From positions 124,001 through 188,000 of the forward strand of contig NZ_JHWJ01000007.1 of assembly GCF_000687555.1 (NCBI RefSeq): DNA of 64,000 nt. The letters run 5' to 3'. The translations under genes and the position numbers were made by a program. The notes beneath the pieces are model-generated. The model saw nothing but the letters and a program-made list of their open reading frames with translations, was not told where the DNA came from and made no database searches. Shown in pieces: positions 1 through 64,000 of this stretch. Position 1 is the first letter of the stretch, and each line of letters begins with the position of its first letter. Source of the stretch: [Clostridium] aerotolerans DSM 5434. GTDB taxonomy: Bacteria > Bacillota > Clostridia > Lachnospirales > Lachnospiraceae.

Positions 1-151
1 GTCCTGCGATCATGCGCAGTATGGTGGTCTTTCCGCTTCCGCTCGGCCCTAAAAGTGCAGCCAGCCTTCCCTTTTGAATCCCGATGTTAATATCCTCAGA
101 TGCCTTGTAGCTTCCATAGGTTTTATGTATATGTTTCAGTTCAACGTACAT
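1..151 (-). CDS. cysA: Sulfate ABC transporter ATP-binding protein, N-terminal part (cut by window edge)
   Basis: The first 50 codons are visible, read leftwards from an ATG at 151 that follows a GGGAGGAAG ribosome binding site; the rest lies outside the window. The translation begins [17 protein letters not shown] and carries a Walker A motif GPSGSGKT, so it is the nucleotide-binding subunit of an ABC transporter. The two permease genes and the sulfate-binding lipoprotein directly upstream identify it as the ATPase that powers sulfate/thiosulfate import on the cytoplasmic face of the membrane. The gap to cysW is 20 nt, consistent with one operon. ABC ATPase identity is sure; sulfate specificity rests on the neighbours. 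Confidence 0.88.
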
Positions 152-171
152 CTCTTCCTCCCTTCCTGTTC

Positions 172-1029
172 TCAAACACTTTTTTCCTTTTTCCCTGACT
201 GATATTCCAAAATGTTTCTCACTGCGATTACAGTTATCGCCATGATAACAAGCAGGGAAGAAACTGCAAACGCCGCCGTAATGGAATCACTGGAACCAGA
301 CAGGTATAAAGCATCTATTTCAAGAGGCAGGGTAAAGGTCTTTCCTCTTGCCTTTGAAAGAGCATTGACCGCACCAAACTCTCCAAGTGCTCTAGCTGTA
401 CATAAAATCACGCCATAGACCAAAGCCCATTTAATATGGGGAAATGTGATCTTTCGGAAGATATAAAAACCGCTGGCTCCCATAAGGGCGGCCGCTTCCT
501 CCTCATCCGTTCCCTGTGCATGAAGGACTGGTATGATTTCTCTGGATACAAAGGGGAAGGTAACAAATATGGTGGCAAGAATGACTCCCGGCAGAGCAAA
601 GACGATCTTGATATCCGTCCCCAGCCATTGGTTCAGCTGTGTGATAGGGGAATTGGCCCATCCAAGACGACCGAAGGTCATTAAGAACGCCAGACCTGCG
701 ATTACAGGAGAAATGGAGAACGGGATATCAATGAGAGCCGCCAGTATCTGCTTTCCTTTAAAGGAAAATTTAGTGATCACCCAGGCGGCTCCTATGCCAA
801 AGAAGGTATTCACCGTAACGGCAATCACGGCTGCCAAAAGAGTGACTTTAAGAGCCGATCTGGTGAACTCTGCCTGCAAGGAACGTACATAGAACGGAAT
901 CCCAAGACTGAAAGAATTGACAATAACAGAAACTAAGGGCAATACCAGCATAACTGCCATAAAAAGAACACTGATTCCAATCAAAAGCCATTTGACCCCC
1001 TGACTCTCTCTTCTCTTATCCTTTTTCAT
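172..1029 (-). CDS. cysW: Sulfate ABC transporter permease CysW
   Basis: A 285-residue integral membrane protein with about six hydrophobic segments. It carries the binding-protein-dependent permease (EAA) signature around residues 175-215: [19 protein letters not shown], then [13 protein letters not shown]. The RALGEFGAV form is typical of sulfate/molybdate permeases. With CysT it would form the membrane channel for sulfate/thiosulfate. The ATG at 1029 follows a good AGGAGG site. It lies 10 nt downstream of cysT and 20 nt upstream of cysA, in the order sbp-cysT-cysW-cysA. Molybdate or tungstate transport is the alternative, but the Sbp-type binding protein argues for sulfate. Confidence 0.92.
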
Positions 1030-1039
1030 TCTATACCTC

Positions 1040-1882
1040 CTAAATGAAATTCGTACGCCTTGACTGGCAAATCTGAATCATATTGATGACAAGCAAAATG
1101 AGGAAGGAAATAATAAGCATAATCAGCGCAATTGCAGTGGCACCCGCATAGTCCACATAATTAAGCTTCTGCATAATTACATATGAAATCACCTGGGTCT
1201 TTTCTCTGGCGCTGTTTCCAGAGATATAAATAACGCTTCCATACTCTCCCATACCTCTTGCAAATGCCAGGCCAAAACCGGTCCAAAGCGCAGGACGAAG
1301 TTCCGGCAATATTACCTTTAGAAACGTTTTTACCTTTCCCGCTCCCAGTATGTAAGCCGCTTCCTCATATTGAGGATCCAGCTTTTCAAGCACCGGCTGA
1401 ATGGCACGGACGACAAAAGGCAGGCCAATAAATACAAGGGCAATCAAAAGTCCAGCCTTTGTATAGGAAATCTTGAATCCCAGCTGGGCAAGGGGCTTTC
1501 CAAGGATTCCTGTATCCGAGTACAGCTTGGAAAGGGTAATGCCTGCCACTGCAGTTGGAAGGGCAAAGGGCAATTCGATAAGACCATCCATGATTCGCTT
1601 CCCTGGAAAGTCATACCTTACCAGAACCCAGGCCAGGATGACTCCAAAAAAGCAATTCACTACTGCAGCAACAAAGGAACAAAGGATACTTGTTTGAAAT
1701 GAATTTATTACATTTTCTTTGGTGATCAACGTTATAAATTCATGAGGGGTAAGCTTTAAGGAAAAGACCATCACCGATAAAAGGGGCAATAATATAAGGA
1801 AAGAAAGCATGAACAGCGTAATCCCCATGGTCAGACCAAATCCGGGGATCACCCGGTCTTTCTTTATGTACTTTTTCACCAT
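1040..1882 (-). CDS. cysT: Sulfate ABC transporter permease CysT (CysU)
   Basis: A 280-residue permease with about six transmembrane segments and the EAA loop QYEEAAYILGAGKVKTFLKV, followed by FARGMGEYGSVIYISG. The RGMGEYGSV block is characteristic of CysT/CysU and differs from the RALGEFGAV of its partner CysW, so the two are the usual heterodimer. It starts 21 nt after the sbp stop codon and ends 10 nt before cysW. Its role is transmembrane passage of sulfate or thiosulfate released from the lipid-anchored binding protein. Confidence 0.92.
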   Translation of the reverse strand: MVKKYIKKDRVIPGFGLTMGITLFMLSFLILLPLLSVMVFSLKLTPHEFITLITKENVINSFQTSILCSFVAAVVNCFFGVILAWVLVRYDFPGKRIMDGLIELPFALPTAVAGITLSKLYSDTGILGKPLAQLGFKISYTKAGLLIALVFIGLPFVVRAIQPVLEKLDPQYEEAAYILGAGKVKTFLKVILPELRPALWTGFGLAFARGMGEYGSVIYISGNSAREKTQVISYVIMQKLNYVDYAGATAIALIMLIISFLILLVINMIQICQSRRTNFI

Positions 1883-1903
1883 ATTAAACTCCTGTCAGAA
1901 TTT

Positions 1904-2929
1904 CTAATTTTCATAGATTTCATCGAAAATACCGCCATCAGCAAAAAATTTCTCATATGCCGCATCCCAGCCTCCAAAATCATCAATGGTACATAGTTTC
2001 ATGTTCAAATCGAATTTACTGGAAAATTCCTTTAACACCGACTGATTGGATGGTCTGTAGCCATACTCACCAATGATTTTCTGGGCTTCATCGGTATAAA
2101 GATAATCCAGATATTCTTTGGCTGCTTCCTGGGTATTATTTTTATCCGCATTTTCGTCTACAATGGCTACACTGGGCTGAGCTAAGATGCTCATACTTGG
2201 TGATACGATTTCAAATTTATCTGGATATTCTTCTGTTGCCATGATCGCTTCATTTTCCCAGGCAATCAGCACATCTCCCTGGCCGTTTTCCACAAAAGTG
2301 GTAGTGGCACCTCTTGCTCCCGGGTCCATAACAGTGACATTGGAATAAAGCTTAGACATAAAATTCTTCATCTGAGTTTCATCGCCGTTAAACTGTTTGC
2401 CGGCATAATACCAGGCACCCAGAAAGTTCCAGCATGCCCCTCCACTGCTTTTGGGATCGGGAGTGATAACAGATACTCCTTCCCGGATGAGATCATCCCA
2501 ATCCTTAATTCCTTTTTCATTTCCCTTTCTTACCAGGAAAACAATGGTTGAAGTATAGGGAGCAGAATTATCCTTAAACTCCTTGATCCAGTCTGGCTCA
2601 ATCAACCCCGCTTTTTCAATCAGGGTAATATCATGGGCCAAAGCCAGGGTCACCACATCGGCTCCGGCTCCCTCAATGACGGATCTGGCCTGACTGCCTG
2701 AACCTCCATGGGATTGTATTACCTCGATCTCCTTACCTGTTTTGTTTTTATAATAGGCCTCAAATTTTTCATTATAGGCCATATAAAATTCTCTGGTGGG
2801 GTCGTAGGAAGCGTTGGTGATGGTTAGTTTGCCATCGGTTGCTGTGGTCGTTGTCTTTGCGCACCCTGACAGGATAAGAGCCGTGCCAAAGAGCAGGAAT
2901 GTAAGCCTTAAGTTTTTTGTCTTTTTCAT
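1904..2929 (-). CDS. sbp: Sulfate-binding lipoprotein
   Basis: A 341-residue extracellular solute-binding protein. The N-terminus is a lipoprotein signal peptide with lipobox LSGC (Cys23), so it should be anchored to the outer face of the membrane. The mature part has Sbp/CysP features: [11 protein letters not shown] near the start, [10 protein letters not shown] around residues 93-102, and [12 protein letters not shown] in the middle, where Sbp family members contact the sulfate dianion through backbone and Ser/Gly groups. It is the first gene of the sbp-cysT-cysW-cysA operon, and the GGAGGG site before the ATG is strong. The operon is probably controlled by sulfur supply, but no operator could be proved. 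Confidence 0.93.
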
Positions 2930-3340
2930 AATCCCTCCTTATGCATATAAAGATGTAGTTTTTTTAATCAGCTTCATGCATCAACCAGAATGGTTATTAT
3001 TGGCTCATAGAAATGATATACGATTGCCCCCAACATATATACATATTGTTTATATATGTTTATAGGGTATAAAAATATGCCTATTAAGGCATTATTCATT
3101 TACTATATTCATTATTCATGATTGTTATGTATTTCTATAAGCAATTATAGAATCTGATTGTTACTATTATGCGGATTATATGCATATAAGTCAAGACATT
3201 TAACAAAAAAAATAATATTTTTTTATCTAATATCCTATTTTTATTCCATTTTTATTATTTTTCTTTCTTTTATGCTGGGCATTCCACACATCCCTATGTT
3301 CCTGGAATATGATATAGCAAAAATAATAACAGGTTTTTTT
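2930..3340. other. AT-rich divergent intergenic region (sbp / sodA)
   Basis: This 411-bp, strongly AT-rich gap lies between the sulfate operon (leftward) and sodA (rightward), so both promoters should be here. Visible structure: a short palindrome TGCCTATTAAGGCA at 3078-3091 next to AT-rich candidate -10 boxes (for example TATAAA read leftward near 3065-3073), and repeated CATTATTCAT-like words at 3090-3118. The palindrome could be an operator for a sulfur-responsive repressor, but this is only a guess. No S-box or T-box core sequence was recognised. Confidence 0.4.
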
Positions 3341-3976
3341 ATGAACGAGCATTATCCTTTTGTAAATCCTCCGCTTCCCTACGCTTATGATGCGCTGGAG
3401 CCATTTATCGATACAAAAACCATGTGCCTGCATCATGACAGACATTTACAGACCTATGTAAACAATTTAAACGAGACGTTAAAGGGCTGGTGTGACCTTC
3501 ATGACTGGTCACTGGAAAAGCTGATTTGTAACGCAGACTGCCTGCCGGAAGTCATTCGGCAATCCATTCAAAATAATGGCGGCGGCGTTTACAACCACAT
3601 ATTTTATTTCAATGGAATGTCAGATCTGGAATCACGGAGCAATGCCGGGATGCTTTTTTCTGCGATCCTGGAGGACTTTGGTTCTATTGACTCCTTTTTT
3701 CAGGAATTTAAGAACAAAGCCCTGTCAGTATTCGGCTCCGGTTATGCCTGGCTTGTCTTAGAACGGGGCAGCGGACTTAAGCTTGTAACTTCTGCCAACC
3801 AGAATACCCCTATTGTTAAAAATCTCTGCCCCATTGCAGCCATTGATGTATGGGAGCATGCCTATTATCTGAAACATTACAACCAGAGAGCAGCCTATAT
3901 CGATGACTGGTTTCAGGTGGTGGACTGGTGCTACGCCAATGAACTGTATATGAAATACAAATCCAGTCCCTCCTAG
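3341..3976 (+). CDS. sodA: Superoxide dismutase (Mn/Fe family)
   Basis: A 211-residue superoxide dismutase that converts superoxide to oxygen and hydrogen peroxide in the cytoplasm. The metal ligands are recognisable: His in CLHHDRHLQTYVNNLN, His in GGGVYNHIFYF, and Asp and His in IDVWEHAYYLKHYNQR. GSGYAWLV and the NQNTP Gln segment favour the Mn-type active site over Fe-type. The usual GGGH.NH is GGGVYNH here, and the Trp after it is Phe. The frame is open for 61 more codons upstream, but that extension is hydrophobic and without homology; the family N-terminus (HYPFVNPPLPYAYDALEP) starts at the ATG at 3341, although its ribosome site is weak. Single gene, divergent from the sulfate operon. 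Confidence 0.85.
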   Translation: MNEHYPFVNPPLPYAYDALEPFIDTKTMCLHHDRHLQTYVNNLNETLKGWCDLHDWSLEKLICNADCLPEVIRQSIQNNGGGVYNHIFYFNGMSDLESRSNAGMLFSAILEDFGSIDSFFQEFKNKALSVFGSGYAWLVLERGSGLKLVTSANQNTPIVKNLCPIAAIDVWEHAYYLKHYNQRAAYIDDWFQVVDWCYANELYMKYKSSPS

Positions 3977-4011
3977 GATATTAGTGATAGTATGTCTGGG
4001 CTTATCTCATT

Positions 4012-4046
4012 AAAAAAGAGGAGCCTTATAAGGAATGGCTCCTCTT
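4012..4046 (-). terminator. Intrinsic terminator of the 4063-4365 gene
   Basis: A perfect 10-bp inverted repeat AAGAGGAGCC (4016-4025) / GGCTCCTCTT (4037-4046) is followed, read leftward, by a run of T residues (A6 at 4012-4017 on the plus strand). It suits the leftward gene best. The plus-strand side is poor in T after the stem, so termination of sodA here would be weaker. Confidence 0.8.
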
Positions 4047-4062
4047 ATCCATGCAGCCAGGC

Positions 4063-4365
4063 TTACTCTTCGCTGTCTACATCCATAAGTATTTCTAAAA
4101 TTTTTATTGCTTTCTCATAGCTGATCTGTTTTACATTATGCATCTTATTCATGACCATCTGAGTGACATTATCTTTAGACCCGCCGACATCACTTTGGGT
4201 CGACATTACATGAACTGATTTATCATTCAAATCAATGGTCTCATTGATGAAGTAGCAAGCATCATTGGTCAGCTTTACATAGTCTTCTGTTGCTTCTGCT
4301 ACATGAAAGCACTTTTCTTTATTTTCTTCATATATCATAATTTTATCTCCAGAACACAAAATCAT
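4063..4365 (-). CDS. Small hypothetical protein (100 aa)
   Basis: A 100-residue protein that I do not recognise. It starts MILCSGDKIMIYEENKEKC; the middle is acidic and polar and the C-terminus is helical (YEKAIKILEILMDVDSEE). The start is placed at the ATG at 4365 because GGAGGT lies 7 nt upstream. The frame stays open for 28 more codons coding a hydrophobic stretch, but that stretch contains the ribosome binding site itself and is judged non-coding. No membrane segment remains with this start. It is monocistronic with a good terminator just downstream. It could be a small regulatory or phage-derived protein; no function is assigned. Confidence 0.6.
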   Translation of the reverse strand: MILCSGDKIMIYEENKEKCFHVAEATEDYVKLTNDACYFINETIDLNDKSVHVMSTQSDVGGSKDNVTQMVMNKMHNVKQISYEKAIKILEILMDVDSEE

Positions 4366-4693
4366 AGCAACCTCCGCAAATATCATATAAGTAATAATTA
4401 CTATTATCAATATATCACAAATAACAAGAAAATCAAAGCTTTTTTTCAAAAAATAATGTTTTTTAAATGCATCATTCTGCTATAGAAGAGATGTATTTTA
4501 CCCAGTATAACCATTAATATATTAGCAATAAAACGGAAACAACACAATAAAAACAGGCTTATCATTGATAAAAAAGCGGGCCTCTTCTGTTCGCCTCCTG
4601 GAAGTGATTATGGGTCAGAAAATCCAGAAACAAGTGTATCATTCACTCATTTCTGGATTTAAGCTTATATCCATATGGAATATCCTATATCAC

Positions 4694-5296
4694 TTAATCG
4701 TTACCTTCTCTTAGCCTTTTCATGGTGTTGAGAGTGAACTGAATGATGGGACCATAAAGCAGCATGGAGATTAACGTGCCCAGTCCTATGCTTCCTCCTA
4801 ACAATGCCCCGATGACAATCAAAAAGCCATCCAGAGTGATTCTTACAAACCGGACCTCTTTCTTTAGCTTTTCTGAAACAAACATCATCCAGGCGTCTAC
4901 TCCGCCCTCTCCCAGACCTGCCGAAACGTAGATTCCGATTCCAGCGCTCACCAGAAGTATACCTATGATTAATGCCAATACCTTTAGCAGGGTGTTATCA
5001 TCTAACTGGCTTACAAGCGGCATAAAGAAATTGGCGGAAGCTCCTACTAAAACACCATTGACAATGGAACCAATACCCACTCTTTTTCTGTCTATAAAAA
5101 ACAGAATGACGATGATGGTTACAACGAAAATCTGGGATGCCGTCCCCAAGGGAACACCAAAAAGCTTCCCCAATCCTTCATTAAACAATGAAAGTGCATC
5201 TAATCCAAAATTTGATTTTGCTTCAAAGGCGATTCCACAGCCCATTATAATTGATCCCGCAACTACCAGCAGAAAATCCCACATTCGTTTTGTCAT
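4694..5296 (-). CDS. YitT/YczE-family integral membrane protein
   Basis: A 200-residue membrane protein with about five hydrophobic segments and small-residue-rich helices. It resembles the YczE/YyaS/YitT group: KRMWDFLLVVAGSIIMGCGIAFEAKSNFG at the start (first 20 residues hydrophobic), GVPLGTASQI, and a glycine-rich AGLGEGGVDAW segment. The function of the family is poorly known; members are often next to regulators or efflux genes. The ATG at 5296 is preceded by AAGAGGAGA at good spacing; 11 upstream codons are rejected for that reason. It stands alone, with roughly 330-400 bp of non-coding DNA on each side. Confidence 0.75.
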   Translation of the reverse strand: MTKRMWDFLLVVAGSIIMGCGIAFEAKSNFGLDALSLFNEGLGKLFGVPLGTASQIFVVTIIVILFFIDRKRVGIGSIVNGVLVGASANFFMPLVSQLDDNTLLKVLALIIGILLVSAGIGIYVSAGLGEGGVDAWMMFVSEKLKKEVRFVRITLDGFLIVIGALLGGSIGLGTLISMLLYGPIIQFTLNTMKRLREGND

Positions 5297-5699
5297 CTCG
5301 CTCTCCTCTTTACATATTCTTTCCAGCAATCCTAATACGATTCAATGACGTATTTTATATCATACTATAAAGAGGGAAGAAAGAAAAGAAGAATTATAAT
5401 TGCAGGCTACACGCATAAAAGCGTATTACAATTTTACTCCAATAACATTATAAATAGAGAAAATTTATAATGGAGGTTCTGTTTTGTGTGCCTTCACATT
5501 AAATCAGTTACATATCGTTCCTGTGTTAAATGACAGCATGCAAAAATGTAACAATTATTTTTTCTTCTCATATTATTGTTATTAGGTCTTATAGAAGACC
5601 TGCCTTTTCATATTGAACTTTTTGTAATTAATAAAATTTGAATATGAATGCTTTGTATTGCTTGCAAAAGATAGTTTTTAATATAAAGGGGATATATTT
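5297..5699. other. Intergenic region (membrane protein / padC)
   Basis: This gap of about 400 bp between divergent genes is AT-rich and has no credible reading frame. It should hold the promoters of both genes. A small hairpin ACGC..GCGT is at 5411-5424, and AGGTCT (5584-5589) / AGACCT (5596-5601) followed by GCCTTTTC looks terminator-like but has no gene upstream of it. I could not identify a PadR operator with confidence. Confidence 0.4.
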
Positions 5700-6203
5700 A
5701 TGCAAAATTTAGATGATTTTATAGGAAGTCAGTTGATTTACACGTATGATAACGGATGGGAATATGAAATCTATATAAAAAATGAGGATACGATTGATTA
5801 TCGTATTCATAGCGGAATGGTAGGCGGCCGCTGGGTTCGTGACCAAAAGGTTGATTTGGTTAAGCTTGTAGATGGTGTATTTAAGGTATCATGGACTGAG
5901 CCTACTGGCACAGATGTTTCTCTCAGCTATATGCCCAATATTAAGAAAATGCATGGGATTATATTTTTCCCAAAATGGGTACATGATCACCCTGAAATTA
6001 CTGTTTGCTATCAAAATGATTTTATAGATTTAATGTTAGAATCTCGTGAGAAATACGATACGTATCCAAAGTATGTCGTGCCGGAATTTGCTGAAATTAC
6101 CTATATCGGGCATCCAGGAGTAAATAATGAGAAGGTTGTTTCCCAAGCCCCTTATGAAGGAATGACAGATGATATACGCTCTGGAAAGCTGAAATTTGAT
6201 TAA
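5700..6203 (+). CDS. padC: Phenolic acid decarboxylase
   Basis: A 167-residue cytoplasmic enzyme of the PAD family (beta-barrel, cofactor-free) that decarboxylates p-coumaric, ferulic or caffeic acid to 4-vinylphenols, a detoxification reaction. The length is typical. Residues matching the known catalytic set of Bacillus PAD (Tyr11, Tyr13, Arg41, Glu64) are seen here as Tyr14, Tyr16, Arg44 and Glu67 in [20 protein letters not shown] and [10 protein letters not shown]. An AAGGGG site precedes the ATG. No padR repressor gene is adjacent, which is the usual partner in Bacillus and lactobacilli. Ferulate released from plant cell walls would be a natural substrate for an organism with the pectin genes seen later in this window. 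Confidence 0.9.
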
Positions 6204-6318
6204 TTTGTCTGACCCTGATACTTTTATGAAACAATGCAAGACATAGCTGCTTCCACTGCTAAATATATATTTGAAGCCTTAGCTATGTGCTCTCTGTGAA
6301 CGTTACAATAAAGGGATT

Positions 6319-6375
6319 AACTGTACCCTGATAATTAAGCACAGATTCTTTGTGTCTAACTATCAGGATACAGTT
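6319..6375 (-). terminator. Long hairpin downstream of the flavoredoxin gene
   Basis: AACTGTACCCTGATA (6319-6333) and TATCAGGATACAGTT (6361-6375) pair over 15 bases; the single mismatch becomes a G-U pair when transcribed leftward, which suits a terminator for the leftward gene ending at 6397. The loop can form a smaller hairpin. The T-run after the stem is poor, so strength is uncertain. Confidence 0.5.
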
Positions 6376-6396
6376 TACCATTTTATTTGAATGGAA

Positions 6397-6969
6397 TTAC
6401 ATATATTTTTTTCCTTCCACCCATGCATTTCCTGCTTTCTCACCTAATGAAAAATAGCTGTTGCTGAATGAATCAAAGAATAACATTCCTGCTTTCTTAG
6501 CATCAATTTGACCAGTTTTATCTAATACTGACTCATCTGCTGCTACATTGACAATCCTTGCAAGTACGGTAGTAAAATTATTTGCTCTTACGACCTCTAT
6601 GAGTTCGCATTCGATGACCAGTGGACTGCCTTCGATGATAGGGGCATTGATGTGTTCACTCTTTACAGCCTTCAAGCCTGTTTTTGCAAATTTATCAGGA
6701 ACTCTACGGCCGGATACAATTCCAAAGTAATCCACTTCCGTTATCAAATTCTGATTTACCAGAGCAACAGTAAATTCCCGTCTCTTTTCAATGTTCTCAT
6801 GGGTCTTACTGCGTGGACCAACACACAATGCCAGATCACCGGCATTCGTCCTTGTACACTCATGCAGATTCATCACGTTAACTGTTCCATCATCATTATA
6901 AGTGCCAATCATTAAAACCGGCGCTGGATATCCATAGGAAAAAGCGTTTGGACCTAAGTTTTTCATCAT
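6397..6969 (-). CDS. Flavin reductase-like (flavoredoxin-type) protein, copy 2
   Basis: A 190-residue protein of the flavin reductase-like, FMN-binding split-barrel family. It begins KNLGPNAFSYGYPAPVLMIGTY and has CVGPRSKTHENIEKRREF, where family members bind FMN phosphate, and the DYFGIVSGRRVPDKF and EHINAPIIEGSPLVIEC blocks seen in flavoredoxins. The start is taken at 6969 (ATG ATG), 10 nt after GAGGAG, which makes it the same length as its upstream paralogue and leaves a 16-nt gap. Likely a small electron-transfer or reductase subunit; the physiological partner is unknown. Last gene of the three-gene leftward cluster. Confidence 0.82.
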   Translation of the reverse strand: MMKNLGPNAFSYGYPAPVLMIGTYNDDGTVNVMNLHECTRTNAGDLALCVGPRSKTHENIEKRREFTVALVNQNLITEVDYFGIVSGRRVPDKFAKTGLKAVKSEHINAPIIEGSPLVIECELIEVVRANNFTTVLARIVNVAADESVLDKTGQIDAKKAGMLFFDSFSNSYFSLGEKAGNAWVEGKKYM

Positions 6970-6985
6970 AATATGCAATCTCCTC

Positions 6986-7558
6986 TTAGTTATTCTTTCT
7001 AAGCTGTAGTCCATCGCGGTAAGCATTACCGACCTTCTCACCAACGGACAGATATGACTTATTCATCCAATCGAAAGTGATCGGATGGAATTTTTCAAAT
7101 GATACCTTGCCATCTTCTCCAAGAATCCGTTCATCCAGACTTACATTGACGATTTCGCCAACCAGTCTCCAGGTTTCCTCATCATAGCTCTTCACTCTGC
7201 ATTCAACGGCAAATGGAAGCTCATCGATAATCGGTGCATCTACGAATTCGGATTTTGTTGTATGAAATCCTGAATTTTCAAATTTATCTTCCACTTTACT
7301 TCCTGCTGTTATACCAAGGTAATCACAGGCAACTTCATTTTCCACATCCGCCATACTTACAACAAAGGAGCCTCTGGCAAGAATTCCTTTTAACGTATTT
7401 CTCTGGGCTGCCACGACAATCGTAATTTCTGTCTCATTGCTGATTCCTCCCCATACTGCTAACATGGCAGTGGGCTTTTCTGCTTCATCATAAGATGAAA
7501 TCATCAACACCGGCATGGGTGTGATATATGGCTTTGCTCCAATATTTTTTCTAGACAT
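6986..7558 (-). CDS. Flavin reductase-like (flavoredoxin-type) protein, copy 1
   Basis: A 190-residue member of the same FMN-binding split-barrel family as the next gene. Shared landmarks are the YITPMPVLMISSYDE start, NTLKGILARGSFVVSM, the DYLGITAGSKVEDKF block and DAPIIDELPFAVECRV. The two copies are clearly diverged, so the duplication is old. It lies between an iron-type alcohol dehydrogenase and its paralogue, all leftward and divergent from an AraC regulator. Flavoredoxin-type proteins carry electrons between reduced carriers and flavin enzymes; here the pair may serve a reductive pathway with the dehydrogenase. Confidence 0.82.
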   Translation of the reverse strand: MSRKNIGAKPYITPMPVLMISSYDEAEKPTAMLAVWGGISNETEITIVVAAQRNTLKGILARGSFVVSMADVENEVACDYLGITAGSKVEDKFENSGFHTTKSEFVDAPIIDELPFAVECRVKSYDEETWRLVGEIVNVSLDERILGEDGKVSFEKFHPITFDWMNKSYLSVGEKVGNAYRDGLQLRKNN

Positions 7559-7612
7559 GTTTAATCTCCTTTAAATTTGTAATGAATCACAATTATACAA
7601 TGAATTATGCTC

Positions 7613-8776
7613 TTAACGATATGATTTCTTATAGATTTCTAGATAATCTTCATCCGTAAGCGGTAACGGATCTGCGGTAGTATCTCCTCCCATTACCTCG
7701 TGTATTCTCTTTGGATACTTAACAAGCTCTTCTTCCTTGATTCCTGCATCGCTCATGCGGAGATCTTTACATCCCACTGCTTCAATCAGTTCATCCAATG
7801 CTCTGATAAAATCTTTTCCGGATGAGGGGTTCTCCACTCCCATTGCTTTTGCCATTTTGATCATCTGTCCTTCTGCGGCTTTGCGTTCTGCAAAGAAATC
7901 ATAATAGGCATGAGCAATCATAATCAGACCAGCACCGTGGACCAGGTTTTCGTGATAGGATCCCATGGCATGCTCCATTGTATGCGCTGATGTGATGAGC
8001 ATGTAGTAGCCCGCAAGTGAATTAGCCAGTGCCATATTTGCTCTCGCTTCCTTATTGCTGCCATCCCGATATGCAACCGGAAGATTGGCGGCAATCAGTT
8101 CAATCGCTTTCAAAGCAAACATTTCTCCCATCGGATGCTCATTTTTATTAATCACAGACTCAGCTGCATGGAAAAAAGCATCCATTCCCTGAAAAGCTGT
8201 AAATTTAGGCGATACACTCATCATCAAATTGGAATCAACGACAGACAGTACCGGGAACATGGATGGAGCTAAAAAACCGGATTTTTCACTTACCTTGTCG
8301 TTGCTGAGCACCGCACAGCAATCCACTTCACTTCCCGTTCCTGCTGATGTGGTAACAGCGACAATTGGAGCGGCATTATTCTCTGGATTCTTTTTTCCTC
8401 CATTTAACGAATAACTGTAATCCCAGATATCACCCGGATTGGTCATCATGAGTGCGATACATTTGCTGGCGTCCATGACGGAGCCTCCCCCAAGTGCAAC
8501 GACAAACTCACAGTCAGTACTCTTTGCTTTCGCTGCACCATCCATAATATTGCGGTTTGTGGGATTTGGACGGATCTCATCAAATAACTCATAGGTGACT
8601 CCTGCAAGTTCCAGCTCTTTTATAAGCGCGTCCAGATATCCGAACTTCTTCGCAGATGAACCATTGGATGTCACGATCAGGGCTTTCTTACCCGGCAGAA
8701 CTTCTGTATGCAGCTCCTGAAGTTTTCCCGCTCCAAATAATACTTTCGTCGGCATATAAAAATCAAAATTGTACAT
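7613..8776 (-). CDS. Iron-containing alcohol dehydrogenase
   Basis: A 387-residue group III (Fe-type) NAD(P)-dependent alcohol dehydrogenase. The N-terminal Rossmann part has VVALGGGSVMDASK, the dinucleotide-binding signature, and TTSAGTGSEVD. The C-terminal helical domain has the metal-site region: MDAFFHAAES and the His-rich SAHTMEHAMG and LVHGAGLIMIAHAYY segments. It resembles butanol dehydrogenase or 1,2-/1,3-propanediol dehydrogenases, but the substrate cannot be set from sequence. Start is placed at the ATG at 8776, 8 nt after GGGAGGA; 12 upstream codons are dropped. First gene of the cluster with the two flavoredoxins. Confidence 0.9.
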   Translation of the reverse strand: MYNFDFYMPTKVLFGAGKLQELHTEVLPGKKALIVTSNGSSAKKFGYLDALIKELELAGVTYELFDEIRPNPTNRNIMDGAAKAKSTDCEFVVALGGGSVMDASKCIALMMTNPGDIWDYSYSLNGGKKNPENNAAPIVAVTTSAGTGSEVDCCAVLSNDKVSEKSGFLAPSMFPVLSVVDSNLMMSVSPKFTAFQGMDAFFHAAESVINKNEHPMGEMFALKAIELIAANLPVAYRDGSNKEARANMALANSLAGYYMLITSAHTMEHAMGSYHENLVHGAGLIMIAHAYYDFFAERKAAEGQMIKMAKAMGVENPSSGKDFIRALDELIEAVGCKDLRMSDAGIKEEELVKYPKRIHEVMGGDTTADPLPLTDEDYLEIYKKSYR

Positions 8777-8861
8777 ATGTACGATTCCTCCCAATCTGAA
8801 TTTTCTTGTCACTAATTTATCATATAGATTTTAGCCTTCCAAATCAGCGCTAAATATTAAC

Positions 8862-8890
8862 TTGAATTGTGGCTTATTTTAACTTATAAT
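8862..8890 (+). promoter_or_regulatory. Promoter of the AraC-type regulator gene
   Basis: TTGAAT (8862-8867), a 17-nt spacer and a perfect TATAAT (8885-8890) form a near-consensus vegetative promoter about 40 nt before the start codon at 8930. The leftward dehydrogenase operon must be transcribed from the same 150-bp gap. Confidence 0.75.
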
Positions 8891-8929
8891 CGGATTTAAG
8901 TATGTCTGTTTGAAGAAAGGAACGTTGTT

Positions 8930-9874
8930 ATGTCTTGGAATTGCAATACCGAAATCGATCACGCATTAGAAAAACTCAGTCAGGACTTTCTGCACCTTAA
9001 TTGGGACTTTAGCCCTGATCCCTCCTCAGGAAATAACGAATTGATTTCCCATTGGCTGGGAGAGGAATACGAGGAAGTTATGGTAAGCGCATTTGAAGGG
9101 AAAAAATTTCAGGAGCGTTTTCACCGCCAGGACTTTTTTTTCATTCATTTTGCTTACCTCGGAGATTATGATGCATTAAGCGCCAGCTGTAACAATCGGA
9201 TCACGATAAAAGAAGGAGACTGCTATATCGGTCAGCCCTACAGCGGCTATGCTGTCCAGCGAGATTGTAATCACGAATGTATTATTCTCGCAGTACTGAT
9301 TCGTAAAGAAACCTTTTTCCGGGAATATTTAAGTGCACTCTCAGCAGATAGCTTCATGCTTAATTTTTTTCTAAAACCACAGAAAGACAAATATTCAGAA
9401 GAGTTCATTCATCTGGAAATTCCAGCCTCTTCGCCAATCTGGCAGCTGCTGAATGTCATGATTCTTGAATACGCTCATAAAACTGAGGACACACAGAAAA
9501 TATTAAAGCCTATGGTCATGTCCCTTGCAATGTATCTTTCCTATGAGTACAAGCGTCAGCATACCCCTGCTTGCACCACATTAATTGACCGGATTATGGA
9601 ATATATTGAATCACACTCTGATTCTGTAACATTGAAAGAGATTGCATCCCATTTTGGATATCACCCCGTTTATATTTCCCGTCTTTTGCCGGAAAAGACA
9701 GGGAAGACCTTTTCTGCTCTGGTAACCGAATCACTGATGCGTAGAGCCAAGCTATTATTGGATCATACGGATCTTTCTATTGAAAAAATTGCTGATATGC
9801 TGGGATACAGCAATAGCAGCAATTTCTATAAGGCCTTTAAACAGTATTATGGGACTTCTCCTCGCCAGCTTTAA
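8930..9874 (+). CDS. AraC-family transcriptional regulator
   Basis: A 314-residue regulator. The C-terminal third carries the AraC/XylS double helix-turn-helix: TLKEIASHFGYHPVYISRLL (first helix pair) and SIEKIADMLGYSNSSNFYKA with the closing Phe-Lys...Tyr-Gly-Thr-Ser-Pro-Arg signature. The N-terminal 200 residues look like a cupin-type ligand or sensor domain. It is transcribed divergently from the alcohol dehydrogenase/flavoredoxin operon with 153 bp between, so it most likely regulates that operon. The ATG follows GAAAGGA. The inducer is unknown. Confidence 0.9.
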   Translation: MSWNCNTEIDHALEKLSQDFLHLNWDFSPDPSSGNNELISHWLGEEYEEVMVSAFEGKKFQERFHRQDFFFIHFAYLGDYDALSASCNNRITIKEGDCYIGQPYSGYAVQRDCNHECIILAVLIRKETFFREYLSALSADSFMLNFFLKPQKDKYSEEFIHLEIPASSPIWQLLNVMILEYAHKTEDTQKILKPMVMSLAMYLSYEYKRQHTPACTTLIDRIMEYIESHSDSVTLKEIASHFGYHPVYISRLLPEKTGKTFSALVTESLMRRAKLLLDHTDLSIEKIADMLGYSNSSNFYKAFKQYYGTSPRQL

Positions 9875-10301
9875 TGGTCCATGTTGTTATAGACATTCTT
9901 AACGCTACACTCATATCATTGTAAAAGCAGCTGAAGTTTGTAATGTATTTATTAACCGATGGATTTAAAGAAGCAATGGACAAAGCTGTTCCACTTGCAT
10001 CGTTGCCACCTGTAACGCGTAATTTAGTCTTAATAACATCTTCGTCCCATGATAGGTTTAATTCCTTAATCAAATTGCAAAACGACATAATTAACGGAAT
10101 CTGTTTACCAGGATTTTCAACCTTAAATGCGCTTACAGTTCTATCGTTGCTGTCAAATGTGAATACACATTCAAAAGTTTCTGCAACATCACCTGTCAGA
10201 AATGCATAAGATGTAACGCTATCATTATCAAAACTACGCCGAATCACAGATATTATAGGATTAATGAGACGAAATATTCTATTAGGGGAAAGATAGGTCA
10301 C
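9837..10301 (-). pseudogene. Remnant of a phage minor structural (tail) protein
   Basis: An isolated reading frame of about 154 codons, overlapping the 3' end of the AraC gene by 38 bp on the other strand. The translation has segments that resemble the middle of phage tail-tip or prophage endopeptidase-type minor structural proteins: SYAFLTGDVAETFECVFTFD, LIKELNLSWDEDVIKTKLRV, and SLNPSVNKYITNFSCFYND. Such proteins are normally several hundred to over a thousand residues, so this is a broken piece with neither the true start nor end. The first codon is GTG without a ribosome site. A hairpin AGATAGGT (10291-10298) / ACCTATCT (10311-10318) lies at its upstream edge. No other phage gene is present. 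Homology is from memory of the family and needs a search. Confidence 0.55.
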
Positions 10302-10372
10302 GGATAGAGCACCTATCTTTATCTAACACATATAGGTAAATTATTCTGTATATGATATGAGGAGAAATAATA

Positions 10373-10834
10373 ATGGGTATTACGATAAAAATAATAGATA
10401 AAGTTTATTGTAATGATTTGGCTGAATTGCTAAATTCAGATGAAAAATTACATTTAGCATTTTCTCTAAACAGTCCACGCAAAAATATTACAGGTAATGA
10501 GTATTATGAAGGATGCAAGGCATGGGAAATAAGAAAAAACGGAAGTAATTTTGTGATTCTATATAATGAGAGACCGATTGGTTCTATATCATTTTATAAA
10601 AGAGATGATTCAACAGCTGGGTGTGGATATTGGTTAGAAAGTCGTTTATGGGGAAAAGGTTATGGCAAGGAAACTTTTTCGTTATTTCTACCGATTATTA
10701 AAAAAGCAGGATTTAAATATGTGACTGCGGATATATTAAAGTCAAATGAAGCTTCGTTAAGAATTTGGGCGAGATATACAACCGATATAAAAGAAAATGA
10801 TGACAGATATTTTCCTATTATATGTCTTAAATAG
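10373..10834 (+). CDS. GNAT-family N-acetyltransferase (RimJ/RimL-like)
   Basis: A 153-residue acetyltransferase of the GNAT fold. ERPIGSISFYKRDD and GCGYWLESRLWGKGYGKETF give the beta4-beta5 region and the acetyl-CoA-binding R/Q-x-x-G-x-G/A type loop (here WGKGYGKE); KSNEASLRIWARY is the typical N-x-x-S-x-R-x-x-E/K-like C-terminal motif in divergent form. The substrate is unknown. The gene is visibly more AT-rich than its neighbours and sits alone between a phage remnant and the lysS 3' end, so recent transfer is likely. The ATG follows GAGGAG. Confidence 0.78.
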   Translation: MGITIKIIDKVYCNDLAELLNSDEKLHLAFSLNSPRKNITGNEYYEGCKAWEIRKNGSNFVILYNERPIGSISFYKRDDSTAGCGYWLESRLWGKGYGKETFSLFLPIIKKAGFKYVTADILKSNEASLRIWARYTTDIKENDDRYFPIICLK

Positions 10835-11026
10835 TAAGCTACATAATATTTACAACTTTCACGATTTTTCACTAATACGAATTTAAGAGGAGAAAAAAAG
10901 GACACTCCCTTTTAAGGAAATGTCCAAATAATAAGCAATTCTGCCATATTATATTGTATGAATCAATCACTGATACTTTTTACATAAACGTGTAAAGCTT
11001 TATCCCTGCTTATATCAAATTAACTA

Positions 11027-11048
11027 TTTGATGTAAATTTGATGTAAA
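11027..11048. repeat. Tandem direct repeat of TTTGATGTAAA
   Basis: Two perfect head-to-tail copies of the 11-mer TTTGATGTAAA occupy 11027-11037 and 11038-11048. Similar TTGATGTAAA words are common next to tyrosine-integrase attachment sites. The copies sit just outside the 3' end of lysS at the edge of the small accessory stretch, so a relict att or integrase arm-site region is possible. No integrase gene is seen. Confidence 0.6.
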
Positions 11049-11061
11049 ACCTCTAATTTTA

Positions 11062-11102
11062 AAGCAAAAAACCTGTGTAGACTATTGATTTTATTAGGTT
11101 TT
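11062..11102 (-). terminator. Probable terminator of the lysS operon
   Basis: AAAACCT (11068-11074) and AGGTTTT (11096-11102) can pair around a 21-nt loop, and read leftward the stem is followed by a T-rich run. The distal arm abuts the lysS stop codon. The short stem makes this a moderate call. Confidence 0.5.
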
Positions 11103-12607
11103 TACTTGTCGATGGTTTTCATCGTCGGGAACAGCAGAACATCCCTAATCGCATAAGAATCTGTAAGTAGCATAACAAAACGGTCGATACCAATACCAAT
11201 ACCGCCAGTTGGTGGCATACCAATCATCAGCGCATTGATAAAGTCATCATCCATAGAGTTCGCCTCATCATCACCAGCAGCAAGAAGTGCTTCCTGCGCC
11301 TTGAAACGCTCGATCTGATCCAAAGGATCGTTTAACTCAGAATAAGCATTAGCCATCTCACGCTTTGTGATGAACAGCTCGAAACGCTCGGTGTACTCTG
11401 GGTCTTCTGGCTTTTTCTTGGTCAGCGGGGAGATTTCCACCGGATGATCAATGATAAAGGTAGGCTGAATCAGGTGCTCTTCCACGAACTCTTCAAACAG
11501 AAGGCTTAAGATATCACCTTTCTTATGACGTGCTTCGTAGGATACGTGATACTTGTCAGCCAGCGCCTTTGCTTCTTCGTCTGTATGAACCTCTGTAAAG
11601 TCAATATCCTTATACTTCTTAAGAGCATCTACCATAGATATTCTTTCAAATGGCTTTGATAAGTCAATTTCAACACCATCGTAAGTAACAACAGCAGTAC
11701 CAAGTACCTTTAAGGCAACGGAACGGAAGAGGTTCTCAACCAAATCCATCATGCCATGGTAATCGGTATAGGCCTGGTATAATTCCATAAGAGTAAATTC
11801 CGGATTGTGGCGGGTGTCGACGCCCTCATTACGGAAAACACGTCCGATTTCATAGACACGCTCTAAACCGCCTACAATGAGACGCTTTAAATAAAGCTCC
11901 AGAGAAATACGAAGCTTTACATCTTCATCAAGTGCATTATAGTGGGTTTCAAATGGTCTTGCAGCAGCACCGCCGGCATTGGCTACCAGCATAGGTGTTT
12001 CCACTTCCATAAAGCCCTGGCCATCCAGATGGTCACGGATTGCTTTGATGATCTGGGATCTCTTTACAAAGGTATCTCTTACCTCCGGATTCATGATCAG
12101 ATCCACATATCTCTGTCTGTAACGGGTGTCTGTATTGGTAAGTCCGTGGAACTTTTCAGGAAGAATCTGAAGGCTCTTGGTCAGCAGATCTACCCTTTCT
12201 GCATGGATAGAAACCTCGCCTGTTTTCGTGGTAAATGCAGTACCCTTAATTCCAACGATATCACCAATATCCAGCTTTTTGAATTCCTTATACTCTTCTT
12301 CTCCAATGCTGTCTCTGGCTACATAGGACTGAATATTGCCCTTTAAATCCTGAACATTACAAAAGGCAGCCTTTCCCATAACTCTCTTGGACATCAAACG
12401 TCCTGCAATCGTTACTTCCTTGCCTTCCCACTGATCGTAATGCTCCTTAATGTCGCTGCTGTGTACAGTGACATCGTATTTTGTTACCTGAAATGGATCC
12501 TTTCCCGCTTCCTGAAGCTCTGTTAACTTCTCACGGCGAACCTTTAATAAATGGTTTAAATCCTCTTCCACAACCTGATTCTGGTTTTGATTCTGCTGTT
12601 CTGCCAC
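11102..12607 (-). CDS. lysS: Lysyl-tRNA synthetase (class II)
   Basis: A 501-residue class II synthetase that charges tRNA-Lys. The N-terminal OB-fold anticodon-binding domain spans roughly residues 60-160 ([18 protein letters not shown]). Class II motif 2 is seen as [20 protein letters not shown] with [11 protein letters not shown], and motif 3 as [15 protein letters not shown] near the C-terminus. Length is normal. The N-terminus carries a Gln/Asn-rich tail (EQQNQNQNQ). Last gene of the operon: small unknown gene, dusB, greA, lysS. Confidence 0.97.
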
Positions 12608-12680
12608 CTGTTTGCACTCCTTTGTGAACTATAAAATAAGGAAGTTCGATTCGCCTTGCGGCTCCTCGAACAGTTAATTA

Positions 12681-13163
12681 TTATGATACTCTCTGGATCT
12701 CCAGTACCTTATACTGAATCACTCCAGACTGGGTTTCCACTTCCACAACGTCTCCCACCTTTTTGCCCATTAACGCCTGGCCAACCGGGGATTCGTTGGA
12801 AATCTTATTCTGAAGGCTGTTCGCTTCTGTTGAGCCTACAATCTTGAATTCCATCTCTTCGTCTTCATCAACATCGTAAACTTTTACCTTACAGCCAATG
12901 TTAATCTTATCAAGGTCTATCTCATCTTCCACAACGACTTCTGCATTTTTGAGTAATTTTTCCAGTTCTTCTATACGCAGCTCGATGTCTCTTTGTTCAT
13001 CCTTAGCGGCATCATACTCAGCATTCTCGGATAAGTCGCCTTGCTCTCTGGCTTCCTTGATCTTCTGGGCAACTTCTTTTCTTTTAACTACCTTTAAGTT
13101 CTGAAGCTCATCTTCGTATCTTTTAAGACCTTCGTAGGTTAAAATGTTTTTCTTATCTACCAT
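12681..13163 (-). CDS. greA: Transcription elongation factor GreA
   Basis: A 160-residue GreA that rescues backtracked RNA polymerase by stimulating transcript cleavage. The N-terminal antiparallel coiled coil carries the acidic tip ([20 protein letters not shown], residues about 42-61), and the C-terminal FKBP-like domain ends with the usual [18 protein letters not shown] block. The ATG follows AGGAGG. It lies 73 bp upstream of lysS, a conserved neighbourhood in Clostridia. Confidence 0.97.
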
Positions 13164-13261
13164 GGTTTTCGATTCCTCCTGGTTTCTTACTCGCTCATTC
13201 GCATTCCAGATATTATAGCGTAAACATCTGAAAATGTCAAGATTCTGCTTGGTTTTACTGG

Positions 13262-14230
13262 TTACAATACTAAGATTCTTTCTTCCACAAATCGCCTTAA
13301 TTCGTCCATGGTTTCTACCTGATTGATATCATTTCTCAATTTGGCAGAATGAGGAAGTCCTGCGGTATACCATGCCATATGCTTTCGCATCTCACGCATG
13401 GCTACATTTTCTCCTTTTTGCTCCATCTGCATACTGCCATGACGCAGGATCATTTGGCTGATCTCTCCTGCATTCGGCTCCGGGAGCAAGGTTCCTGTTT
13501 CCAGATAGTGAAGGGTTCTGGAAAAGATCCAGGGATTTCCTTTTGCGCCTCTGGCAATCATAATGCCGTCACATCCAGTCTCCTCCAAAAGTGCCTTGGC
13601 ATCCTCCGGCTTAAAGACATCGCCGTTGCCAATGACCGGAAGAGAGACCGCTTCTTTAACTTTACGTATGATATCCCAGTCCGCGGTTCCGGAATAATAC
13701 TGTTCCCTGGTCCGTCCATGGACAGCTACTGCCGCCACTCCGGAGCTCTCTGCCATTTTTGCAAACTCAACCGCATTAATATCATCCTCGGCAAAGCCTT
13801 TTCTAAACTTAACCGTTACAGGCTTTTTTACTGCTTTCACCATGGAAGATAATATGCGCTCCGCAAGCTTTATGTCCTTCATAAGTGCAGAGCCTTCCCC
13901 ATTTTTGACGATTTTGGTAACGGGACAGCCCATATTTACATCTATAAAGGCAAAAGGACCAGATTCAATCTGGGCCGCCATATCTGCCATAATGGAAGGA
14001 TCTGACCCAAAAAGCTGAACGCTAACCGGGCCTTCGCCGTCTGCAACTTCCAATAATTCTTTTGTATTTCTGTTTTTATATAAAATCGCTTTGGCGCTGA
14101 CCATCTCGGTTACTGCCATACCGCAGCCCTGCTCCCTGCACAAAAATCGAAATGGCAGGTCTGTAACCCCTGCCATCGGCGCCAGTATCAGGTTATTGTC
14201 AAGCGTCACATTTCCAATTCTAAGCTTCAC
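13262..14230 (-). CDS. dusB: tRNA-dihydrouridine synthase (DusB/NifR3 family)
   Basis: A 322-residue FMN-dependent TIM-barrel enzyme that reduces uridine in tRNA D-loops. [19 protein letters not shown] opens the barrel, [19 protein letters not shown] holds the catalytic Cys, and [19 protein letters not shown] and [12 protein letters not shown] contribute to FMN binding. The start is GTG, overlapping the TGA of the preceding gene (GTGA), which indicates translational coupling. About 100 bp separate it from greA. Confidence 0.96.
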
Positions 14231-14598
14231 TTATCCATTGCTCCATTTTCTAATTCTTCTCCAAGATAAAATACCCGGTAATACATCTCTAAGGCTTCCA
14301 GGAGTTCCCTTTTTTCCTTCCGGTACTGCTTTATCTTTAACACGCTTCCAATTTCATCAAACAGGTAATCGCTCTCTTCTGCCGTCACTTTAAATTCCAG
14401 TGTGCCATCCTCGGTAAATTCCAGAAGGAGGATACCGCCAACGTCTTCCGTATAAAGCACGCACATGACTTTTAAATCCTGTTTGATGCTTTCCGGAAGG
14501 CTTTGGAATTGCTGGTTAAAATAGAATCTCTGCTCATAGGAATTGGCACCACACAGCACCACATTGTCTCCATCATGTTCCATCTTTATTCCTGCCAC
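14227..14598 (-). CDS. Conserved small protein of unknown function (DUF6145-like)
   Basis: A 123-residue acidic, soluble protein with alternating beta strands and a C-terminal helix (QYRKEKRELLEALEMYYRVF). I do not know its function; it resembles a small Lachnospiraceae family that I recall as DUF6145, always near dusB. It overlaps dusB by 4 nt and is the first gene of the dusB-greA-lysS operon. It has no membrane segment and no recognisable catalytic motif. Confidence 0.7.
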   Translation of the reverse strand: MAGIKMEHDGDNVVLCGANSYEQRFYFNQQFQSLPESIKQDLKVMCVLYTEDVGGILLLEFTEDGTLEFKVTAEESDYLFDEIGSVLKIKQYRKEKRELLEALEMYYRVFYLGEELENGAMDK

Positions 14599-14633
14599 CG
14601 CACTTTCTATCTAAAATTCCCTGCATTTTTTCA

Positions 14634-14676
14634 TAAAAAAAAGCCAGCAGGGCGTTTCATTTGCTTTACTGGCTTT
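14634..14676 (-). terminator. Terminator of the LacI-family gene
   Basis: AAAGCCAG (14640-14647) and CTGGCTTT (14669-14676) form the stem; read leftward it is followed by eight T residues (14634-14641 is A-rich on the plus strand). It fits termination of the leftward LacI-family gene ending at 14710. Confidence 0.82.
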
Positions 14677-14678
14677 AT

Positions 14679-14707
14679 ATTGTAGCATAACGGATATAAA
14701 AAGACAA
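14679..14707 (-). promoter_or_regulatory. Promoter of the DUF6145-dusB-greA-lysS operon
   Basis: Read leftward, TTGTCT (14702-14707), a 17-nt spacer and TACAAT (14679-14684) form a good vegetative promoter. The expected start point, near 14672, lies inside the distal arm of the upstream gene's terminator, so transcripts that begin here lack part of the stem and should escape it. Confidence 0.65.
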
Positions 14708-14709
14708 GG

Positions 14710-15717
14710 TTAAAAATCAGTAGTACAGCGTTTAATCAGCTTACAGGGAATCTTGCTGTCACGGGGAACTTCCTCTCCATTTCCGTGAAGGATTTTCATC
14801 ATATTGCTAATGGTCAGATTACACAGCTCTTCTACCTTATTATCAACAGAGGATAGTTCAGGATCGCTGCAGATGGAAAGGGCAGAATTATTAAACCCGG
14901 TAATGCAAAGATCCTCTGGTATCTTTAACAGCTTTGAATTTGCATATTTAATGGCGCCGACTGCCAGACCATCGTCAGTAGCCACCACGCTGTCAAAGTT
15001 TAAATCTCTCCGTTCCAGAAGGATATCCCGCACGGAATGGATCCGGTTCTTTACATAAAGCTTTAAGTCGCCAAGCACGGGAAGTCCGTGGCTTTTTAAA
15101 GCTGCCTCATAGCCTTCCAGCTTCTGGGTCGCACTGTAGGAATGGGAATCGCAGAGAAAGAGAATCCGCTTTCTTCCTCTTTCAATCATCTGGCTGGTTA
15201 CATCAAAGGTGGCTTTATAATCATCTCCGTAGGCGCAGTATACATTTTCATTATCCAGATAACCATTGATGAGAAAAACAGGAACCGTCTTAGCGGCGTC
15301 ACGGACATACTGAATCAGGCTGTCACTGTCACCGGAACCTGCATAGACTGAGCCTACCATAATAAGTGCATCGATTCTTTTCGCTAAAAGAAGGCTTACA
15401 TACTTTTCTTTCACTGATTGTTCATATCCCGTACAGCATAAGATGCAGTCATATCCATGCTCATGCATGCGGCTTTCCAAATGAGCCACTGCTGTGGCCA
15501 TATAAGCATCTGAAACATCAGGGCACATAATTCCAATGGTCTTCATGGAATCCAGTCCAAGACCTCTGGCAAACACATTGGGAGTATAGCCATTTTCATC
15601 CATAATAGCTCTTACTTTATTTTTCGTTTTCTCACTTACTCGGGGGCTGTCATTCACCACCCGGGATACCGTAGCAATGGAAACTCCTGCAAGCTGTGCG
15701 ATATCATAAATATTCAT
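14710..15717 (-). CDS. LacI-family transcriptional regulator, probable galacturonate/pectin repressor
   Basis: A 335-residue LacI/GalR regulator. The N-terminal DNA-binding domain is IYDIAQLAGVSIATVSRVVN followed by the hinge-helix region; the rest is a periplasmic-binding-protein-like effector domain (KTIGIMCPDVSDAY, then SVVATDDGLAVGAIKYA and DLCITGFNNSALS). The start is the ATG at 15717 after GAGGGA; ten upstream codons are dropped. It is divergent from uxaA-uxaB, and 12-bp palindromes of the type bound by LacI proteins lie in its own promoter, the uxaA promoter and the pectin ABC operon promoter. It probably represses these genes until a uronate metabolite binds, comparable to KdgR/UxuR-type regulators. 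Confidence 0.88.
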   Translation of the reverse strand: MNIYDIAQLAGVSIATVSRVVNDSPRVSEKTKNKVRAIMDENGYTPNVFARGLGLDSMKTIGIMCPDVSDAYMATAVAHLESRMHEHGYDCILCCTGYEQSVKEKYVSLLLAKRIDALIMVGSVYAGSGDSDSLIQYVRDAAKTVPVFLINGYLDNENVYCAYGDDYKATFDVTSQMIERGRKRILFLCDSHSYSATQKLEGYEAALKSHGLPVLGDLKLYVKNRIHSVRDILLERRDLNFDSVVATDDGLAVGAIKYANSKLLKIPEDLCITGFNNSALSICSDPELSSVDNKVEELCNLTISNMMKILHGNGEEVPRDSKIPCKLIKRCTTDF

Positions 15718-15785
15718 TGTAGTCCCTCTTAGTATCATAAATTTCAATGCAGGTAAGGCAGCTTTTGCCGTTTTTGAAAGCCAGC

Positions 15786-15840
15786 GTAAGCGCTTACACT
15801 ATTCTCGGTCAATTATACAGGATTATTTCATAGAAAGCAA
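15786..15840 (-). promoter_or_regulatory. LacI-gene promoter with operator GTAAGCGCTTAC
   Basis: Read leftward: TTGCTT (15835-15840), 17-nt spacer, TATAAT (15812-15817), then a perfect 12-bp palindrome GTAAGCGCTTAC at 15786-15797, placed about +8 to +19. This is a classical position for repression, so the regulator is probably autoregulated. The palindrome also nearly fits the CcpA cre consensus. Confidence 0.75.
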
Positions 15841-15935
15841 CCGTTATTCAGCATTAATATAGGAAATAATTGATATTTTATTTTAATAAATCGGCTTATC
15901 TATAAAGAAAAAAACTTTCTTTCGCTCTTTCCCTA

Positions 15936-15980
15936 TTGACTATAGGATTAAAATGGTGTATGTTTTATGTAAGTACTTAC
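15936..15980 (+). promoter_or_regulatory. uxaA promoter with overlapping operator GTAAGTACTTAC
   Basis: TTGACT (15936-15941), a 17-nt spacer and TATGTT (15959-15964) form the promoter of uxaA-uxaB. A perfect palindrome GTAAGTACTTAC at 15969-15980 covers the expected transcription start. Its centre is TA rather than the CG that CcpA sites need, which favours the neighbouring LacI protein as the binder. Confidence 0.75.
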
Positions 15981-16029
15981 ATTGCATGTATTTAATATAA
16001 AACCGGTACTAAGAAAGGAAAGGAAGCTT

Positions 16030-17511
16030 ATGCAGGATTTTATCAAAATTCATTCCGAAGATAACGTAGCCGTTGCCTTAAAGCCGCTTGCAGCCGGTAC
16101 TTTCATTGAGACAGGCGATACGGCAGTGACCCTTCTGGAAGATATCCCTCAGGGCCACAAATTTGCCCTTACCGATATACCTGCCGGCTCATCCGTCATG
16201 AAATACGGCTGTGCCATCGGCGCAGCAAAGGAGAATATTGCGGCAGGGGCCTGGATTCACACACACAATTTAAAAACAGGGTTAGGGGATTTACTTACTT
16301 ACAGTTACGACAAACAGGATAGCAGTCTTTCAAAGACAGAGGACCGCACCTTTATGGGATACAGACGGCCTGACGGTAAAGTAGGCGTACGAAACGAAAT
16401 CTGGATTATCCCAACGGTTGGTTGTGTCAATAAGATTGCTTCTGCCATTGAACGTGCATCTCAAAAATACATTACCGGATCCATTGACGAAGTAGCGGCA
16501 TTCCCACACCCATACGGTTGTTCCCAGATGGGCGACGATCAGGAATACACCAGAACCATTTTAGCAGATTTAATCAACCACCCCAATGCAGGAGGCGTTC
16601 TTGTCCTTGGACTTGGCTGTGAAAACAGCAACGTTCAGGAGTTAAAGCGCTACATCGGGGAATATGATGAGCGCAGGGTCAAATTCCTGGTGGCTCAGGA
16701 ATCTGAGGATGAGATGGAGGATTCCATGGCTCTCATCGAAGAATTAGCGGAGTATGCAGGTACGTTCCACAGAGAACCAATCAGCTGCAGCGAGCTGATC
16801 ATCGGCATGAAGTGCGGCGGCTCTGACGGTCTGTCTGGAATTACAGCCAATCCAACGGTAGGCGCTTTCTCAGATATGCTGGTATCTAAGGGCGGCACCA
16901 CTATTCTTACTGAGGTTCCGGAGATGTTCGGAGCGGAAACACTTCTGATGAATCGTTGTAAAGATGAGGAAACCTTTGAAAAAACAGTAGAGCTCATCAA
17001 CGACTTTAAAAACTACTTTACCAGCCACAACCAGACCATTTACGAAAATCCGTCACCTGGTAATAAAAAAGGCGGCATTTCCACACTGGAGGATAAATCC
17101 TTAGGATGCGTCCAGAAGTCAGGCAGCGCTGAAGTGGTGGATGTATTAAAATACGGAGAGCCAGTACAGACAAAGGGCTTAAACTTATTAAGCGCTCCTG
17201 GCAATGACCTGGTTGCTTCTACGGCTCTTGCTGCTTCCGGAGCTCATATTGTTCTCTTTACCACAGGCCGCGGAACTCCATTTGCATGTCCGGTACCTAC
17301 GATGAAGATTGCTACCAACACAGCCCTGAGCGAGAAAAAGAGTAACTGGATCGATTTCAACTGCGGTGTTTTAGTAGAAGACACCGATATGGATACCCTT
17401 AAGAACCAGTTTTTTGATTTTGTAATTGAAGTTGCTTCCGGCAAGAAGGTAAAATCCGAGGAAGCAGGCTTCCACGATATGGCCATCTTCAAACGGGGCG
17501 TGACTTTATAA
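16030..17511 (+). CDS. uxaA: Altronate dehydratase
   Basis: A 493-residue enzyme that dehydrates D-altronate to 2-keto-3-deoxygluconate in the galacturonate pathway. The N-terminal SAF domain (to about residue 95: NVAVALKPLAAGTFIE, IPAGSSVMKYG) is followed by the UxaA/GarD catalytic part: TFMGYRRPDGKVGVRNEIWI, FPHPYGCSQMGDD, LGLGCENSNV and GMKCGGSDGLSGITANP, with Cys and His residues thought to bind the metal. The ATG at 16030 follows AAAGGAAAGGAAG; sixteen upstream codons are rejected. It is followed 35 nt later by uxaB and preceded by a LacI-type operator. Confidence 0.95.
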   Translation: MQDFIKIHSEDNVAVALKPLAAGTFIETGDTAVTLLEDIPQGHKFALTDIPAGSSVMKYGCAIGAAKENIAAGAWIHTHNLKTGLGDLLTYSYDKQDSSLSKTEDRTFMGYRRPDGKVGVRNEIWIIPTVGCVNKIASAIERASQKYITGSIDEVAAFPHPYGCSQMGDDQEYTRTILADLINHPNAGGVLVLGLGCENSNVQELKRYIGEYDERRVKFLVAQESEDEMEDSMALIEELAEYAGTFHREPISCSELIIGMKCGGSDGLSGITANPTVGAFSDMLVSKGGTTILTEVPEMFGAETLLMNRCKDEETFEKTVELINDFKNYFTSHNQTIYENPSPGNKKGGISTLEDKSLGCVQKSGSAEVVDVLKYGEPVQTKGLNLLSAPGNDLVASTALAASGAHIVLFTTGRGTPFACPVPTMKIATNTALSEKKSNWIDFNCGVLVEDTDMDTLKNQFFDFVIEVASGKKVKSEEAGFHDMAIFKRGVTL

Positions 17512-17546
17512 TACTTCATGGATACAGGAAAAGGAGATTAATTCGA

Positions 17547-19034
17547 ATGGAAAAGTTATGTTATGCAACACTGGAAAAGCAGGGTTATGACGGTTATCTT
17601 TTAAAGGATGCACCTGAGCGTGTTCTGCAGTTTGGCGAAGGAAACTTTTTAAGGGCTTTCGTGGACTATTTTGTTGATATGCTCAACGAGAGAACTGGTT
17701 TTAATTCCAAAGTCGTTTTATGCCAGCCCATCGCCCCAGGTCTTGCAGATATGATTAACGAGCAGGAGGGACTTTATACCCTCTTCCTCCGCGGATTTGA
17801 AAACGGAAAGAAAGTAAATGACAAAAGAGTCATTTCCTGCGTCAGCAGATGCTTAAACCCTTATAAGGAGTATGATGAGGTTCTTGCCTGCGCAGAAAAC
17901 CCGGACCTTCGCTACATTGCCTGCAACACAACAGAAGCAGGAATTGCATACGATCCTTCCTGTCAGTTTACCGATGTACCAGCTGACAGCTATCCTGGAA
18001 AACTGACTCAGTTCTTATATAAAAGATTTGAGAAGTTCGGTAAGGAAGCCGGCAAAGGTTTTGTTATTCTCTCCTGTGAGCTGATTGACAACAACGGAAA
18101 AGAGCTTGAGAAATGCGTATTGCAGTATGCAAAGCAGTGGAACTTAGGAGAAGAATTTATCAGCTGGATCAAGGCTGAGAACATCTTCTGCTCTACTCTG
18201 GTAGACCGTATCGTAACCGGATATCCAAGAAATGAAGCTTCCTCCATCTGCGAAGAATTAGGCTATCAGGATAATCTGATCAATACTGGTGAAGTCTTTG
18301 GCTTCTGGGTCATTGAAGGTCCTGAATCTTTAAAGAAAGAGCTTCCTTTTGAAGAAGCCGGCCTTCCGGTTATTATCTGCGATGACCACAAGCCATACAA
18401 GCAGAGAAAGGTACGTATCTTAAACGGTGCTCATACTTCCTTTGTATTAGGTGCATACCTTGCTGGTCAGGATATTGTCCGAGACTGTATGGATGACGAA
18501 GTGATCTGCGGATTTATGAACAAGACTATCTATGATGAAATCATTCCTACTCTGACACTGCCAAAGGAAGAATTATTGAGCTTTGCTGGTTCCGTCACAG
18601 AACGTTTTAAGAATCCATTCATCGATCATGCTCTGCTTGCCATTTCCTTAAACTCCACCTCCAAGTGGAAAGCAAGAGTTATGCCTTCCTTTAAAGGATA
18701 TGTAGAGAAAACCGGGGAACTGCCAAAATGCATCACAGCTTCCTTTGCATTCTACATCGCCTTCTATCACGGCATGAACTTAACCGAGGAGGGCCTGGTT
18801 GCTTCCCGACCAGCAGGCGACGAATATACGGTAAAAGACGATAAGCCAGTCCTTCAGTTCTTCTATGATCATAAAGATGATGATGCAGAAACTCTGGCTC
18901 ATGCCGTTTGCAGCAATACCGATTTCTGGGATGAGGATTTAAGCAAGATCCCTGGATTTGAAACAGCTGTGGCAGGTTACTTAAAAGCCATTGAAGAAAA
19001 GGGTGCTTATGCAGTCATGAAAGACTGTCAGTAA
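17547..19034 (+). CDS. uxaB: Tagaturonate reductase (altronate oxidoreductase)
   Basis: A 495-residue long-chain mannitol dehydrogenase-type enzyme that reduces D-tagaturonate to D-altronate with NADH. Landmarks: RVLQFGEGNFLRAFVDYFVD at the N-terminal Rossmann nucleotide site, the CNTTEAGIAYD strand, STLVDRIVTGYPR, and the catalytic C-terminal helix region with KVRILNGAHTSFVLGAYLAG (Lys, Asn and His residues). It is downstream of uxaA in the same operon. The uxaC isomerase and kdgK/kdgA genes that complete the pathway are not in this window. Confidence 0.95.
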   Translation: MEKLCYATLEKQGYDGYLLKDAPERVLQFGEGNFLRAFVDYFVDMLNERTGFNSKVVLCQPIAPGLADMINEQEGLYTLFLRGFENGKKVNDKRVISCVSRCLNPYKEYDEVLACAENPDLRYIACNTTEAGIAYDPSCQFTDVPADSYPGKLTQFLYKRFEKFGKEAGKGFVILSCELIDNNGKELEKCVLQYAKQWNLGEEFISWIKAENIFCSTLVDRIVTGYPRNEASSICEELGYQDNLINTGEVFGFWVIEGPESLKKELPFEEAGLPVIICDDHKPYKQRKVRILNGAHTSFVLGAYLAGQDIVRDCMDDEVICGFMNKTIYDEIIPTLTLPKEELLSFAGSVTERFKNPFIDHALLAISLNSTSKWKARVMPSFKGYVEKTGELPKCITASFAFYIAFYHGMNLTEEGLVASRPAGDEYTVKDDKPVLQFFYDHKDDDAETLAHAVCSNTDFWDEDLSKIPGFETAVAGYLKAIEEKGAYAVMKDCQ

Positions 19035-19043
19035 ATAAACCTC

Positions 19044-19082
19044 TTAGGCCTGTGTATGTTTCATACATGGGCCTTATTTTTT
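19044..19082 (+). terminator. Terminator of the uxaA-uxaB operon
   Basis: TAGGCC..TGTATG and CATACA..GGCCTTA pair with a short loop (arms about 19045-19058 and 19062-19076), followed by a T-run at 19077-19082. It lies 10 nt after the uxaB stop codon. Confidence 0.85.
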
Positions 19083-19086
19083 AATC

Positions 19087-19614
19087 TTAAATCAATTTTT
19101 CATATAGTTTAAACCAATCAAGTCCAGCTTCTTCTAATCCAAGACTTACCGTATCAATATACTCAAAACCACACTTTTCATAAAGATGAATGGCTGGAAC
19201 ATTCTCTGTGTAAACATCTAGCCGTAAGGATTCTGTTCCCTCTTCTATTCCCAGTTCTTCTGCATATTTTAACAGTTTAAATCCAATTCCCTGATTGAAA
19301 TAACCTGGATGAACGGTAAATGTATAAACTACGAGAACCTTATCATAGGATAAATCTTTCTTCCACCTGACGCTTAAATAAGCTTCTTCCGGTTTGTGTC
19401 TTAAGATCATGGAGCCAACGATAACGCCTTCATTTATAGCAACGTGTAAATTGCCCTCTTCGATTCCCCGCATGGCATCATTGCGCGTGGGATAGACTCC
19501 CTTTTTCCAACCACAATAATTAATCCCATTTTCCATATGGTCATTGATTGCATCATACAAAATTTCCAGATCATCCACATCACGCCTTATTCCTTTTCGT
19601 ATGCTTATGCTCAT
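19087..19614 (-). CDS. GNAT-family N-acetyltransferase
   Basis: A 175-residue GNAT acetyltransferase. VYTFTVHPGYFNQGIGFKLL gives the beta4 strand and the acetyl-CoA pyrophosphate loop (Asn-Gln-Gly-Ile-Gly), and LDVYTENVPAIHLYEKCGF is the canonical C-terminal motif. The substrate cannot be inferred. It is convergent with uxaB and apparently monocistronic; AGGAGG precedes the ATG at 19614. Confidence 0.88.
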   Translation of the reverse strand: MSISIRKGIRRDVDDLEILYDAINDHMENGINYCGWKKGVYPTRNDAMRGIEEGNLHVAINEGVIVGSMILRHKPEEAYLSVRWKKDLSYDKVLVVYTFTVHPGYFNQGIGFKLLKYAEELGIEEGTESLRLDVYTENVPAIHLYEKCGFEYIDTVSLGLEEAGLDWFKLYEKLI

Positions 19615-19761
19615 TATTTCCTCCTCCTGTACTTGATTTTGCTTATTATACCAAAGGAATCTATATGAAACAATATTTCTTAACAGGTATCTTGTATAAT
19701 TCTTCCTATGCTAATATACTATTTATAAAATAACTTCATGGCTCATAAAGGAGAATACGAA

Positions 19762-21282
19762 ATGAATTTCTTTAAAAATGCCCCTGAGAACGGGAAAGGT
19801 ATCCAGGACCATTATTCTGCCATGGCTCCATTTCTAATCCGTATGAGCATCATGTTTTCATTTTTACTGGGAGCCTCCTTAATCGGATATAGCTTTAAAG
19901 CACTCCAATTACAGGAAACCAATATTGCCATCGTTTATCTGCTGGCTGTCCTTTTAACGGCACGGTATACGGGAGGATACCTCTTTGGCTTCTGGGTCTC
20001 TCTCTTTGCTGCCTTTATCTTTAATTTTTTATTTATGGAGCCTTATTACACCTTTTCAGTTAATACACCAAACTATATTATTACCTTTACCATTATGGCA
20101 ATCACCGCCTTTATTACCAGTACCTTAACGACCCATGCCAAGCAAAATGCCCTTCGGGCCAGAGAACGGGAGGAGGAAGCGAAAGCACTCTATTCTCTTA
20201 CCAACCGTTTGACTGATGCGGCAGACATTCCTGAAATTGCAGACATTGCAGCAAGTGCGGTCTGTGAGATGCTAAACTGCAGGGTCGGCTGTGTCTGCTT
20301 TGATGAATCCGGGAAACCGGACGAAGCCTTTTCCCGGCAGTTTTCTCCAAAGAATGGGACGCCGGAGGAGGCAGCCTCTCAGAAATCCTTTTTTGACTGG
20401 CTCATATCCGGAAGGGACTCTACCTTAGGTGTTATAAGAATTCCCATGGATGATGCAAAGCGCATGACTCCTACCCAGACACGGCTGCTTCAGGGAATGA
20501 TTGAAAACACGGCACTTGCCATGGACCGGTTTCATGCATCAGAGCAGCGGCGTAAGACAAATGAGGCCATCGTCCAGGAGCGTTACCGGGGCAATCTGCT
20601 TCAGGCTATCTCTCACGACCTTCGCACTCCTCTTACAGGAATTATGGGCACAGCAGAAATGCTTCTTACTATGACAGGGAAGGACGACAACCGGTATGAT
20701 CTGATCAAGGAAATATACGGAGACGCGGACTGGCTCCATTCTCTGGTGGAAAACATCCTAAGCCTGACCCGCCTCCATGAAGGAAAATTAGTTCTTCATA
20801 AGCAGGAGGAAGCTGGGGAGGAGGTCATAGGTGCTGCGGTACACCACGTCCTGCACCTTCACCCGGAGCACGACATATGGGTCACTGCTCCCGAGGAACT
20901 GCTTCTCATTCCCATGGACGCCAAATTAATCCGGCAGGTTCTGATCAATCTTTTGGACAATGCCATCAAGCATACAAAGCCGGAACAGGAAATCCAGGTC
21001 TCCTTAAAAAAGGAGAACAGCGGTAATTTTGCTGTTTTCTCTGTCTGCGATCATGGAGAAGGCATTGATGCATCAGATATTTCTAATATCTTTCAAATGT
21101 TTTATACCTCTGCTTCCAGGCGAAACGACGTTAAGCTGGGAGTTGGACTGGGGCTGACCATCTGCGAAGCCATTGTAAAAGCTCACGGCGGGGAAATTAA
21201 AGCAAGGAACAGGGAGAATGGACCGGGCGCAGAATTTATTTTCACCCTTCCTTTAAAGGAGAATTTTCATGAATCTAAATAA
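19762..21282 (+). CDS. KdpD-like sensor histidine kinase lacking the KdpD N-terminal domains
   Basis: A 506-residue kinase. Residues about 25-125 form four closely spaced transmembrane helices of the KdpD type (DUF4118: NIAIVYLLAVLLTARYTGGY, FNFLFMEPYYTF). A GAF-like segment follows (about 155-265), then the dimerisation helix with phospho-acceptor His285 in SHDLRTPL and an ATPase domain with N box (RQVLINLLDNAIKH), GEGID and GVGLGLTICE. The roughly 400-residue N-terminal KdpD/USP region of classical KdpD is absent. Start is the ATG at 19762, 9 nt after GGAG. It overlaps the regulator gene by 14 nt. It should sense a cation or osmotic signal and control the downstream ATPase operon. Confidence 0.9.
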   Translation: MNFFKNAPENGKGIQDHYSAMAPFLIRMSIMFSFLLGASLIGYSFKALQLQETNIAIVYLLAVLLTARYTGGYLFGFWVSLFAAFIFNFLFMEPYYTFSVNTPNYIITFTIMAITAFITSTLTTHAKQNALRAREREEEAKALYSLTNRLTDAADIPEIADIAASAVCEMLNCRVGCVCFDESGKPDEAFSRQFSPKNGTPEEAASQKSFFDWLISGRDSTLGVIRIPMDDAKRMTPTQTRLLQGMIENTALAMDRFHASEQRRKTNEAIVQERYRGNLLQAISHDLRTPLTGIMGTAEMLLTMTGKDDNRYDLIKEIYGDADWLHSLVENILSLTRLHEGKLVLHKQEEAGEEVIGAAVHHVLHLHPEHDIWVTAPEELLLIPMDAKLIRQVLINLLDNAIKHTKPEQEIQVSLKKENSGNFAVFSVCDHGEGIDASDISNIFQMFYTSASRRNDVKLGVGLGLTICEAIVKAHGGEIKARNRENGPGAEFIFTLPLKENFHESK

Positions 21283-21970
21283 CAGAAAAATCCTGATTGT
21301 TGAAGACGACAAGCAAATAAGAAATTTCATCAGCTATTCCCTTGATCAGGAAGGGTTTGCCTATGTCACATCAGGCGCCGGCCAGGGGGCTCTCAGTATC
21401 CTTCTATCGGATCAAATTGATATCATGCTCCTGGATCTTGGACTGCCGGATCTTGACGGCATGGAAGTCATTAAGAAGGTAAGGGAATGGTCAGAGCTTC
21501 CCATTATCGTGGTTTCTGCCAGAGATCAGGACAAGGAAAAGGCGGCGGCACTTGACTTGGGGGCCGACGATTATCTCACAAAGCCATTTTCCGCCACAGA
21601 GCTTCTTGCACGGATTCGAGTGGCACTACGGCACTTAAACCAGCACAATGGACCGGATAAGGCCCAGAACCACCTTCAGGCAGGTGACCTTCAAATTGAT
21701 TTTGAAAAAAGACTGGTCTATCTGGAAAACCAGGAGGTACATGTGACTCCTATGGAATACAGTCTTTTGACCCTGTTCTTTAAAAACATGGGTAAGGTAC
21801 TGACCACAAGGCAGATACTGACTGAGATCTGGGGGATTCACTACGGCAATGACACCCAGGCACTCCGGGCCCTTATGGCCGGCCTCAGGCGGAAAATCGA
21901 AAAAAATCCAGCCAAACCTCGCTACATTATAACGGAAATAGGGGTGGGGTACCGGCTGGTGGATGAGTAG
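21269..21970 (+). CDS. KdpE-like response regulator (OmpR/PhoB family)
   Basis: A 233-residue response regulator. The receiver domain has the acidic pocket EDD near residue 12, phospho-acceptor Asp56 (MLLDLGLPD) and Lys in DYLTKPF. The C-terminal winged helix (about 135-230) is OmpR-type: VHVTPMEYSLLTLFFKNMGK, TTRQILTEIWG and the closing RYIITEIGVGYRLV. It most resembles KdpE. It overlaps the kinase gene by 14 nt and is followed by a strong terminator. OmpR-family proteins bind tandem direct repeats, and such an array lies immediately downstream in front of the P-type ATPase gene. Confidence 0.93.
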   Translation: MNLNNRKILIVEDDKQIRNFISYSLDQEGFAYVTSGAGQGALSILLSDQIDIMLLDLGLPDLDGMEVIKKVREWSELPIIVVSARDQDKEKAAALDLGADDYLTKPFSATELLARIRVALRHLNQHNGPDKAQNHLQAGDLQIDFEKRLVYLENQEVHVTPMEYSLLTLFFKNMGKVLTTRQILTEIWGIHYGNDTQALRALMAGLRRKIEKNPAKPRYIITEIGVGYRLVDE

Positions 21971-21990
21971 ACAGACAGCAACAATCTATC

Positions 21991-22035
21991 CAGGGATAAG
22001 AAGTTCTTTATGACTTCTTATCCCTGTTTTTCTTT
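21991..22035 (+). terminator. Strong intrinsic terminator after the kinase/regulator pair
   Basis: A perfect 14-bp stem CAGGGATAAGAAGT (21991-22004) / ACTTCTTATCCCTG (22013-22026) with an 8-nt loop is followed by TTTTTCTTT. It separates the two-component genes from the ATPase operon, so the latter needs its own promoter. Confidence 0.95.
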
Positions 22036-22106
22036 CTCATACGATTCTTATACCGTTCTCACACCATTCTCACACCCCCTCTTCCATTCTCACACTCCAC
22101 TCACAA
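22034..22106 (+). repeat. Array of 11-bp direct repeats (TTCTCACAC), probable response-regulator sites
   Basis: Units start at 22034 (TTCTCATAC), 22045 (TTCTTATAC), 22056 (TTCTCACAC), 22067 (TTCTCACAC), 22087 (TTCTCACAC) and a weaker one at 22098 (CACTCACAA). The first four are spaced exactly 11 bp, one helical turn; the fifth comes after 20 bp and the sixth 11 bp later. Same-face tandem repeats ending at the -35 region are what OmpR/PhoB-type activators use. The regulator encoded just upstream is the obvious candidate. Confidence 0.75.
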
Positions 22107-22115
22107 ATTAAGAGC

Positions 22116-22121
22116 TATGAT
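22116..22121 (+). promoter_or_regulatory. -10 box of the ATPase operon, without a -35 box
   Basis: TATGAT at 22116-22121 is a good -10 box. The sequence 17 bp upstream (around 22093-22098) has no -35 match and instead carries the last repeats of the 11-bp array. This is the layout of an activator-dependent promoter. The leader to the start codon at 22218 is about 90 nt and has a small A/U-rich hairpin at 22154-22173. Confidence 0.6.
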
Positions 22122-22217
22122 AGAAATTACCAAATCGATCTGGCAAAGCAATGAAAAAGCAGACGGCTTTTTTCCCAAGCTGTCAATCTACGAAAAAGGA
22201 TAGGAAGATAGATCGCT

Positions 22218-25058
22218 ATGAGTAAAACATTAAAGCAAGCATTTTCTCCCGATGTGTTATCCGATTTACAAAAACTGCCCGTAAAAGAGGTGTATTCTGC
22301 TTTAAACACCGGAGAAAAAGGGCTGTTAAAATCAGAGGTCACCACGCGCATCCACCAGTTTGGAAAAAATGCGCTCCAGGAGAAGAAGGGTCAGCCACTT
22401 ATCTTTAAATTTCTCTCTAACTTTACCCACTTTATGGCCATTCTCCTCTGGTGTGCAGGTTTAGTAGGCTTCATTGCCCAGCTGCCTGAACTTGGAATTG
22501 CAATCTGGATGGTAAACATCATAAACGGTGCGTTCAGTTTCTGGCAGGAATTCCGGGCTGGCAAAGCAACCGAGGCTTTAAAGAAGCTCCTCCCAGATTA
22601 TGCCCGTGTGGTCCGAGACGGGGAAGAACAAAAAATACTGGCAGAGGATCTGGTCCCTGGTGATCTCATCCTCCTTGGAGAAGGGGACCGCATTTCAGCC
22701 GATGCCCGTCTGGTGGAGGACAATGATTTAAGCGTGAATCAATCCACCCTGACCGGAGAATCCCACCCGGTCCACAAATCTAAGGATGAGGTAATACGGG
22801 ATGACCTCTCCCGTTCCGAACAGCCTAATATGATTTTTGCCGGTACCAACGTAGCGGCAGGAACCTGTAAGGCAATTGTTTATGCGACTGGCATGAATAC
22901 AGAGTTTGGCAAAATTGCGGGCCTTACCCAGACGCTGAAAGAAGAATTAAGTCCTCTTCAAAAAGAGATGAATAAGCTGACCAGGACTGTTTCCATCCTT
23001 GCCATCAGCATTGGCGTAGTATTTTTCCTGCTGTCCATTGTTCTTGTTGGTACAGAATTAGCCGTGGCATTTATTTTCGCCATGGGTATGATCGTCGCTT
23101 TTATCCCGGAGGGACTCCTTCCCACAGTTACCTTATCCCTTGCCATGGGTGTTCAGCGAATGGCAAAAAGAAATGCCCTTATAAAGCGCCTTTCTGCTGT
23201 GGAGACACTGGGCTGTACCACTGTGATCTGTACAGATAAGACAGGAACTCTGACTCAAAATGAGATGACCGTAAGCAATATTTGGATTGGGGGAAAATCC
23301 CTTGATGTAACCGGAGTAGGCTATGACCCTTCGGAAGGCAAAATTCTAGAAAACGGGCATCCTGTGGCATCAGAAACACCTGATTTAAGCAGGCTCTTAG
23401 GTGCAGCGGCCCTTTGCTGCAACGCTCATCTCGTGCCCCCAGGCCCGGAATCTTCCCGTTTTACTGTACTTGGAGACCCCACAGAGGCTGCTCTTCTGGT
23501 GGCTGCTCAAAAGTATGGCTTAACACCAGAGGATTTAAATAAGAAAGAACTCCGCCTTCGTGAGCTACCATTTGACTCCGTAAGAAAACGTATGACCACG
23601 ATTCACCAGGTCTCAAACGACCGGATTGCCTTTACAAAAGGCGCGCCAAAGGAAGTTCTTGAGCTATGCACCCACATAAAGGTAAATGGAACCTCCATGG
23701 AAATGGACGGAAAGACCCGTGCCGAAATCATGGAAATCAATGACCGTTATGCAAGAAATGGCCTCAGAGTCCTTGCTGTTGCATCCAGAAATCTAAAGGG
23801 CATTACCGGGATTCCTCAAAGCTTAAGCCAATATACCCCGGAGCTCATTGAGCAGGAGCTTACCTTTTTAGGCCTCATTGCCATGGTAGATCCTCCCCGT
23901 CCTGAGGTATCCGAAGCAGTTAAGAAATGCCACCGGGCAGGCATCCGGATTATTATGATTACCGGTGACTACGGCCTCACGGCAGAAAGCATTGCCCGCC
24001 GAATCGGAATCATAAAAGGAGAGCATCCAAGAATTATTACTGGAATCGAACTTGGGAAAATGCAGCCGGAAGAACTGAAAAATGCCCTGGAGGGTGAAGT
24101 TCTCTTTGCCAGAGTGGCACCGGAACAAAAGCTGCAGGTGGTAACTGCACTTCAGGAGATGAAGCATATCGTTGCGGTTACCGGTGACGGAGTTAACGAT
24201 TCACCCGCTCTGAAAAAAGCAGATATCGGCGTTGCCATGGGGCTTTCCGGCACTGATGTAGCAAAAGAAGCTGCTGACATGATCCTGACCGATGATAACT
24301 TTGCTTCCATTGTCAACGCAGTGGAGGAAGGGCGTGCGGTCTACAATAATATCCGTAAATTTGCAGTGTACATTTTCAACAGCAATATGGCTGAGGCAGT
24401 GCCTATGATTTTTTATCTTTTCTCCAGAGGTACGATTCCACTTCCCCTGACCATTATGCAGGTTCTTTGTATTGACCTTGGAACCGATATGGTACCGGCC
24501 ATGGGTCTTGGTGCAGAATCACCGGAGCCTGGAATTATGGATATTCCACCCCGTTCACAAAAAGAGTCTCTGCTGACTAAAAAACTGCTGTCACGTGCCC
24601 TCTTATGGTACGGCTCCATGGAAGCAATCGCCTGTATGGCTGCTTTCTTTTACCTAAACTGGCTGAACGGCTGGCCTGGTACTCCCCTTCCCGGTACAGG
24701 AACGATTTACCGGATGGCGACCACCATGACATTTGCAGCCATTGTACTGGCTCAGGTAGGCGCTGTATTTGCCTGCCGGACCGAGCGGGTATCCATCTTT
24801 AAAACAGGATTTCATACCAACAAGCTGATTCTTGTAGGAATCGTGGTAGAGCTGATCCTTTTAAGCCTCATCACCTACCTTCCGTTCCTCCACAATCTTT
24901 TTAATACGGCTCCACTGGGCTTAAAGGAATGGGCATTCTTAATCTGGATTCCATTTGCGGTTCTGCTCATTGATGAAATCAGGAAATTCTTCCTGCGAAA
25001 TCTTAGACCCAGAAAGAGTAAAGGAAATTATGAGAAGAAGGAGATGTATAATTCATGA
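22218..25058 (+). CDS. P-type cation-transporting ATPase, type IIC (Na,K-ATPase)-like
   Basis: A 946-residue P-type ATPase. It has an N-terminal cation-ATPase domain, the A domain TGES loop (TLTGESHPV), M4 with PEGLLP (297-302), the phosphorylation site DKTGT (Asp340), the nucleotide domain KGAPKE, and TGDGVNDSPALKKADIG. The membrane ligands follow the Na,K-ATPase pattern: Glu298 in M4, Asn723 and Glu726 in M5 (NSNMAEAVP), Asp753 and Asp757 in M6 (CIDLGTDMVPA). The C-terminus (CRTERVSIF, LIDEIRKFFLR) also resembles type IIC. Where Na,K-ATPase has QWAD in M8, this protein has QVGA (846-849). Likely a Na+ or K+ pump; Ca2+ transport is less likely. Coupled by ATGA overlap to the next gene. Confidence 0.88.
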   Translation: MSKTLKQAFSPDVLSDLQKLPVKEVYSALNTGEKGLLKSEVTTRIHQFGKNALQEKKGQPLIFKFLSNFTHFMAILLWCAGLVGFIAQLPELGIAIWMVNIINGAFSFWQEFRAGKATEALKKLLPDYARVVRDGEEQKILAEDLVPGDLILLGEGDRISADARLVEDNDLSVNQSTLTGESHPVHKSKDEVIRDDLSRSEQPNMIFAGTNVAAGTCKAIVYATGMNTEFGKIAGLTQTLKEELSPLQKEMNKLTRTVSILAISIGVVFFLLSIVLVGTELAVAFIFAMGMIVAFIPEGLLPTVTLSLAMGVQRMAKRNALIKRLSAVETLGCTTVICTDKTGTLTQNEMTVSNIWIGGKSLDVTGVGYDPSEGKILENGHPVASETPDLSRLLGAAALCCNAHLVPPGPESSRFTVLGDPTEAALLVAAQKYGLTPEDLNKKELRLRELPFDSVRKRMTTIHQVSNDRIAFTKGAPKEVLELCTHIKVNGTSMEMDGKTRAEIMEINDRYARNGLRVLAVASRNLKGITGIPQSLSQYTPELIEQELTFLGLIAMVDPPRPEVSEAVKKCHRAGIRIIMITGDYGLTAESIARRIGIIKGEHPRIITGIELGKMQPEELKNALEGEVLFARVAPEQKLQVVTALQEMKHIVAVTGDGVNDSPALKKADIGVAMGLSGTDVAKEAADMILTDDNFASIVNAVEEGRAVYNNIRKFAVYIFNSNMAEAVPMIFYLFSRGTIPLPLTIMQVLCIDLGTDMVPAMGLGAESPEPGIMDIPPRSQKESLLTKKLLSRALLWYGSMEAIACMAAFFYLNWLNGWPGTPLPGTGTIYRMATTMTFAAIVLAQVGAVFACRTERVSIFKTGFHTNKLILVGIVVELILLSLITYLPFLHNLFNTAPLGLKEWAFLIWIPFAVLLIDEIRKFFLRNLRPRKSKGNYEKKEMYNS

Positions 25059-25720
25059 GAATGATTATCGTAGGCTGCGGACGAAATGGTTCCGGCCTGG
25101 CACTGGCATTAAGTAAAATGGGCCACAACGTGACCGTTATAGATTCCAACCCAGGATCATTTAAAGAGCTTGGCCCTAATTTTCGGGGAGAGACCATAGA
25201 GGGAATTGGGTTTGACCAGGAGGTCCTCTTAAAGGCACAGATCAAAAAGACCGATGCACTGGCTGCCTTTACCTCCAGTGATGAATCCAATGCAGTGATT
25301 GCACGAATCTCCAAAGAAATTTATCATGTACCAAAGGTGGTCGCCCGTCTTCATGACAGGGAAAAGGCCGAGATTTATAAGCGCCTGGGCGTACAGACCT
25401 TATCCTCTACTGCCTGGGGAATTCAAAGGGCTGTTGACCTGCTTTGCTACTCTCCTCTTCATACCATATTCAGCATGGGAAATGGAGATGTGGAGCTTGT
25501 GGAAATTGAGACCACGCCTCTCATGGAAGGCCATAAGGCCAGTGAACTCTCCATCCCCGGGGAAGTGAAAATTGTATCCATTACAAGGGGAAACAAGACC
25601 ATACTGCCCACAACTGGTACTGCACTGCAAAAAGGAGATATTCTCTATGTAGCTGCCGCCGTATCCTCCTTTGACCGGTTAAAACGTTTATTTGGAATTT
25701 CCAATGGAAAGGGGATATGA
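25055..25720 (+). CDS. TrkA-like NAD-binding (RCK) protein, copy 1
   Basis: A 221-residue protein with one N-terminal TrkA/RCK Rossmann domain (MRMIIVGCGRNGSGLALALS, with Asp at the end of beta2 in TVIDSNPGS) and a C-terminal TrkA-C domain from about residue 140 (VELVEIETTPLMEG, then GDILYVAA). RCK proteins bind NAD(H), ATP/ADP or c-di-AMP and gate potassium transporters. No TrkH/KtrB pore gene is present nearby; the gene overlaps the P-type ATPase stop codon by 4 nt, so it is most likely made together with the pump. Confidence 0.9.
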   Translation: MRMIIVGCGRNGSGLALALSKMGHNVTVIDSNPGSFKELGPNFRGETIEGIGFDQEVLLKAQIKKTDALAAFTSSDESNAVIARISKEIYHVPKVVARLHDREKAEIYKRLGVQTLSSTAWGIQRAVDLLCYSPLHTIFSMGNGDVELVEIETTPLMEGHKASELSIPGEVKIVSITRGNKTILPTTGTALQKGDILYVAAAVSSFDRLKRLFGISNGKGI

Positions 25721-26391
25721 AGATGAAGGTCATAATTATTGGGGGCGGCCAGGTTGGCGCATATTTAGCTTCCCTTCTATTGGAACGGGGGCATGAAATT
25801 AAAATCATTGATGTAAGAGAAACCAGAATACCGGTCTTAAAGCGGGACCTTCCTGAGGAATGTGTCATCTGCGGAAATGGAGCCGAGCCAAGGGTCTTAG
25901 AGGCCGCTGGGATCAATGAGGCCGATGTGGTGGCTGCCGTGACCGGCTCAGATGAAACAAACCTGGTGGTAGCCACTCTATCCCGCATGGAGTATGGGGT
26001 ACGCCGTGTGGTAGGAAGGGTAAATAATCCTAAAAATGCATGGCTCTTTCAGGGAATCATGGGAGTCGATGCAGCTCTTAACCAGGCAGATCTAATGGCT
26101 CGTCTGGTGGCAGAGGAAATGACTATGGGCGATATGATGACCCTTTTAAAGCTACACGGCGGTCAGTACTCTCTGGTAGAGCGTATGGTGGATCCGGCAT
26201 CTCCAGCCGCTGGGAAAACGGTAAAGGAGATAAATCTGCCTCTGGAATGTGTTCTGGTCGCTATCCTTCGAAAGGATCAGCTTCTTTTACCCAGAGGAAA
26301 CACTCATCTGATTGCTGGTGACAAGATAGTTGCAATCACCCATAACTCTTATTTAGACCATCTGGCCGAGGCACTGGGATCAGGGAAATAG
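25717..26391 (+). CDS. TrkA-like NAD-binding (RCK) protein, copy 2
   Basis: A 224-residue second TrkA-like protein: KVIIIGGGQVGAYLASLLLE with IIDVRE after beta2, VVAAVTGSDETNLVVATLS, and a C-terminal TrkA-C domain (VDPASPAAGKTVKEINLP to GDKIVAI). It overlaps the first copy by 4 nt (ATGA). The two are clearly diverged and each has one Rossmann plus one TrkA-C unit, so together they could form a hetero-oligomeric ring, equivalent to the four-domain TrkA of enteric bacteria. Probably a regulatory subunit for cation transport. Confidence 0.9.
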   Translation: MKMKVIIIGGGQVGAYLASLLLERGHEIKIIDVRETRIPVLKRDLPEECVICGNGAEPRVLEAAGINEADVVAAVTGSDETNLVVATLSRMEYGVRRVVGRVNNPKNAWLFQGIMGVDAALNQADLMARLVAEEMTMGDMMTLLKLHGGQYSLVERMVDPASPAAGKTVKEINLPLECVLVAILRKDQLLLPRGNTHLIAGDKIVAITHNSYLDHLAEALGSGK

Positions 26392-26423
26392 TCTTCTGCC
26401 AGGGAACGGAGGTGCTTAGCCGC

Positions 26424-27167
26424 ATGATATTTAAAGAGTTTGGAACCGCCAGTGCACCGACCATAGTCCTTCTCCATGAAGGCGGCCTTTCCTGGTGGTC
26501 TCTGATGGAAACCATTGAACTGCTAAAGAGGGATTACCACATCGTAGCTCCCATTATAGACGGACACGGAGAAGATGCGCAGACTACTTTTTTAAGTATC
26601 CAGGATTCTGCCCGTAAACTGATCCAGTATATTGATGAAAATAACAACGGTTCCGTCTTTGCCATGGGCGGTTCCACTCTGGGGGCACAGATAGTCGTTG
26701 AGGCGCTGTCTCAAAGGACTGATATTGCCAGGTATGCCATCATAGAAAGTCCTTGGGTGATACCATCTAAATCTCTGACATTTTTAACAGTTTTGGCAGG
26801 CAGACTCGCGTACAGACTTTATCATCGGAAATGGTTTGCTAAAATCAGAGCAAGAGAATTATCTATAAAGAAACAACATTTTATTCAATACTTCAGCGAC
26901 ACCAGCTCCATGACAAAAGATTCCCTGATAAACATCGCAGTGAATCACACTTCTTATGCGGTCTCAGATGAATTAAAAAACACCAGAGCCAATGTAATGA
27001 TTATCATAGGTTCCAGGGAAATTAAGCGTATGGACCCTTCCATCCATAAGCTGATTGATATGATACCAGAGACCAAGGTATTTATTGTCCCCGGCATGAA
27101 GCCCGGGGAATTCAGCATGATACACAGTACAGAGTATTATTATCTGCTCAAACGCATCACCGGATAA
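26424..27167 (+). CDS. Alpha/beta hydrolase-fold protein
   Basis: A 247-residue alpha/beta hydrolase. TIVLLHEGGLSWWSLM gives the oxyanion-hole region, and the nucleophile elbow reads AMGGSTLGAQIVVE, with Ser in Gly-Gly-Ser-Thr-Leu-Gly rather than the common Gly-x-Ser-x-Gly order. IIIGSREIKRMDPS and the C-terminal His in MIHSTEYYYL would supply the remaining triad. The substrate is unknown. It lies 33 nt after the second TrkA gene and is probably the last gene of the cation operon. ATG at 26424 is preferred (GGAGG 11 nt upstream); a GTG at 26412 is also possible. Confidence 0.78.
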   Translation: MIFKEFGTASAPTIVLLHEGGLSWWSLMETIELLKRDYHIVAPIIDGHGEDAQTTFLSIQDSARKLIQYIDENNNGSVFAMGGSTLGAQIVVEALSQRTDIARYAIIESPWVIPSKSLTFLTVLAGRLAYRLYHRKWFAKIRARELSIKKQHFIQYFSDTSSMTKDSLINIAVNHTSYAVSDELKNTRANVMIIIGSREIKRMDPSIHKLIDMIPETKVFIVPGMKPGEFSMIHSTEYYYLLKRITG

Positions 27168-27177
27168 CTATATAACC

Positions 27178-27223
27178 AAAACGAGCTTTGAAACCCTGAC
27201 ATACAGGACTTCAAAGCTCGTTT
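27178..27223. terminator. Bidirectional terminator between convergent genes
   Basis: AAACGAGCTTTGAA (27179-27192) and TTCAAAGCTCGTTT (27210-27223) form a perfect 14-bp stem with T-runs on both strands, between the rightward hydrolase gene and the leftward isomerase gene. Confidence 0.88.
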
Positions 27224-27228
27224 CCAGT

Positions 27229-28056
27229 TTATTTATAATCCTCAAGAAACTTCCTGGACCACTCCGCATTATCAGGAGTACTGTCTTCAATGGTCATCTG
27301 GATAAAAGGTTTGTCTTTCTTTACGAAGTTGAGAATGGTATCATACTTCATGGTGCCACTTCCAGGCGCTCCTGAAACAACCTTATCTCCTTCGATAACA
27401 AAGTCTTTCATATGAACCACATCTGTATACTCGCCCAGATCTTTAATAGCTTCTGTAATCACCTCATCATAACGAGCGCTATTTTCTACAGAAAGAAGAT
27501 TTACTGGATCCAAGATGATTCTTAGATTGGGTGAGTTGATTTCCTTTAATACCTTTAACGCCTGTTTGGAGTCATATACAATGTGGCTCCACACTGGTTC
27601 TATGGCCATGATAACACCAAATTTTTCCGCGCATTCTACCACGGGACGAAAATTCTTAATGAAAGTCTGTAAGGATTCCTCTGTATGGCTTTCCGGTACA
27701 AAGCGGTATTCTGCATTAGGTGCCCCGGTTTCCGTACCCACTACGCTGCATCCTAACATGGAGGCAAAACGAAGATGTGCAAAATAACGTTCCTGAATCT
27801 TTTTAAGCTCAACTGGATCAGGATGTGCCAGATTCAGATAACAGCCTAACACTGCAATATCCACATCATACTTGGCAAACAGCTTACGAAGATAGGTAGC
27901 ATAGCCTGGAGTCAATGCAGAGTCGTCTACGGAATGCTCCTTCACCGTTTTGGTTAATGCCAGATGAGCACAGCAAAACCCCTGTTCCTGTGCAATCTTT
28001 AATCGTTCTTCTATTGTGCCTGGTGCTACATCGTGTAACCGGATTCCAATCTGCAT
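27229..28056 (-). CDS. Sugar phosphate isomerase/epimerase-like TIM-barrel protein
   Basis: A 275-residue protein of the xylose isomerase-like TIM-barrel family (AP endonuclease 2 fold). Putative divalent-metal ligands are Glu in IMAIEPVWSHI, Asp and Asn in RIILDPVNLLS, His in DVVHMKDFVI and the final Glu in QMTIEDSTPD. It is the last gene of the pectin ABC transporter operon, 14 nt after the GH28 gene, so it probably isomerises or epimerises a uronate or keto-sugar from pectin breakdown; the exact substrate cannot be set. AAGGAGAAG precedes the ATG. Confidence 0.85.
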   Translation of the reverse strand: MQIGIRLHDVAPGTIEERLKIAQEQGFCCAHLALTKTVKEHSVDDSALTPGYATYLRKLFAKYDVDIAVLGCYLNLAHPDPVELKKIQERYFAHLRFASMLGCSVVGTETGAPNAEYRFVPESHTEESLQTFIKNFRPVVECAEKFGVIMAIEPVWSHIVYDSKQALKVLKEINSPNLRIILDPVNLLSVENSARYDEVITEAIKDLGEYTDVVHMKDFVIEGDKVVSGAPGSGTMKYDTILNFVKKDKPFIQMTIEDSTPDNAEWSRKFLEDYK

Positions 28057-28070
28057 AATTCACTTCTCCT

Positions 28071-29624
28071 TTATTTTACATCATAGTGATCCACATTGGT
28101 CACATCAAACGCTTCCCCAACTTGTCCGGAAATCGAAACCTGATCAAGAATCAACGTTTCAACGTTATTGATTAAGAAACCTTTCTTTGAGCATTCCTCG
28201 ATTCCGCTTAACATGGCTGGTGCACCTTTGTTTGCTTCCTCTGCAAAAGAAACCTCAACATTCTTAAGTTCAATACGCTCAATCTTCTGTTCTGGGAGTC
28301 CGTAAAAGAAGGAAGCAGCCACATGACAATTCTCTGCTTTTATGTTTGTGAAATACAGCCCTTTGATGCTGGGAGTCCGCTCATCAACAGGCAAGGCCTC
28401 GCGAGACTGTACATAATCGGATTTCCCATCTGGATCGCAGAAATAAAAGCTGTTTACCACAAAAGGTGTCATAACATGATCCATGTGGATATGGTCAAAA
28501 TATATTTCGGAAAGCACAGAATCTTTTCCCCGACCTCTTCTCGTCTTAATTCTCAACCCTCTGTCGGTATGGCGGAACAGACAGTATTCCACCCGAATGT
28601 TTTTAACCCCGGCTCCTACTTCACTTCCTACAGTAACCGCACCGTGGCCGTTTTCCATCAGACACTGACGGATCATAATATTCTCAGAAGGTGTTTTATA
28701 CTTTCTTCCCATATAAATCTTTCCGGACTTAATGGCAATACAGTCATCTCCTAAAGAGAAATGAACCCCCAGGATCTCAACATCTTTACAGGATTCTGGA
28801 TCCAATCCGTCTGTATTATGGGAATTGGCAGGATTATTGATGGTTAAATCAATGAACTTCAAATCTTGGCTAAAGTAAGGGTGAAGCACCCATGCCGGAC
28901 TGTCCTTCAAAGAAAATCCCTGTAAGCTTACATTTTTACATCTCTCTAAAAATACCATACGGGGGCGGAAGGCAATCTTCATCTGTCGAACATCGTGCCA
29001 CCAGTTATCAAAATCAGCCTGTCCATTGATCAAACCTCTTCCGTAGATCACAACATCCTCTACATCGATACCAGTAATAATTCCAGCAAACATCGGTAAG
29101 GGGTTGCCCTCCCATGTTCCCAGATTATAATCTTCCTTTTCGTCATAGCTTTCTATGACACCCGGAAATCTTGGGAATTTGTTACGGTCTGTATCTGCCT
29201 GAAGCTCGGCACCTTCGGCAAGCTCTATCTTAATATGGCTCTTTAAGAACAGGCTGGTAATGTGGTAGGTACCTTTTGGAATAAGTACTCTTCCATCTTT
29301 AGGACAAGCCATAATAGCCGCCTGGATAAAGGGAGTATCATCCTGAATGCCATCCCCCTTTGCCCCGATTTCACGAACATTTAAGGTGACAAACTCATAA
29401 TCGGTACGAAAAACTACTTCTGCCTTTTTTCCATCTCTTTCCAAGCAGATATTATAATCCATATCCGGTTTTAAGTCAAATAAAGTAAATACGGTCTTTT
29501 TTGTCTCTCCATGGCTTTCTCCATTTACATAGATCGTCCCAGGAGTATCATATTCATAGATCTGCTCTGTTATGGTTTCAATGGTTGCAGAACGTGCTGT
29601 CTTTAAAGCAACTCTAAGTTTCAT
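28071..29624 (-). CDS. Glycoside hydrolase family 28 (exo-polygalacturonase type)
   Basis: A 517-residue GH28 right-handed beta-helix enzyme acting on galacturonic-acid chains. The four GH28 signatures are present: NTDG (in SHNTDGLDPES), GDD (SLGDDCIAIKSG), GHG (MENGHGAVTVGSE) and RIK (RGLRIKTRRGRG). An N-terminal fibronectin-like part (first about 80 residues, VFRTDYEFVTLNVREIGAKG linking to the helix) precedes it. There is no signal peptide, so it acts in the cytoplasm on imported oligogalacturonides or rhamnogalacturonan fragments, consistent with an exo-acting galacturonidase. It is in the ABC importer operon, after a partial terminator. Confidence 0.92.
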   Translation of the reverse strand: MKLRVALKTARSATIETITEQIYEYDTPGTIYVNGESHGETKKTVFTLFDLKPDMDYNICLERDGKKAEVVFRTDYEFVTLNVREIGAKGDGIQDDTPFIQAAIMACPKDGRVLIPKGTYHITSLFLKSHIKIELAEGAELQADTDRNKFPRFPGVIESYDEKEDYNLGTWEGNPLPMFAGIITGIDVEDVVIYGRGLINGQADFDNWWHDVRQMKIAFRPRMVFLERCKNVSLQGFSLKDSPAWVLHPYFSQDLKFIDLTINNPANSHNTDGLDPESCKDVEILGVHFSLGDDCIAIKSGKIYMGRKYKTPSENIMIRQCLMENGHGAVTVGSEVGAGVKNIRVEYCLFRHTDRGLRIKTRRGRGKDSVLSEIYFDHIHMDHVMTPFVVNSFYFCDPDGKSDYVQSREALPVDERTPSIKGLYFTNIKAENCHVAASFFYGLPEQKIERIELKNVEVSFAEEANKGAPAMLSGIEECSKKGFLINNVETLILDQVSISGQVGEAFDVTNVDHYDVK

Positions 29625-29657
29625 ACTGACTTAACCTCGCATTTTCTTTTCGTATAT

Positions 29658-29690
29658 TCAAAAAGGGCGCAGCAACTTAATACTACGCCC
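29658..29690 (-). terminator. Intra-operon terminator between the permease and GH28 genes
   Basis: GGGCGCAG (29665-29672) and CTACGCCC (29683-29690) pair over 8 bp with one mismatch (G-U in the leftward transcript), followed leftward by TTTTTGA. It lies after the second permease gene and may lower expression of the GH28 and isomerase genes relative to the transporter. Confidence 0.6.
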
Positions 29691-29702
29691 AATCTAATTC
29701 AA

Positions 29703-30554
29703 TTAACCTTTTACGCCTCCGGCTGCGATACCATCAATAAAGGCATCCTGTGCACAGAAGAATACAATCAGGGAAGGAATGATAGAGATTAAAGACATCG
29801 CTAAAATTCGGTTCCACTGGAATCCAACATCACCATCCATTGACATACGTAAGTAAATGGAGTTTGTGTATTTGGGCATATCTGAAACGTAAATGAGGGG
29901 TCCCATAAAGTCATTGGTGGTCCACATGAACTGGAACAGTGCAACGGAAACCAAAGATGGCTTTAACATAGGAACGATTACATACCATAAGGTTTTAATG
30001 GAGTTACATCCATCAATCTTAGCTGCTTCCTCAAGCTCCTTTGGCACACCTCTTAAGAACTGTACCAGCATGAACAGGAAGTAAGTATCTCCTGCAAACA
30101 GAGAAGGAATCACCAATGGAAGATAGGAGTTCGTCCATCCCCACTGATTGAACATGATGTACTGTGGTGCATTTAAAACTACCTGTGGAAGGAATAAAGT
30201 GGAGATCATTAAGGAGAAGAGGATTGCTTTTCCCTTAAATTCAAACCGTCCGAAACCGTAAGCAGTAATGGTTGCAGAGAAAACAGTAAAAATTACTTTA
30301 GGTACTACGATTTTATAAGTGTTGAGCATGGACTTGATTAAGTTTATCTTGCCGCCGTAATCAACAAATGCATTGTCATATCCGTCCATAACAGGATTCT
30401 TTGGCCAGAACCATGCGCTGGTAAAAATCTCAGAGTTTGTTTTAAAGGTAGCTCCCACCATCCAGATCAGGGGGTATACCATAATGAAACCTACAGCAAT
30501 AAGAAGCGTATAACGAATCACTGTACTGATTTGTCTTCTAGTCTCTTTCGTCAT
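29703..30554 (-). CDS. Carbohydrate ABC transporter permease (MalG/UgpE type)
   Basis: A 283-residue permease with six transmembrane segments. The EAA motif is KELEEAAKIDGCNSIKTLWY near residues 185-205, and the C-terminus ends with the usual DAFIDGIAAGGVKG. This is the CUT1-family second permease. It lies 5 nt downstream of its partner permease. Together with the lipoprotein at 32221 it should import pectin-derived oligosaccharides. No dedicated ATPase gene is in the cluster, which is common for CUT1 systems that share an MsmK-type ATPase. Confidence 0.93.
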   Translation of the reverse strand: MTKETRRQISTVIRYTLLIAVGFIMVYPLIWMVGATFKTNSEIFTSAWFWPKNPVMDGYDNAFVDYGGKINLIKSMLNTYKIVVPKVIFTVFSATITAYGFGRFEFKGKAILFSLMISTLFLPQVVLNAPQYIMFNQWGWTNSYLPLVIPSLFAGDTYFLFMLVQFLRGVPKELEEAAKIDGCNSIKTLWYVIVPMLKPSLVSVALFQFMWTTNDFMGPLIYVSDMPKYTNSIYLRMSMDGDVGFQWNRILAMSLISIIPSLIVFFCAQDAFIDGIAAGGVKG

Positions 30555-30559
30555 GTTAT

Positions 30560-31459
30560 CTACCTCCCGTCCTCATCTGAATAGTAAACCCACTTCTTCT
30601 GGCTTACGAACGCCACAGCCGTAAAGGTCATAACGATAAGGAACAGAATCCATGCCTGTGCACTTGCCATACCCATCTTGTGACGTAAGAATGCGTTGTT
30701 GTAAATCAAGATGGAAATAAGTGTTGTCGCTCCGTTTGGTCCTCCCTTTGTTACAAGGAATGGTCCGTTGAACTCCTGGAATGCCTGGCATAGCTGGGTA
30801 ATCAGATTGTAGAAAATAACTGGTGTGATAAGCGGAACTGTGATCTTGAAAAACTGTGTCCACTTTCCTGCTCCGTCAATAGATGCTGCTTCATAGAGAT
30901 CTTCTGATACGCCCTTTAGAGCGGCAAGGAAGATAACCATGGCAGATCCAAACTGCCATACTCTTAACAGAATGATAACTGCAAGAGCGCCGTTGGCAGA
31001 TGCCATCCAGTTGATTTTTTCAGCTCCGAAAACGCCAATTACGGTATTGATCAGACCGTCTGTATTAAATACCGCTCTCCATAGAATTGCTATGGCAATG
31101 GAACCGCCAAGAATGGAGGGAATGTAATATGCAGTTCTAAAGAAGTTTACACCCTTTAATTTAAAATTTAGTATATATGCAATGAATAATGCAAATGTCA
31201 GCTTTACAGGAACATCAATAATTGCATATTTGAATGTAACCATGAAAGCTCTTCTGATGTCAGAATCTGTGAAAATCTTATTATAGTTCATCAAACCTGT
31301 CTTTGTTACACCACTGAACAGGTCATAATTTGTAAAGCTATAGTACAGTGAAGATGCGAACGGATAAACTTTAAAAAGTATAAATCCAATCAGCCACGGT
31401 AGCACAAAGAAAAATCCTGCATTCTCTGCCAGGAACTTATGAATACCCTTAGACTTCAT
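30560..31459 (-). CDS. Carbohydrate ABC transporter permease (MalF/UgpA type)
   Basis: A 299-residue CUT1-family permease with six transmembrane helices; NAGFFFVLPWLIGFILFKVY is the first, and the EAA loop is SEDLYEAASIDGAGKWTQFF. It follows the GH105-like gene by 5 nt after a strong AGGAGG site and precedes the second permease by 5 nt. The pair forms the channel for the sugar-binding lipoprotein encoded upstream. Confidence 0.93.
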   Translation of the reverse strand: MKSKGIHKFLAENAGFFFVLPWLIGFILFKVYPFASSLYYSFTNYDLFSGVTKTGLMNYNKIFTDSDIRRAFMVTFKYAIIDVPVKLTFALFIAYILNFKLKGVNFFRTAYYIPSILGGSIAIAILWRAVFNTDGLINTVIGVFGAEKINWMASANGALAVIILLRVWQFGSAMVIFLAALKGVSEDLYEAASIDGAGKWTQFFKITVPLITPVIFYNLITQLCQAFQEFNGPFLVTKGGPNGATTLISILIYNNAFLRHKMGMASAQAWILFLIVMTFTAVAFVSQKKWVYYSDEDGR

Positions 31460-31464
31460 ACTGC

Positions 31465-32133
31465 TTATACCTCCTGTTTTTTAAGTATTGTGTATTGCGC
31501 ACGGATCATATTCTCTAAACCTACGCAAGCTTGATTATCGTTCCCCGCAATCATATTCCAAACAAGTTCCCCGAAATTGCTGTATTTCTCCCTTTGAAGA
31601 ACGCCAATGTTGCACGCCTTTAGGATGGAATAACCGATTTCCAAAATTTCAGGAGAATCCGGGAGGTCTTTCATCTTTTCCTTGACTATAACCTGAAACA
31701 AATCCCTTAATTCTCTATAATATTCGTAGATCTCTTCTGACATCTGACTGATGGTCTCGATCAGGGCTACTAAATCATCTCCTGTAAAGGATTCCCTGTT
31801 CCGAAACATTGCAGCAATTTCATTATAATGTTCTTTCCTATTATATCTCGTTTCATACGCTGTAACAAATGGCATGAAATCCATAGTCCATTCATTTGAT
31901 ATTATTGCATTATCAATCTTCTGTCTGTATTCCTCATTGTCTGTTTGCCCATAAGCAAAAAAATATGCTAAATAGTCCTGCATCGGCAGGCTGCCTGCCG
32001 TCCCCTCCAGGGCCTTAAGCCCGCTTAAATGATACAGTACAAATTCTTTATAAGACTCTTCCCCAAAAGCCTCATACATTTGTACTGCACCAGTCAGCTG
32101 GTATGGTTTCAATGTCTCATATCTGCATTCCAT
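31465..32133 (-). CDS. GH105-like alpha-helical protein without the catalytic Asp motif
   Basis: A 222-residue soluble helical protein. It resembles the first half of the GH105 enzyme at 34741-36042: QMYEAFGEESYKEFVLYHL against the EMYAITKDSRYFEFADAFI helix, and PFVTAYETRYNRKEHYNEI against PFYMEYETRFHDKKNCNDI. The WLDGLYM segment with the catalytic Asp in the full enzyme is replaced by the shorter WTMDFM, and the second half of the (alpha/alpha)6 barrel is missing. So it is probably not an unsaturated-uronyl hydrolase; it could bind oligosaccharide or another protein. It sits between the binding-protein gene and the permeases of the importer operon. Confidence 0.6.
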   Translation of the reverse strand: MECRYETLKPYQLTGAVQMYEAFGEESYKEFVLYHLSGLKALEGTAGSLPMQDYLAYFFAYGQTDNEEYRQKIDNAIISNEWTMDFMPFVTAYETRYNRKEHYNEIAAMFRNRESFTGDDLVALIETISQMSEEIYEYYRELRDLFQVIVKEKMKDLPDSPEILEIGYSILKACNIGVLQREKYSNFGELVWNMIAGNDNQACVGLENMIRAQYTILKKQEV

Positions 32134-32160
32134 GACTTTTGTCTGCCCTTTTCTTTATGG

Positions 32161-32186
32161 GAGCCGCCATAACGTTATGGCGGCTC
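32161..32186. repeat. Perfect 26-bp palindrome between binding-protein gene and downstream genes
   Basis: A 13-bp arm starting GAGCCGCCATAAC is followed directly by its exact reverse complement, with no loop bases beyond the turn. No T-run follows in the leftward direction, so it is not a standard terminator. Hairpins at this place in transporter operons often protect the binding-protein mRNA from decay and raise its level over the permeases. Confidence 0.75.
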
Positions 32187-32220
32187 GTATGAAATGTGTA
32201 TTGCTTTTCTATAAGGTTAA

Positions 32221-33597
32221 TTAGTTCTCTAGAGTATCTGTAACACCCTTTACTAAGTCGGTTGCAGCCTGCTTGGAATCAATTTCACCTGCACTTAATT
32301 TACCAAATACTTTGAAGTAAACGCCGTCTGGGTTAGCCTTTAAGTCGTTGTGCTCAAATTTGCTGTCCAGAGTGAACTTGCTGTAACCCATAACCTTTGT
32401 GTTAGCTTCGATGGTTAACGGATCGCCAAGCTTGTTATCCTGAAGAATCTTTAAGCCTTCTGCAGAGCAAGGAATTCCTCTCTCTGTAGAACCGATCTTA
32501 ACGCCTTCTTCATCATTTAAAAGGAAGTTGATTAACATAGCTGCCTCTTTTGGATGCTTGGAGCTTGAAGGAACTGCAAATGCCATGGAGATTTTTGTAA
32601 ATCCACCGTTGTTGTTGCCCATCTTAATGAAGTCGCCAAGAACAAATTCCTGGTTTGGCTTGTTAACACTGCCTTCAAGTGCTTTTTTGAACTTGGAAGC
32701 AGAGGAATCCCACTCGAAGATACCTGCATACTTGCCATCGATCCATTTTGCATTCTTGTCAAGAGAGTCAGCCATATCGCCATTGATGGTAGCTAATGTT
32801 GGGATAACGTGCTTCTCTTCTAAACCAGTAATGAAATCCATACCATCTTTTACTTCATCTTCTGTGTAGTTGATCTGACCTTCTTCTACCCAGTTCTTGC
32901 CATATTTGGACTCAAGATAGTAAACCATTAAGATCATACGATCATACTCACCAACTGCTAATGGATACATATCAGGATCTTTTGCTTTGAAAGCTTCTCC
33001 TGCTTTGTACAGGGAATCAAGGTCTGTAGGAATTGCTACACCAACCTCATCAAAAGCTGATTTATTCCAGTAGAACAGACGTCCTGTTAAAGAAATCGGA
33101 ACTGCCATTAACTTACTATCTAATTTACAAAGCTCAAGGCTTTCCGGTGAAAACTGCTTTAAATCAAGAACATCGGAGTAATCCTCAAGATTAGCGAATG
33201 ACTTTCCGCCCTGGCCGTAAGATTCGATCCAGTTCCAGTTGATCTGCATAACATCTGCTGCGTTGCCGCCTAAGATGTTTAAGGACTGTTTCTCTTCCCA
33301 GCCTGTCCATGCGCCGTACTCAGGAGTAACTGTTATGTTTGGATATTTTGCCATAAAGGCTTTGATTGCTTCTTCTGTTGCAGCATGTCTGCTGTCTCCA
33401 CCCCACCAGGAAAACTTGATTTCTACTGGCTCTCCAGAGGTTGTGTCTGAAGCTGCTGCAGAAGTTGTCTCTGCTGCCTTTGTTGTCTCAGCTGCACTGG
33501 TTGTCTCGGTCGTGCTCTTGCCGCCTGCACATGCAGATAATGACATAGCCATAACAGTCGCTAACCCCATTGCTGTCCACTGTTTGATTTTTCTCAT
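32221..33597 (-). CDS. Extracellular sugar-binding lipoprotein of ABC importer (family 1)
   Basis: A 458-residue solute-binding protein. A lipoprotein signal peptide ends in LSAC (Cys23), followed by a low-complexity Thr/Ala/Ser/Glu linker of repeated AAETT units to about residue 55. The mature part begins VEIKFSWWGGDSRHAATEEA, typical of family 1 oligosaccharide-binding proteins, and continues with NVMQINWNWIESYG-like and ADVMQIN segments. First gene of the leftward operon of transporter, GH105-like, GH28 and isomerase genes, and preceded by a LacI-type operator. Expected ligand: unsaturated or saturated oligogalacturonides or rhamnogalacturonan fragments. Confidence 0.92.
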   Translation of the reverse strand: MRKIKQWTAMGLATVMAMSLSACAGGKSTTETTSAAETTKAAETTSAAASDTTSGEPVEIKFSWWGGDSRHAATEEAIKAFMAKYPNITVTPEYGAWTGWEEKQSLNILGGNAADVMQINWNWIESYGQGGKSFANLEDYSDVLDLKQFSPESLELCKLDSKLMAVPISLTGRLFYWNKSAFDEVGVAIPTDLDSLYKAGEAFKAKDPDMYPLAVGEYDRMILMVYYLESKYGKNWVEEGQINYTEDEVKDGMDFITGLEEKHVIPTLATINGDMADSLDKNAKWIDGKYAGIFEWDSSASKFKKALEGSVNKPNQEFVLGDFIKMGNNNGGFTKISMAFAVPSSSKHPKEAAMLINFLLNDEEGVKIGSTERGIPCSAEGLKILQDNKLGDPLTIEANTKVMGYSKFTLDSKFEHNDLKANPDGVYFKVFGKLSAGEIDSKQAATDLVKGVTDTLEN

Positions 33598-33687
33598 TTT
33601 TCTCTCTCCTTTTTTCTATCCCTCAAATGAGTTCTTTAAAAGCCTTTGGAAGCATTTACAATTTTCAACAATTTTTTCAACCATTGC

Positions 33688-33721
33688 GTAAGCGCTTACA
33701 CTGTGCTTTTTCTATATTATA
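33688..33721 (-). promoter_or_regulatory. -10 box and operator GTAAGCGCTTAC of the pectin importer operon
   Basis: Read leftward, TATAAT (33716-33721) is followed 16 bp later by the perfect palindrome GTAAGCGCTTAC (33688-33699), almost the same geometry as in the LacI-gene promoter. The -35 region is weak. The operator is identical to the one in front of the LacI gene. It also nearly fits the CcpA cre consensus, so either protein or both may bind. Confidence 0.72.
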
Positions 33722-33825
33722 GCATCCATCATCTTATAATTCATTTCAAATACGGCACAAAACATTGAATATATTGACATCCTATGGTATAATTTTAGTA
33801 ATATTAGCTAAGGAGAATCCAATTT

Positions 33826-34692
33826 ATGAAAGTACTTACCTCATATTCAGACGGAATTGACCATTGCATGGCTTCCAAATACTTCTCAATTGCCCATCTT
33901 CATAAAGAATCCGGTGTATTAAGTATGCACAGCCACCGCTGTTATGAGTTCAATTATTCCATCAGCGGGGAACGTACTTTTTTAATCGAGGACAATAATT
34001 ACCGCGTAGAACCAGGGAATTTGTTCATGATCAACAATCACGAAAAGCATCAGGTGATTCAAATGGATTCTACCATACCACACGAAAGATACACTATTTT
34101 TATAGATCCTTCTTATTTAAAAAGCATTTCCACTCCACTGACAGATTTAACCTATTGCTTCACTCACAGACCTGACAAATTCTCCCATCGAATCGCTCTG
34201 AACCAGGGCCAGCAACGACGATTTACTTACTATATCAACAAATTATCCGCTGAGGAAGGCTTTGGGCAGGACGTGGAGGAACGGTCTGTTTTCGCCGAAT
34301 TTATGGTTTTTGTGACAAAACTGGCCATGGATGCCTCCGCAGGTGACGAAACCGAGGACCAGAGACAGTATTTTAACAGTAAAGTGGCAGATATCATCAC
34401 TTACATCCATCATAACATTGATTCCCCCCTTAGCATCGGAGAGATAGCAGCTCATTTTTACTTAAGCACCTCTTATCTTTGCAGATTATTTAAAAAGGGG
34501 ACTGGCACCACCATTAATTCCTATATTACCAACCGCAGGATCGAGCTGGCTCAGACTTTATTGTCAGGCGGCTACAGCGTCAATGAGGTCTATCTCATGT
34601 GCGGATTTAATGATTATAGCAATTTCTTCAAAGCCTTTACCAAAAAAACAGGGATCTCACCGAAGAAGTATGCACAGAACAGCTTAAGTTAA
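33826..34692 (+). CDS. AraC-family regulator with cupin domain
   Basis: A 288-residue regulator. The N-terminal cupin part (about residues 20-100: HSHRCYEFNYSISGERTFLI, with MHSH) likely binds a sugar. The C-terminal AraC helix-turn-helix pair is SIGEIAAHFYLSTSYLCRLF and SVNEVYLMCGFNDYSNFFKA, ending GISPKKYAQ. It is divergent from the importer operon, with 228 bp between, and convergent with the GH105 gene. Probably an activator of the pectin genes in response to an oligosaccharide or uronate. The ATG follows AAGGAG. Confidence 0.9.
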   Translation: MKVLTSYSDGIDHCMASKYFSIAHLHKESGVLSMHSHRCYEFNYSISGERTFLIEDNNYRVEPGNLFMINNHEKHQVIQMDSTIPHERYTIFIDPSYLKSISTPLTDLTYCFTHRPDKFSHRIALNQGQQRRFTYYINKLSAEEGFGQDVEERSVFAEFMVFVTKLAMDASAGDETEDQRQYFNSKVADIITYIHHNIDSPLSIGEIAAHFYLSTSYLCRLFKKGTGTTINSYITNRRIELAQTLLSGGYSVNEVYLMCGFNDYSNFFKAFTKKTGISPKKYAQNSLS

Positions 34693-34697
34693 TATAA

Positions 34698-34733
34698 GAG
34701 AGGACCAGAACTCCATGTGAGCTCTGATCCTCT
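34698..34733. terminator. Bidirectional terminator (AraC / GH105)
   Basis: An inverted repeat of about 15 bp (arms beginning AGAGGACCAGAAC and ending TCTGATCCTCT) with two mismatches lies between the convergent genes and is followed by TTTCT on the plus strand. Confidence 0.75.
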
Positions 34734-34740
34734 TTCTATG

Positions 34741-36042
34741 TTATGACTGGTATTCCCAGCCAGTCCGTTTCATCTCTGTATAGGCAAGAAGGAATGGTCC
34801 CACTCCTTTTGCATCATCCTTAACAATCGGTTCTGACATATAGTAATCAAAGGTTCCGTTTCTTCTGTCCTTTCCGCCAAGTCCTGCTACAAGACAAATT
34901 CCACCAAGGCTCATATTGCCTTTTTCCAGATTTAAGTACTTGTCACAGATACCAAGAAAGGCTTTCTTTCCGTACTGGGCGTAATCTGCTGGAAGGTATC
35001 CAAGACGTACCCCTTTTAAAATAGCATAGGAGAATATTGCACTTCCGCTGGTCTCCAGATAATTCTTATCCATGCCGCCTAAATTTACCACCTGGTACCA
35101 CATGCCGCTTTCATCCTGGTATTTCAGCATGGCATCAATCAAGCCTACAAATGCCTCTTTCATCCCATTCACTTCCTGAATATCTGATGGGTCCGCCTTA
35201 TCCATGGTATCAAGAAGAGCCATGGAATACCAGCCAAGAGCCCTCAGCCAGAAATTCTGAGAGAGGCCAGTGACCTTATCACACCAGAACATCTCACGCT
35301 CTGCATCATAGGCATGGTAATAAAGACCGGTTTCTGTATCCTTCATAAATTGCTTCACATTGGAAAACTGGCTGTAAATGTCATTGCAATTCTTTTTATC
35401 GTGAAATCTTGTTTCATATTCCATATAAAATGGCTGGCACATATAAAGACCGTCAAGCCATACCTGATTCGGATAAATGTTTTTATGCCAGAAGTTACCT
35501 TCTTTTGTTCTTGGCATCATTCCAATCTGGCTGTAAATCAAATCGATTGCTTTTCTGTATTTCTCCTTACCGGTCAGATCGTAAAGCTCAAACAAAGTTT
35601 TTCCGGCATTGATATTGTCGATGTTCAATTCCTCCACATCGTAGCCGTCAATGGTGCCGTCTTCTCTTACCCGGTGATCAATAAAAGCATCCGCAAACTC
35701 AAAATATCTGGAATCCTTTGTTATGGCATACATTTCTAAAATAGCCTTAATCATGCAGCCGTCAATGTAATTCCAACCTGACTTTTCTCCGGAAAGGAGT
35801 TTCTCAATGTTCCAGGCCGGGCAGTCCGGCGTACTTTTTTCCATCAGCTCATTGATGTACATCTCAATTGCATCCACGCTCGTATTCCTCACTTTGCTAT
35901 TTGTGTTGTTGGTTTTGATCCATTTACAAGCTGTTTCGGTTTCTGATTCTGCCATACCTCTCCCCGGATGTATTCCATCTTCCACATAGGTAAGGAGCAT
36001 GTTCAACCCCATAGTCCCCATCTGGACGATACTGCGTTCCAC
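34741..36042 (-). CDS. Glycoside hydrolase family 105, unsaturated rhamnogalacturonyl/glucuronyl hydrolase
   Basis: A 433-residue GH105 enzyme, which hydrates the double bond of unsaturated galacturonyl residues made by pectate or rhamnogalacturonan lyases and releases 5-keto-4-deoxyuronate. The (alpha/alpha)6-barrel landmarks are GWNYIDGCMIKAILEMY, NIDNINAGKTLFELY, VWLDGLYMCQPFYMEYETRF (Asp197 is the expected catalytic acid) and LRALGWYSMALLDTMD. No signal peptide, so cytoplasmic. The start codon is GTG at 36042 with a weak ribosome site; a later in-frame ATG (Met8) is an alternative. A LacI-type operator is about 210 bp upstream. Confidence 0.92.
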   Translation of the reverse strand: MERSIVQMGTMGLNMLLTYVEDGIHPGRGMAESETETACKWIKTNNTNSKVRNTSVDAIEMYINELMEKSTPDCPAWNIEKLLSGEKSGWNYIDGCMIKAILEMYAITKDSRYFEFADAFIDHRVREDGTIDGYDVEELNIDNINAGKTLFELYDLTGKEKYRKAIDLIYSQIGMMPRTKEGNFWHKNIYPNQVWLDGLYMCQPFYMEYETRFHDKKNCNDIYSQFSNVKQFMKDTETGLYYHAYDAEREMFWCDKVTGLSQNFWLRALGWYSMALLDTMDKADPSDIQEVNGMKEAFVGLIDAMLKYQDESGMWYQVVNLGGMDKNYLETSGSAIFSYAILKGVRLGYLPADYAQYGKKAFLGICDKYLNLEKGNMSLGGICLVAGLGGKDRRNGTFDYYMSEPIVKDDAKGVGPFLLAYTEMKRTGWEYQS

Positions 36043-36249
36043 CGTGGTCAGCTTTCTATCAGCATAACTGGAAATAACTAAGTTGTCAAACCCTGTTCAT
36101 GAAATATCCCTTTGAAACCTCACTCTCCCCTCCTTACCATATGGGGCGCTTGTCTTGGTTTTTTAGTTGTTTTTCATAATAAATATTTTCTTTTTTATTC
36201 AATTTTCACCTTTCATCTTTTCTATCTTCTGGTAATATAAATGAAGAGT

Positions 36250-36261
36250 GTAAGCACTTAC
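36250..36261. promoter_or_regulatory. LacI-type operator GTAAGCACTTAC
   Basis: A fourth copy of the operator, with perfect TGTAAG/CTTACA arms and an asymmetric CA centre. It lies in the 398-bp gap between the leftward GH105 gene and the rightward esterase gene, and a candidate leftward -10 box TATATT is at 36233-36238, so it could control the GH105 gene. Confidence 0.6.
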
Positions 36262-36289
36262 ACAACATATGGATTCATTTTTAGCTATA

Positions 36290-36318
36290 TTGACAGTTCT
36301 AACCGAATCTATTAAATT
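36290..36318 (+). promoter_or_regulatory. Putative promoter of the esterase gene
   Basis: A perfect -35 TTGACA (36290-36295), a 17-nt spacer and TAAATT (36313-36318) point toward the esterase gene at 36441, giving a leader of about 115 nt. The -10 match is only moderate. The rest of the 36043-36440 gap holds AT-rich sequence and no credible gene. Confidence 0.5.
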
Positions 36319-36440
36319 TGTGCTTTCGATATGGATATTAGAACAAAGAAACAACCAGTCATTGTACGGTAACATATTAAAATGAGGTGTACAAGGTAGA
36401 AATTCTGACAGGAACATAAAGAAAGGAACAAAAAACAATC

Positions 36441-37277
36441 ATGAAACAATTTACAAAAAAGATATTCATTTCACAGGAGCAGGCAGGCCTTAAAAAGTCT
36501 GGAGCTCCGGCAAGTCTTGACGCTTATATCCTTGATTCCATATCAGTATGCATGGACCGAAAACGACCGGCGGTTATCATCTGCCCGGGCGGCGGTTATT
36601 GCCATCTATCGGACCGTGAAGGAGAACCTATAGCCATGCAGTTCTTAGGGATGGGATACCATACGTTTATTCTTCATTATAGTCTTGCTCCAGACGGCTT
36701 TCCCTATCCTCAGATGGAGCTGGCTATGGCTGTAGCCATGGTCCGTTCCCTTGCCTCAGAGTATCCCATTGACTCTGAAAAGATTGTGGTAACCGGGTTT
36801 TCTGCAGGCGGACACTTGGCATGCAGCCTTGGAGCATTCTGGAATCAGTCATTCTTATATGATTCTCTTGGTCTGAGTCCAGATGACATCCGTCCAGATG
36901 GTCTGATTCTGGCTTATCCCGTAATATCCGCAGGGCCCTGCTGTCATTCCGGCTCCTTCCAGAATTTGTTAGGGGAAAGAGCAGAGGATGAAACGATCCG
37001 GAGGCTGGTTTCTTTGGAGCATCAGGTAGGTTCCCACACACCAAAGACATTTATCTGGCATACTTCCACGGATGATGCAGTACCAGTAAAAAACAGTTAT
37101 CTTCTGGCAGATGCTCTGACAGAACATGGGGTAAATGTGGAAATGCACATATATCCCACCGGCTGCCATGGGTTATCTCTTGCGAACCAGGAAGTCTCAG
37201 ATGTAGATGGGAAACACATCGTGCCTCAGTGCCAAAACTGGATCTCTCTGGCTCATACATGGATGGAAAATCTATAA
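36441..37277 (+). CDS. Carbohydrate esterase, alpha/beta hydrolase fold (acetyl/feruloyl esterase-like)
   Basis: A 278-residue hydrolase of the BD-FAE/acetyl-xylan-esterase-like group. CPGGGYCHLSDREGEPIA is the oxyanion-hole region, VTGFSAGGHLACSLG holds the nucleophile Ser, WHTSTDDAVPVKNSY the Asp and YPTGCHGLSLAN the His. There is no signal peptide, so it probably removes acetyl or similar esters from imported pectin oligosaccharides. It is divergent from GH105 and shares an operator-bearing intergenic region. Confidence 0.85.
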   Translation: MKQFTKKIFISQEQAGLKKSGAPASLDAYILDSISVCMDRKRPAVIICPGGGYCHLSDREGEPIAMQFLGMGYHTFILHYSLAPDGFPYPQMELAMAVAMVRSLASEYPIDSEKIVVTGFSAGGHLACSLGAFWNQSFLYDSLGLSPDDIRPDGLILAYPVISAGPCCHSGSFQNLLGERAEDETIRRLVSLEHQVGSHTPKTFIWHTSTDDAVPVKNSYLLADALTEHGVNVEMHIYPTGCHGLSLANQEVSDVDGKHIVPQCQNWISLAHTWMENL

Positions 37278-37348
37278 CAGGAGGAAAGACTGGGACAAAA
37301 TTGTTTTGTTGTGTGCATTGATGCAAAATTATTACATATAACAACAAA

Positions 37349-37396
37349 ATACCCCTATATAGGATTTTTAGATTTCTTTGTCCTATATAGGGGTAT
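37349..37396. terminator. Strong bidirectional terminator hairpin
   Basis: A perfect 16-bp stem ATACCCCTATATAGGA (37349-37364) / TCCTATATAGGGGTAT (37381-37396) with a 16-nt loop lies between the convergent esterase and pfkA genes. T-rich runs follow on both strands (CGTTTT rightward, TTTTGTTGTT leftward). Confidence 0.82.
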
Positions 37397-37474
37397 CGTT
37401 TTATGGATTAATCGTACCTCTGAAACTATCTTATATGAGCTATCTTGCAATTAACTAATATATTTATGTTCTCC

Positions 37475-38488
<1,014 letters not shown>

Positions 38489-38509
38489 TCAATACGTACA
38501 CGTTGTATT

Positions 38510-41500
38510 CTAATTCATTTTGCCAATCTTTTCAAGTTTTTTTTCCACAACTTTGACATTTTTTTCACCAAGTTTCTTGGCTAAATGACGAATCAGCTCT
38601 TCATCGGCATTGACATTGCGATTGCTTGGAAGAACCTTTTTTGCCCGTTCCTTTTCCAGATAGATGATAACAGAATCATTACCCTCTGATTCCTTTAATT
38701 CTTCTAAAATCTCCCGTTCACTGCCTGCATAAGCCTCTTTATCCGGAAATTTCAGCCAAAGCTCCTTGGGAAGAACTGCAAAGGGAATCACCCGCTCGCA
38801 GACCAGCTTTCCTACAGGATCATCTCCAATGGATACTCTTCCCTGAATAAATACTTTAGATTCTTCTATAAAAACGTCCCGCTTGCTTTCATAGTCTTTG
38901 GGAAATACAATTACTTCCACGGACCCAAGAAGATCTTCCAGAGTAATAAAAGCCATCATTTTGTTGTTTCTTGTAGTTTTTACTGTTTTCCCGGTAATCA
39001 TTCCTCCGATGGTCACATAAGAACCGTCCTGTACCTTTGCGGCTCCGATTTCCTCATCTACGATAAAATCATTGGTGACCGCGGTGATGTTGTTTCTCCA
39101 GGTCTCCTCATAGGCTTCCATGGGATGACCGCTTAAGTAAATTCCAAGGGTCTCCTTTTCAAATGCCAGGATATCCTCTTTGATAAACTCTCCCACGTCC
39201 GGGAATGTAATCTGGTAGTGGGTCTTTTCCTCTTCTCCTGCAAAATCAAAAAGAGTCATCTGGCCTTCCATGGTATTTTTACGTTCCTTGCTCCTTTGAT
39301 CTAAAAGCTCGGGCGCGATCAAAAGCTTCTGCTTTCTTGTCCCGGGAAGAGTATCAAGGGCTCCTGATTTAATGAAGTTTTCCAGGGTCCGTTTGTTGAC
39401 TTCCTTGTTGCTCATGCGATCAATAAAATCTTCCATGTCATGGAACACCCCATTTTGCTGGCGCTCCTGGACAATAAGTTCCACCACAGATCGTCCCACG
39501 CTTTTGATGGCTGAAAGGCCGTAGCGAATGGAACCCCCTGACACAGAGAATCCGCTATCTCCCTCATTAATATCAGGGGGAAGAATCTGAATGCCCATCT
39601 GTCTGCAGTTTAAAATATATTCCGATACCTTTGTTACATTATCCATAACAGAGGTAAGTAAAGCTGCCATAAACTCCTGAGGATAATAATATTTTAAATA
39701 AGCTGTCTGATAGGAAACCACTGCATAAGCGGCTGCATGGGATTTGTTAAAGGCATATTTGGCAAAATCGATCATCTCATCGTAGATGCGATTCGCCACT
39801 TTTTCATCAATTCCATTAGCTATACAGCCGGTAACTCCTTCCTCCGGATTACCATAAACAAAGTTCTGGCGCTCCTTTTCCATGACGTATGTCTTCTTCT
39901 TTGACATGGCTCTGCGGACAAGATCGCTTCGGCCCATGGTGTAACCAGCCAGATCCCGCACGATCTGCATAACCTGTTCCTGATATACGATACAGCCGTG
40001 AGTCGGCCTTAAGATAGGCTCAAGCTGGGGACAGTCAAAGGTGATGGAGGCCCTGTCATTCTTCCCTTTTAAGTATTTGGGGATAAAGTCCATAGGACCT
40101 GGACGATACAGGGAGATTCCGGCTATGATGTCCTCCAGGCTTTCTGGCTTCAGCTCCTTCATAAAGCTCTTCATACCAGAACTCTCCAGCTGGAACACGC
40201 CTTCGTCTTTTCCGGTACCAATGGAATTTAAAACAGCCTTATCATCATAATCAATACGGTCCATATCAATGACCATATCTCTGTTTTTCTCTACTTCTGC
40301 AACTGCCTTCTGGATAACGGTAAGGGTACGAAGTCCCAGGAAGTCCATCTTTAACAGTCCCAGTTCTTCCAGAGTCGTCATGGTAAACTGGGTGGTGATG
40401 GTTCCGTCCGCTGCTCTTGATAAGGGAACGTATTCATCCACTGAATTCTTACTGATTACCACTCCTGCTGCATGCATAGAGGTATGCCTTGGCAGCCCCT
40501 CCAGACGCATAGACATATCGATCAAGTATTTGACCTCTGAGTCCTCGTTATAGGCACTACGAAGGTCAGGGCTTTGTTTTAAGGCCTTCTCAAGAGTCAT
40601 GCCAAGATCACCCGGGATCATCTTCGCGATGGCGTCACAGCGGGCATAAGGCATGTCAAGCACCCTTCCAACGTCACGGACCACACCCTTTGCTGCCAGG
40701 GTACCAAAGGTCACGATCTGAACTACCTGATCCTTGCCGTACTTCTCCACCACATAGTCAATGACTTCCTGCCGCCGTTCGAAGCAGAAGTCAATATCAA
40801 TATCAGGCATGGATACTCGTTCCGGGTTCAGGAAACGTTCAAACAGCAGGTTATAGCGTATGGGATCAATATTGGTAATGCCCAGACAGTAGGATACAAT
40901 ACTGCCGGCGGCAGACCCTCTTCCTGGCCCCACCATAATGTCCTGGGATCTGGCATAATGGATAAAGTCCCAAACGATTAAGAAGTAATCCACGTATCCC
41001 ATGGAGTGGATGACATCAAGCTCATAATCAAGTCTCTCCTTTAAGGTTCCATCATCCTCCGGATAATGCTGTTTAAAACCATCAAGGCACAGTTTATTTA
41101 AATAAGACCAGGAATCAAACCCTTCCGGCACCTCATATTTAGGAAGCTTGGTCACTCCAAACTCAATATCTACGTTACAACGGTCTGCAATTTTCTGAGT
41201 ATTGTCAACAGCCTGCGTGGCAAAGGAAAACAAGGTTCTCATCTCTTCCTCAGTCTTGCAATAGTACTGGCCGCCTTCATAGCGCATCCGGTTCTCATCT
41301 GCAACCTTTTTCCCCGTCTGAATGCATAAGAGGATATCGTGTGGTGCCTCATCTTCTGCATAGGTATAATGAATGTCATTGGTTGCCACCAGATCAATCC
41401 CGAGTTCCTGGCTCATGCGGACCAGTCCCTGATTGACGGTCTGCTGGGCCGGTATTCCATGATCCTGAAGCTCTAAAAAGAAGTTTCCTTTTCCAAATAT

Positions 41501-41992
41501 CTCTTGATAATGAAGGGCTGCCGCCTTTCCCTGATCGTAAAGACCACGGCTTATGTACCGCTGGACCTCGCCTGCCAGACATGCACTAAGAGCTATGATT
41601 CCCTCGTGATACTTCTCTAAAACCTCATAATCCACTCTTGGTTTATAATAAAATCCATCCACAAATCCCTTGGAAACAATCTTCATCAGGTTTTGATACC
41701 CTTGGTTGTTTTCCGCAAGAAGTACCAGATGGTAGTATCTGTCTTCTCCGCTGTTAACCTCCCGGTCAAATCTTGAACCGGAGGTCACATACACCTCACA
41801 CCCAATAATGGGCTTGATTTCGGCTTCTTTGGCTGCTCTGTAAAAATCGATCACACCATACATGACACCATGGTCTGTGATCGCTACACTGTCCATACCC
41901 AATTCCTTGACTCTGTGCACAAGCTCTTTGATTTTACTGGAACCATCCAAAAGACTGTATTCTGTATGGACGTGTAAATGCGTAAATGCCAT
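38510..41992 (-). CDS. dnaE: DNA polymerase III alpha subunit
   Basis: A 1160-residue replicative polymerase of the DnaE type. The N-terminal PHP domain begins HLHVHTEYSLLDGSSKI and has VAITDHGVMYG with its metal-binding His and Asp residues kept. The catalytic polymerase core includes VGPGRGSAAGSIVSYCLGI and MPDIDIDFCFERR, with the two active-site Asp. A helix-hairpin-helix region and an OB-fold domain (SYVTIGGMITGKTVKTTRNN) follow in the C-terminal third. Length is normal. The ATG follows AGTAGGAGA. Confidence 0.97.
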   Translation of the reverse strand: MAFTHLHVHTEYSLLDGSSKIKELVHRVKELGMDSVAITDHGVMYGVIDFYRAAKEAEIKPIIGCEVYVTSGSRFDREVNSGEDRYYHLVLLAENNQGYQNLMKIVSKGFVDGFYYKPRVDYEVLEKYHEGIIALSACLAGEVQRYISRGLYDQGKAAALHYQEIFGKGNFFLELQDHGIPAQQTVNQGLVRMSQELGIDLVATNDIHYTYAEDEAPHDILLCIQTGKKVADENRMRYEGGQYYCKTEEEMRTLFSFATQAVDNTQKIADRCNVDIEFGVTKLPKYEVPEGFDSWSYLNKLCLDGFKQHYPEDDGTLKERLDYELDVIHSMGYVDYFLIVWDFIHYARSQDIMVGPGRGSAAGSIVSYCLGITNIDPIRYNLLFERFLNPERVSMPDIDIDFCFERRQEVIDYVVEKYGKDQVVQIVTFGTLAAKGVVRDVGRVLDMPYARCDAIAKMIPGDLGMTLEKALKQSPDLRSAYNEDSEVKYLIDMSMRLEGLPRHTSMHAAGVVISKNSVDEYVPLSRAADGTITTQFTMTTLEELGLLKMDFLGLRTLTVIQKAVAEVEKNRDMVIDMDRIDYDDKAVLNSIGTGKDEGVFQLESSGMKSFMKELKPESLEDIIAGISLYRPGPMDFIPKYLKGKNDRASITFDCPQLEPILRPTHGCIVYQEQVMQIVRDLAGYTMGRSDLVRRAMSKKKTYVMEKERQNFVYGNPEEGVTGCIANGIDEKVANRIYDEMIDFAKYAFNKSHAAAYAVVSYQTAYLKYYYPQEFMAALLTSVMDNVTKVSEYILNCRQMGIQILPPDINEGDSGFSVSGGSIRYGLSAIKSVGRSVVELIVQERQQNGVFHDMEDFIDRMSNKEVNKRTLENFIKSGALDTLPGTRKQKLLIAPELLDQRSKERKNTMEGQMTLFDFAGEEEKTHYQITFPDVGEFIKEDILAFEKETLGIYLSGHPMEAYEETWRNNITAVTNDFIVDEEIGAAKVQDGSYVTIGGMITGKTVKTTRNNKMMAFITLEDLLGSVEVIVFPKDYESKRDVFIEESKVFIQGRVSIGDDPVGKLVCERVIPFAVLPKELWLKFPDKEAYAGSEREILEELKESEGNDSVIIYLEKERAKKVLPSNRNVNADEELIRHLAKKLGEKNVKVVEKKLEKIGKMN

Positions 41993-42082
41993 CTGTCGTA
42001 TCTCCTACTTTCCTTATTTCTTCTATTATAACACAAAGGGAGTCGCCCTGAAACATCTTATCCCAACTTTTCAAAAACAACA

Positions 42083-42125
42083 AGAGGCGGAGCTTCCATA
42101 CAGTTCTATGGAAATCTCCGCCTTA
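42083..42125 (-). terminator. Terminator after the HPr-like gene
   Basis: GAGGCGGAGCTTCCATA and TATGGAAATCTCCGCCTT pair over about 16 bp with a small bulge around 42101-42106; read leftward it is followed by a T-rich run (TCTTGTTGTTTTTG). It separates the whiA/HPr-like operon from dnaE. Confidence 0.7.
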
Positions 42126-42147
42126 TCATCTACCTATTATTTCAGAA

Positions 42148-42405
42148 TCACTCATGATTGCTTAAATACTTCTCAATCTCGGTAACAGCCTGTTCCTCAT
42201 CCGTACCTTCAGCTGTGACCGTAATCTGTTCCCCAGCCGCAAGACCAAGGGTCATCATACCCATAATGCTCTTTGCATTGACTCTTTTGGATTCGATCTC
42301 AACATAGATGTTGCTATCATACTGACTTGCAACCTGAACTAACATAGCTACCGGTCTGGCTTCTAAGCCTGATGCGAGTTCCACGGTGACTGTTCTTCTT
42401 ACCAT
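42148..42405 (-). CDS. HPr-like protein lacking the catalytic His (Crh-like)
   Basis: An 85-residue HPr-fold protein. The phosphotransfer motif, GLHARP in HPr, reads GLEARP here: Glu15 replaces His15, so it cannot take a phosphate from enzyme I. The HPr-kinase target is intact as Ser46 in NAKSIMG. This is the pattern of Bacillus Crh, which has Gln15, a cofactor of CcpA in catabolite repression. The position right after whiA matches the B. subtilis crh locus, and hprK is four genes upstream. Start at 42405 follows GAGGAGG; five upstream codons are dropped. Confidence 0.85.
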   Translation of the reverse strand: MVRRTVTVELASGLEARPVAMLVQVASQYDSNIYVEIESKRVNAKSIMGMMTLGLAAGEQITVTAEGTDEEQAVTEIEKYLSNHE

Positions 42406-42434
42406 AATTATCCTCCTCATTCCTATGAACGAAT

Positions 42435-43403
42435 CTATTCCATTCTGCTGCCCATACCTGCGCTGCGCAGACGTCCTGCCAGATCACAAAGTTTCCTCAG
42501 CCGGTGATTCACACCTGATTTTCCCACTGGTGGGTCAAGCGCTTCTCCAAGCTCCTTTAAGGTCGCTTCCGGTCTTTCAAGTCTCTCTCTGGCAATCTCC
42601 CTTAAATTGTCGGGAAGATTATCAAGTCCTATTGTATCTTTGATATACTCTATATCTTCTATCTGCTTAACCGCAGCGGATACCGTTTTGTTAATATTGG
42701 CAGTTTCGCAGTTTACCTGACGGTTTACGCTGTTACGCATGTCCTTTAAAATCCTGATATTCTCAAGCTCCATTAGGGTAACCGGGGCTTCCATCACATT
42801 TAAGATATCTACGATCTGGTTTCCCTCTTTGATATAGACTACGTAATAACGCTTTCTTTTTACAATTTTTGCTTCAAGGCCAAAGGTGGCAATGATATTC
42901 TTTAACTGCTCTGCTTTCTCTTCTGTTGCACAAACGATTTCAAAATGATAGAATTTCTCAGGATCGCTAATGGAACCTGAGGATAAAAAAGCTCCTCTGA
43001 TAAATGCTCTTCTACAGCAGGACTGCTGGATGACTACATTCTGTACTACATTTAAGTTTTCCCCAACTTCTCCGTTTTCATCAAGAAGCTTTACTGCATG
43101 CAAGACCCTAAGGGCATCCTCATGCTCCCGGATAGTAACGGTATACGTCCGGTTCTTATTCAAGTAAGCGTTTCTTCTAATAGAAACATCAGTACTTATA
43201 TTAAATGTTTTTTTCAATAATGTAAAGTACTTTCTTGCAACTGCTACATTTTCCGTATGAATTTTAATGGTGTATCTGTCTTCTTCGGATATGATTATTT
43301 TCCCGCAAAGACTGATAATAGCGGCCATCTCCGCAATCTGACAATGCCTTGCCGGACTGATCTGCCGGGAAAGCTCTTCTTTTAACTTGGAAGAAAATGA
43401 CAT
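42435..43403 (-). CDS. whiA: DNA-binding protein WhiA
   Basis: A 322-residue WhiA with an N-terminal LAGLIDADG homing-endonuclease-like fold (FIRGAFLSSGSISDPEKFYH at its core) and a C-terminal helix-turn-helix (LPDNLREIARERLERPEATL, then SGVNHRLRKLCDLA). In Firmicutes it affects cell division and chromosome segregation. It overlaps none of its neighbours but lies 2 nt after rapZ and 29 nt before the HPr-like gene. Confidence 0.96.
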   Translation of the reverse strand: MSFSSKLKEELSRQISPARHCQIAEMAAIISLCGKIIISEEDRYTIKIHTENVAVARKYFTLLKKTFNISTDVSIRRNAYLNKNRTYTVTIREHEDALRVLHAVKLLDENGEVGENLNVVQNVVIQQSCCRRAFIRGAFLSSGSISDPEKFYHFEIVCATEEKAEQLKNIIATFGLEAKIVKRKRYYVVYIKEGNQIVDILNVMEAPVTLMELENIRILKDMRNSVNRQVNCETANINKTVSAAVKQIEDIEYIKDTIGLDNLPDNLREIARERLERPEATLKELGEALDPPVGKSGVNHRLRKLCDLAGRLRSAGMGSRME

Positions 43404-43405
43404 GT

Positions 43406-44287
43406 CTAGCCCATCCTTTTCCGTATACTATCCTTATCAATATCTCTGTGCTCTATCTTAAGCCCAAATTCCTCACTGGGCTTAAGCCTGTCGTAGACTG
43501 CTTTTGCAATGGTTACGGAACGGTGCTTGCCTCCGGTACAGCCAATGGCTATTACCAACTGGTTTTTCCCTTCCTGCACATAATTGGGAATGAGGAAATC
43601 CAGCATATCATATAGCTTGTCCAAAAATACGTCAGCGGTTCCATGCTGCATGACATAGTCCCGCACAATCTTTTCTTCTCCGGTTTTGTGCCGAAGGTCT
43701 TCCACATAATAAGGATTAGGGAGAAATCTCACATCAAACACCAGGTCTGCGTCAGTAGGAATCCCATATTTAAAACCAAAGGAAAGCAGAGTAATGTATA
43801 GATTCCGGTAAGATTCATGGTTAACAAAAATCTTCTCCAGTTCCTGCCTCAATTCTTTTGTGAGAAGCTTGCTGGTATCTATAATATAATCTGCCTCTTC
43901 CTTTAAGAACGCCAGCTTCCCCCGCTCTTTTAAGATACCGCTGTCAATCCGTCCTCCTGCTGCCAGAGGGTGCGCCCTTCTGGTCTCCTTATACCGCTTG
44001 ATGAGTGTCTCATCACCAGCATCCAGGAAAAGGATCTCAAAGGGCACACGGTTTCTGGACCATTCATCAAAAATCCGATTCAGTACCGACAAATCCTCTC
44101 CGCTTCGGATATCAATTCCAAGAGCAGCATTGGGTATGCCGTCCGGATTATTAAGGGTCAGTTCCGCGAACTTTTCAATCAAAGGGATGGGAAGATTATC
44201 CACGCAGTAAAACCCCATGTCTTCCAACATCTTTAACGCCTGCGTCTTTCCTGCTCCAGACATGCCAGTTATTATTACAAGCCTCAC
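43406..44287 (-). CDS. rapZ: RNase adapter / nucleotide-binding protein RapZ (YvcJ)
   Basis: A 293-residue P-loop protein: LVIITGMSGAGKTQALKMLE carries Walker A, followed by the DMGFYCVDNLP block typical of RapZ/YvcJ, and a C-terminal domain with VAIGCTGGKHRSVTIA. It binds and hydrolyses nucleotides; in enteric bacteria it controls amino-sugar metabolism via sRNA decay, in Bacillus it affects competence. The start is GTG at 44287, after AAAGGAG. Confidence 0.95.
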   Translation of the reverse strand: MRLVIITGMSGAGKTQALKMLEDMGFYCVDNLPIPLIEKFAELTLNNPDGIPNAALGIDIRSGEDLSVLNRIFDEWSRNRVPFEILFLDAGDETLIKRYKETRRAHPLAAGGRIDSGILKERGKLAFLKEEADYIIDTSKLLTKELRQELEKIFVNHESYRNLYITLLSFGFKYGIPTDADLVFDVRFLPNPYYVEDLRHKTGEEKIVRDYVMQHGTADVFLDKLYDMLDFLIPNYVQEGKNQLVIAIGCTGGKHRSVTIAKAVYDRLKPSEEFGLKIEHRDIDKDSIRKRMG

Positions 44288-44306
44288 GTTGTTCTCCTTT
44301 GCACTG

Positions 44307-45218
44307 TTAGAACTTACCCAGCGTCTTTACTTCCATCTCAAGCTCTACTCCGGATTTTTTTCTTACCCGTTCCTTAACTTCCTCACAAAGTGCCTTGATA
44401 TCCGCCGCAGTGGCATGATCTTTATTGATCACAAAACCGCAATGCTTATCTGATACCTGCGCACCACCCAGGGTAAATCCCCTCAGTCCTGCATCTTCGA
44501 TCAGCTTACCAGCAAAATAACCTTCCGGTCTTTTAAAGGTACTGCCTGCGCTGGGATATTCCAAAGGCTGTTTTTCTTTTCTTCTTCCGGCAAGTTCATC
44601 CATCCTGCTCTTAATAGAAACAGGATCTCCCTCCTTTAACCGGATTTTGGCATCCAGTACCACATATTCCATTGGTATGATGCAGCTGGTTCGATATCCA
44701 AGATTCAGCTCAGGAGCTGGAATTTCCTTTACTTCGCCCTCAGGAGTCAATACTCTTACAGAGCGCAGCACCTCTTTCATCTCAGAACCATATGCACCGG
44801 CATTCATTACAACCGCTCCTCCCAGTGTACCCGGGATGCCTGCTGCAAATTCAAACCCTGTTAAGGATGCCTTATAAGCCTCCTGGGCAATCCGGGCTAA
44901 AGAAAGTCCGGCACCAGCCTGAACAATCCCTGTCTCCCGGTCCACTTCGCAGCCTGCAAAGCCGTCCATGGATATCACAACTCCGTCAAACCCTTCATCT
45001 CCCACCAGAAGATTGCTTCCATTTCCCAGAATGAAATAAGGAACCTCTTCCTCCCGGCATACACGCAGAACACCAGAAAGCTCCTTTTCCTCGGTTGGAG
45101 TTACAAAGCAGGCAGCAGGTCCGCCTACCTTGAAGGATGTATGCTTTCGCATCTCTTCCCCTACTTTTATATGGTTTTTATCGGCTGCACCAAGAAGTTT
45201 TTCATAAATATCAGTCAT
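44307..45218 (-). CDS. murB: UDP-N-acetylenolpyruvoylglucosamine reductase
   Basis: A 303-residue FAD-dependent enzyme that makes UDP-MurNAc for peptidoglycan. The FAD-binding region has SFKVGGPAACFV, FILGNGSNLLVGDEGFDG and AGIPGTLGGAVVMNAGAYG; YPSAGSTFKRPEG has the catalytic Ser; CGFVINKDHATAAD is at the C-terminus. The ATG at 45218 has GAGG at correct spacing; an upstream TTG in frame is rejected. Confidence 0.96.
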   Translation of the reverse strand: MTDIYEKLLGAADKNHIKVGEEMRKHTSFKVGGPAACFVTPTEEKELSGVLRVCREEEVPYFILGNGSNLLVGDEGFDGVVISMDGFAGCEVDRETGIVQAGAGLSLARIAQEAYKASLTGFEFAAGIPGTLGGAVVMNAGAYGSEMKEVLRSVRVLTPEGEVKEIPAPELNLGYRTSCIIPMEYVVLDAKIRLKEGDPVSIKSRMDELAGRRKEKQPLEYPSAGSTFKRPEGYFAGKLIEDAGLRGFTLGGAQVSDKHCGFVINKDHATAADIKALCEEVKERVRKKSGVELEMEVKTLGKF

Positions 45219-45226
45219 CAGACACC

Positions 45227-46159
45227 TCAATCATCCTGTTTTCTTGACAGGTTTGCCTGGACGCGGTTATATAATTCCTGAGCCGCGTTGTACCCCATCT
45301 TCTTTTGTCTGTAATTGACAGCCGCTGATTCAACGATAATGGCCAGGTTACGTCCTGGACGTACTGGAATGGAATGACACACCACCCGGTTTCCTAAAAA
45401 TTCCGTATACTGGTCTTCAATCCCCAGTCTGTCATATTCTTTATCTCTATCCCAGTCCTCTAATTTAATTACCATATCAATGGCCTGGGTATCTTTTACG
45501 CTTTCCACACCGAACAGGGTCTTTACATCAATAATACCGATTCCCCTTAATTCGATAAAATGCTTTGTAATTTCCGGAGCTCTTCCGATCAGGGTAGCAT
45601 CACTTACCTTACGGATCTCCACAACATCATCGGTCACCAGACGGTGTCCTCGTTTAATCAGTTCCAGAGCTGCTTCGCTTTTTCCGATACCGCTCTCCCC
45701 CATGATAAGCACGCCTTCACCAAAAACATCCACTAAAACTCCGTGAATGCTGATGCAGGGAGCCAGCTTAACTTTTAACCAGCGGATAACCTCTGCCATT
45801 AAGTCAGATGTGGTCTTATCTGAAACAAGACAGGGAACGCCGTAATGGTTGCAAAGAGCCAGGATATCCTCATCAGGAACCTGGCTGCGGCTGTATACCA
45901 GGCACGGAATCTGACAGGCTAAAAGCTTATCATACATCTCAAGCTTTCTCTCTTTGCTCATCTGATTGATATATTCCTGCTCCACATAGCCGATGATCTG
46001 CACTCTTTCATTGTCAAAATGATCAAAAAATCCAGTAAGCTGCAGTGCCGGACGATTGACATCAGGATGGCTTAATACAATTTTATCCGCATCAATTTCG
46101 GGAGTCATATTTCTAAGACTCATCTTTTCGATCAAATCCGTAATCGCTACTCCATGCAT
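45227..46159 (-). CDS. hprK: HPr kinase/phosphorylase
   Basis: A 310-residue bifunctional enzyme that phosphorylates and dephosphorylates Ser46 of HPr/Crh to set carbon catabolite repression. The Walker A is GESGIGKSEAALELIKRGH and the HprK signature region is ELRGIGIIDVKTLFGV. Its product acts on the HPr-like protein encoded four genes downstream. It is the first gene of the leftward hprK-murB-rapZ-whiA-HPr-like series. Confidence 0.96.
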   Translation of the reverse strand: MHGVAITDLIEKMSLRNMTPEIDADKIVLSHPDVNRPALQLTGFFDHFDNERVQIIGYVEQEYINQMSKERKLEMYDKLLACQIPCLVYSRSQVPDEDILALCNHYGVPCLVSDKTTSDLMAEVIRWLKVKLAPCISIHGVLVDVFGEGVLIMGESGIGKSEAALELIKRGHRLVTDDVVEIRKVSDATLIGRAPEITKHFIELRGIGIIDVKTLFGVESVKDTQAIDMVIKLEDWDRDKEYDRLGIEDQYTEFLGNRVVCHSIPVRPGRNLAIIVESAAVNYRQKKMGYNAAQELYNRVQANLSRKQDD

Positions 46160-46232
46160 GGCGAAACGCTCCTTTTTCCATCTGTTTTTTTCATACTAAC
46201 ACAGATTCCGTATTTTGAAAAGCTTATAATGG

Positions 46233-48101
46233 TCAATGAAAAAAATCATAAACACTCTTAGCCGCTCTGGCGTTCATGCCCGGAACTTTTAAAAGTTCCT
46301 CCATCGAAGCTTCTTTTATAGGCTCCAGCCCTTTAAATTCACGCATAAGCGCTTTTCTGCGGTTTGGCCCAATTCCTTCAATATCATCAAGGATGGACTT
46401 CACCTGTCCCTTGCTTCTTAAGCTTCTATGGTATTCAATTGCAAACCGGTGGGCCTCATCCTGGACTCTTGTAATCAGCTTAAACCCCTCTGAATGCCGG
46501 TCAATGGGAATCTCCACATTGTTATAGTAAAGTCCCCTGGTACGATGGTTATCATCCTTTACCATACCGCAGACGGGAATTGCAAGCCCCAGATCCTTGA
46601 TAACCTGAAGTGCAATATTTACCTGCCCACGGCCGCCGTCCATCATAATGAGGTCAGGAAAACGGGTGAAGCTTCCGAACTCTTCATCCACGCCCTTTTC
46701 CTTTAGCTCTTCTGCTTCTTTTAATCCATGGGAAAATCTTCGGGTCAGCACCTCATGCATGGAAGCATAGTCATTAGCTCCCTTTACCCATTTTATTTTA
46801 AACTTTCGATAATCATTACGCTTTGGTTTCCCATTTTCGTAGACTATCATAGAGCCTACTGACTCGAAACCGCTTATATTTGAAATGTCGAACGCTTCAA
46901 TCCTTCTGACTTCCGTAAGCCCCAGCCAATTGCCCACTTCGTTCATGGCTCCAATGGTACGCAGCTCTTCCCGTTTGATCTTTTCCTTATCCTGGGATAA
47001 GACAAGGGCAGCGTTCTTCTCCGCAAGCTCCACCAGACGTTCCTTCTGGCCCTTTCTCGGAACCATGATTTTCACCTTCTGGCCTCGCTTGGCAGACAGC
47101 CATTCTTCGATTACCGTATCATCCTCAAGTCCGGTCTGTACCCACAGCTCCTTGGGAACAAAAGGCGTTCCGGCATAGAACTGCTTTACAAAACCAGTCA
47201 GAATCTGCTGGTTATCCTCAGCTGCTCCGATATTTACATGGAAATGCTCCCGGCCGATCAGCCTGCCTTCCCGCACAAAAAACACCTGAACAACGGCATC
47301 CTTTTCATCCTTTGCCATGGCAATGATATCCCGGTCTTCCATACCGCTGTCCGTAATCTTCTGCTTTTGGGCGATCTGCTTTACGCTGTTTAACAAATCC
47401 CTGAATTCAATGGCCTTTTCATAATCCATCTCTTCTGAGGCAGCCTGCATCTTCTCCTCTAACATGGTAATGACCGGACTGTATTTCCCGCCCAGAAATT
47501 CCAGAGCCTGACTAATGGACTTTCCGTAATCTCCCTTGTTGATATAGCCCTGGCATGGAGCCTGACACTGCTTAATATGGTAATTTAAGCATGGCCGTTC
47601 CTTGCCGATATCCCTGGGCAGATTCCGGTTGCAGGTCCGTATCTGATATAGCTTATGAATCAGCTCTATGGTATCCTTCACAGCTCCAGCGCTGGTATAG
47701 GGACCAAAATACTTGCATTTGTCCTTTTTCATCTCTCTGGAGAACAGGACACGGGGAAAATCCTCGTTTACCGTAACTTTAATATAAGGATAGGTTTTAT
47801 CATCCTTAAGCATGGTATTATAGCGGGGACGGTGCTCCTTGATCAAATTGCATTCCAATACAAGGGCTTCCAATTCCGAGTCTGTTATAATGTATTCAAA
47901 CCGGGCGATCCTCGACACCATCTGTTCGATTTTTGCCGTCTTGTTTCTGCTGCTTTGGAAATACTGCCTGACCCTGTTTTTTAAGCTGATTGCTTTTCCT
48001 ACATAGATAATTTCGTCCCTCCTGTCATGCATAATATACACTCCAGGCTGGGACGGCAGTTTTTTTAATTCTTCTTCTATATTAAATTCGATGTGGTCCA
48101 T
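46233..48101 (-). CDS. uvrC: Excinuclease ABC subunit C
   Basis: A 622-residue nucleotide-excision repair nuclease. The N-terminal GIY-YIG domain begins [20 protein letters not shown], followed by [14 protein letters not shown]; a UVR motif ([20 protein letters not shown]) is in the middle, the RNase H-like 5' nuclease domain contains [20 protein letters not shown], and two helix-hairpin-helix motifs end the protein ([32 protein letters not shown]). Confidence 0.97.
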
Positions 48102-48110
48102 GAAAACGAA

Positions 48111-48629
48111 TCACCTCAATCTTGATCCATCGTACTTATTTTGCAGTTCCAGATGCCGCTTAATTGCGTAATACTTCTCTTCCGGTTCAGAATCCAGCCG
48201 TCCGATCTCCAGTATTTCACAAATAGCAAGAAGCTCTTCCGGTGAAAATTCATCCTTTCTATCGAAAAGAACCTCCAGTTTCTCATGATACGTCCTTGCG
48301 TCAAGAAATGCAAGAAGATTTTTATTGGCTCCCCTGAAATCTTCCGCTTTAGTCTCTGCGGAAGCTTCCACCTGGGGGACTGTTTCCGGGGCTGCTTCTA
48401 TGTTTATCTTCTCAAACCGGTATTTCTGCTTTACTTCGGGATACTTCTCATGATCCACCTCACTGACAAACATATCATAAGGGCGGACATATACCTGATA
48501 GGTACCGTAAAGCGCCTGATATACCACCATCTTTTCCCTTGTTTCCGAGTGAGTGGCTACCGATACGATCTGATACATCTTATCTTTAAAATGTCTGTAA
48601 AAATCTCCTGGCCTGGGTTCTTTTTCCAT
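48111..48629 (-). CDS. DUF1653-domain protein
   Basis: A 172-residue protein whose first 70 residues form a DUF1653 domain (RPGDFYRHFKDKMYQIVSVA, then VVYQALYGTYQVYVRPYDMF, ending at a Phe-rich edge). The rest is acidic and helical, with NKNLLAFLDARTYHEKLEVL and a C-terminal helix bundle. The function of DUF1653 is unknown. It is 9 nt upstream of uvrC in the same direction, so it may share its transcript. Start at 48629 follows GTGAGGAAAG. Confidence 0.85.
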   Translation of the reverse strand: MEKEPRPGDFYRHFKDKMYQIVSVATHSETREKMVVYQALYGTYQVYVRPYDMFVSEVDHEKYPEVKQKYRFEKINIEAAPETVPQVEASAETKAEDFRGANKNLLAFLDARTYHEKLEVLFDRKDEFSPEELLAICEILEIGRLDSEPEEKYYAIKRHLELQNKYDGSRLR

Positions 48630-48644
48630 GGCTTTCCTCACTTC

Positions 48645-50006
48645 CTAATTCCTGGAACCACCTGTGGTTACAATCACAACATTTGGTTTTTTCCTGACGT
48701 TTGGTTTTTTATCTTCAGAGCTTTCAGGCGTGGGCTCTTCCTTGGCCACCTTTCCCTCCAGGCTTTCATAAGCCTTACTGGTCTCCGCCTGGGAGGCACT
48801 GGAAGTCGGCCTTAAGCGCTCCAGCTCTTTTTGTTCTTTTTCCCCTTCTTCTTTGGTAAGAAGCCCTTCCCATGTATAGCGGTTGGAAGCACTCCACAGA
48901 ATCCACTCATCATATCCGGCATCGTAGACCGCCTGAATCTGAGCTCTTACCTCCTTGGGTCCATAGGGAATATAATGATCCAGATATGAGGCAGTAAAGT
49001 CCTGAAGCCAGGGTCTTACCACTGCCTGTTTTCTGCCCTCTTTCCTGTTTTCCAGAAGCTCCTGCTTGGAAAGCTCCAAAGCTGCCAGAACAGTATTGTA
49101 GGGCTCTGTATCCGGATGATCAATATTAAAGTTTCCGTCGCTGTAATGGGATGGATAAATCATCGGGCAGATGTAGTCCAGATGCTCTGCCATGTCATAA
49201 TAAACCTGTCCCACCCGCTGCGCATCCACGTTGCTTCCAATAATTGTGCCAAATACATCGGCTGAAACATAGATATCATGAGCAGAAAGCTTTTTGTATG
49301 CGTATTCTATGAATTCCGTAATGACATCTGTCTTTGAGCGGCCCCTTGTATCCTTCTCATCAAACACCACCTGATTCATGGAGCTGTCTGTTGCAAAACG
49401 GATATAATCAAACTGAACCTCATCAAAGCCAGCCACTGACGCCTGGGTCCCAACTTCCACAAGGTAATCCCAGACCTCCTGGCGATAGGGATTGACCCAG
49501 GGAAGTCCTTTGTTGTCCCGGTGCAGGCTTCCGTCCTGATTTTTTAATGCCCATTCCGGTTTCTTTTCTGCCAAATAAGGATCGCGGAAAGCCACGACCC
49601 TGGCAATGGTATAAAGTCCTCTGGATTTCAGTTCTTTCATCAGGGCATCCATATCCTTGATGCATCGATCCTCAGCACCGATTTCCTGTACCGTAGGAGC
49701 CCCGTCCATGGCAAAGGTAATACGCCCATCGTCATTTTTCACATCAATGACAACCGTATTGATCTCAGTTCCCTTAATCTTATCAAGGATTGCCTCCATG
49801 CCTTCTGAGCCTGCCATATAGCCGGAGATGTAGATTCCCTTCACCTTTACCGGCTTCTTCCCTGGCTGGGCCGAAACCTTAACGGCGCTCTCTTCTACTT
49901 CTTTTCTGGAGGAATCTGTTTCCTCTGATTCGGTAACCTTTTTGTATCTGCTGCATCCGGATGCCACTAACGAGCACACAATTACTGCCAAAAGCCATCT
50001 TTTCAT
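48645..50006 (-). CDS. Putative glycoside hydrolase, DUF4015 family lipoprotein
   Basis: A 453-residue exported protein with lipobox VASGC (Cys18), then a charged linker. The DUF4015 (putative glycosyl hydrolase) TIM-barrel domain spans about residues 55-370: VKGIYISGYMAGSEGMEAIL, TVVIDVKNDDGRITF, FDEVQFDYIRFATDS and YICPMIYPSHYSDG, with Asp and Glu residues in the usual catalytic strand ends. The last 70 residues are acidic and low complexity. It probably acts on cell-surface glycan; the substrate is unknown. Confidence 0.88.
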   Translation of the reverse strand: MKRWLLAVIVCSLVASGCSRYKKVTESEETDSSRKEVEESAVKVSAQPGKKPVKVKGIYISGYMAGSEGMEAILDKIKGTEINTVVIDVKNDDGRITFAMDGAPTVQEIGAEDRCIKDMDALMKELKSRGLYTIARVVAFRDPYLAEKKPEWALKNQDGSLHRDNKGLPWVNPYRQEVWDYLVEVGTQASVAGFDEVQFDYIRFATDSSMNQVVFDEKDTRGRSKTDVITEFIEYAYKKLSAHDIYVSADVFGTIIGSNVDAQRVGQVYYDMAEHLDYICPMIYPSHYSDGNFNIDHPDTEPYNTVLAALELSKQELLENRKEGRKQAVVRPWLQDFTASYLDHYIPYGPKEVRAQIQAVYDAGYDEWILWSASNRYTWEGLLTKEEGEKEQKELERLRPTSSASQAETSKAYESLEGKVAKEEPTPESSEDKKPNVRKKPNVVIVTTGGSRN

Positions 50007-50125
50007 AATACTCTGTTCACTTTCTCTATGGTTTCAGGTGTCTTATTGTAATAATTATTTAACATTTTACCACATTTTGTAAAATTTACCAGTTAAAAAA
50101 TTATATATGCCGGATGCAGTCGTTT

Positions 50126-50896
50126 TTAATATCCGTTTATTTCGTATGCTGTATAATCGTAGTCCCTTTCATAACCAAGCTTTTGGGCCAGGGCAACAGA
50201 GCCTAAATTCTGGGCGTCCCAGCTTGGGTAAAGTCCTCTTTTTAAACATTCCAAAATCAGTTTCGCACCGCAGGCAAGGGCGGCTCCCCGCCGCCTGTAG
50301 TCTGATCTTGTGTCGATTTCTATTTCAATGCCACCAGGATAGGCCGAATAAGATGATGCTCCCGCAATCACCTGACCGTCTAAAAGCACGGCCACTCCAA
50401 GTCCCATTTTCTCGTATTCCTCATAGGTTTCAAAAAGGGAGCATAAATCTCTGGACCAGCTTTCCGCTAAAATTTTATGATATAAATTCCGGTCAATCAT
50501 CTCCATGGTAAATGGCTCAGACAGATTATTTACAATGCTTTCTAAATATTCTTTATTAAATCCACGGTCATGCTTCTTAATGGCGTATCTTGTCACTTTT
50601 TTCGCCTGGGTCTTCCAGACCTCTTCAATCTTAGACGCCCATGCTTCATCTCTTGGAACCATGATGATAAAATCAGATTCCCTTCCCTCTGGCTTGTTGC
50701 GGATTAACTCCTCCAGGGGTTCTCCTGAAAAAAAGCAGAAGTCTCCCAGGACGATCTGAGCCGATTTCGGTTGTTCACTATCATCGGCATAGGCTCTCCC
50801 CATAACACCGCCCAGACAGGACCATATCATGGTTTCTTCCCAGCCAGCAAAAAGCTCCTCTATCACTGAAGTATCTTTTAGTTCAACAATTCCCAA
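50126..50896 (-). CDS. GNAT-family acetyltransferase (ZmaR/PF12746-like)
   Basis: A 256-residue acetyltransferase. The C-terminal half is a GNAT domain: VIAGASSYSAYPGGIEIEID, the acetyl-CoA loop TRSDYRRRGAALACGAKLIL, and the final WDAQNLGSVALAQKLGY motif. The N-terminal half (GEPLEELIRNKPEGRESDFI) fits the GNAT_acetyltran group that includes the zwittermicin-resistance protein ZmaR. Substrate unknown. Confidence 0.85.
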   Translation of the reverse strand: MGIVELKDTSVIEELFAGWEETMIWSCLGGVMGRAYADDSEQPKSAQIVLGDFCFFSGEPLEELIRNKPEGRESDFIIMVPRDEAWASKIEEVWKTQAKKVTRYAIKKHDRGFNKEYLESIVNNLSEPFTMEMIDRNLYHKILAESWSRDLCSLFETYEEYEKMGLGVAVLLDGQVIAGASSYSAYPGGIEIEIDTRSDYRRRGAALACGAKLILECLKRGLYPSWDAQNLGSVALAQKLGYERDYDYTAYEINGY

Positions 50897-50914
50897 TCTA
50901 TTTCACTCCTTCTA

Positions 50915-51472
50915 TCAGTTACTATGGTAGCAAAAGCAGGAAAGCTGGTGATCATTAACCACACCAACTGCCTGGAGGTAGGAATAAATAGTTACAGAGC
51001 CGACAAAGCCCATGCCTCTCTTTTTCAAATCCTTGGAAAGACTGTCAGATAGCGGGGTCTTTACTGGAAAATTATCATCCTGGTTCACAATGATTTTACC
51101 ATCAGTAAAGCTCCATAAGTATTTGGAAAAGGAACCAAATTCCTTTTGAATTTCAATAAATATCCGGGCGTTCTTAATGGCTGCTTCCATTTTTTTGCGG
51201 TTTCTTATGAGTCCCTGATTCTGCATCAGTTCTTCCAGCTTCTCTTCGCCGTAGGAAGCCACCTTTTCCACATCAAAGTTGTCAAAGGCCTCCCGGAATT
51301 CCTCCCGCTTCCTTAATATGGTAATCCAGGAAAGGCCAGCCTGAAATGTCTCTAAAAGGAACATTTCATAAAGCTTTTTATCGTCGTATACAGGAACTCC
51401 CCATTCTTCGTCATGGTATTTTACATAGACCGGTGATTTTTCATCCACCCAAAAACATCTTGTTTTCTCCAT
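50915..51472 (-). CDS. tag: DNA-3-methyladenine glycosylase I
   Basis: A 185-residue base-excision repair enzyme that removes 3-methyladenine. RCFWVDEKSPVYVKYHDEEW opens the protein with a zinc-ligand Cys and His, and the C-terminal VVNDHQLSCFCYHSN has the His and Cys that complete the Tag zinc snap. LETFQAGLSWITILRKREEF and VEKVASYGEEKLEELMQNQG belong to the helix-hairpin-helix fold. The ATG overlaps the stop of map by 1 nt (TAATG), so the two are coupled. Confidence 0.94.
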   Translation of the reverse strand: MEKTRCFWVDEKSPVYVKYHDEEWGVPVYDDKKLYEMFLLETFQAGLSWITILRKREEFREAFDNFDVEKVASYGEEKLEELMQNQGLIRNRKKMEAAIKNARIFIEIQKEFGSFSKYLWSFTDGKIIVNQDDNFPVKTPLSDSLSKDLKKRGMGFVGSVTIYSYLQAVGVVNDHQLSCFCYHSN

Positions 51473-52344
51473 TATCTGGCTAGTACCTCCGGGCCGTCTT
51501 CTGTAATTAAAATGGTGTACTCCCACTGGGCAGAAAGGCTGCCATCCTGGGTATAAATCGTCCAGCCATCCTTGCTGTCCTGCACCACATCTGCTTTACC
51601 GGCATTGACCATAGGCTCTACGGTAAAAATCATGCCCGGAACAAGCAGCATATCGGTTCCCCTTGTACCAATGTGGCTGACCCATGGCTCCTCATGGAAA
51701 TCAATACCTACGCCGTGGCCTCCGATTTCTCTTACCACAGTATAGCCATTGGCATAGACGTATTCAGAAACTGCGGCTCCAACGTCTCCCAAATGTCCCC
51801 AGGCCCTGCATTCCTTAAGGCCAAGGTCCAGACTTTCCTTTGCAACACGTACAAGCTTTTCTGCCTCTGGGGAAACCTTGCCGATGCAGTACATTCTGGA
51901 AGCGTCAGCGTAGTAACCATTTACAATGGTGGTCACATCTACATTGATTATATCCCCTTCCTTAATGATGCGCTTCGGACTGGGAATTCCATGGCATACC
52001 ACATCGTTGATAGAGGTACATACACTCTTTGGATATCCTTCAAAATTAAGGGGGGCTGGAATACCGCCCAGACGAATGGTATTTTCATGAACCAGGGTAT
52101 TGATATCCTGTGTCGTCATTCCTGCCTTTATATTCTCACTGACTATGTCAAGAATCTGATTGTTTATAACGCCTGCATGACGGATGCCCTCAATCTGGGC
52201 CGGTGTTTTTATCATATGGTGCTCCGGAACCTCATCACCCATCACTGCATAATTTTCTAATCTTTGGTCAAAAGCCAGATGACAGTTTTTATATTTCTTA
52301 CCACTGCCGCACCAGCATGCGTCGTTTCTTCCTGTTTTAAGCAT
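51472..52344 (-). CDS. map: Methionine aminopeptidase with N-terminal SEC-C zinc motif
   Basis: A 290-residue type I methionine aminopeptidase that removes the initiator Met. The first 25 residues carry a SEC-C motif (NDACWCGSGKKYKNCH) that should bind zinc and probably the ribosome. The catalytic pita-bread fold has the metal ligands: Asp in INVDVTTIVNGYYADASR, His in EIGGHGVGIDFHEEP, Glu in IFTVEPMVNAG and the final Glu in SLSAQWEYTILITEDG. Followed directly by tag. Confidence 0.95.
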   Translation of the reverse strand: MLKTGRNDACWCGSGKKYKNCHLAFDQRLENYAVMGDEVPEHHMIKTPAQIEGIRHAGVINNQILDIVSENIKAGMTTQDINTLVHENTIRLGGIPAPLNFEGYPKSVCTSINDVVCHGIPSPKRIIKEGDIINVDVTTIVNGYYADASRMYCIGKVSPEAEKLVRVAKESLDLGLKECRAWGHLGDVGAAVSEYVYANGYTVVREIGGHGVGIDFHEEPWVSHIGTRGTDMLLVPGMIFTVEPMVNAGKADVVQDSKDGWTIYTQDGSLSAQWEYTILITEDGPEVLAR

Positions 52345-52526
52345 TTCGTACCTCCTTCTTACTACACCGTTTTAACATGTTTAGCCGGGAATGTAAAGTG
52401 TTTCGGTCAAATAAAGAAACAAGAGAAAATCTCATGGCTTTTACATCCTTTCTATGATACAATTTATTGATATTAAAGGCAAAGAGTTTATGAAGGCTCA
52501 AAACAGGAAACACAATGGAGGAACAA

Positions 52527-54005
52527 ATGAAATTTGGATTTGACAATAACAAGTATTTAAACATGCAGTCAGAGCATATCAAGGAGCGGATCGGTCAATT
52601 TGGGGACAAGCTTTATCTGGAATTCGGTGGCAAGCTGTTTGACGATTATCACGCTTCCAGGGTACTGCCGGGATTTGAGCCTGACAGCAAACTCCGCATG
52701 CTGATGCAGCTTTCTGACCAGGCAGAAATCATTATCGCTATCAGTGCAGCCGATATCGAAAAGAATAAGATTCGTCACGATCTGGGCATCACCTATGATG
52801 TGGATGTATTCCGTCTCATTCAGTCCTTTACGGATAAGGGACTCTATGTAGGAAGCGTAGTCATCACCCAGTATTCCGGACAGAAATCTGCCGATGTATT
52901 TAAAAGCAAGCTGGAAACCATGGGAATCCGTGTATACCGCCATTACATCATTGACGGCTATCCAAGCAATATTCCTTTCATTGTCAGCGATGAAGGCTAT
53001 GGAAGAAATGATTATATAGAAACAACAAAACCTCTTGTCATTATCACAGCACCAGGACCAGGAAGCGGAAAGATGGCTACCTGCTTATCCCAGCTTTATC
53101 ATGAAAACAAGAGAGGGGTCAAAGCCGGCTATGCCAAGTTTGAGACCTTCCCCGTTTGGAACCTTCCATTAAAGCACCCGGTAAACCTTGCCTACGAGGC
53201 AGCTACCGCTGACTTAAATGATGTTAACATGATTGACCCTTTCCATCTGGAGGCTTACGGCACCACCTCCGTTAATTACAACCGTGACGTGGAGGTTTTT
53301 CCTGTATTAAGTGCTATCTTTGAAGAAATTTATGGAGAATGCCCCTATAAATCACCGACGGACATGGGCGTAAATATGGCTGGATTTTGCATTGTAGATG
53401 ATGAGATCTGCAGAGAAGCTTCCATGCAGGAAATTATAAGAAGATACTATCAGGCGCTCTTAAGACTGGCTAAGGATACTGGCTCCAAGGATGAAGTCTA
53501 TAAGATCGAGCTTATATTAAAGCAGGCGAAAATCACCACAGACAAGCGTCCGGTGGTTAAGGCTGCCAACGAACGGGCAGAAGCAATGGGATCCCCCTGT
53601 GCCGCCTTACAGCTGGAAGACGGAAGAGTTATCACAGGAAAGACCACCAACCTTCTTGGTTCCTCTGCTGCTCTTTTACTGAACGCAGTCAAAGCCTTAG
53701 GAGATATCCCTCACGATGTGCATTTAATCGCTCCTTCCGCCATTGAGCCGATCCAGAAGTTAAAGACTTATTATCTGGGAAGCAAAAATCCAAGACTGCA
53801 TACAGACGAGGTCTTAATTGCCTTATCAACCTGTGCAGCCACAGACCCCAATGCACAAATCGCACTGGAGCAGCTGCCCAAATTAAAGGGATGCGAAGCT
53901 CATACTTCTGTTATTCTTTCTGATGTGGATATGAAGACCTTTAAAAAATTGGGAGTTCATCTGACCTGTGAACCCCTTTACGAAGAAAAGAAAATTTATC
54001 ATTAG
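52527..54005 (+). CDS. DUF1846-family protein
   Basis: A 492-residue protein of the DUF1846 family, of unknown function, common in Firmicutes and Actinobacteria. KFGFDNNKYLNMQSEHIKER begins it, and VIITAPGPGSGKMATCLSQL looks like a nucleotide-binding P-loop-type segment; DGYPSNIPFIVSDEGYGRND and DAADPNAQIALEQL-like stretches follow. Start at 52527 follows AATGGAGG; four upstream codons are dropped. It is divergent from map and monocistronic, ending at a strong terminator. Confidence 0.92.
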   Translation: MKFGFDNNKYLNMQSEHIKERIGQFGDKLYLEFGGKLFDDYHASRVLPGFEPDSKLRMLMQLSDQAEIIIAISAADIEKNKIRHDLGITYDVDVFRLIQSFTDKGLYVGSVVITQYSGQKSADVFKSKLETMGIRVYRHYIIDGYPSNIPFIVSDEGYGRNDYIETTKPLVIITAPGPGSGKMATCLSQLYHENKRGVKAGYAKFETFPVWNLPLKHPVNLAYEAATADLNDVNMIDPFHLEAYGTTSVNYNRDVEVFPVLSAIFEEIYGECPYKSPTDMGVNMAGFCIVDDEICREASMQEIIRRYYQALLRLAKDTGSKDEVYKIELILKQAKITTDKRPVVKAANERAEAMGSPCAALQLEDGRVITGKTTNLLGSSAALLLNAVKALGDIPHDVHLIAPSAIEPIQKLKTYYLGSKNPRLHTDEVLIALSTCAATDPNAQIALEQLPKLKGCEAHTSVILSDVDMKTFKKLGVHLTCEPLYEEKKIYH

Positions 54006-54041
54006 GCCCGGTCTTACCATTTAAGCCCAGGCAAAGAATAT

Positions 54042-54075
54042 AAAAAATGCGTCTTGAAATTCAAGACGCATTTTT
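54042..54075. terminator. Bidirectional terminator (DUF1846 gene / carD)
   Basis: AAAAATGCGTCTTGA (54043-54057) and TCAAGACGCATTTTT (54061-54075) form a perfect 15-bp stem with a 3-nt loop and T-runs in both directions between convergent genes. Confidence 0.92.
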
Positions 54076-54085
54076 AGTACTTCCA

Positions 54086-54625
54086 TCACGATTTTATATC
54101 AACTGATGTCACAGGACTTTCCTCTTGACTTACCTGTTCTTCCACAAGACCTTTCACCTTGGTCCGATCCATCAAAAGAGCAGCAGCCAGTTCTCCGTAA
54201 AGAAGCTCCTGCGCCATATTAAAATAGAAATCATCCTTTGCGGTACTCTTCTTTCCTTCTGCCAAACGCTTCTGTTTCTTTAAATAGAGCGTCTTAATGA
54301 TCTGCATCCAGCCGGTACCTTCATTTCTCTGCATGATCTCCTTGTATTTACCTTCTCTTTGTCTGTCATCTACCACCCAAATGGTTTCTATGTCTGGAAT
54401 CTGGTCAATCAGTTCCAATGCCTCTTCTTTGGTAACAGCAGGTCTTATGGCTGCTTTTTTATTGTCTACCGGCGTATAAACCGCGCTGTGCTGCTCCTCG
54501 TAAAGTGGCTTTAGCGTATAATAAAGCCGGTCTTCCTGGGCCGCAGACATAGCAAGACTTCCAATGGCGTTCACCTTGCAAATACCATGGGTACCATACA
54601 TAACCAGATCGTTTACCTGAAACAT
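54086..54625 (-). CDS. carD: CarD-family transcriptional regulator
   Basis: A 179-residue CarD/CdnL-type protein that binds RNA polymerase and stabilises open complexes. The N-terminal RNA-polymerase-interacting domain begins MFQVNDLVMYGTHGICKV and continues with the Tudor-like strands (YYTLKPLYEEQHSAVYTPVD); the C-terminal helical part ends in MAQELLYGELAAALLMDRTK. The start at 54625 is chosen because GGAGGAATGC is placed correctly upstream; ten upstream codons are dropped. Confidence 0.9.
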   Translation of the reverse strand: MFQVNDLVMYGTHGICKVNAIGSLAMSAAQEDRLYYTLKPLYEEQHSAVYTPVDNKKAAIRPAVTKEEALELIDQIPDIETIWVVDDRQREGKYKEIMQRNEGTGWMQIIKTLYLKKQKRLAEGKKSTAKDDFYFNMAQELLYGELAAALLMDRTKVKGLVEEQVSQEESPVTSVDIKS

Positions 54626-54800
54626 AATGCATTCCTCCTGACTGAAAAACAACACAATATTGCCAATGTTACAACTACTCTCCTATAAGTATAACACTTT
54701 ACACCATGTTTTGTCAGTATTTTTTTGTTTTTTAGTCATTTTCGTGAAATATTACCAGATACAACCCTTGTATTATTTGTGCAATTTAAGTAATTATCCC

Positions 54801-54862
54801 ATAAAAAACACCCTAAATATCCAAACATTACCAAAATGTCAGATATTTAGGGCACTTTTTAT
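54801..54862 (-). terminator. Terminator of the deo operon
   Basis: CCCTAAATAT (54811-54820) pairs with ATATTTAGGG (54843-54852) around a loop that itself can fold (ACATT/AATGT). Read leftward it is followed by GTTTTTTATG. It lies just after the deoC stop codon. Confidence 0.85.
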
Positions 54863-54864
54863 GG

Positions 54865-55515
54865 TTAGTCTTTTTTAGCTGCCAGCTTAACAGCTGCACT
54901 TGCACCTACCCGACTGCATCCAGCTTCGATATAAGCCCTTAAATCTTCCAGGGTACGCACTCCGCCTGCTGCCTTGATTTTTACCTCTGGCCCGATGTGC
55001 TCTTTAAACAGCTGGATATCAGAAAGAGTCGCACCAGCAGTGCCGAATCCGGTAGAGGTCTTAATGTAATCGGCTTTTGCAGCAGTTACTGCCTTGCACA
55101 TGGCGATCTTCTCTTCTTCTGTAAGATAACAGGTCTCAATAATGACCTTTAAGATCTTGTCTCCTGTTTCCTGCTTTAACAAACGAATTTCTTCTTCTAC
55201 TTTTTTATAATCTCCGTTTTTCACGTCAGCGAGGTTGATTACCATATCCACTTCAGAGGCTCCGTCTTCAATGGCTTTCTTTGTCTCCAGAACCTTAGAC
55301 TCTGTAACGCTGTAGCCAAGAGGAAATCCGACTACCGTACAGATATTCAGATTTGGAAATTCCTTATGAACTCTGCTGATATAACAGGGTGGAATGCATA
55401 CAGAAGCAGTTTTATATTCCAAAGCCTCCTGACAAAGCACCTTAATCTCTTCCCAGGTCGCAACGGCCTTTAATACAGTATGGTCTACATAGCTTAACAT
55501 TTCTAAATCGGTCAT
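54865..55515 (-). CDS. deoC: Deoxyribose-phosphate aldolase
   Basis: A 216-residue class I aldolase that splits 2-deoxyribose 5-phosphate into acetaldehyde and glyceraldehyde 3-phosphate. SYVDHTVLKAVATWEEIKVL starts the TIM barrel, EVDMVINLADVKNGDY follows, and ADYIKTSTGFGTAGAT has the Schiff-base Lys. The C-terminal IKAAGGVRTLEDL ends the site. The ATG at 55515 follows AAAGGAAA; the frame is open further upstream into pdp but that part has no homology. Last gene of deoB-cdd-pdp-deoC. Confidence 0.95.
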   Translation of the reverse strand: MTDLEMLSYVDHTVLKAVATWEEIKVLCQEALEYKTASVCIPPCYISRVHKEFPNLNICTVVGFPLGYSVTESKVLETKKAIEDGASEVDMVINLADVKNGDYKKVEEEIRLLKQETGDKILKVIIETCYLTEEEKIAMCKAVTAAKADYIKTSTGFGTAGATLSDIQLFKEHIGPEVKIKAAGGVRTLEDLRAYIEAGCSRVGASAAVKLAAKKD

Positions 55516-55534
55516 TTGTTTGATTTCCTTTCTA

Positions 55535-56860
55535 TTATACAAGACGCTCTGCACCTGCTTTTGTAACTCTTGCATAGATGAGAGGCTCTGCGGCCGGCTT
55601 TTCATCACTGATGGTGACCGCACTTAAAAATTCCTCTGCGGAAGCCAAAAACAGCTCTTCCTTAGAAGTATAAAGCACTGCCATAACTTCTCCCTCCATG
55701 ACGCTCTGGCCCACCTTCTTTTTAAGAGCAATTCCGGCAGCAAAGTCGATTTCACTCTCCTTCGTGATTCTGCCAGCTCCAAGCATGGAAGATGCAATGC
55801 CGCACTTCTCCGTATCCATATGAGTGATGTAGCCGCCTTTTGGAGCTTTTACCTCCAGCTTAAAGGGAGCTTTTTGAAACAGGGAAGTATCTTTTATCAC
55901 GGAAGAATCGCCTCCCTGTGCTTCCACCATGGCGATCAGGCGTTTTAGTGCACTTCCATCAGAAATGGTCTTTTCTGCCATGGCCCTGCATAGGTCAAGA
56001 TCACCTTTTCCAGCCAGATAGAGCATACCGGAAGCAAGCTGTAAGCATACCTCTGTCAAATCCGCGGGGCCATTTCCTTTTAAGGTATCCACTGCCTCTA
56101 TGACCTCCAGGCTGTTGCCGATGAGACTTCCAAGAGGAATATCCATATTGGTGATCAGCGCCATGGTTTTCTTCCCTGCGTGCTCCCCAATAGCCACCAT
56201 CTTTTCAGCAAGGGTAATGGAATCATCAAGGGTTTTCATAAATGCTCCGCTGCCTGTCTTTACGTCAAGAAGAATGCAGTCACTTCCTGCTGCCAGCTTT
56301 TTGCTCATAATGGATGCCGCAATGAGGGGTATGCTGTCTACCGTGGCTGTCACGTCCCGAAGGGCGTAAAGCTTTTTATCTGCGGGGGCCAGATTGCCGG
56401 ACTGCCCGATGACGGAAAGTCCTGTGTTGTTGACCACCTGAAAGAATTCTTCTTCCGTAAGGGTCGTACGCATACCGGGTATGGACTCCATCTTATCAAC
56501 CGTTCCTCCGGTATGTCCAAGACCCCGTCCAGACATCTTAGCGACCTTGACTCCACAAGCCGCCACAATAGGGGCTACCACCAGAGTGGTCTTGTCTCCA
56601 ACGCCTCCTGTTGAATGTTTATCCACCTTAATGCCTTCAATGGGAGATAAATCCACCATATCACCGGAATGAGCCACCTCACTGGTCAAAGTGGCTGTCT
56701 CCTTATCATTCATTCCATTTAAATAAATGGCCATCAGCATCGCTGACATCTGATAATCCGGAATCTCTCCCTTTACATAGCCATCTATCATAAAACGGAT
56801 CTCTTCTTCACTGAGAGTTTCTCCGTTTCTCTTTTTTGCAATTACATCATACATCCTCAT
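55535..56860 (-). CDS. pdp: Pyrimidine-nucleoside phosphorylase
   Basis: A 441-residue enzyme that splits uridine, thymidine and deoxyuridine with phosphate. The family signature is seen as KMSGRGLGHTGGTVDKMES, with the phosphate-binding KHSTGGVGDKTTLV before it, and the base-binding CSDCILLDVKTGSGAFMKT-like segment (AAGSDCILLDVKTGSGAFMK). Length is typical. Situated between cdd and deoC. Confidence 0.95.
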   Translation of the reverse strand: MRMYDVIAKKRNGETLSEEEIRFMIDGYVKGEIPDYQMSAMLMAIYLNGMNDKETATLTSEVAHSGDMVDLSPIEGIKVDKHSTGGVGDKTTLVVAPIVAACGVKVAKMSGRGLGHTGGTVDKMESIPGMRTTLTEEEFFQVVNNTGLSVIGQSGNLAPADKKLYALRDVTATVDSIPLIAASIMSKKLAAGSDCILLDVKTGSGAFMKTLDDSITLAEKMVAIGEHAGKKTMALITNMDIPLGSLIGNSLEVIEAVDTLKGNGPADLTEVCLQLASGMLYLAGKGDLDLCRAMAEKTISDGSALKRLIAMVEAQGGDSSVIKDTSLFQKAPFKLEVKAPKGGYITHMDTEKCGIASSMLGAGRITKESEIDFAAGIALKKKVGQSVMEGEVMAVLYTSKEELFLASAEEFLSAVTISDEKPAAEPLIYARVTKAGAERLV

Positions 56861-56879
56861 GGTTTCCCTAGCCCCTCAT

Positions 56880-57311
56880 TCATTCACTGGATTTTAAATT
56901 ATCATTTGTAAATCCCATCGGAAGTATTTCCCTTAAGGTATAGACCGAGGTCTTTTCTCCTGCTCCCAGGATAATTTGAAATTCATCAGGATCGCAAAAC
57001 TCTGCCATGACCTGCCTGCAAACTCCGCAGGGAGCACAAAAATCCCCTTCTTTTCCTTTTTTATTGCCTACGATGGCAATGGCCTCAAATTCAGTCACGC
57101 CTTCTGAAACCGCCTTAAAAAATGCCGTCCGCTCTGCGCAGTTGGTGGGTGAAAAGGAGGCATTCTCGATGTTACATCCTCTGTAGACCGTTCCGTTCTT
57201 TGCCAGAAGAGCCGCTCCCACACAAAAGTCCGAATACGGTACATATGCATTTCTTTGTGCCTCATAGGCCTCTGCCACCAACATGTTTTTTGTTGCTTCC
57301 TCAAGCTTCAT
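56880..57311 (-). CDS. cdd: Cytidine deaminase
   Basis: A 143-residue zinc enzyme that converts (deoxy)cytidine to (deoxy)uridine. The zinc ligands and catalytic Glu are in SPTNCAERTAFFKAVSEG and in FCAPCGVCRQVMAEF; YVPYSDFCVGAALLAKNG and RGCNIENASF complete the substrate pocket. The ATG at 57311 follows AGGAGG; a GTG six nt upstream overlaps that site and is rejected. Second gene of the nucleoside salvage operon. Confidence 0.95.
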   Translation of the reverse strand: MKLEEATKNMLVAEAYEAQRNAYVPYSDFCVGAALLAKNGTVYRGCNIENASFSPTNCAERTAFFKAVSEGVTEFEAIAIVGNKKGKEGDFCAPCGVCRQVMAEFCDPDEFQIILGAGEKTSVYTLREILPMGFTNDNLKSSE

Positions 57312-57323
57312 GGGCACCTCCTG

Positions 57324-58499
57324 TTATTTTGCTACTTCTTCTAAAAAGCTCTTGCCTGCGATGTCACCCTTTAATCCAAATAAATCAAGGACCGTAGCAG
57401 CAATGTCTGCAAAGGTATCTCTGGTACCAATGGAAACGCCTGCTTTGATTCCCTCTCCATAGATAAGCATTGGTGTGTATTCTCTGGAATGGTCGGTACT
57501 TGGAGTCCCAGGGTCACAGCCATGGTCTGCGGTTATGATAAGGACATCATCTGATTTCATGCCTTTCATGAATTCACCTAACTGCACATCGAAATCCGTA
57601 GCAGCCTGAGCATAGCCCTTTACATCATTTCTATGGCCGTATACCATATCAAAATCCACCAGATTCACAAAGCAAATGCCATTAAAGTCATCTTTTTGCG
57701 CTTCCAGTGTCTTAATCATGCCATCTGTATTATTCACAATAGAAGTTGTTTTATCAATTCCTTTTCCTGCAAAGATATCGTATATCTTTCCAATCCCAAT
57801 GGTATCATAGCCAGCCTCTTTCAGGCAGTCCAGCATAGTAGTCTTAGGCGGAAGAAGGGAAAAATCATGGCGGTGAGGAGTCCTTTTAAAATCAGGATAA
57901 GTCCCGTCAAATGGTCTGGCAATTACACGGCCAAGGCTGTGCTTTCCAGTCAGCAGCTCTCTTGCAATCTTACAGTAGCGGTAAAGCTCCTCAAGAGGCA
58001 CCACTTCTTCGTGAGCGGCTATCTGGAATACGCTGTCTGCAGAAGTATAAACAATCAAATCCCCGGTCTTTACATGCTCTTCTCCGAAATCTCTGATGAC
58101 ATCGGTTCCGGAGTAAGGCTTATTACAGAGAATTCCTCTGCCCGTCTGCTTTTTAAATTCGGAGAGAATTTCCTCTGGAAATCCGTTGGGATAGGTGGGA
58201 AGAGGCTCTTCGGATATAATTCCGGCAATTTCCCAATGGCCTATGGTGGTGTCCTTTCCCTGGGACTGTTCTGTCAAACGTCCGTAGGAACCCACTGGCA
58301 TCTCTTCTTTTTCTCCTGCTGTTACGCCATCTATGTTAAACATTCCCAGCTTTTTCAAATTAGGGGTGTAATACTCATCTGCTTTTGCAATGCTTCCTAA
58401 GGTATTGCTTCCTTCGTCATGAAATTTCGCAGCATCTGGTGCTTCACCGATACCAAAGCTGTCTAATACAATTAAAAATACTCGTTTTGTCTCTGACAT
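57324..58499 (-). CDS. deoB: Phosphopentomutase
   Basis: A 391-residue manganese-dependent enzyme of the alkaline phosphatase superfamily that interconverts (deoxy)ribose 1- and 5-phosphate. FLIVLDSFGIGEAPDAAKF carries the N-terminal metal Asp, GKDTTIGHWEIAG the phosphothreonine, and ITADHGCDPGTPSTDHSREY the C-terminal metal site. The ATG at 58499 is chosen as GGAGGT lies 7 nt upstream, while the earlier ATG directly abuts it. First enzyme gene of the deoB-cdd-pdp-deoC operon. Confidence 0.95.
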   Translation of the reverse strand: MSETKRVFLIVLDSFGIGEAPDAAKFHDEGSNTLGSIAKADEYYTPNLKKLGMFNIDGVTAGEKEEMPVGSYGRLTEQSQGKDTTIGHWEIAGIISEEPLPTYPNGFPEEILSEFKKQTGRGILCNKPYSGTDVIRDFGEEHVKTGDLIVYTSADSVFQIAAHEEVVPLEELYRYCKIARELLTGKHSLGRVIARPFDGTYPDFKRTPHRHDFSLLPPKTTMLDCLKEAGYDTIGIGKIYDIFAGKGIDKTTSIVNNTDGMIKTLEAQKDDFNGICFVNLVDFDMVYGHRNDVKGYAQAATDFDVQLGEFMKGMKSDDVLIITADHGCDPGTPSTDHSREYTPMLIYGEGIKAGVSIGTRDTFADIAATVLDLFGLKGDIAGKSFLEEVAK

Positions 58500-58553
58500 A
58501 TTCATACCTCCTGTTACGAAAAGGGATTGCTCTGCAATCCCTTCGACATTTCG

Positions 58554-58889
58554 TCAAATTTTTTCAAATCTTTCCACATCTGTTACAAATATAGTAGCGC
58601 CGCCAAGTTCAACCGTTGTCGGCATCATCATAAATCCAGAGGATACGGATGCCAGGTTGGGAGCCGGTACATTATATGTTATCTTCTGGCGTTTCCCACA
58701 GGTGTCTTTAATCAGATTAATGACCACCTCTACCTGTTCGTCTTCTGTACCTATCATCAAAGTCGTATTTCCCTTTTTTAAGAAGCCGCCTGTAGTGGCA
58801 AGTTTTGTCACGCTGTACTGGTGTTCATTCAGTGCATCGGTCACCCGGTTTCCATCATCGGAGCTAACGATAGCATAAATTATCTTCAT
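58554..58889 (-). CDS. darA: Cyclic-di-AMP receptor DarA (PstA)
   Basis: A 111-residue PII-like protein of the DUF970/PstA group that binds c-di-AMP. KIIYAIVSSDDGNRVTDALN begins the ferredoxin-like fold, and VTKLATTGGFLKKGNTTLMI and the C-terminal GGATIFVTDVERFEKI are the conserved blocks. Start at 58889 follows GAGGTGG. It lies 54 nt upstream of deoB in the same direction. c-di-AMP controls potassium and osmotic homeostasis in Firmicutes, so this receptor may relate functionally to the cation operon at 22-27 kb, though it is not adjacent. Confidence 0.93.
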   Translation of the reverse strand: MKIIYAIVSSDDGNRVTDALNEHQYSVTKLATTGGFLKKGNTTLMIGTEDEQVEVVINLIKDTCGKRQKITYNVPAPNLASVSSGFMMMPTTVELGGATIFVTDVERFEKI

Positions 58890-59016
58890 ATCTACCACCT
58901 CACTTTTCATTTGGCAAAACTGCATTTATTAGATGGTTCTATTATAAAGCATAATCAGGAAAAATAAAACAACCAATCCTAAAATTTTTATAAGTTTTCT
59001 GTTAATAAGCAAGATT

Positions 59017-59580
59017 CTACATTTTATAAAGAAGCTTTTGATAAATTCTATCCCTCATCCATGGTTCATTGACCGCATGTAAGCATTCACTGAGGGCAAA
59101 CCAGCCGACTGCACTGTTTTCATCCTCTTTGATACATATCGGCAGCGTGTCATCCGCTTCCAGTAAATACGTTACATTCAAATGAAGATGAGAAGGGACA
59201 TAAGCTCCTTTTTTCTCATGACCGTCCACCGTAAGAATCTCCAGGGAAAAAATGTCCCTGCTCACCGGCACGACTTTGCTGATTCCGGTTTCCTCCATGG
59301 CCTCTCTAAGAGCCACCTTTAGAAGATCCTTTTCTCCATCCGCGTGTCCTCCTGTCCAGGCCCAGGAACCATAGATGTTGTGATAAGCCATCAGGGCTTT
59401 GGTGCGGGAGGGGTTTACCACCCAGCCGGAAGCCGATAGATGGGCCTGTTCATTTTCCCTGTAAAAACAGGAATCTCCCTGGCGCAGATAAGAAAGAATC
59501 AGCTCCTTATCCTTCTCCTCCTGTTCATTCCATGGCCGAAACCGTTCCATATCATTTATCAGTTGTTCTCTTTGATCCAT
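59017..59580 (-). CDS. Nudix hydrolase
   Basis: A 187-residue Nudix protein. The Nudix box is GGHADGEKDLLKVALREAME followed by ETGI, giving the G-x5-E-x7-REUxEE-x-G pattern with metal-binding Glu residues. WVVNPSRTKALMAYHNIYGSW (first 20 residues) precedes it. The substrate, perhaps an ADP-sugar or NTP, is unknown. Start at 59580 is preferred (AAGGGG upstream); an ATG seven codons earlier is possible. Confidence 0.85.
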   Translation of the reverse strand: MDQREQLINDMERFRPWNEQEEKDKELILSYLRQGDSCFYRENEQAHLSASGWVVNPSRTKALMAYHNIYGSWAWTGGHADGEKDLLKVALREAMEETGISKVVPVSRDIFSLEILTVDGHEKKGAYVPSHLHLNVTYLLEADDTLPICIKEDENSAVGWFALSECLHAVNEPWMRDRIYQKLLYKM

Positions 59581-59667
59581 GCTCTTTTGTCCCCTTTTCA
59601 TCGTTTTTCAGGCATACTCTAACGCCTTAAGGATATATTTTATTGAATAAGCAAAACGAGGTGTTAT

Positions 59668-60261
59668 ATGAAGTTATCTTCTCTTGTGTTTTCCGATCCT
59701 TCTCCATGGCCTCCCATAGAGATTGTATCCCAAAATGAACGGTACGCAGCCGCCATGTTATCAAACATTGGTGCCTGCAACTCTGAAATGTCTGCCATCA
59801 GCCTCTATGTCTACAACAGTCTCATTACAAAGAATTTCTTTTTTGAGATTGCAGAGTGTTTTCACAAAATCAGTATGGTGGAAATGCGCCATCTAAATGC
59901 ATTCGGTGAGCTGTGCGTACTTTTAGGAACAGACCCCAGACTTTGGAGCCAGCAAAACGGACGGATGCAGTACTGGTCACCTTCCTGCAATCACTACCCC
60001 ACCAGAATTGGAGAGCTTGTAACCAATGCTCTTAATGGGGAGCTGGAAGCCATACGGAAATATCAGGCTCAGGCCCAGTGGATCGATGATTGTAAGATTC
60101 AGGCCGTCTTAAACCGGATTATCGCGGATGAACAGTGTCACGTTGAGATATTCCGGCTTATTCTGGCTGAGCTAAACGGCGAAACCCTGATTCAATCCAC
60201 GGAATACAGTGAAGCAGAGGAAGAATCAGAACTTACCGAAGATGAATATGAACCCTTATAA
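59668..60261 (+). CDS. Ferritin-like di-iron protein
   Basis: A 197-residue four-helix-bundle protein. Candidate di-iron ligands are Glu in CNSEMSAISLY, the pair in SMVEMRHLNAFGE (E-x-x-H), Glu in LNGELEAIRKYQ and the pair in ADEQCHVEIFRL (E-x-x-H), the rubrerythrin/ferritin spacing. No rubredoxin domain is present. The C-terminus is a short acidic tail. It could be an oxidative-stress or spore-associated protein; the N-terminal FSDPSPWPPIEIVSQNERYA has Pro-rich character like spore coat catalase-type proteins. Convergent with the MutS2-like gene. Confidence 0.75.
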   Translation: MKLSSLVFSDPSPWPPIEIVSQNERYAAAMLSNIGACNSEMSAISLYVYNSLITKNFFFEIAECFHKISMVEMRHLNAFGELCVLLGTDPRLWSQQNGRMQYWSPSCNHYPTRIGELVTNALNGELEAIRKYQAQAQWIDDCKIQAVLNRIIADEQCHVEIFRLILAELNGETLIQSTEYSEAEEESELTEDEYEPL

Positions 60262-60288
60262 TCCCGGATTCCTAAAGAAGGCCTGGTC

Positions 60289-62199
60289 TTACTCTGTCCT
60301 GATTTCCAGGCCTTCCTGATATCCTTTTTCCATCTTATGCCGTGCTTTTCTGTTTTCCACCGTATCAAAGATAATGGAAAAATCATAATCCTCAGGATAT
60401 AATTCAGCGGCCGGAACCAAAAGCTTGATCCGTTTGTGGTTAATCCATATCTTCTTATCCGGCAGCTGTACCTGCAAAACGCCCTGGTCATTGACCGGTC
60501 TGCATACAATTCCATTTTTCTTATCCGGCAATACACAGACACTGTCACCAATGGTAAATTTGGTCAGTAGCTCACTTTTATGCTGGGCACTGTTGGTCCC
60601 TTCAGCCTTCTTGGCTTTTGGAGCCTTTTTCGTTTTTTCCCATTCAATCTCCCCATGGTTCTGATCCGGTTCTTCCCACGCTCCGTAGGCATATCGTCTG
60701 GCTCTTTCTATCATCTGCTCTGGCATACCAAGCCTTGTCGCTATGGCCAGTGCACAGCTTTCTCCTGCCTCTCCGATTTCCATACGATACATTGGCTTTA
60801 AGGTTTCCTTGTCAAAGGCCATACGCGCATTGGTGATTCCTTCTCTTTCCTTTGCATAGGTCTTTACCTCAGGATAATGAGTGGTCGCAAGGAACAGACA
60901 TCCCATGTGCCTTAATTCATCTAATATGGCGATAGCGATTCCCATTCCCTCTGCCGGGTCAGTCCCTGAACCCAATTCGTCCAGGATAACAAGACTGTCT
61001 TCTCCTGCTTCTTTTAATATCTTCATCACATTGGTAATATGAGCCGAAAATGTGGATAGATTCTCCGTAATATTCTGCCCATCCCCTATATCACAAAGCA
61101 CCTGGCGATTTAAGCAAAGATCTGCTTCCTTACATGGTACATGAAGTCCGCATTGTGCCATAAGGGAAAACAATCCCACAGTTTTAATGGAAACGGTTTT
61201 TCCCCCTGTGTTTGGGCCTGTAATAACAATTCCCCTCTCCCTCTTTCCTAATTCAAAGGTGAGAGGGACCACAGTCCTTGGGTCCATAAATGGATGGCGC
61301 CCTTCCACGATTCGTATGACCCGTTCCGAATTGATTACCGGCTCTGCTCCATTCATCTCCTGGCTCAGCCGCCCTTTTGCAAACAGGAAATCCAGCTTTT
61401 CCAGATAACGTTTATTTTTTTCCAGTACAGGAAGATAATCTTCTACAAAGGCTGTCAGTGTATACAGGATCTTCCGAACCTCATTCTCCTCTTCAATGCG
61501 AAGCAGCTCCAGCTCTCCATTTATGGCGGCAATGGCGGCTGGTTCAATAAAGAGTGTGGAACCTGTGGACGACTGGTCAATGACACTGCCTGGAACAGAG
61601 GATCTAAAATCTTTTTTCACTGGAAGGCAGATTTTTCCATTTCTTATGGTCATATAGGAATCTGAGAACCATTTTTTGTTTCCCCGCAAAATGGCATCTG
61701 CTTTTGTTCTCAGGCGTTCCTCCATCCTGCCAATCTCCTGACGGATGTTTTTCAGGCTTTTGCTGGCATAGTCTTCCACTTTTCCATTTCGGATGCTTTC
61801 ATAGATCATTCCTGATAAAGCCTCCAGAGGCTCTAACTCCAGCTCGTAATAGGGAAGACTTAATTCCAGGTATTTGCAGCGTATTAAAAAATCCTTTAAC
61901 CGCTTTACACCAGTGAGCATTACGCCAATCTCCTCCAGCTCTTCAGCCATAAGGCAGCCTCCCTGTTTTGTCGTCGTTATGATAACAGAAAGGTCTTTCA
62001 TAGCTACTGCAGGAGGAAGCCCCATGTTATCCAGTATAATCCTGGCTTCGGTAGTGTCCCGTATGCTCTTTTTTACTTCACTTTCCTTCTGGCTTGGCAT
62101 CAGAGTCCTGATCTGTTCTTTTGCCGCTTCTGTATGGGATAAGTTTTCAAGTTTTTCTAATATACGATAAAATTCTAATGTTTGAAATGTGTGATTCAT
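60289..62199 (-). CDS. MutS2-like ATPase without Smr nuclease domain
   Basis: A 636-residue MutS-family protein. The N-terminal lever/core (LEFYRILEKLENLSHTEAAK, then a long helical clamp) is MutS2-like; the ABC-type ATPase has Walker A GPNTGGKTVSIKTVGL, LSTFSAHITNVMKI, the Walker B LVILDELGSGTDPAEG and ATTHYPEVKTYA. MutS2 is normally about 780-800 residues and ends with a C-terminal Smr endonuclease domain; here the protein ends after VLQVQLPDKKIWINHKRIKL and a short basic tail, and no Smr motif (LDLHG...) exists. It may act in recombination control or ribosome rescue without the nuclease. Confidence 0.88.
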   Translation of the reverse strand: MNHTFQTLEFYRILEKLENLSHTEAAKEQIRTLMPSQKESEVKKSIRDTTEARIILDNMGLPPAVAMKDLSVIITTTKQGGCLMAEELEEIGVMLTGVKRLKDFLIRCKYLELSLPYYELELEPLEALSGMIYESIRNGKVEDYASKSLKNIRQEIGRMEERLRTKADAILRGNKKWFSDSYMTIRNGKICLPVKKDFRSSVPGSVIDQSSTGSTLFIEPAAIAAINGELELLRIEEENEVRKILYTLTAFVEDYLPVLEKNKRYLEKLDFLFAKGRLSQEMNGAEPVINSERVIRIVEGRHPFMDPRTVVPLTFELGKRERGIVITGPNTGGKTVSIKTVGLFSLMAQCGLHVPCKEADLCLNRQVLCDIGDGQNITENLSTFSAHITNVMKILKEAGEDSLVILDELGSGTDPAEGMGIAIAILDELRHMGCLFLATTHYPEVKTYAKEREGITNARMAFDKETLKPMYRMEIGEAGESCALAIATRLGMPEQMIERARRYAYGAWEEPDQNHGEIEWEKTKKAPKAKKAEGTNSAQHKSELLTKFTIGDSVCVLPDKKNGIVCRPVNDQGVLQVQLPDKKIWINHKRIKLLVPAAELYPEDYDFSIIFDTVENRKARHKMEKGYQEGLEIRTE

Positions 62200-62492
62200 C
62201 TCGTTCTCCTTGATTTTAAATGATCGATAAGATTCTTAAAATCCATGGAGCATAAAGCAGCCGGTCTTTCAGACAACAAAAAAACCTGAGAGATACCAAA
62301 TCGACATCTCGCAGGTCATAAACCTAATCCGTCTGTTCTGTATCTTCATGGGCAAAACAGGTACACAAAACCAAGGACAGGTAAATATACCTTCCTCTCT
62401 TGATTCCTGTTTTCAATATAAAATTGCTTTACGCTCCATGTTCAGACACAATTAACAAACACACACATCCTATTCTTTTCTATTCTTTCATC
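62200..62492 (-). ncRNA. Structured leader or small RNA upstream of the MutS2-like gene
   Basis: From a start point near 62486 the leftward transcript runs about 290 nt before the MutS2-like ATG. Visible structure: a 16-bp helix between CATGGAGCGTAAAGCA (near 62427-62442) and TGCTTTATGCTCCATG (near 62245-62260) with one G-U pair; an inner AAAACAGG/CCTGTTTT helix enclosing an AAGGTA..TACCT hairpin; and an intrinsic terminator (62306-62316 with 62283-62294, then seven T residues). AGGTttatgACCT could compete with the terminator. I cannot assign it to any riboswitch, T-box or 6S RNA. It may be an attenuator or a stand-alone RNA of about 210 nt. Confidence 0.5.
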
Positions 62493-62521
62493 AATATAAC
62501 ACATTAAGTCATTACGGTCAA
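62493..62521 (-). promoter_or_regulatory. Near-consensus promoter for the MutS2-like gene leader
   Basis: Read leftward, TTGACC (62516-62521), a 17-nt spacer and TATATT (62493-62498) make a strong vegetative promoter. It overlaps the stop codon of the two-domain Nudix gene, so the leader is an independent transcription unit. Confidence 0.75.
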
Positions 62522-63549
62522 CGGTATTTTCTTGATTTCCACCAGCCAGCCAGCATAAGGATTTCTTTCTCATTGAGGCAATGGTTTAAGGTGCCTGTCC
62601 TCATCTGTAACAGGCATTCTTCATGGTCCATCCACAAAACAGATTCTACTTCGGCCGGATCAAGAAGGAGCTCTGATTCTTCTATGGTTTTTTCATAGGC
62701 ATACACCTTACTGACCTCACGGTTAAAGAAGGTCCTGCCATAAAATTCTCTTTTATCAAGCTCACTTCGAAGCCCAACAAAGGATAGCTCATCAGGTACC
62801 GCCTCAATGCCCAGCTCTTCCTTCAGTTCTCTGACTGCGGATTCCAGATAGTCACTTCCGGCCGTCAGGTGTCCCGCAGAAGAAACGTCATAACAACCAG
62901 GGTAGGAATCCTTGTTTGCACTGCGTTTTTGTAAAAGAACATCAAAACCATTTGTTTCATTCGGCCTTATGATCCAGACATGGGCGGTGCCGTGAAGGAT
63001 ACCTTCCCGATGCATGAAAAACCGGGCCATGACTCTTCCGGTCAAACTCCCGTCTGGCTGTCTTTCATCCAACAGCTCCATTGCTTCTCCATTTAACACG
63101 GCAGCGGACAGGCGTTCCCCTTGATAGACCAGCTTCAGCGAAAAAAATGGCAGTTCGTCCTTTAGCAGTTCAAAGAAAATCAGATCGCCTTCCCACAGAG
63201 GAAGCTGTCCTGTTTTTTCCTTTGGGACCCACTCTAAGCTGCCCTCATTGCATTCCGTAAGAGTTCCCTTAAAATCATCTGAGGTATATAAAAACATATA
63301 TTCATCGGGGTATATATCGGATACAAACGTTATAATTCCTCTTTGTCGATAGGAAAGAAGGGTGAGACCTGTTTCCTCTTTCACTTCTCTTAACAGGCAA
63401 TCCTCCGGACTTTCACCTTCCTCCAGATGTCCTCCGACCCCAAGCCATTTATCCTGGTTCATATCCTGTTTTTTCTTGATCCGGTGCAGCATCAGATAAC
63501 TGCCGGCCTGTTCGATATAACACAGGGTCGTAAGATTATTATGAGCCAT
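62518..63549 (-). CDS. Two-domain Nudix hydrolase
   Basis: A 343-residue fusion of two Nudix domains. Domain 1 (about 1-150) resembles MutT-type 8-oxo-dGTP diphosphatases and has the full box: GGHLEEGESPEDCLLREVKE then ETGL. Domain 2 (about 165-335) resembles IDI/YfcD-type proteins; its box reads GHLTAGSDYLESAVRELKEE then LGI, with Ser where the first Glu is usual (GH-x-x-x-GE) but the REUxEE core intact. Such fusions are rare in one polypeptide. It overlaps the upstream membrane-anchored gene by 11 nt. Confidence 0.88.
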   Translation of the reverse strand: MAHNNLTTLCYIEQAGSYLMLHRIKKKQDMNQDKWLGVGGHLEEGESPEDCLLREVKEETGLTLLSYRQRGIITFVSDIYPDEYMFLYTSDDFKGTLTECNEGSLEWVPKEKTGQLPLWEGDLIFFELLKDELPFFSLKLVYQGERLSAAVLNGEAMELLDERQPDGSLTGRVMARFFMHREGILHGTAHVWIIRPNETNGFDVLLQKRSANKDSYPGCYDVSSAGHLTAGSDYLESAVRELKEELGIEAVPDELSFVGLRSELDKREFYGRTFFNREVSKVYAYEKTIEESELLLDPAEVESVLWMDHEECLLQMRTGTLNHCLNEKEILMLAGWWKSRKYR

Positions 63550-63964
63550 CTGTTTTTGCCATTCCTTCCTGTTCTTTGATTACCACATCCTCATTGGTAT
63601 CCGTGTCTATACACGTATCCCCGCTATCTGTATCCCCTACCTGAATCTGAACCACACAGTTGGTCTTTTCCTCTTCGTAGAATACCGGCACCCGGTAAAG
63701 GCCAGGAGTGTTCCAGTCACATTGAGACAAATCAAAACTGAATTTTGTATGATCATAGAGCTCCCTGGAAAAATATCCGTCTGCATTTAAATCAAGTGCC
63801 TTACCGACATTGGTCCTGGCGTAAAAGGTGGTAGTGACATTCTTATCAAAGATAGGTTTTGTCCTGTTTTTCATGATCTGTGTTAACAGGATCATAGCCG
63901 ATGCCAGAGCAAATACTCCAAATAGACTGAGTCGAATCCACTGTTTTCTTTTATTTTGTTCCAT
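63539..63964 (-). CDS. Hypothetical membrane-anchored protein (141 aa)
   Basis: A 141-residue protein with one N-terminal transmembrane helix (WIRLSLFGVFALASAMILLT) after a short basic cytoplasmic tail, and an extracellular domain of about 100 residues that looks beta-rich (TTFYARTNVGKALDLNADGY, then GLYRVPVFYEEEKTNCVVQI), ending in an acidic Asp/Thr tail. I do not recognise the family; the fold could be Ig-like, as in bacterial cadherin-type surface domains. The ATG at 63964 follows GGAGGAG; six upstream codons are dropped. It overlaps the Nudix gene by 11 nt. Confidence 0.65.
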   Translation of the reverse strand: MEQNKRKQWIRLSLFGVFALASAMILLTQIMKNRTKPIFDKNVTTTFYARTNVGKALDLNADGYFSRELYDHTKFSFDLSQCDWNTPGLYRVPVFYEEEKTNCVVQIQVGDTDSGDTCIDTDTNEDVVIKEQEGMAKTDGS

Positions 63965-64000
63965 TTTCTCCTCCATACTCATTTTAGTTTCTTATTTATC

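Follow-up and report, generated by a model that had tools for sequence, protein, structure and literature searches.

TrkA proteins gate TrkH/KtrB. RCK rings normally have symmetric multimers as their targets; P-type pumps are mostly monomers. The KdpDE pair normally controls kdpFABC. Among P-type ATPases, the archaeal P2C members are functionally uncharacterised, their role being posed as an open question in the available text of a 2023 review (PMC10654040), and the available part of a 2022 survey takes the missing beta-assembly motif to suggest that prokaryotic alpha subunits exist alone (PMC9609216). No link between RCK proteins and P-type ATPases was found in the titles and abstract openings of the open-licence PMC papers listed.

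In the window, the whole 64,000-nucleotide stretch of [Clostridium] aerotolerans DSM 5434 analysed here, the gene for a P2C (type IIC, Na,K-ATPase-like) P-type ATPase of 946 aa (22218–25058, forward strand, like all features below) is followed by those for TrkA1 (25055–25720; 221 aa) and a second, different protein, TrkA2 (25717–26391; 224 aa). Both are single-RCK proteins with TrkA_N and TrkA_C domains above the Pfam cut-offs, and both carry GxGxxG with an acidic residue after strand 2. The ATPase/TrkA1 and TrkA1/TrkA2 junctions are each 4-nt overlaps (ATGA), as the preliminary description had stated. Upstream lie the genes for a sensor histidine kinase (19762–21282) and a KdpE-like OmpR-family response regulator (21269–21970; PF00072 and PF00486), which overlap by 14 nt. 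The claimed gene set of kinase, regulator, ATPase and two RCK/TrkA proteins is present in full, and the claimed kinase start at 19762 fits an AAAGGAG ribosome site, with an earlier in-frame ATG at 19738.

Compared with Trk/Ktr systems that have twin single-RCK proteins, the module is alike in having both RCK lineages side by side and in unchanged order, but its membrane partner is a P-type ATPase encoded upstream, whereas that of Trk/Ktr is TrkH, encoded downstream. The window's genome has no match to TrkH/KtrB (PF02386) anywhere, which bears out the claim that this partner is missing; a trkH/ktrB gene always lying beside these TrkA genes, named beforehand as evidence against the reading, was not seen, as none adjoins them here. 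KdpFABC with KdpDE is matched in that a P-type pump lies next to a KdpDE-family pair, but the pump is P2C and not of the KdpB type, the locus has no KdpA and the kinase is without the KdpD N-terminal domain. We consider it likely that the ATPase, TrkA1 and TrkA2 work as a single transport system, in which a P2C cation pump is controlled by an RCK pair of its own.

The ATPase carries the core motifs TGES (residue 179), DKTGT (340) and GDGVND (656). By its sequence it is P2C-like, grouping with human Na,K-ATPase and the P2C pumps of prokaryotes and apart from Ca2+ pumps. Its C-terminal profile scored 168 bits for Na,K-ATPase, 34 bits over SPCA1 (134), followed by SERCA (128) and LMCA1 (104), and in the C-terminal third IIC was ahead (276 vs 257 bits). 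In trees, 15 other P2 rows stood apart from a group of the P2C-like rows and human Na,K-ATPase with support of 99–100; these were quick trees in which a single animal sequence formed a long branch, and 16 of the 30 archaeal rows were omitted from the archaeal-inclusive tree. The competing placement would be as a Ca2+ pump of type IIA in which a few ligands have been replaced, and over the whole length PMR1-type pumps did score slightly above IIC in NCBIfam (681 vs 647 bits, neither reaching its cut-off), while phmmer gave a tie between LMCA1 (542 bits) and Na,K-ATPase (539 bits). Against it, a Ca2+-type query places Na,K/H,K-ATPases about 230–270 bits beneath LMCA1. The curated cut-off of TIGR01106, 946 bits, which the window pump does not reach (647), was built for Na,H/K alpha subunits, and among the 25 NCBIfam models listed the generic TIGR01494 alone attains its own cut-off. 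Profile scores, ligands and trees largely refute the type IIA placement, to which we give almost no credence; the profile and tree checks proposed in the preliminary description put the ATPase with P2C and yielded no firm assignment to type IIA.

Predicted ion ligands are Glu298 in the PEGLL of M4, S722, N723 and E726 in the S-N-x-x-E of M5, and D753 and D757 in the D-x-x-x-D of M6, so that Glu298, Asn723/Glu726 and Asp753/Asp757 all stand as first described. The argument built on them holds for M6, where the first Asp is replaced by Asn in 37 of 39 other P2 rows, the other two having Asp (L058) and no clear residue (L021); it does not hold for M5, whose N-x-x-E also stands in many Ca2+-type rows and so has no diagnostic value (eight rows shorter than 700 aa were excluded from this alignment). 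As in animal Na,K-/H,K-ATPase alpha subunits and archaeal P2C ATPases, with which it shares its clade and its M4/M5/M6 ligands, the window pump retains equivalents of Ser775, Gln923, Tyr771 and Glu954, in animal-pump numbering. It differs from the animal pumps in having Ala849 in place of Asp926, the Asp of Na+ site III; this column is without Asp in every P2C-like row aligned, and a 3Na:2K stoichiometry would not be expected because of this Ala, sites I and II being kept. It is also without SYGQ/E, the beta-subunit assembly motif (PMC9609216), found in 0 of 92 prokaryotic rows. On these residues it is not a Na,K-ATPase proper (3Na:2K, alpha/beta), whose site III Asp and beta-assembly features it does not have.

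Gene order, tight coupling and co-inheritance of ATPase, TrkA1 and TrkA2 were observed in Bacillota, Actinomycetota (mainly Coriobacteriia) and Chloroflexota. The fairer count comes from the phylum sample of 398 genomes, since the 39 of 80 from the named-locus scan is inflated by seeding solely with pair-bearing sequences: a P2C-like ATPase (49–100% identity) occurs in 11 genomes and the TrkA1 type (288–323 bits) in 10, the two adjacent in all 10, and TrkA1 at 288 bits or more is found in this sample exclusively next to a P2C-like ATPase. Over 99 P2C-like loci, RCK genes lie downstream in 57 at a median distance of 13 nt (54 of the 96 distinct loci, L091, L095 and L102 duplicating L012, L008 and L010; L029, with a P2C-like ATPase broken over several frames and its downstream side outside the locus, is excluded). 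At the 39 loci of other P2 ATPases they are absent (one, L017, with less than 1 kb downstream). The gene-order survey upheld the order ATPase–TrkA1–TrkA2 but not the kinase/regulator part, which is linked in few lineages.

The 42 P2C-like loci without the pair include all those observed in Lactobacillaceae, Streptococcus, Bifidobacterium and Nitrospirota; in four of the 42 (L080, L142, L137 and L130) the sequence ends less than 1 kb past the ATPase. The attached RCK genes also set the window pump apart from archaeal P2C ATPases, where the pair is found at 0 of 30 loci (three with less than 1 kb downstream). Its absence from both sets suggests that the pump core can work without it. In a comparison of 42 pumps with the pair and 38 without, which omitted near-duplicates, L084 and L115, no discriminating residue or segment was found, with one gap column near residue 602, and thus no docking site is suggested. 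Across the 80 named loci, close Collinsella relatives aside, no other gene family keeps a constant position.

The two TrkA proteins of the window are the sole TrkA_N proteins of their genome. In the RCK tree, which covered 27 of the 57 linked loci, module TrkA1 formed one clade of 27/27 rows (support 99, or 98 with the closest TrkH-linked twins added) and module TrkA2 another (27/27; support 85, or 86 with the twins). Nearest to both clades are twin RCK pairs beside TrkH, which suggests that the pump occupies the place normally held by the channel. The next TrkA1-like matches, at up to 225 bits, are likewise twin RCK pairs, with TrkH following in five of six loci opened (six of the 10 lower-scoring loci of the phylum sample, L243–L252). 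Linked TrkA1 proteins outside the model scored 237 bits or more (n = 25), so that the score hardly separates the two kinds, whereas the trees do. About as likely as not is a fuller history, in which a heteromeric RCK ring from a Trk channel would have made one change of partner, from TrkH to the pump, and been inherited across phyla, with KdpD/KdpE recruited in some lineages; the module would then be the first RCK-gated P-type pump.

The pair could instead be co-expressed with the pump while its target is a K+ transporter encoded elsewhere, for instance Kup, a carrier of the KimA/APC type or a channel; uptake and pumping would then be coordinated with no pump–RCK complex. Channels and carriers are the usual RCK partners, Kup is present in the window's genome, and a precedent may lie in CeoB/CeoC of Mycobacterium tuberculosis, two TrkA proteins that are described as making up a Trk system, TrkH being unmentioned in the main text as available (PMC13163235). 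Such an arrangement is nevertheless unlikely given that TrkA1 of at least 288 bits always lies beside a P2C-like ATPase in the phylum sample, and that among 33 of the 42 genomes with a lone ATPase, searched whole, none has TrkA1 elsewhere at linked-level score (best 119.6 bits). Nor does Kup follow the RCK pair, as it is without a match at E 0.001 in 26 of the 54 module genomes. TrkH/KtrB has no match in 29 of the 54, the window's included, and 20 have neither TrkH/KtrB nor KdpA, a strong Kup match being present in 10 of those 20.

The preliminary description had also cast the system as a Kdp replacement. For the window's genome this was rejected, as kdpA, kdpB, kdpC, KdpE and a full-length KdpD (905 aa) are encoded on another contig (kdpA only on C12), beside the presence of Kup. 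Substitution of the module for kdpFABC under former Kdp regulators is on the whole very improbable, though it may occur in other module genomes, given the 20 without TrkH/KtrB and KdpA. In its favour, L063 has full-length KdpD/KdpE at the module and no KdpA was found in its genome bin, and four Atopobiaceae genomes with an upstream KdpDE-type pair have no KdpA and no TrkH match; against it, the L063 genome is a MAG, which may be incomplete, and has TrkH, while the four Atopobiaceae genomes have Kup.

The locus is best read as a P2C cation pump that is gated by RCK proteins and serves K+/Na+ homeostasis, with the linkage observed and the gating and ions predicted. TrkA1 and TrkA2 would assemble into an RCK hetero-oligomer with an adenine nucleotide or NAD(H) as its ligand; seated on the cytosolic domains of the pump, this assembly would turn the pump on or off by energy or ion status, like RCK rings on TrkH/KtrB. 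The ion imported, against Na+ or H+, would be K+ or one like it. The habit of RCK rings to act on symmetric multimers, set against the usually monomeric state of P-type pumps, counts against such gating, whereas co-inheritance and adjacency strongly favour the earlier suggestion that the TrkA pair gates or senses for the pump. The nucleotide-binding motifs kept in both TrkA proteins, and the KdpDE-like pair at the window locus, would suit a soluble nucleotide, redox or K+ sensor that does not bind the pump and whose control of it is indirect, perhaps by way of the two-component system; this is quite improbable, as most module loci have no such two-component genes nearby and the RCK genes, where present, stand directly 3' of the ATPase. 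With RCK control of the pump as the preferred reading, the conserved pair gives bacterial P2C ATPases a partner and a likely regulatory input, and, if this is true, ATP-driven pumps would join channels and carriers among the targets of RCK regulation. A physiological context, K+/Na+ homeostasis, comes from the KdpDE-type regulators that lie close by in some lineages.

The window's kinase and regulator are, from their domains and similarity, a KdpDE paralogue without the KdpD N-terminal sensor domain. The kinase has the DUF4118 membrane domain (PF13493), HisKA (PF00512) and HATPase (PF02518) without the KdpD/Usp N-terminal region (PF02702), and is 35% identical to residues 414–902 of the KdpD of its own genome, which, like the L063 kinase, has both PF02702 and DUF4118. 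The regulator is 52% identical to the KdpE of the same genome, and its top NCBIfam model is KdpE at 224 bits, below the model cut-off of 325. Linkage of such genes to the module is confined to few lineages: a KdpDE-type pair stands directly 5' of it in five of the 80 named loci (L063, with no kdpABC within the preceding 16 kb, and four Atopobiaceae loci), plus the window clade.

Between the regulator and ATPase genes lies a probable Rho-independent terminator (21991–22026), a stem followed by TTTTTCTTT, with 14-nt perfect arms and 15 pairs; it is the longest of the 11 stems that the scan gave, a number barely exceeding that of shuffles (8.4), and a similar stem is found in L005 and L006. Because of this stem and T run 5' of the ATPase, the claim of one operon with all five genes is doubtful, and the kinase/regulator pair is probably a transcription unit separate from the pump genes. 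Downstream of the stem, upstream of the pump genes, an array of direct repeats (22045–22095) with units of the (G/A)TTCTCACACC type, some of them in an 11-nt phase, is a candidate regulator-binding site, through whose TTCTCACAC repeats the KdpDE-like pair might activate the pump operon in ionic stress, such as K+ limitation. Copies of this repeat start at 22056, 22067 and 22087 and nowhere else in the window; the array is conserved in L005/L006, and no copy of the repeat was found near the module in the available stretches of L063, L099, L113, L115, L118, L034 and L007, so that it looks specific to close relatives of the window. An alpha/beta hydrolase gene (26412–27167), assigned on weak Pfam matches below cut-off, follows TrkA2 within the interval first described but outside the conserved module and is found at this place only in the 98% relatives L005/L006.

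Sequence and domain searches placed five genes on the forward strand of the window (19762-26391): a sensor kinase with a DUF4118 domain, an OmpR-type regulator directly after it (genes overlapping by 14 nt), a P-type ATPase of 946 amino acids, and two different single-RCK proteins, TrkA1 and TrkA2 (the RCK pair). The preliminary description had treated them as one operon; the ATPase and TrkA1 genes share 4 nt, as do those of TrkA1 and TrkA2, but a terminator-like stem of 15 pairs with a T-rich tail (21991-22026) splits off the kinase and regulator genes. It is followed, ahead of the ATPase gene, by a TTCTCACAC repeat array (22045-22095) kept in both 98% relatives. Because stem and array separate regulator from ATPase, two transcription units are likely, kinase-regulator and ATPase-TrkA1-TrkA2 (the module), the latter with its own promoter, to which the regulator may bind. 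The stem is called terminator-like because of its length and not because of site counts, terminator-like sites at 19600-27400 being only slightly in excess (11 versus 8.4 in shuffled sequences); predicted sigma-70 promoters there showed no excess (11 versus 10.4), and none is claimed. Judged from sequence, the flanking genes (15982-19034 and 27229-29624) presumably serve sugar-acid and pectin-type carbohydrate catabolism, which is unrelated to ion transport.

Whole-length profiles scored the ATPase at 681 bits for the PMR1-type Ca2+ pump and 647 for type IIC (P2C, Na,K-ATPase-like), neither reaching its cut-off; the PMR1 type was slightly ahead in the N-terminal part (288 versus 271 bits) and IIC in the C-terminal third (276 versus 257). 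A C-terminal profile from nine relatives matched Na,K-ATPase at 168 bits, SPCA1 at 134, SERCA at 128 and LMCA1 at 104, while a Ca2+-type relative used as contrast query matched LMCA1 at 692 and Na,K/H,K-ATPases at 425-458. In Na,K-ATPase numbering, equivalents of Glu327, Tyr771, Ser775, Asn776, Glu779, Asp804, Thr807, Asp808, Gln923 and Glu954 are present, and the sole substituted ligand in the table is Asp926, replaced by Ala. The Na,K-type ligand spacing noted initially holds only in part as a marker: the N-x-x-E motif is common to many Ca2+-type rows too, and the first M6 Asp is the telling residue, the Asp804 equivalent being Asn in 37 of 39 other P2 rows (L058 has Asp, L021 no clear residue). 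Two quick tree searches set the P2C-like rows and human Na,K-ATPase opposite 15 other P2 rows (support 100 in the first, 99 in that with archaeal rows). The proposed Na,K-ATPase-like identity is thus upheld by ligands, C-terminal profile and trees; the Asp804 equivalent, profile and trees largely rule out placement as a type IIA Ca2+ pump. In the second tree the long-branched animal sequence groups with archaeal rows, and most RCK-linked bacterial rows form the neighbouring group.

No P2C-like row of the ligand table has Asp in the Asp926 column, and the loss of this equivalent predicts a stoichiometry differing from that of the animal pump. Archaeal rows have Asn there (29 of 30; the thirtieth lacks the region). 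This disagrees with PMC10654040, which remarks, with reference to another paper, that archaeal P2C pumps conserve every ion-site residue.

Conservation of the gene order was confirmed beyond the window. Across a phylum sample of 398 genomes, 11 carry an ATPase at least 49% identical to the window's, with a clear gap to the rest (at most 45%). The TrkA1 profile A2 scored 288-323 bits in ten genomes, all among these 11 and with the gene adjacent to the ATPase in 10/10; six of those TrkA1s, the window's included, had been used to build A2, so that the scores are partly in-sample, which does not apply to the lack of further scorers in this range, and several of the ten genomes are congeneric, leaving fewer than ten independent cases. 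The eleventh genome (G438) has no RCK gene within 1.5 kb, none evident in a 12-kb stretch and no TrkA1 match genome-wide. Full P2C ligand sets were absent from the best 19 lower scorers opened (L044-L062), although archaeal-type P2C pumps score within this lower range and more P2C-like pumps are possible among unopened ones.

A contig scan, seeded with nine pair-carrying sequences and hence biased towards pair carriers, covered Bacillota, Actinomycetota, Chloroflexota, Nitrospirota, methanogens and others; RCK genes lie downstream in 39 of its best 80 named loci. Over all sets they follow on the same strand in 57 of 99 P2C-like loci (54 of 96 distinct), at a median gap of 13 nt; both are present in 56 of the 57, a contig end intervening in L141. 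By comparison, 0/39 other P2 loci have RCK genes within about 1.5 kb, and no other protein family holds a fixed place beside the pumps in the best 80 named loci, save in a few related Collinsella. Pair presence changes 10 times on the ATPase tree (46 P2C-like rows), so the pair was lost or gained repeatedly; it is absent from every Lactobacillaceae, Streptococcus, Bifidobacterium and Nitrospirota locus examined. In the genomes of three streptococcal loci (L117, Streptococcus agalactiae; L108; L125), the TrkA1 profile matches best away from the locus, in an open frame of roughly 450 codons, a size that would fit a tandem TrkA. Some Chloroflexota and Clostridia loci have a second P-type ATPase gene, after TrkA2 (L131, L134, L107, L110) or before the module (L066, L067, L088), about 35-43% identical to the window's where measured; it may share the RCK pair.

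Outside the 98% relatives, the nearest ATPases belong to an Oscillospiraceae MAG (71%, tree alignment) and genome G159 (68%); because these are closer than the version in six other same-genus genomes (63%), horizontal transfer is suggested. In the Methanothrix class, 120 of 199 genomes gave ATPase matches with E below 1e-180, which are P2C-like only in part. The thirty archaeal loci opened (L253-L282) show P2C-type M5/M6 ligands, apart from a few variants, and RCK genes were not found in the flanking sequence examined (under 1 kb downstream in three). One subgroup (L036-L039, from G288, G180, G424 and G145, and L263) has His-Leu for Ser-Asn and Glu for the second M6 Asp; its ion may differ from that of other P2C-like pumps, and its four bacterial members keep the pair. 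P2C-like ATPase genes broken across several frames or ORFs (L029, from congeneric G023; L092; L114) probably reflect decay or sequencing errors.

The next A2 scorers, from 225 bits down, were twin RCK pairs (two single-RCK genes side by side); six of the ten loci L243-L252 were opened, and TrkH follows in five (L243, L244, L245, L248, L249) and was not seen in L252. Linked TrkA1s outside the model scored 237-328 bits and TrkH-linked units up to 172 in one comparison set but 225 in L243, so nearly touching that separation rests on trees. Among 100 RCK units, pump-linked TrkA1s form one group (27/27, support 99) and TrkA2s another (27/27, 85), each nearest to one member of the TrkH-side twins and apart from tandem TrkA halves and KtrA; both stay whole (98, 86) when ten twin units, the highest-scoring TrkH-linked included, are added. 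Of the 42 genomes with a pump but no pair beside it, 33 were searched with A2, and the best score was 119.6 bits. The simplest history would be one partner change, from TrkH to the pump, followed by common inheritance and losses. An Actinomycetota MAG carries a second twin pair, divergently oriented, upstream of its module (L132, 1620-2975, reverse strand), grouping with TrkH-linked twins.

In TrkA1, G7, G9 and G12 are invariant over 18 rows, and Asp30 is conserved in at least 90% of them. In TrkA2 (17 rows), G9 and G12 are conserved in at least 90%, and most rows end strand 2 with an acidic residue. We infer an RCK-gated P2C pump, its gating, ligand, direction and ions being predictions. P-type accessory subunits are given in PMC10654040 as beta, gamma/FXYD, phospholamban-type and Kdp subunits; its main text nowhere contains 'TrkA', and its section 7 poses the role of archaeal P2C pumps as a question. 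Prokaryotic alpha subunits are suggested in PMC9609216 to 'exist by themselves'. An RCK-P-type ATPase unit was not found in the literature searched, mostly without subscription journals, and may have been noticed elsewhere.

As first proposed, the TrkA genes have no TrkH/KtrB partner beside them: a whole-genome search found no match, and the genome's only two TrkA_N proteins lie inside the window. With kdpABCDE and Kup both present in the genome, the pump is not the Kdp replacement once envisaged, nor is it the only K+ system here. Among 54 module genomes, many of them MAGs in which absences are weak, TrkH/KtrB occurs in 25 and has no match in 29, six (the window's included) have only two TrkA_N matches, KdpA matches 15 (13 without two weak ones, G486 and G489, that fall on a TrkH gene), and Kup 28 (25 over cut-off, 20 strong). 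Neither TrkH/KtrB nor KdpA was found in 20, ten of which have a strong Kup match.

Directly upstream of the module, the window clade (L004-L006) has a KdpDE-type pair, as do L063 and four Atopobiaceae loci. The L063 pair includes a full-length KdpD, and the preceding 16 kb lack kdpABC; the two Atopobiaceae loci checked, L099 and L118, encode DUF4118 kinases. With 5 of the best 80 named loci, the association is recurrent, not general. Since KdpD-family kinases control K+ uptake, it suggests that the module responds to K+ or ionic stress.
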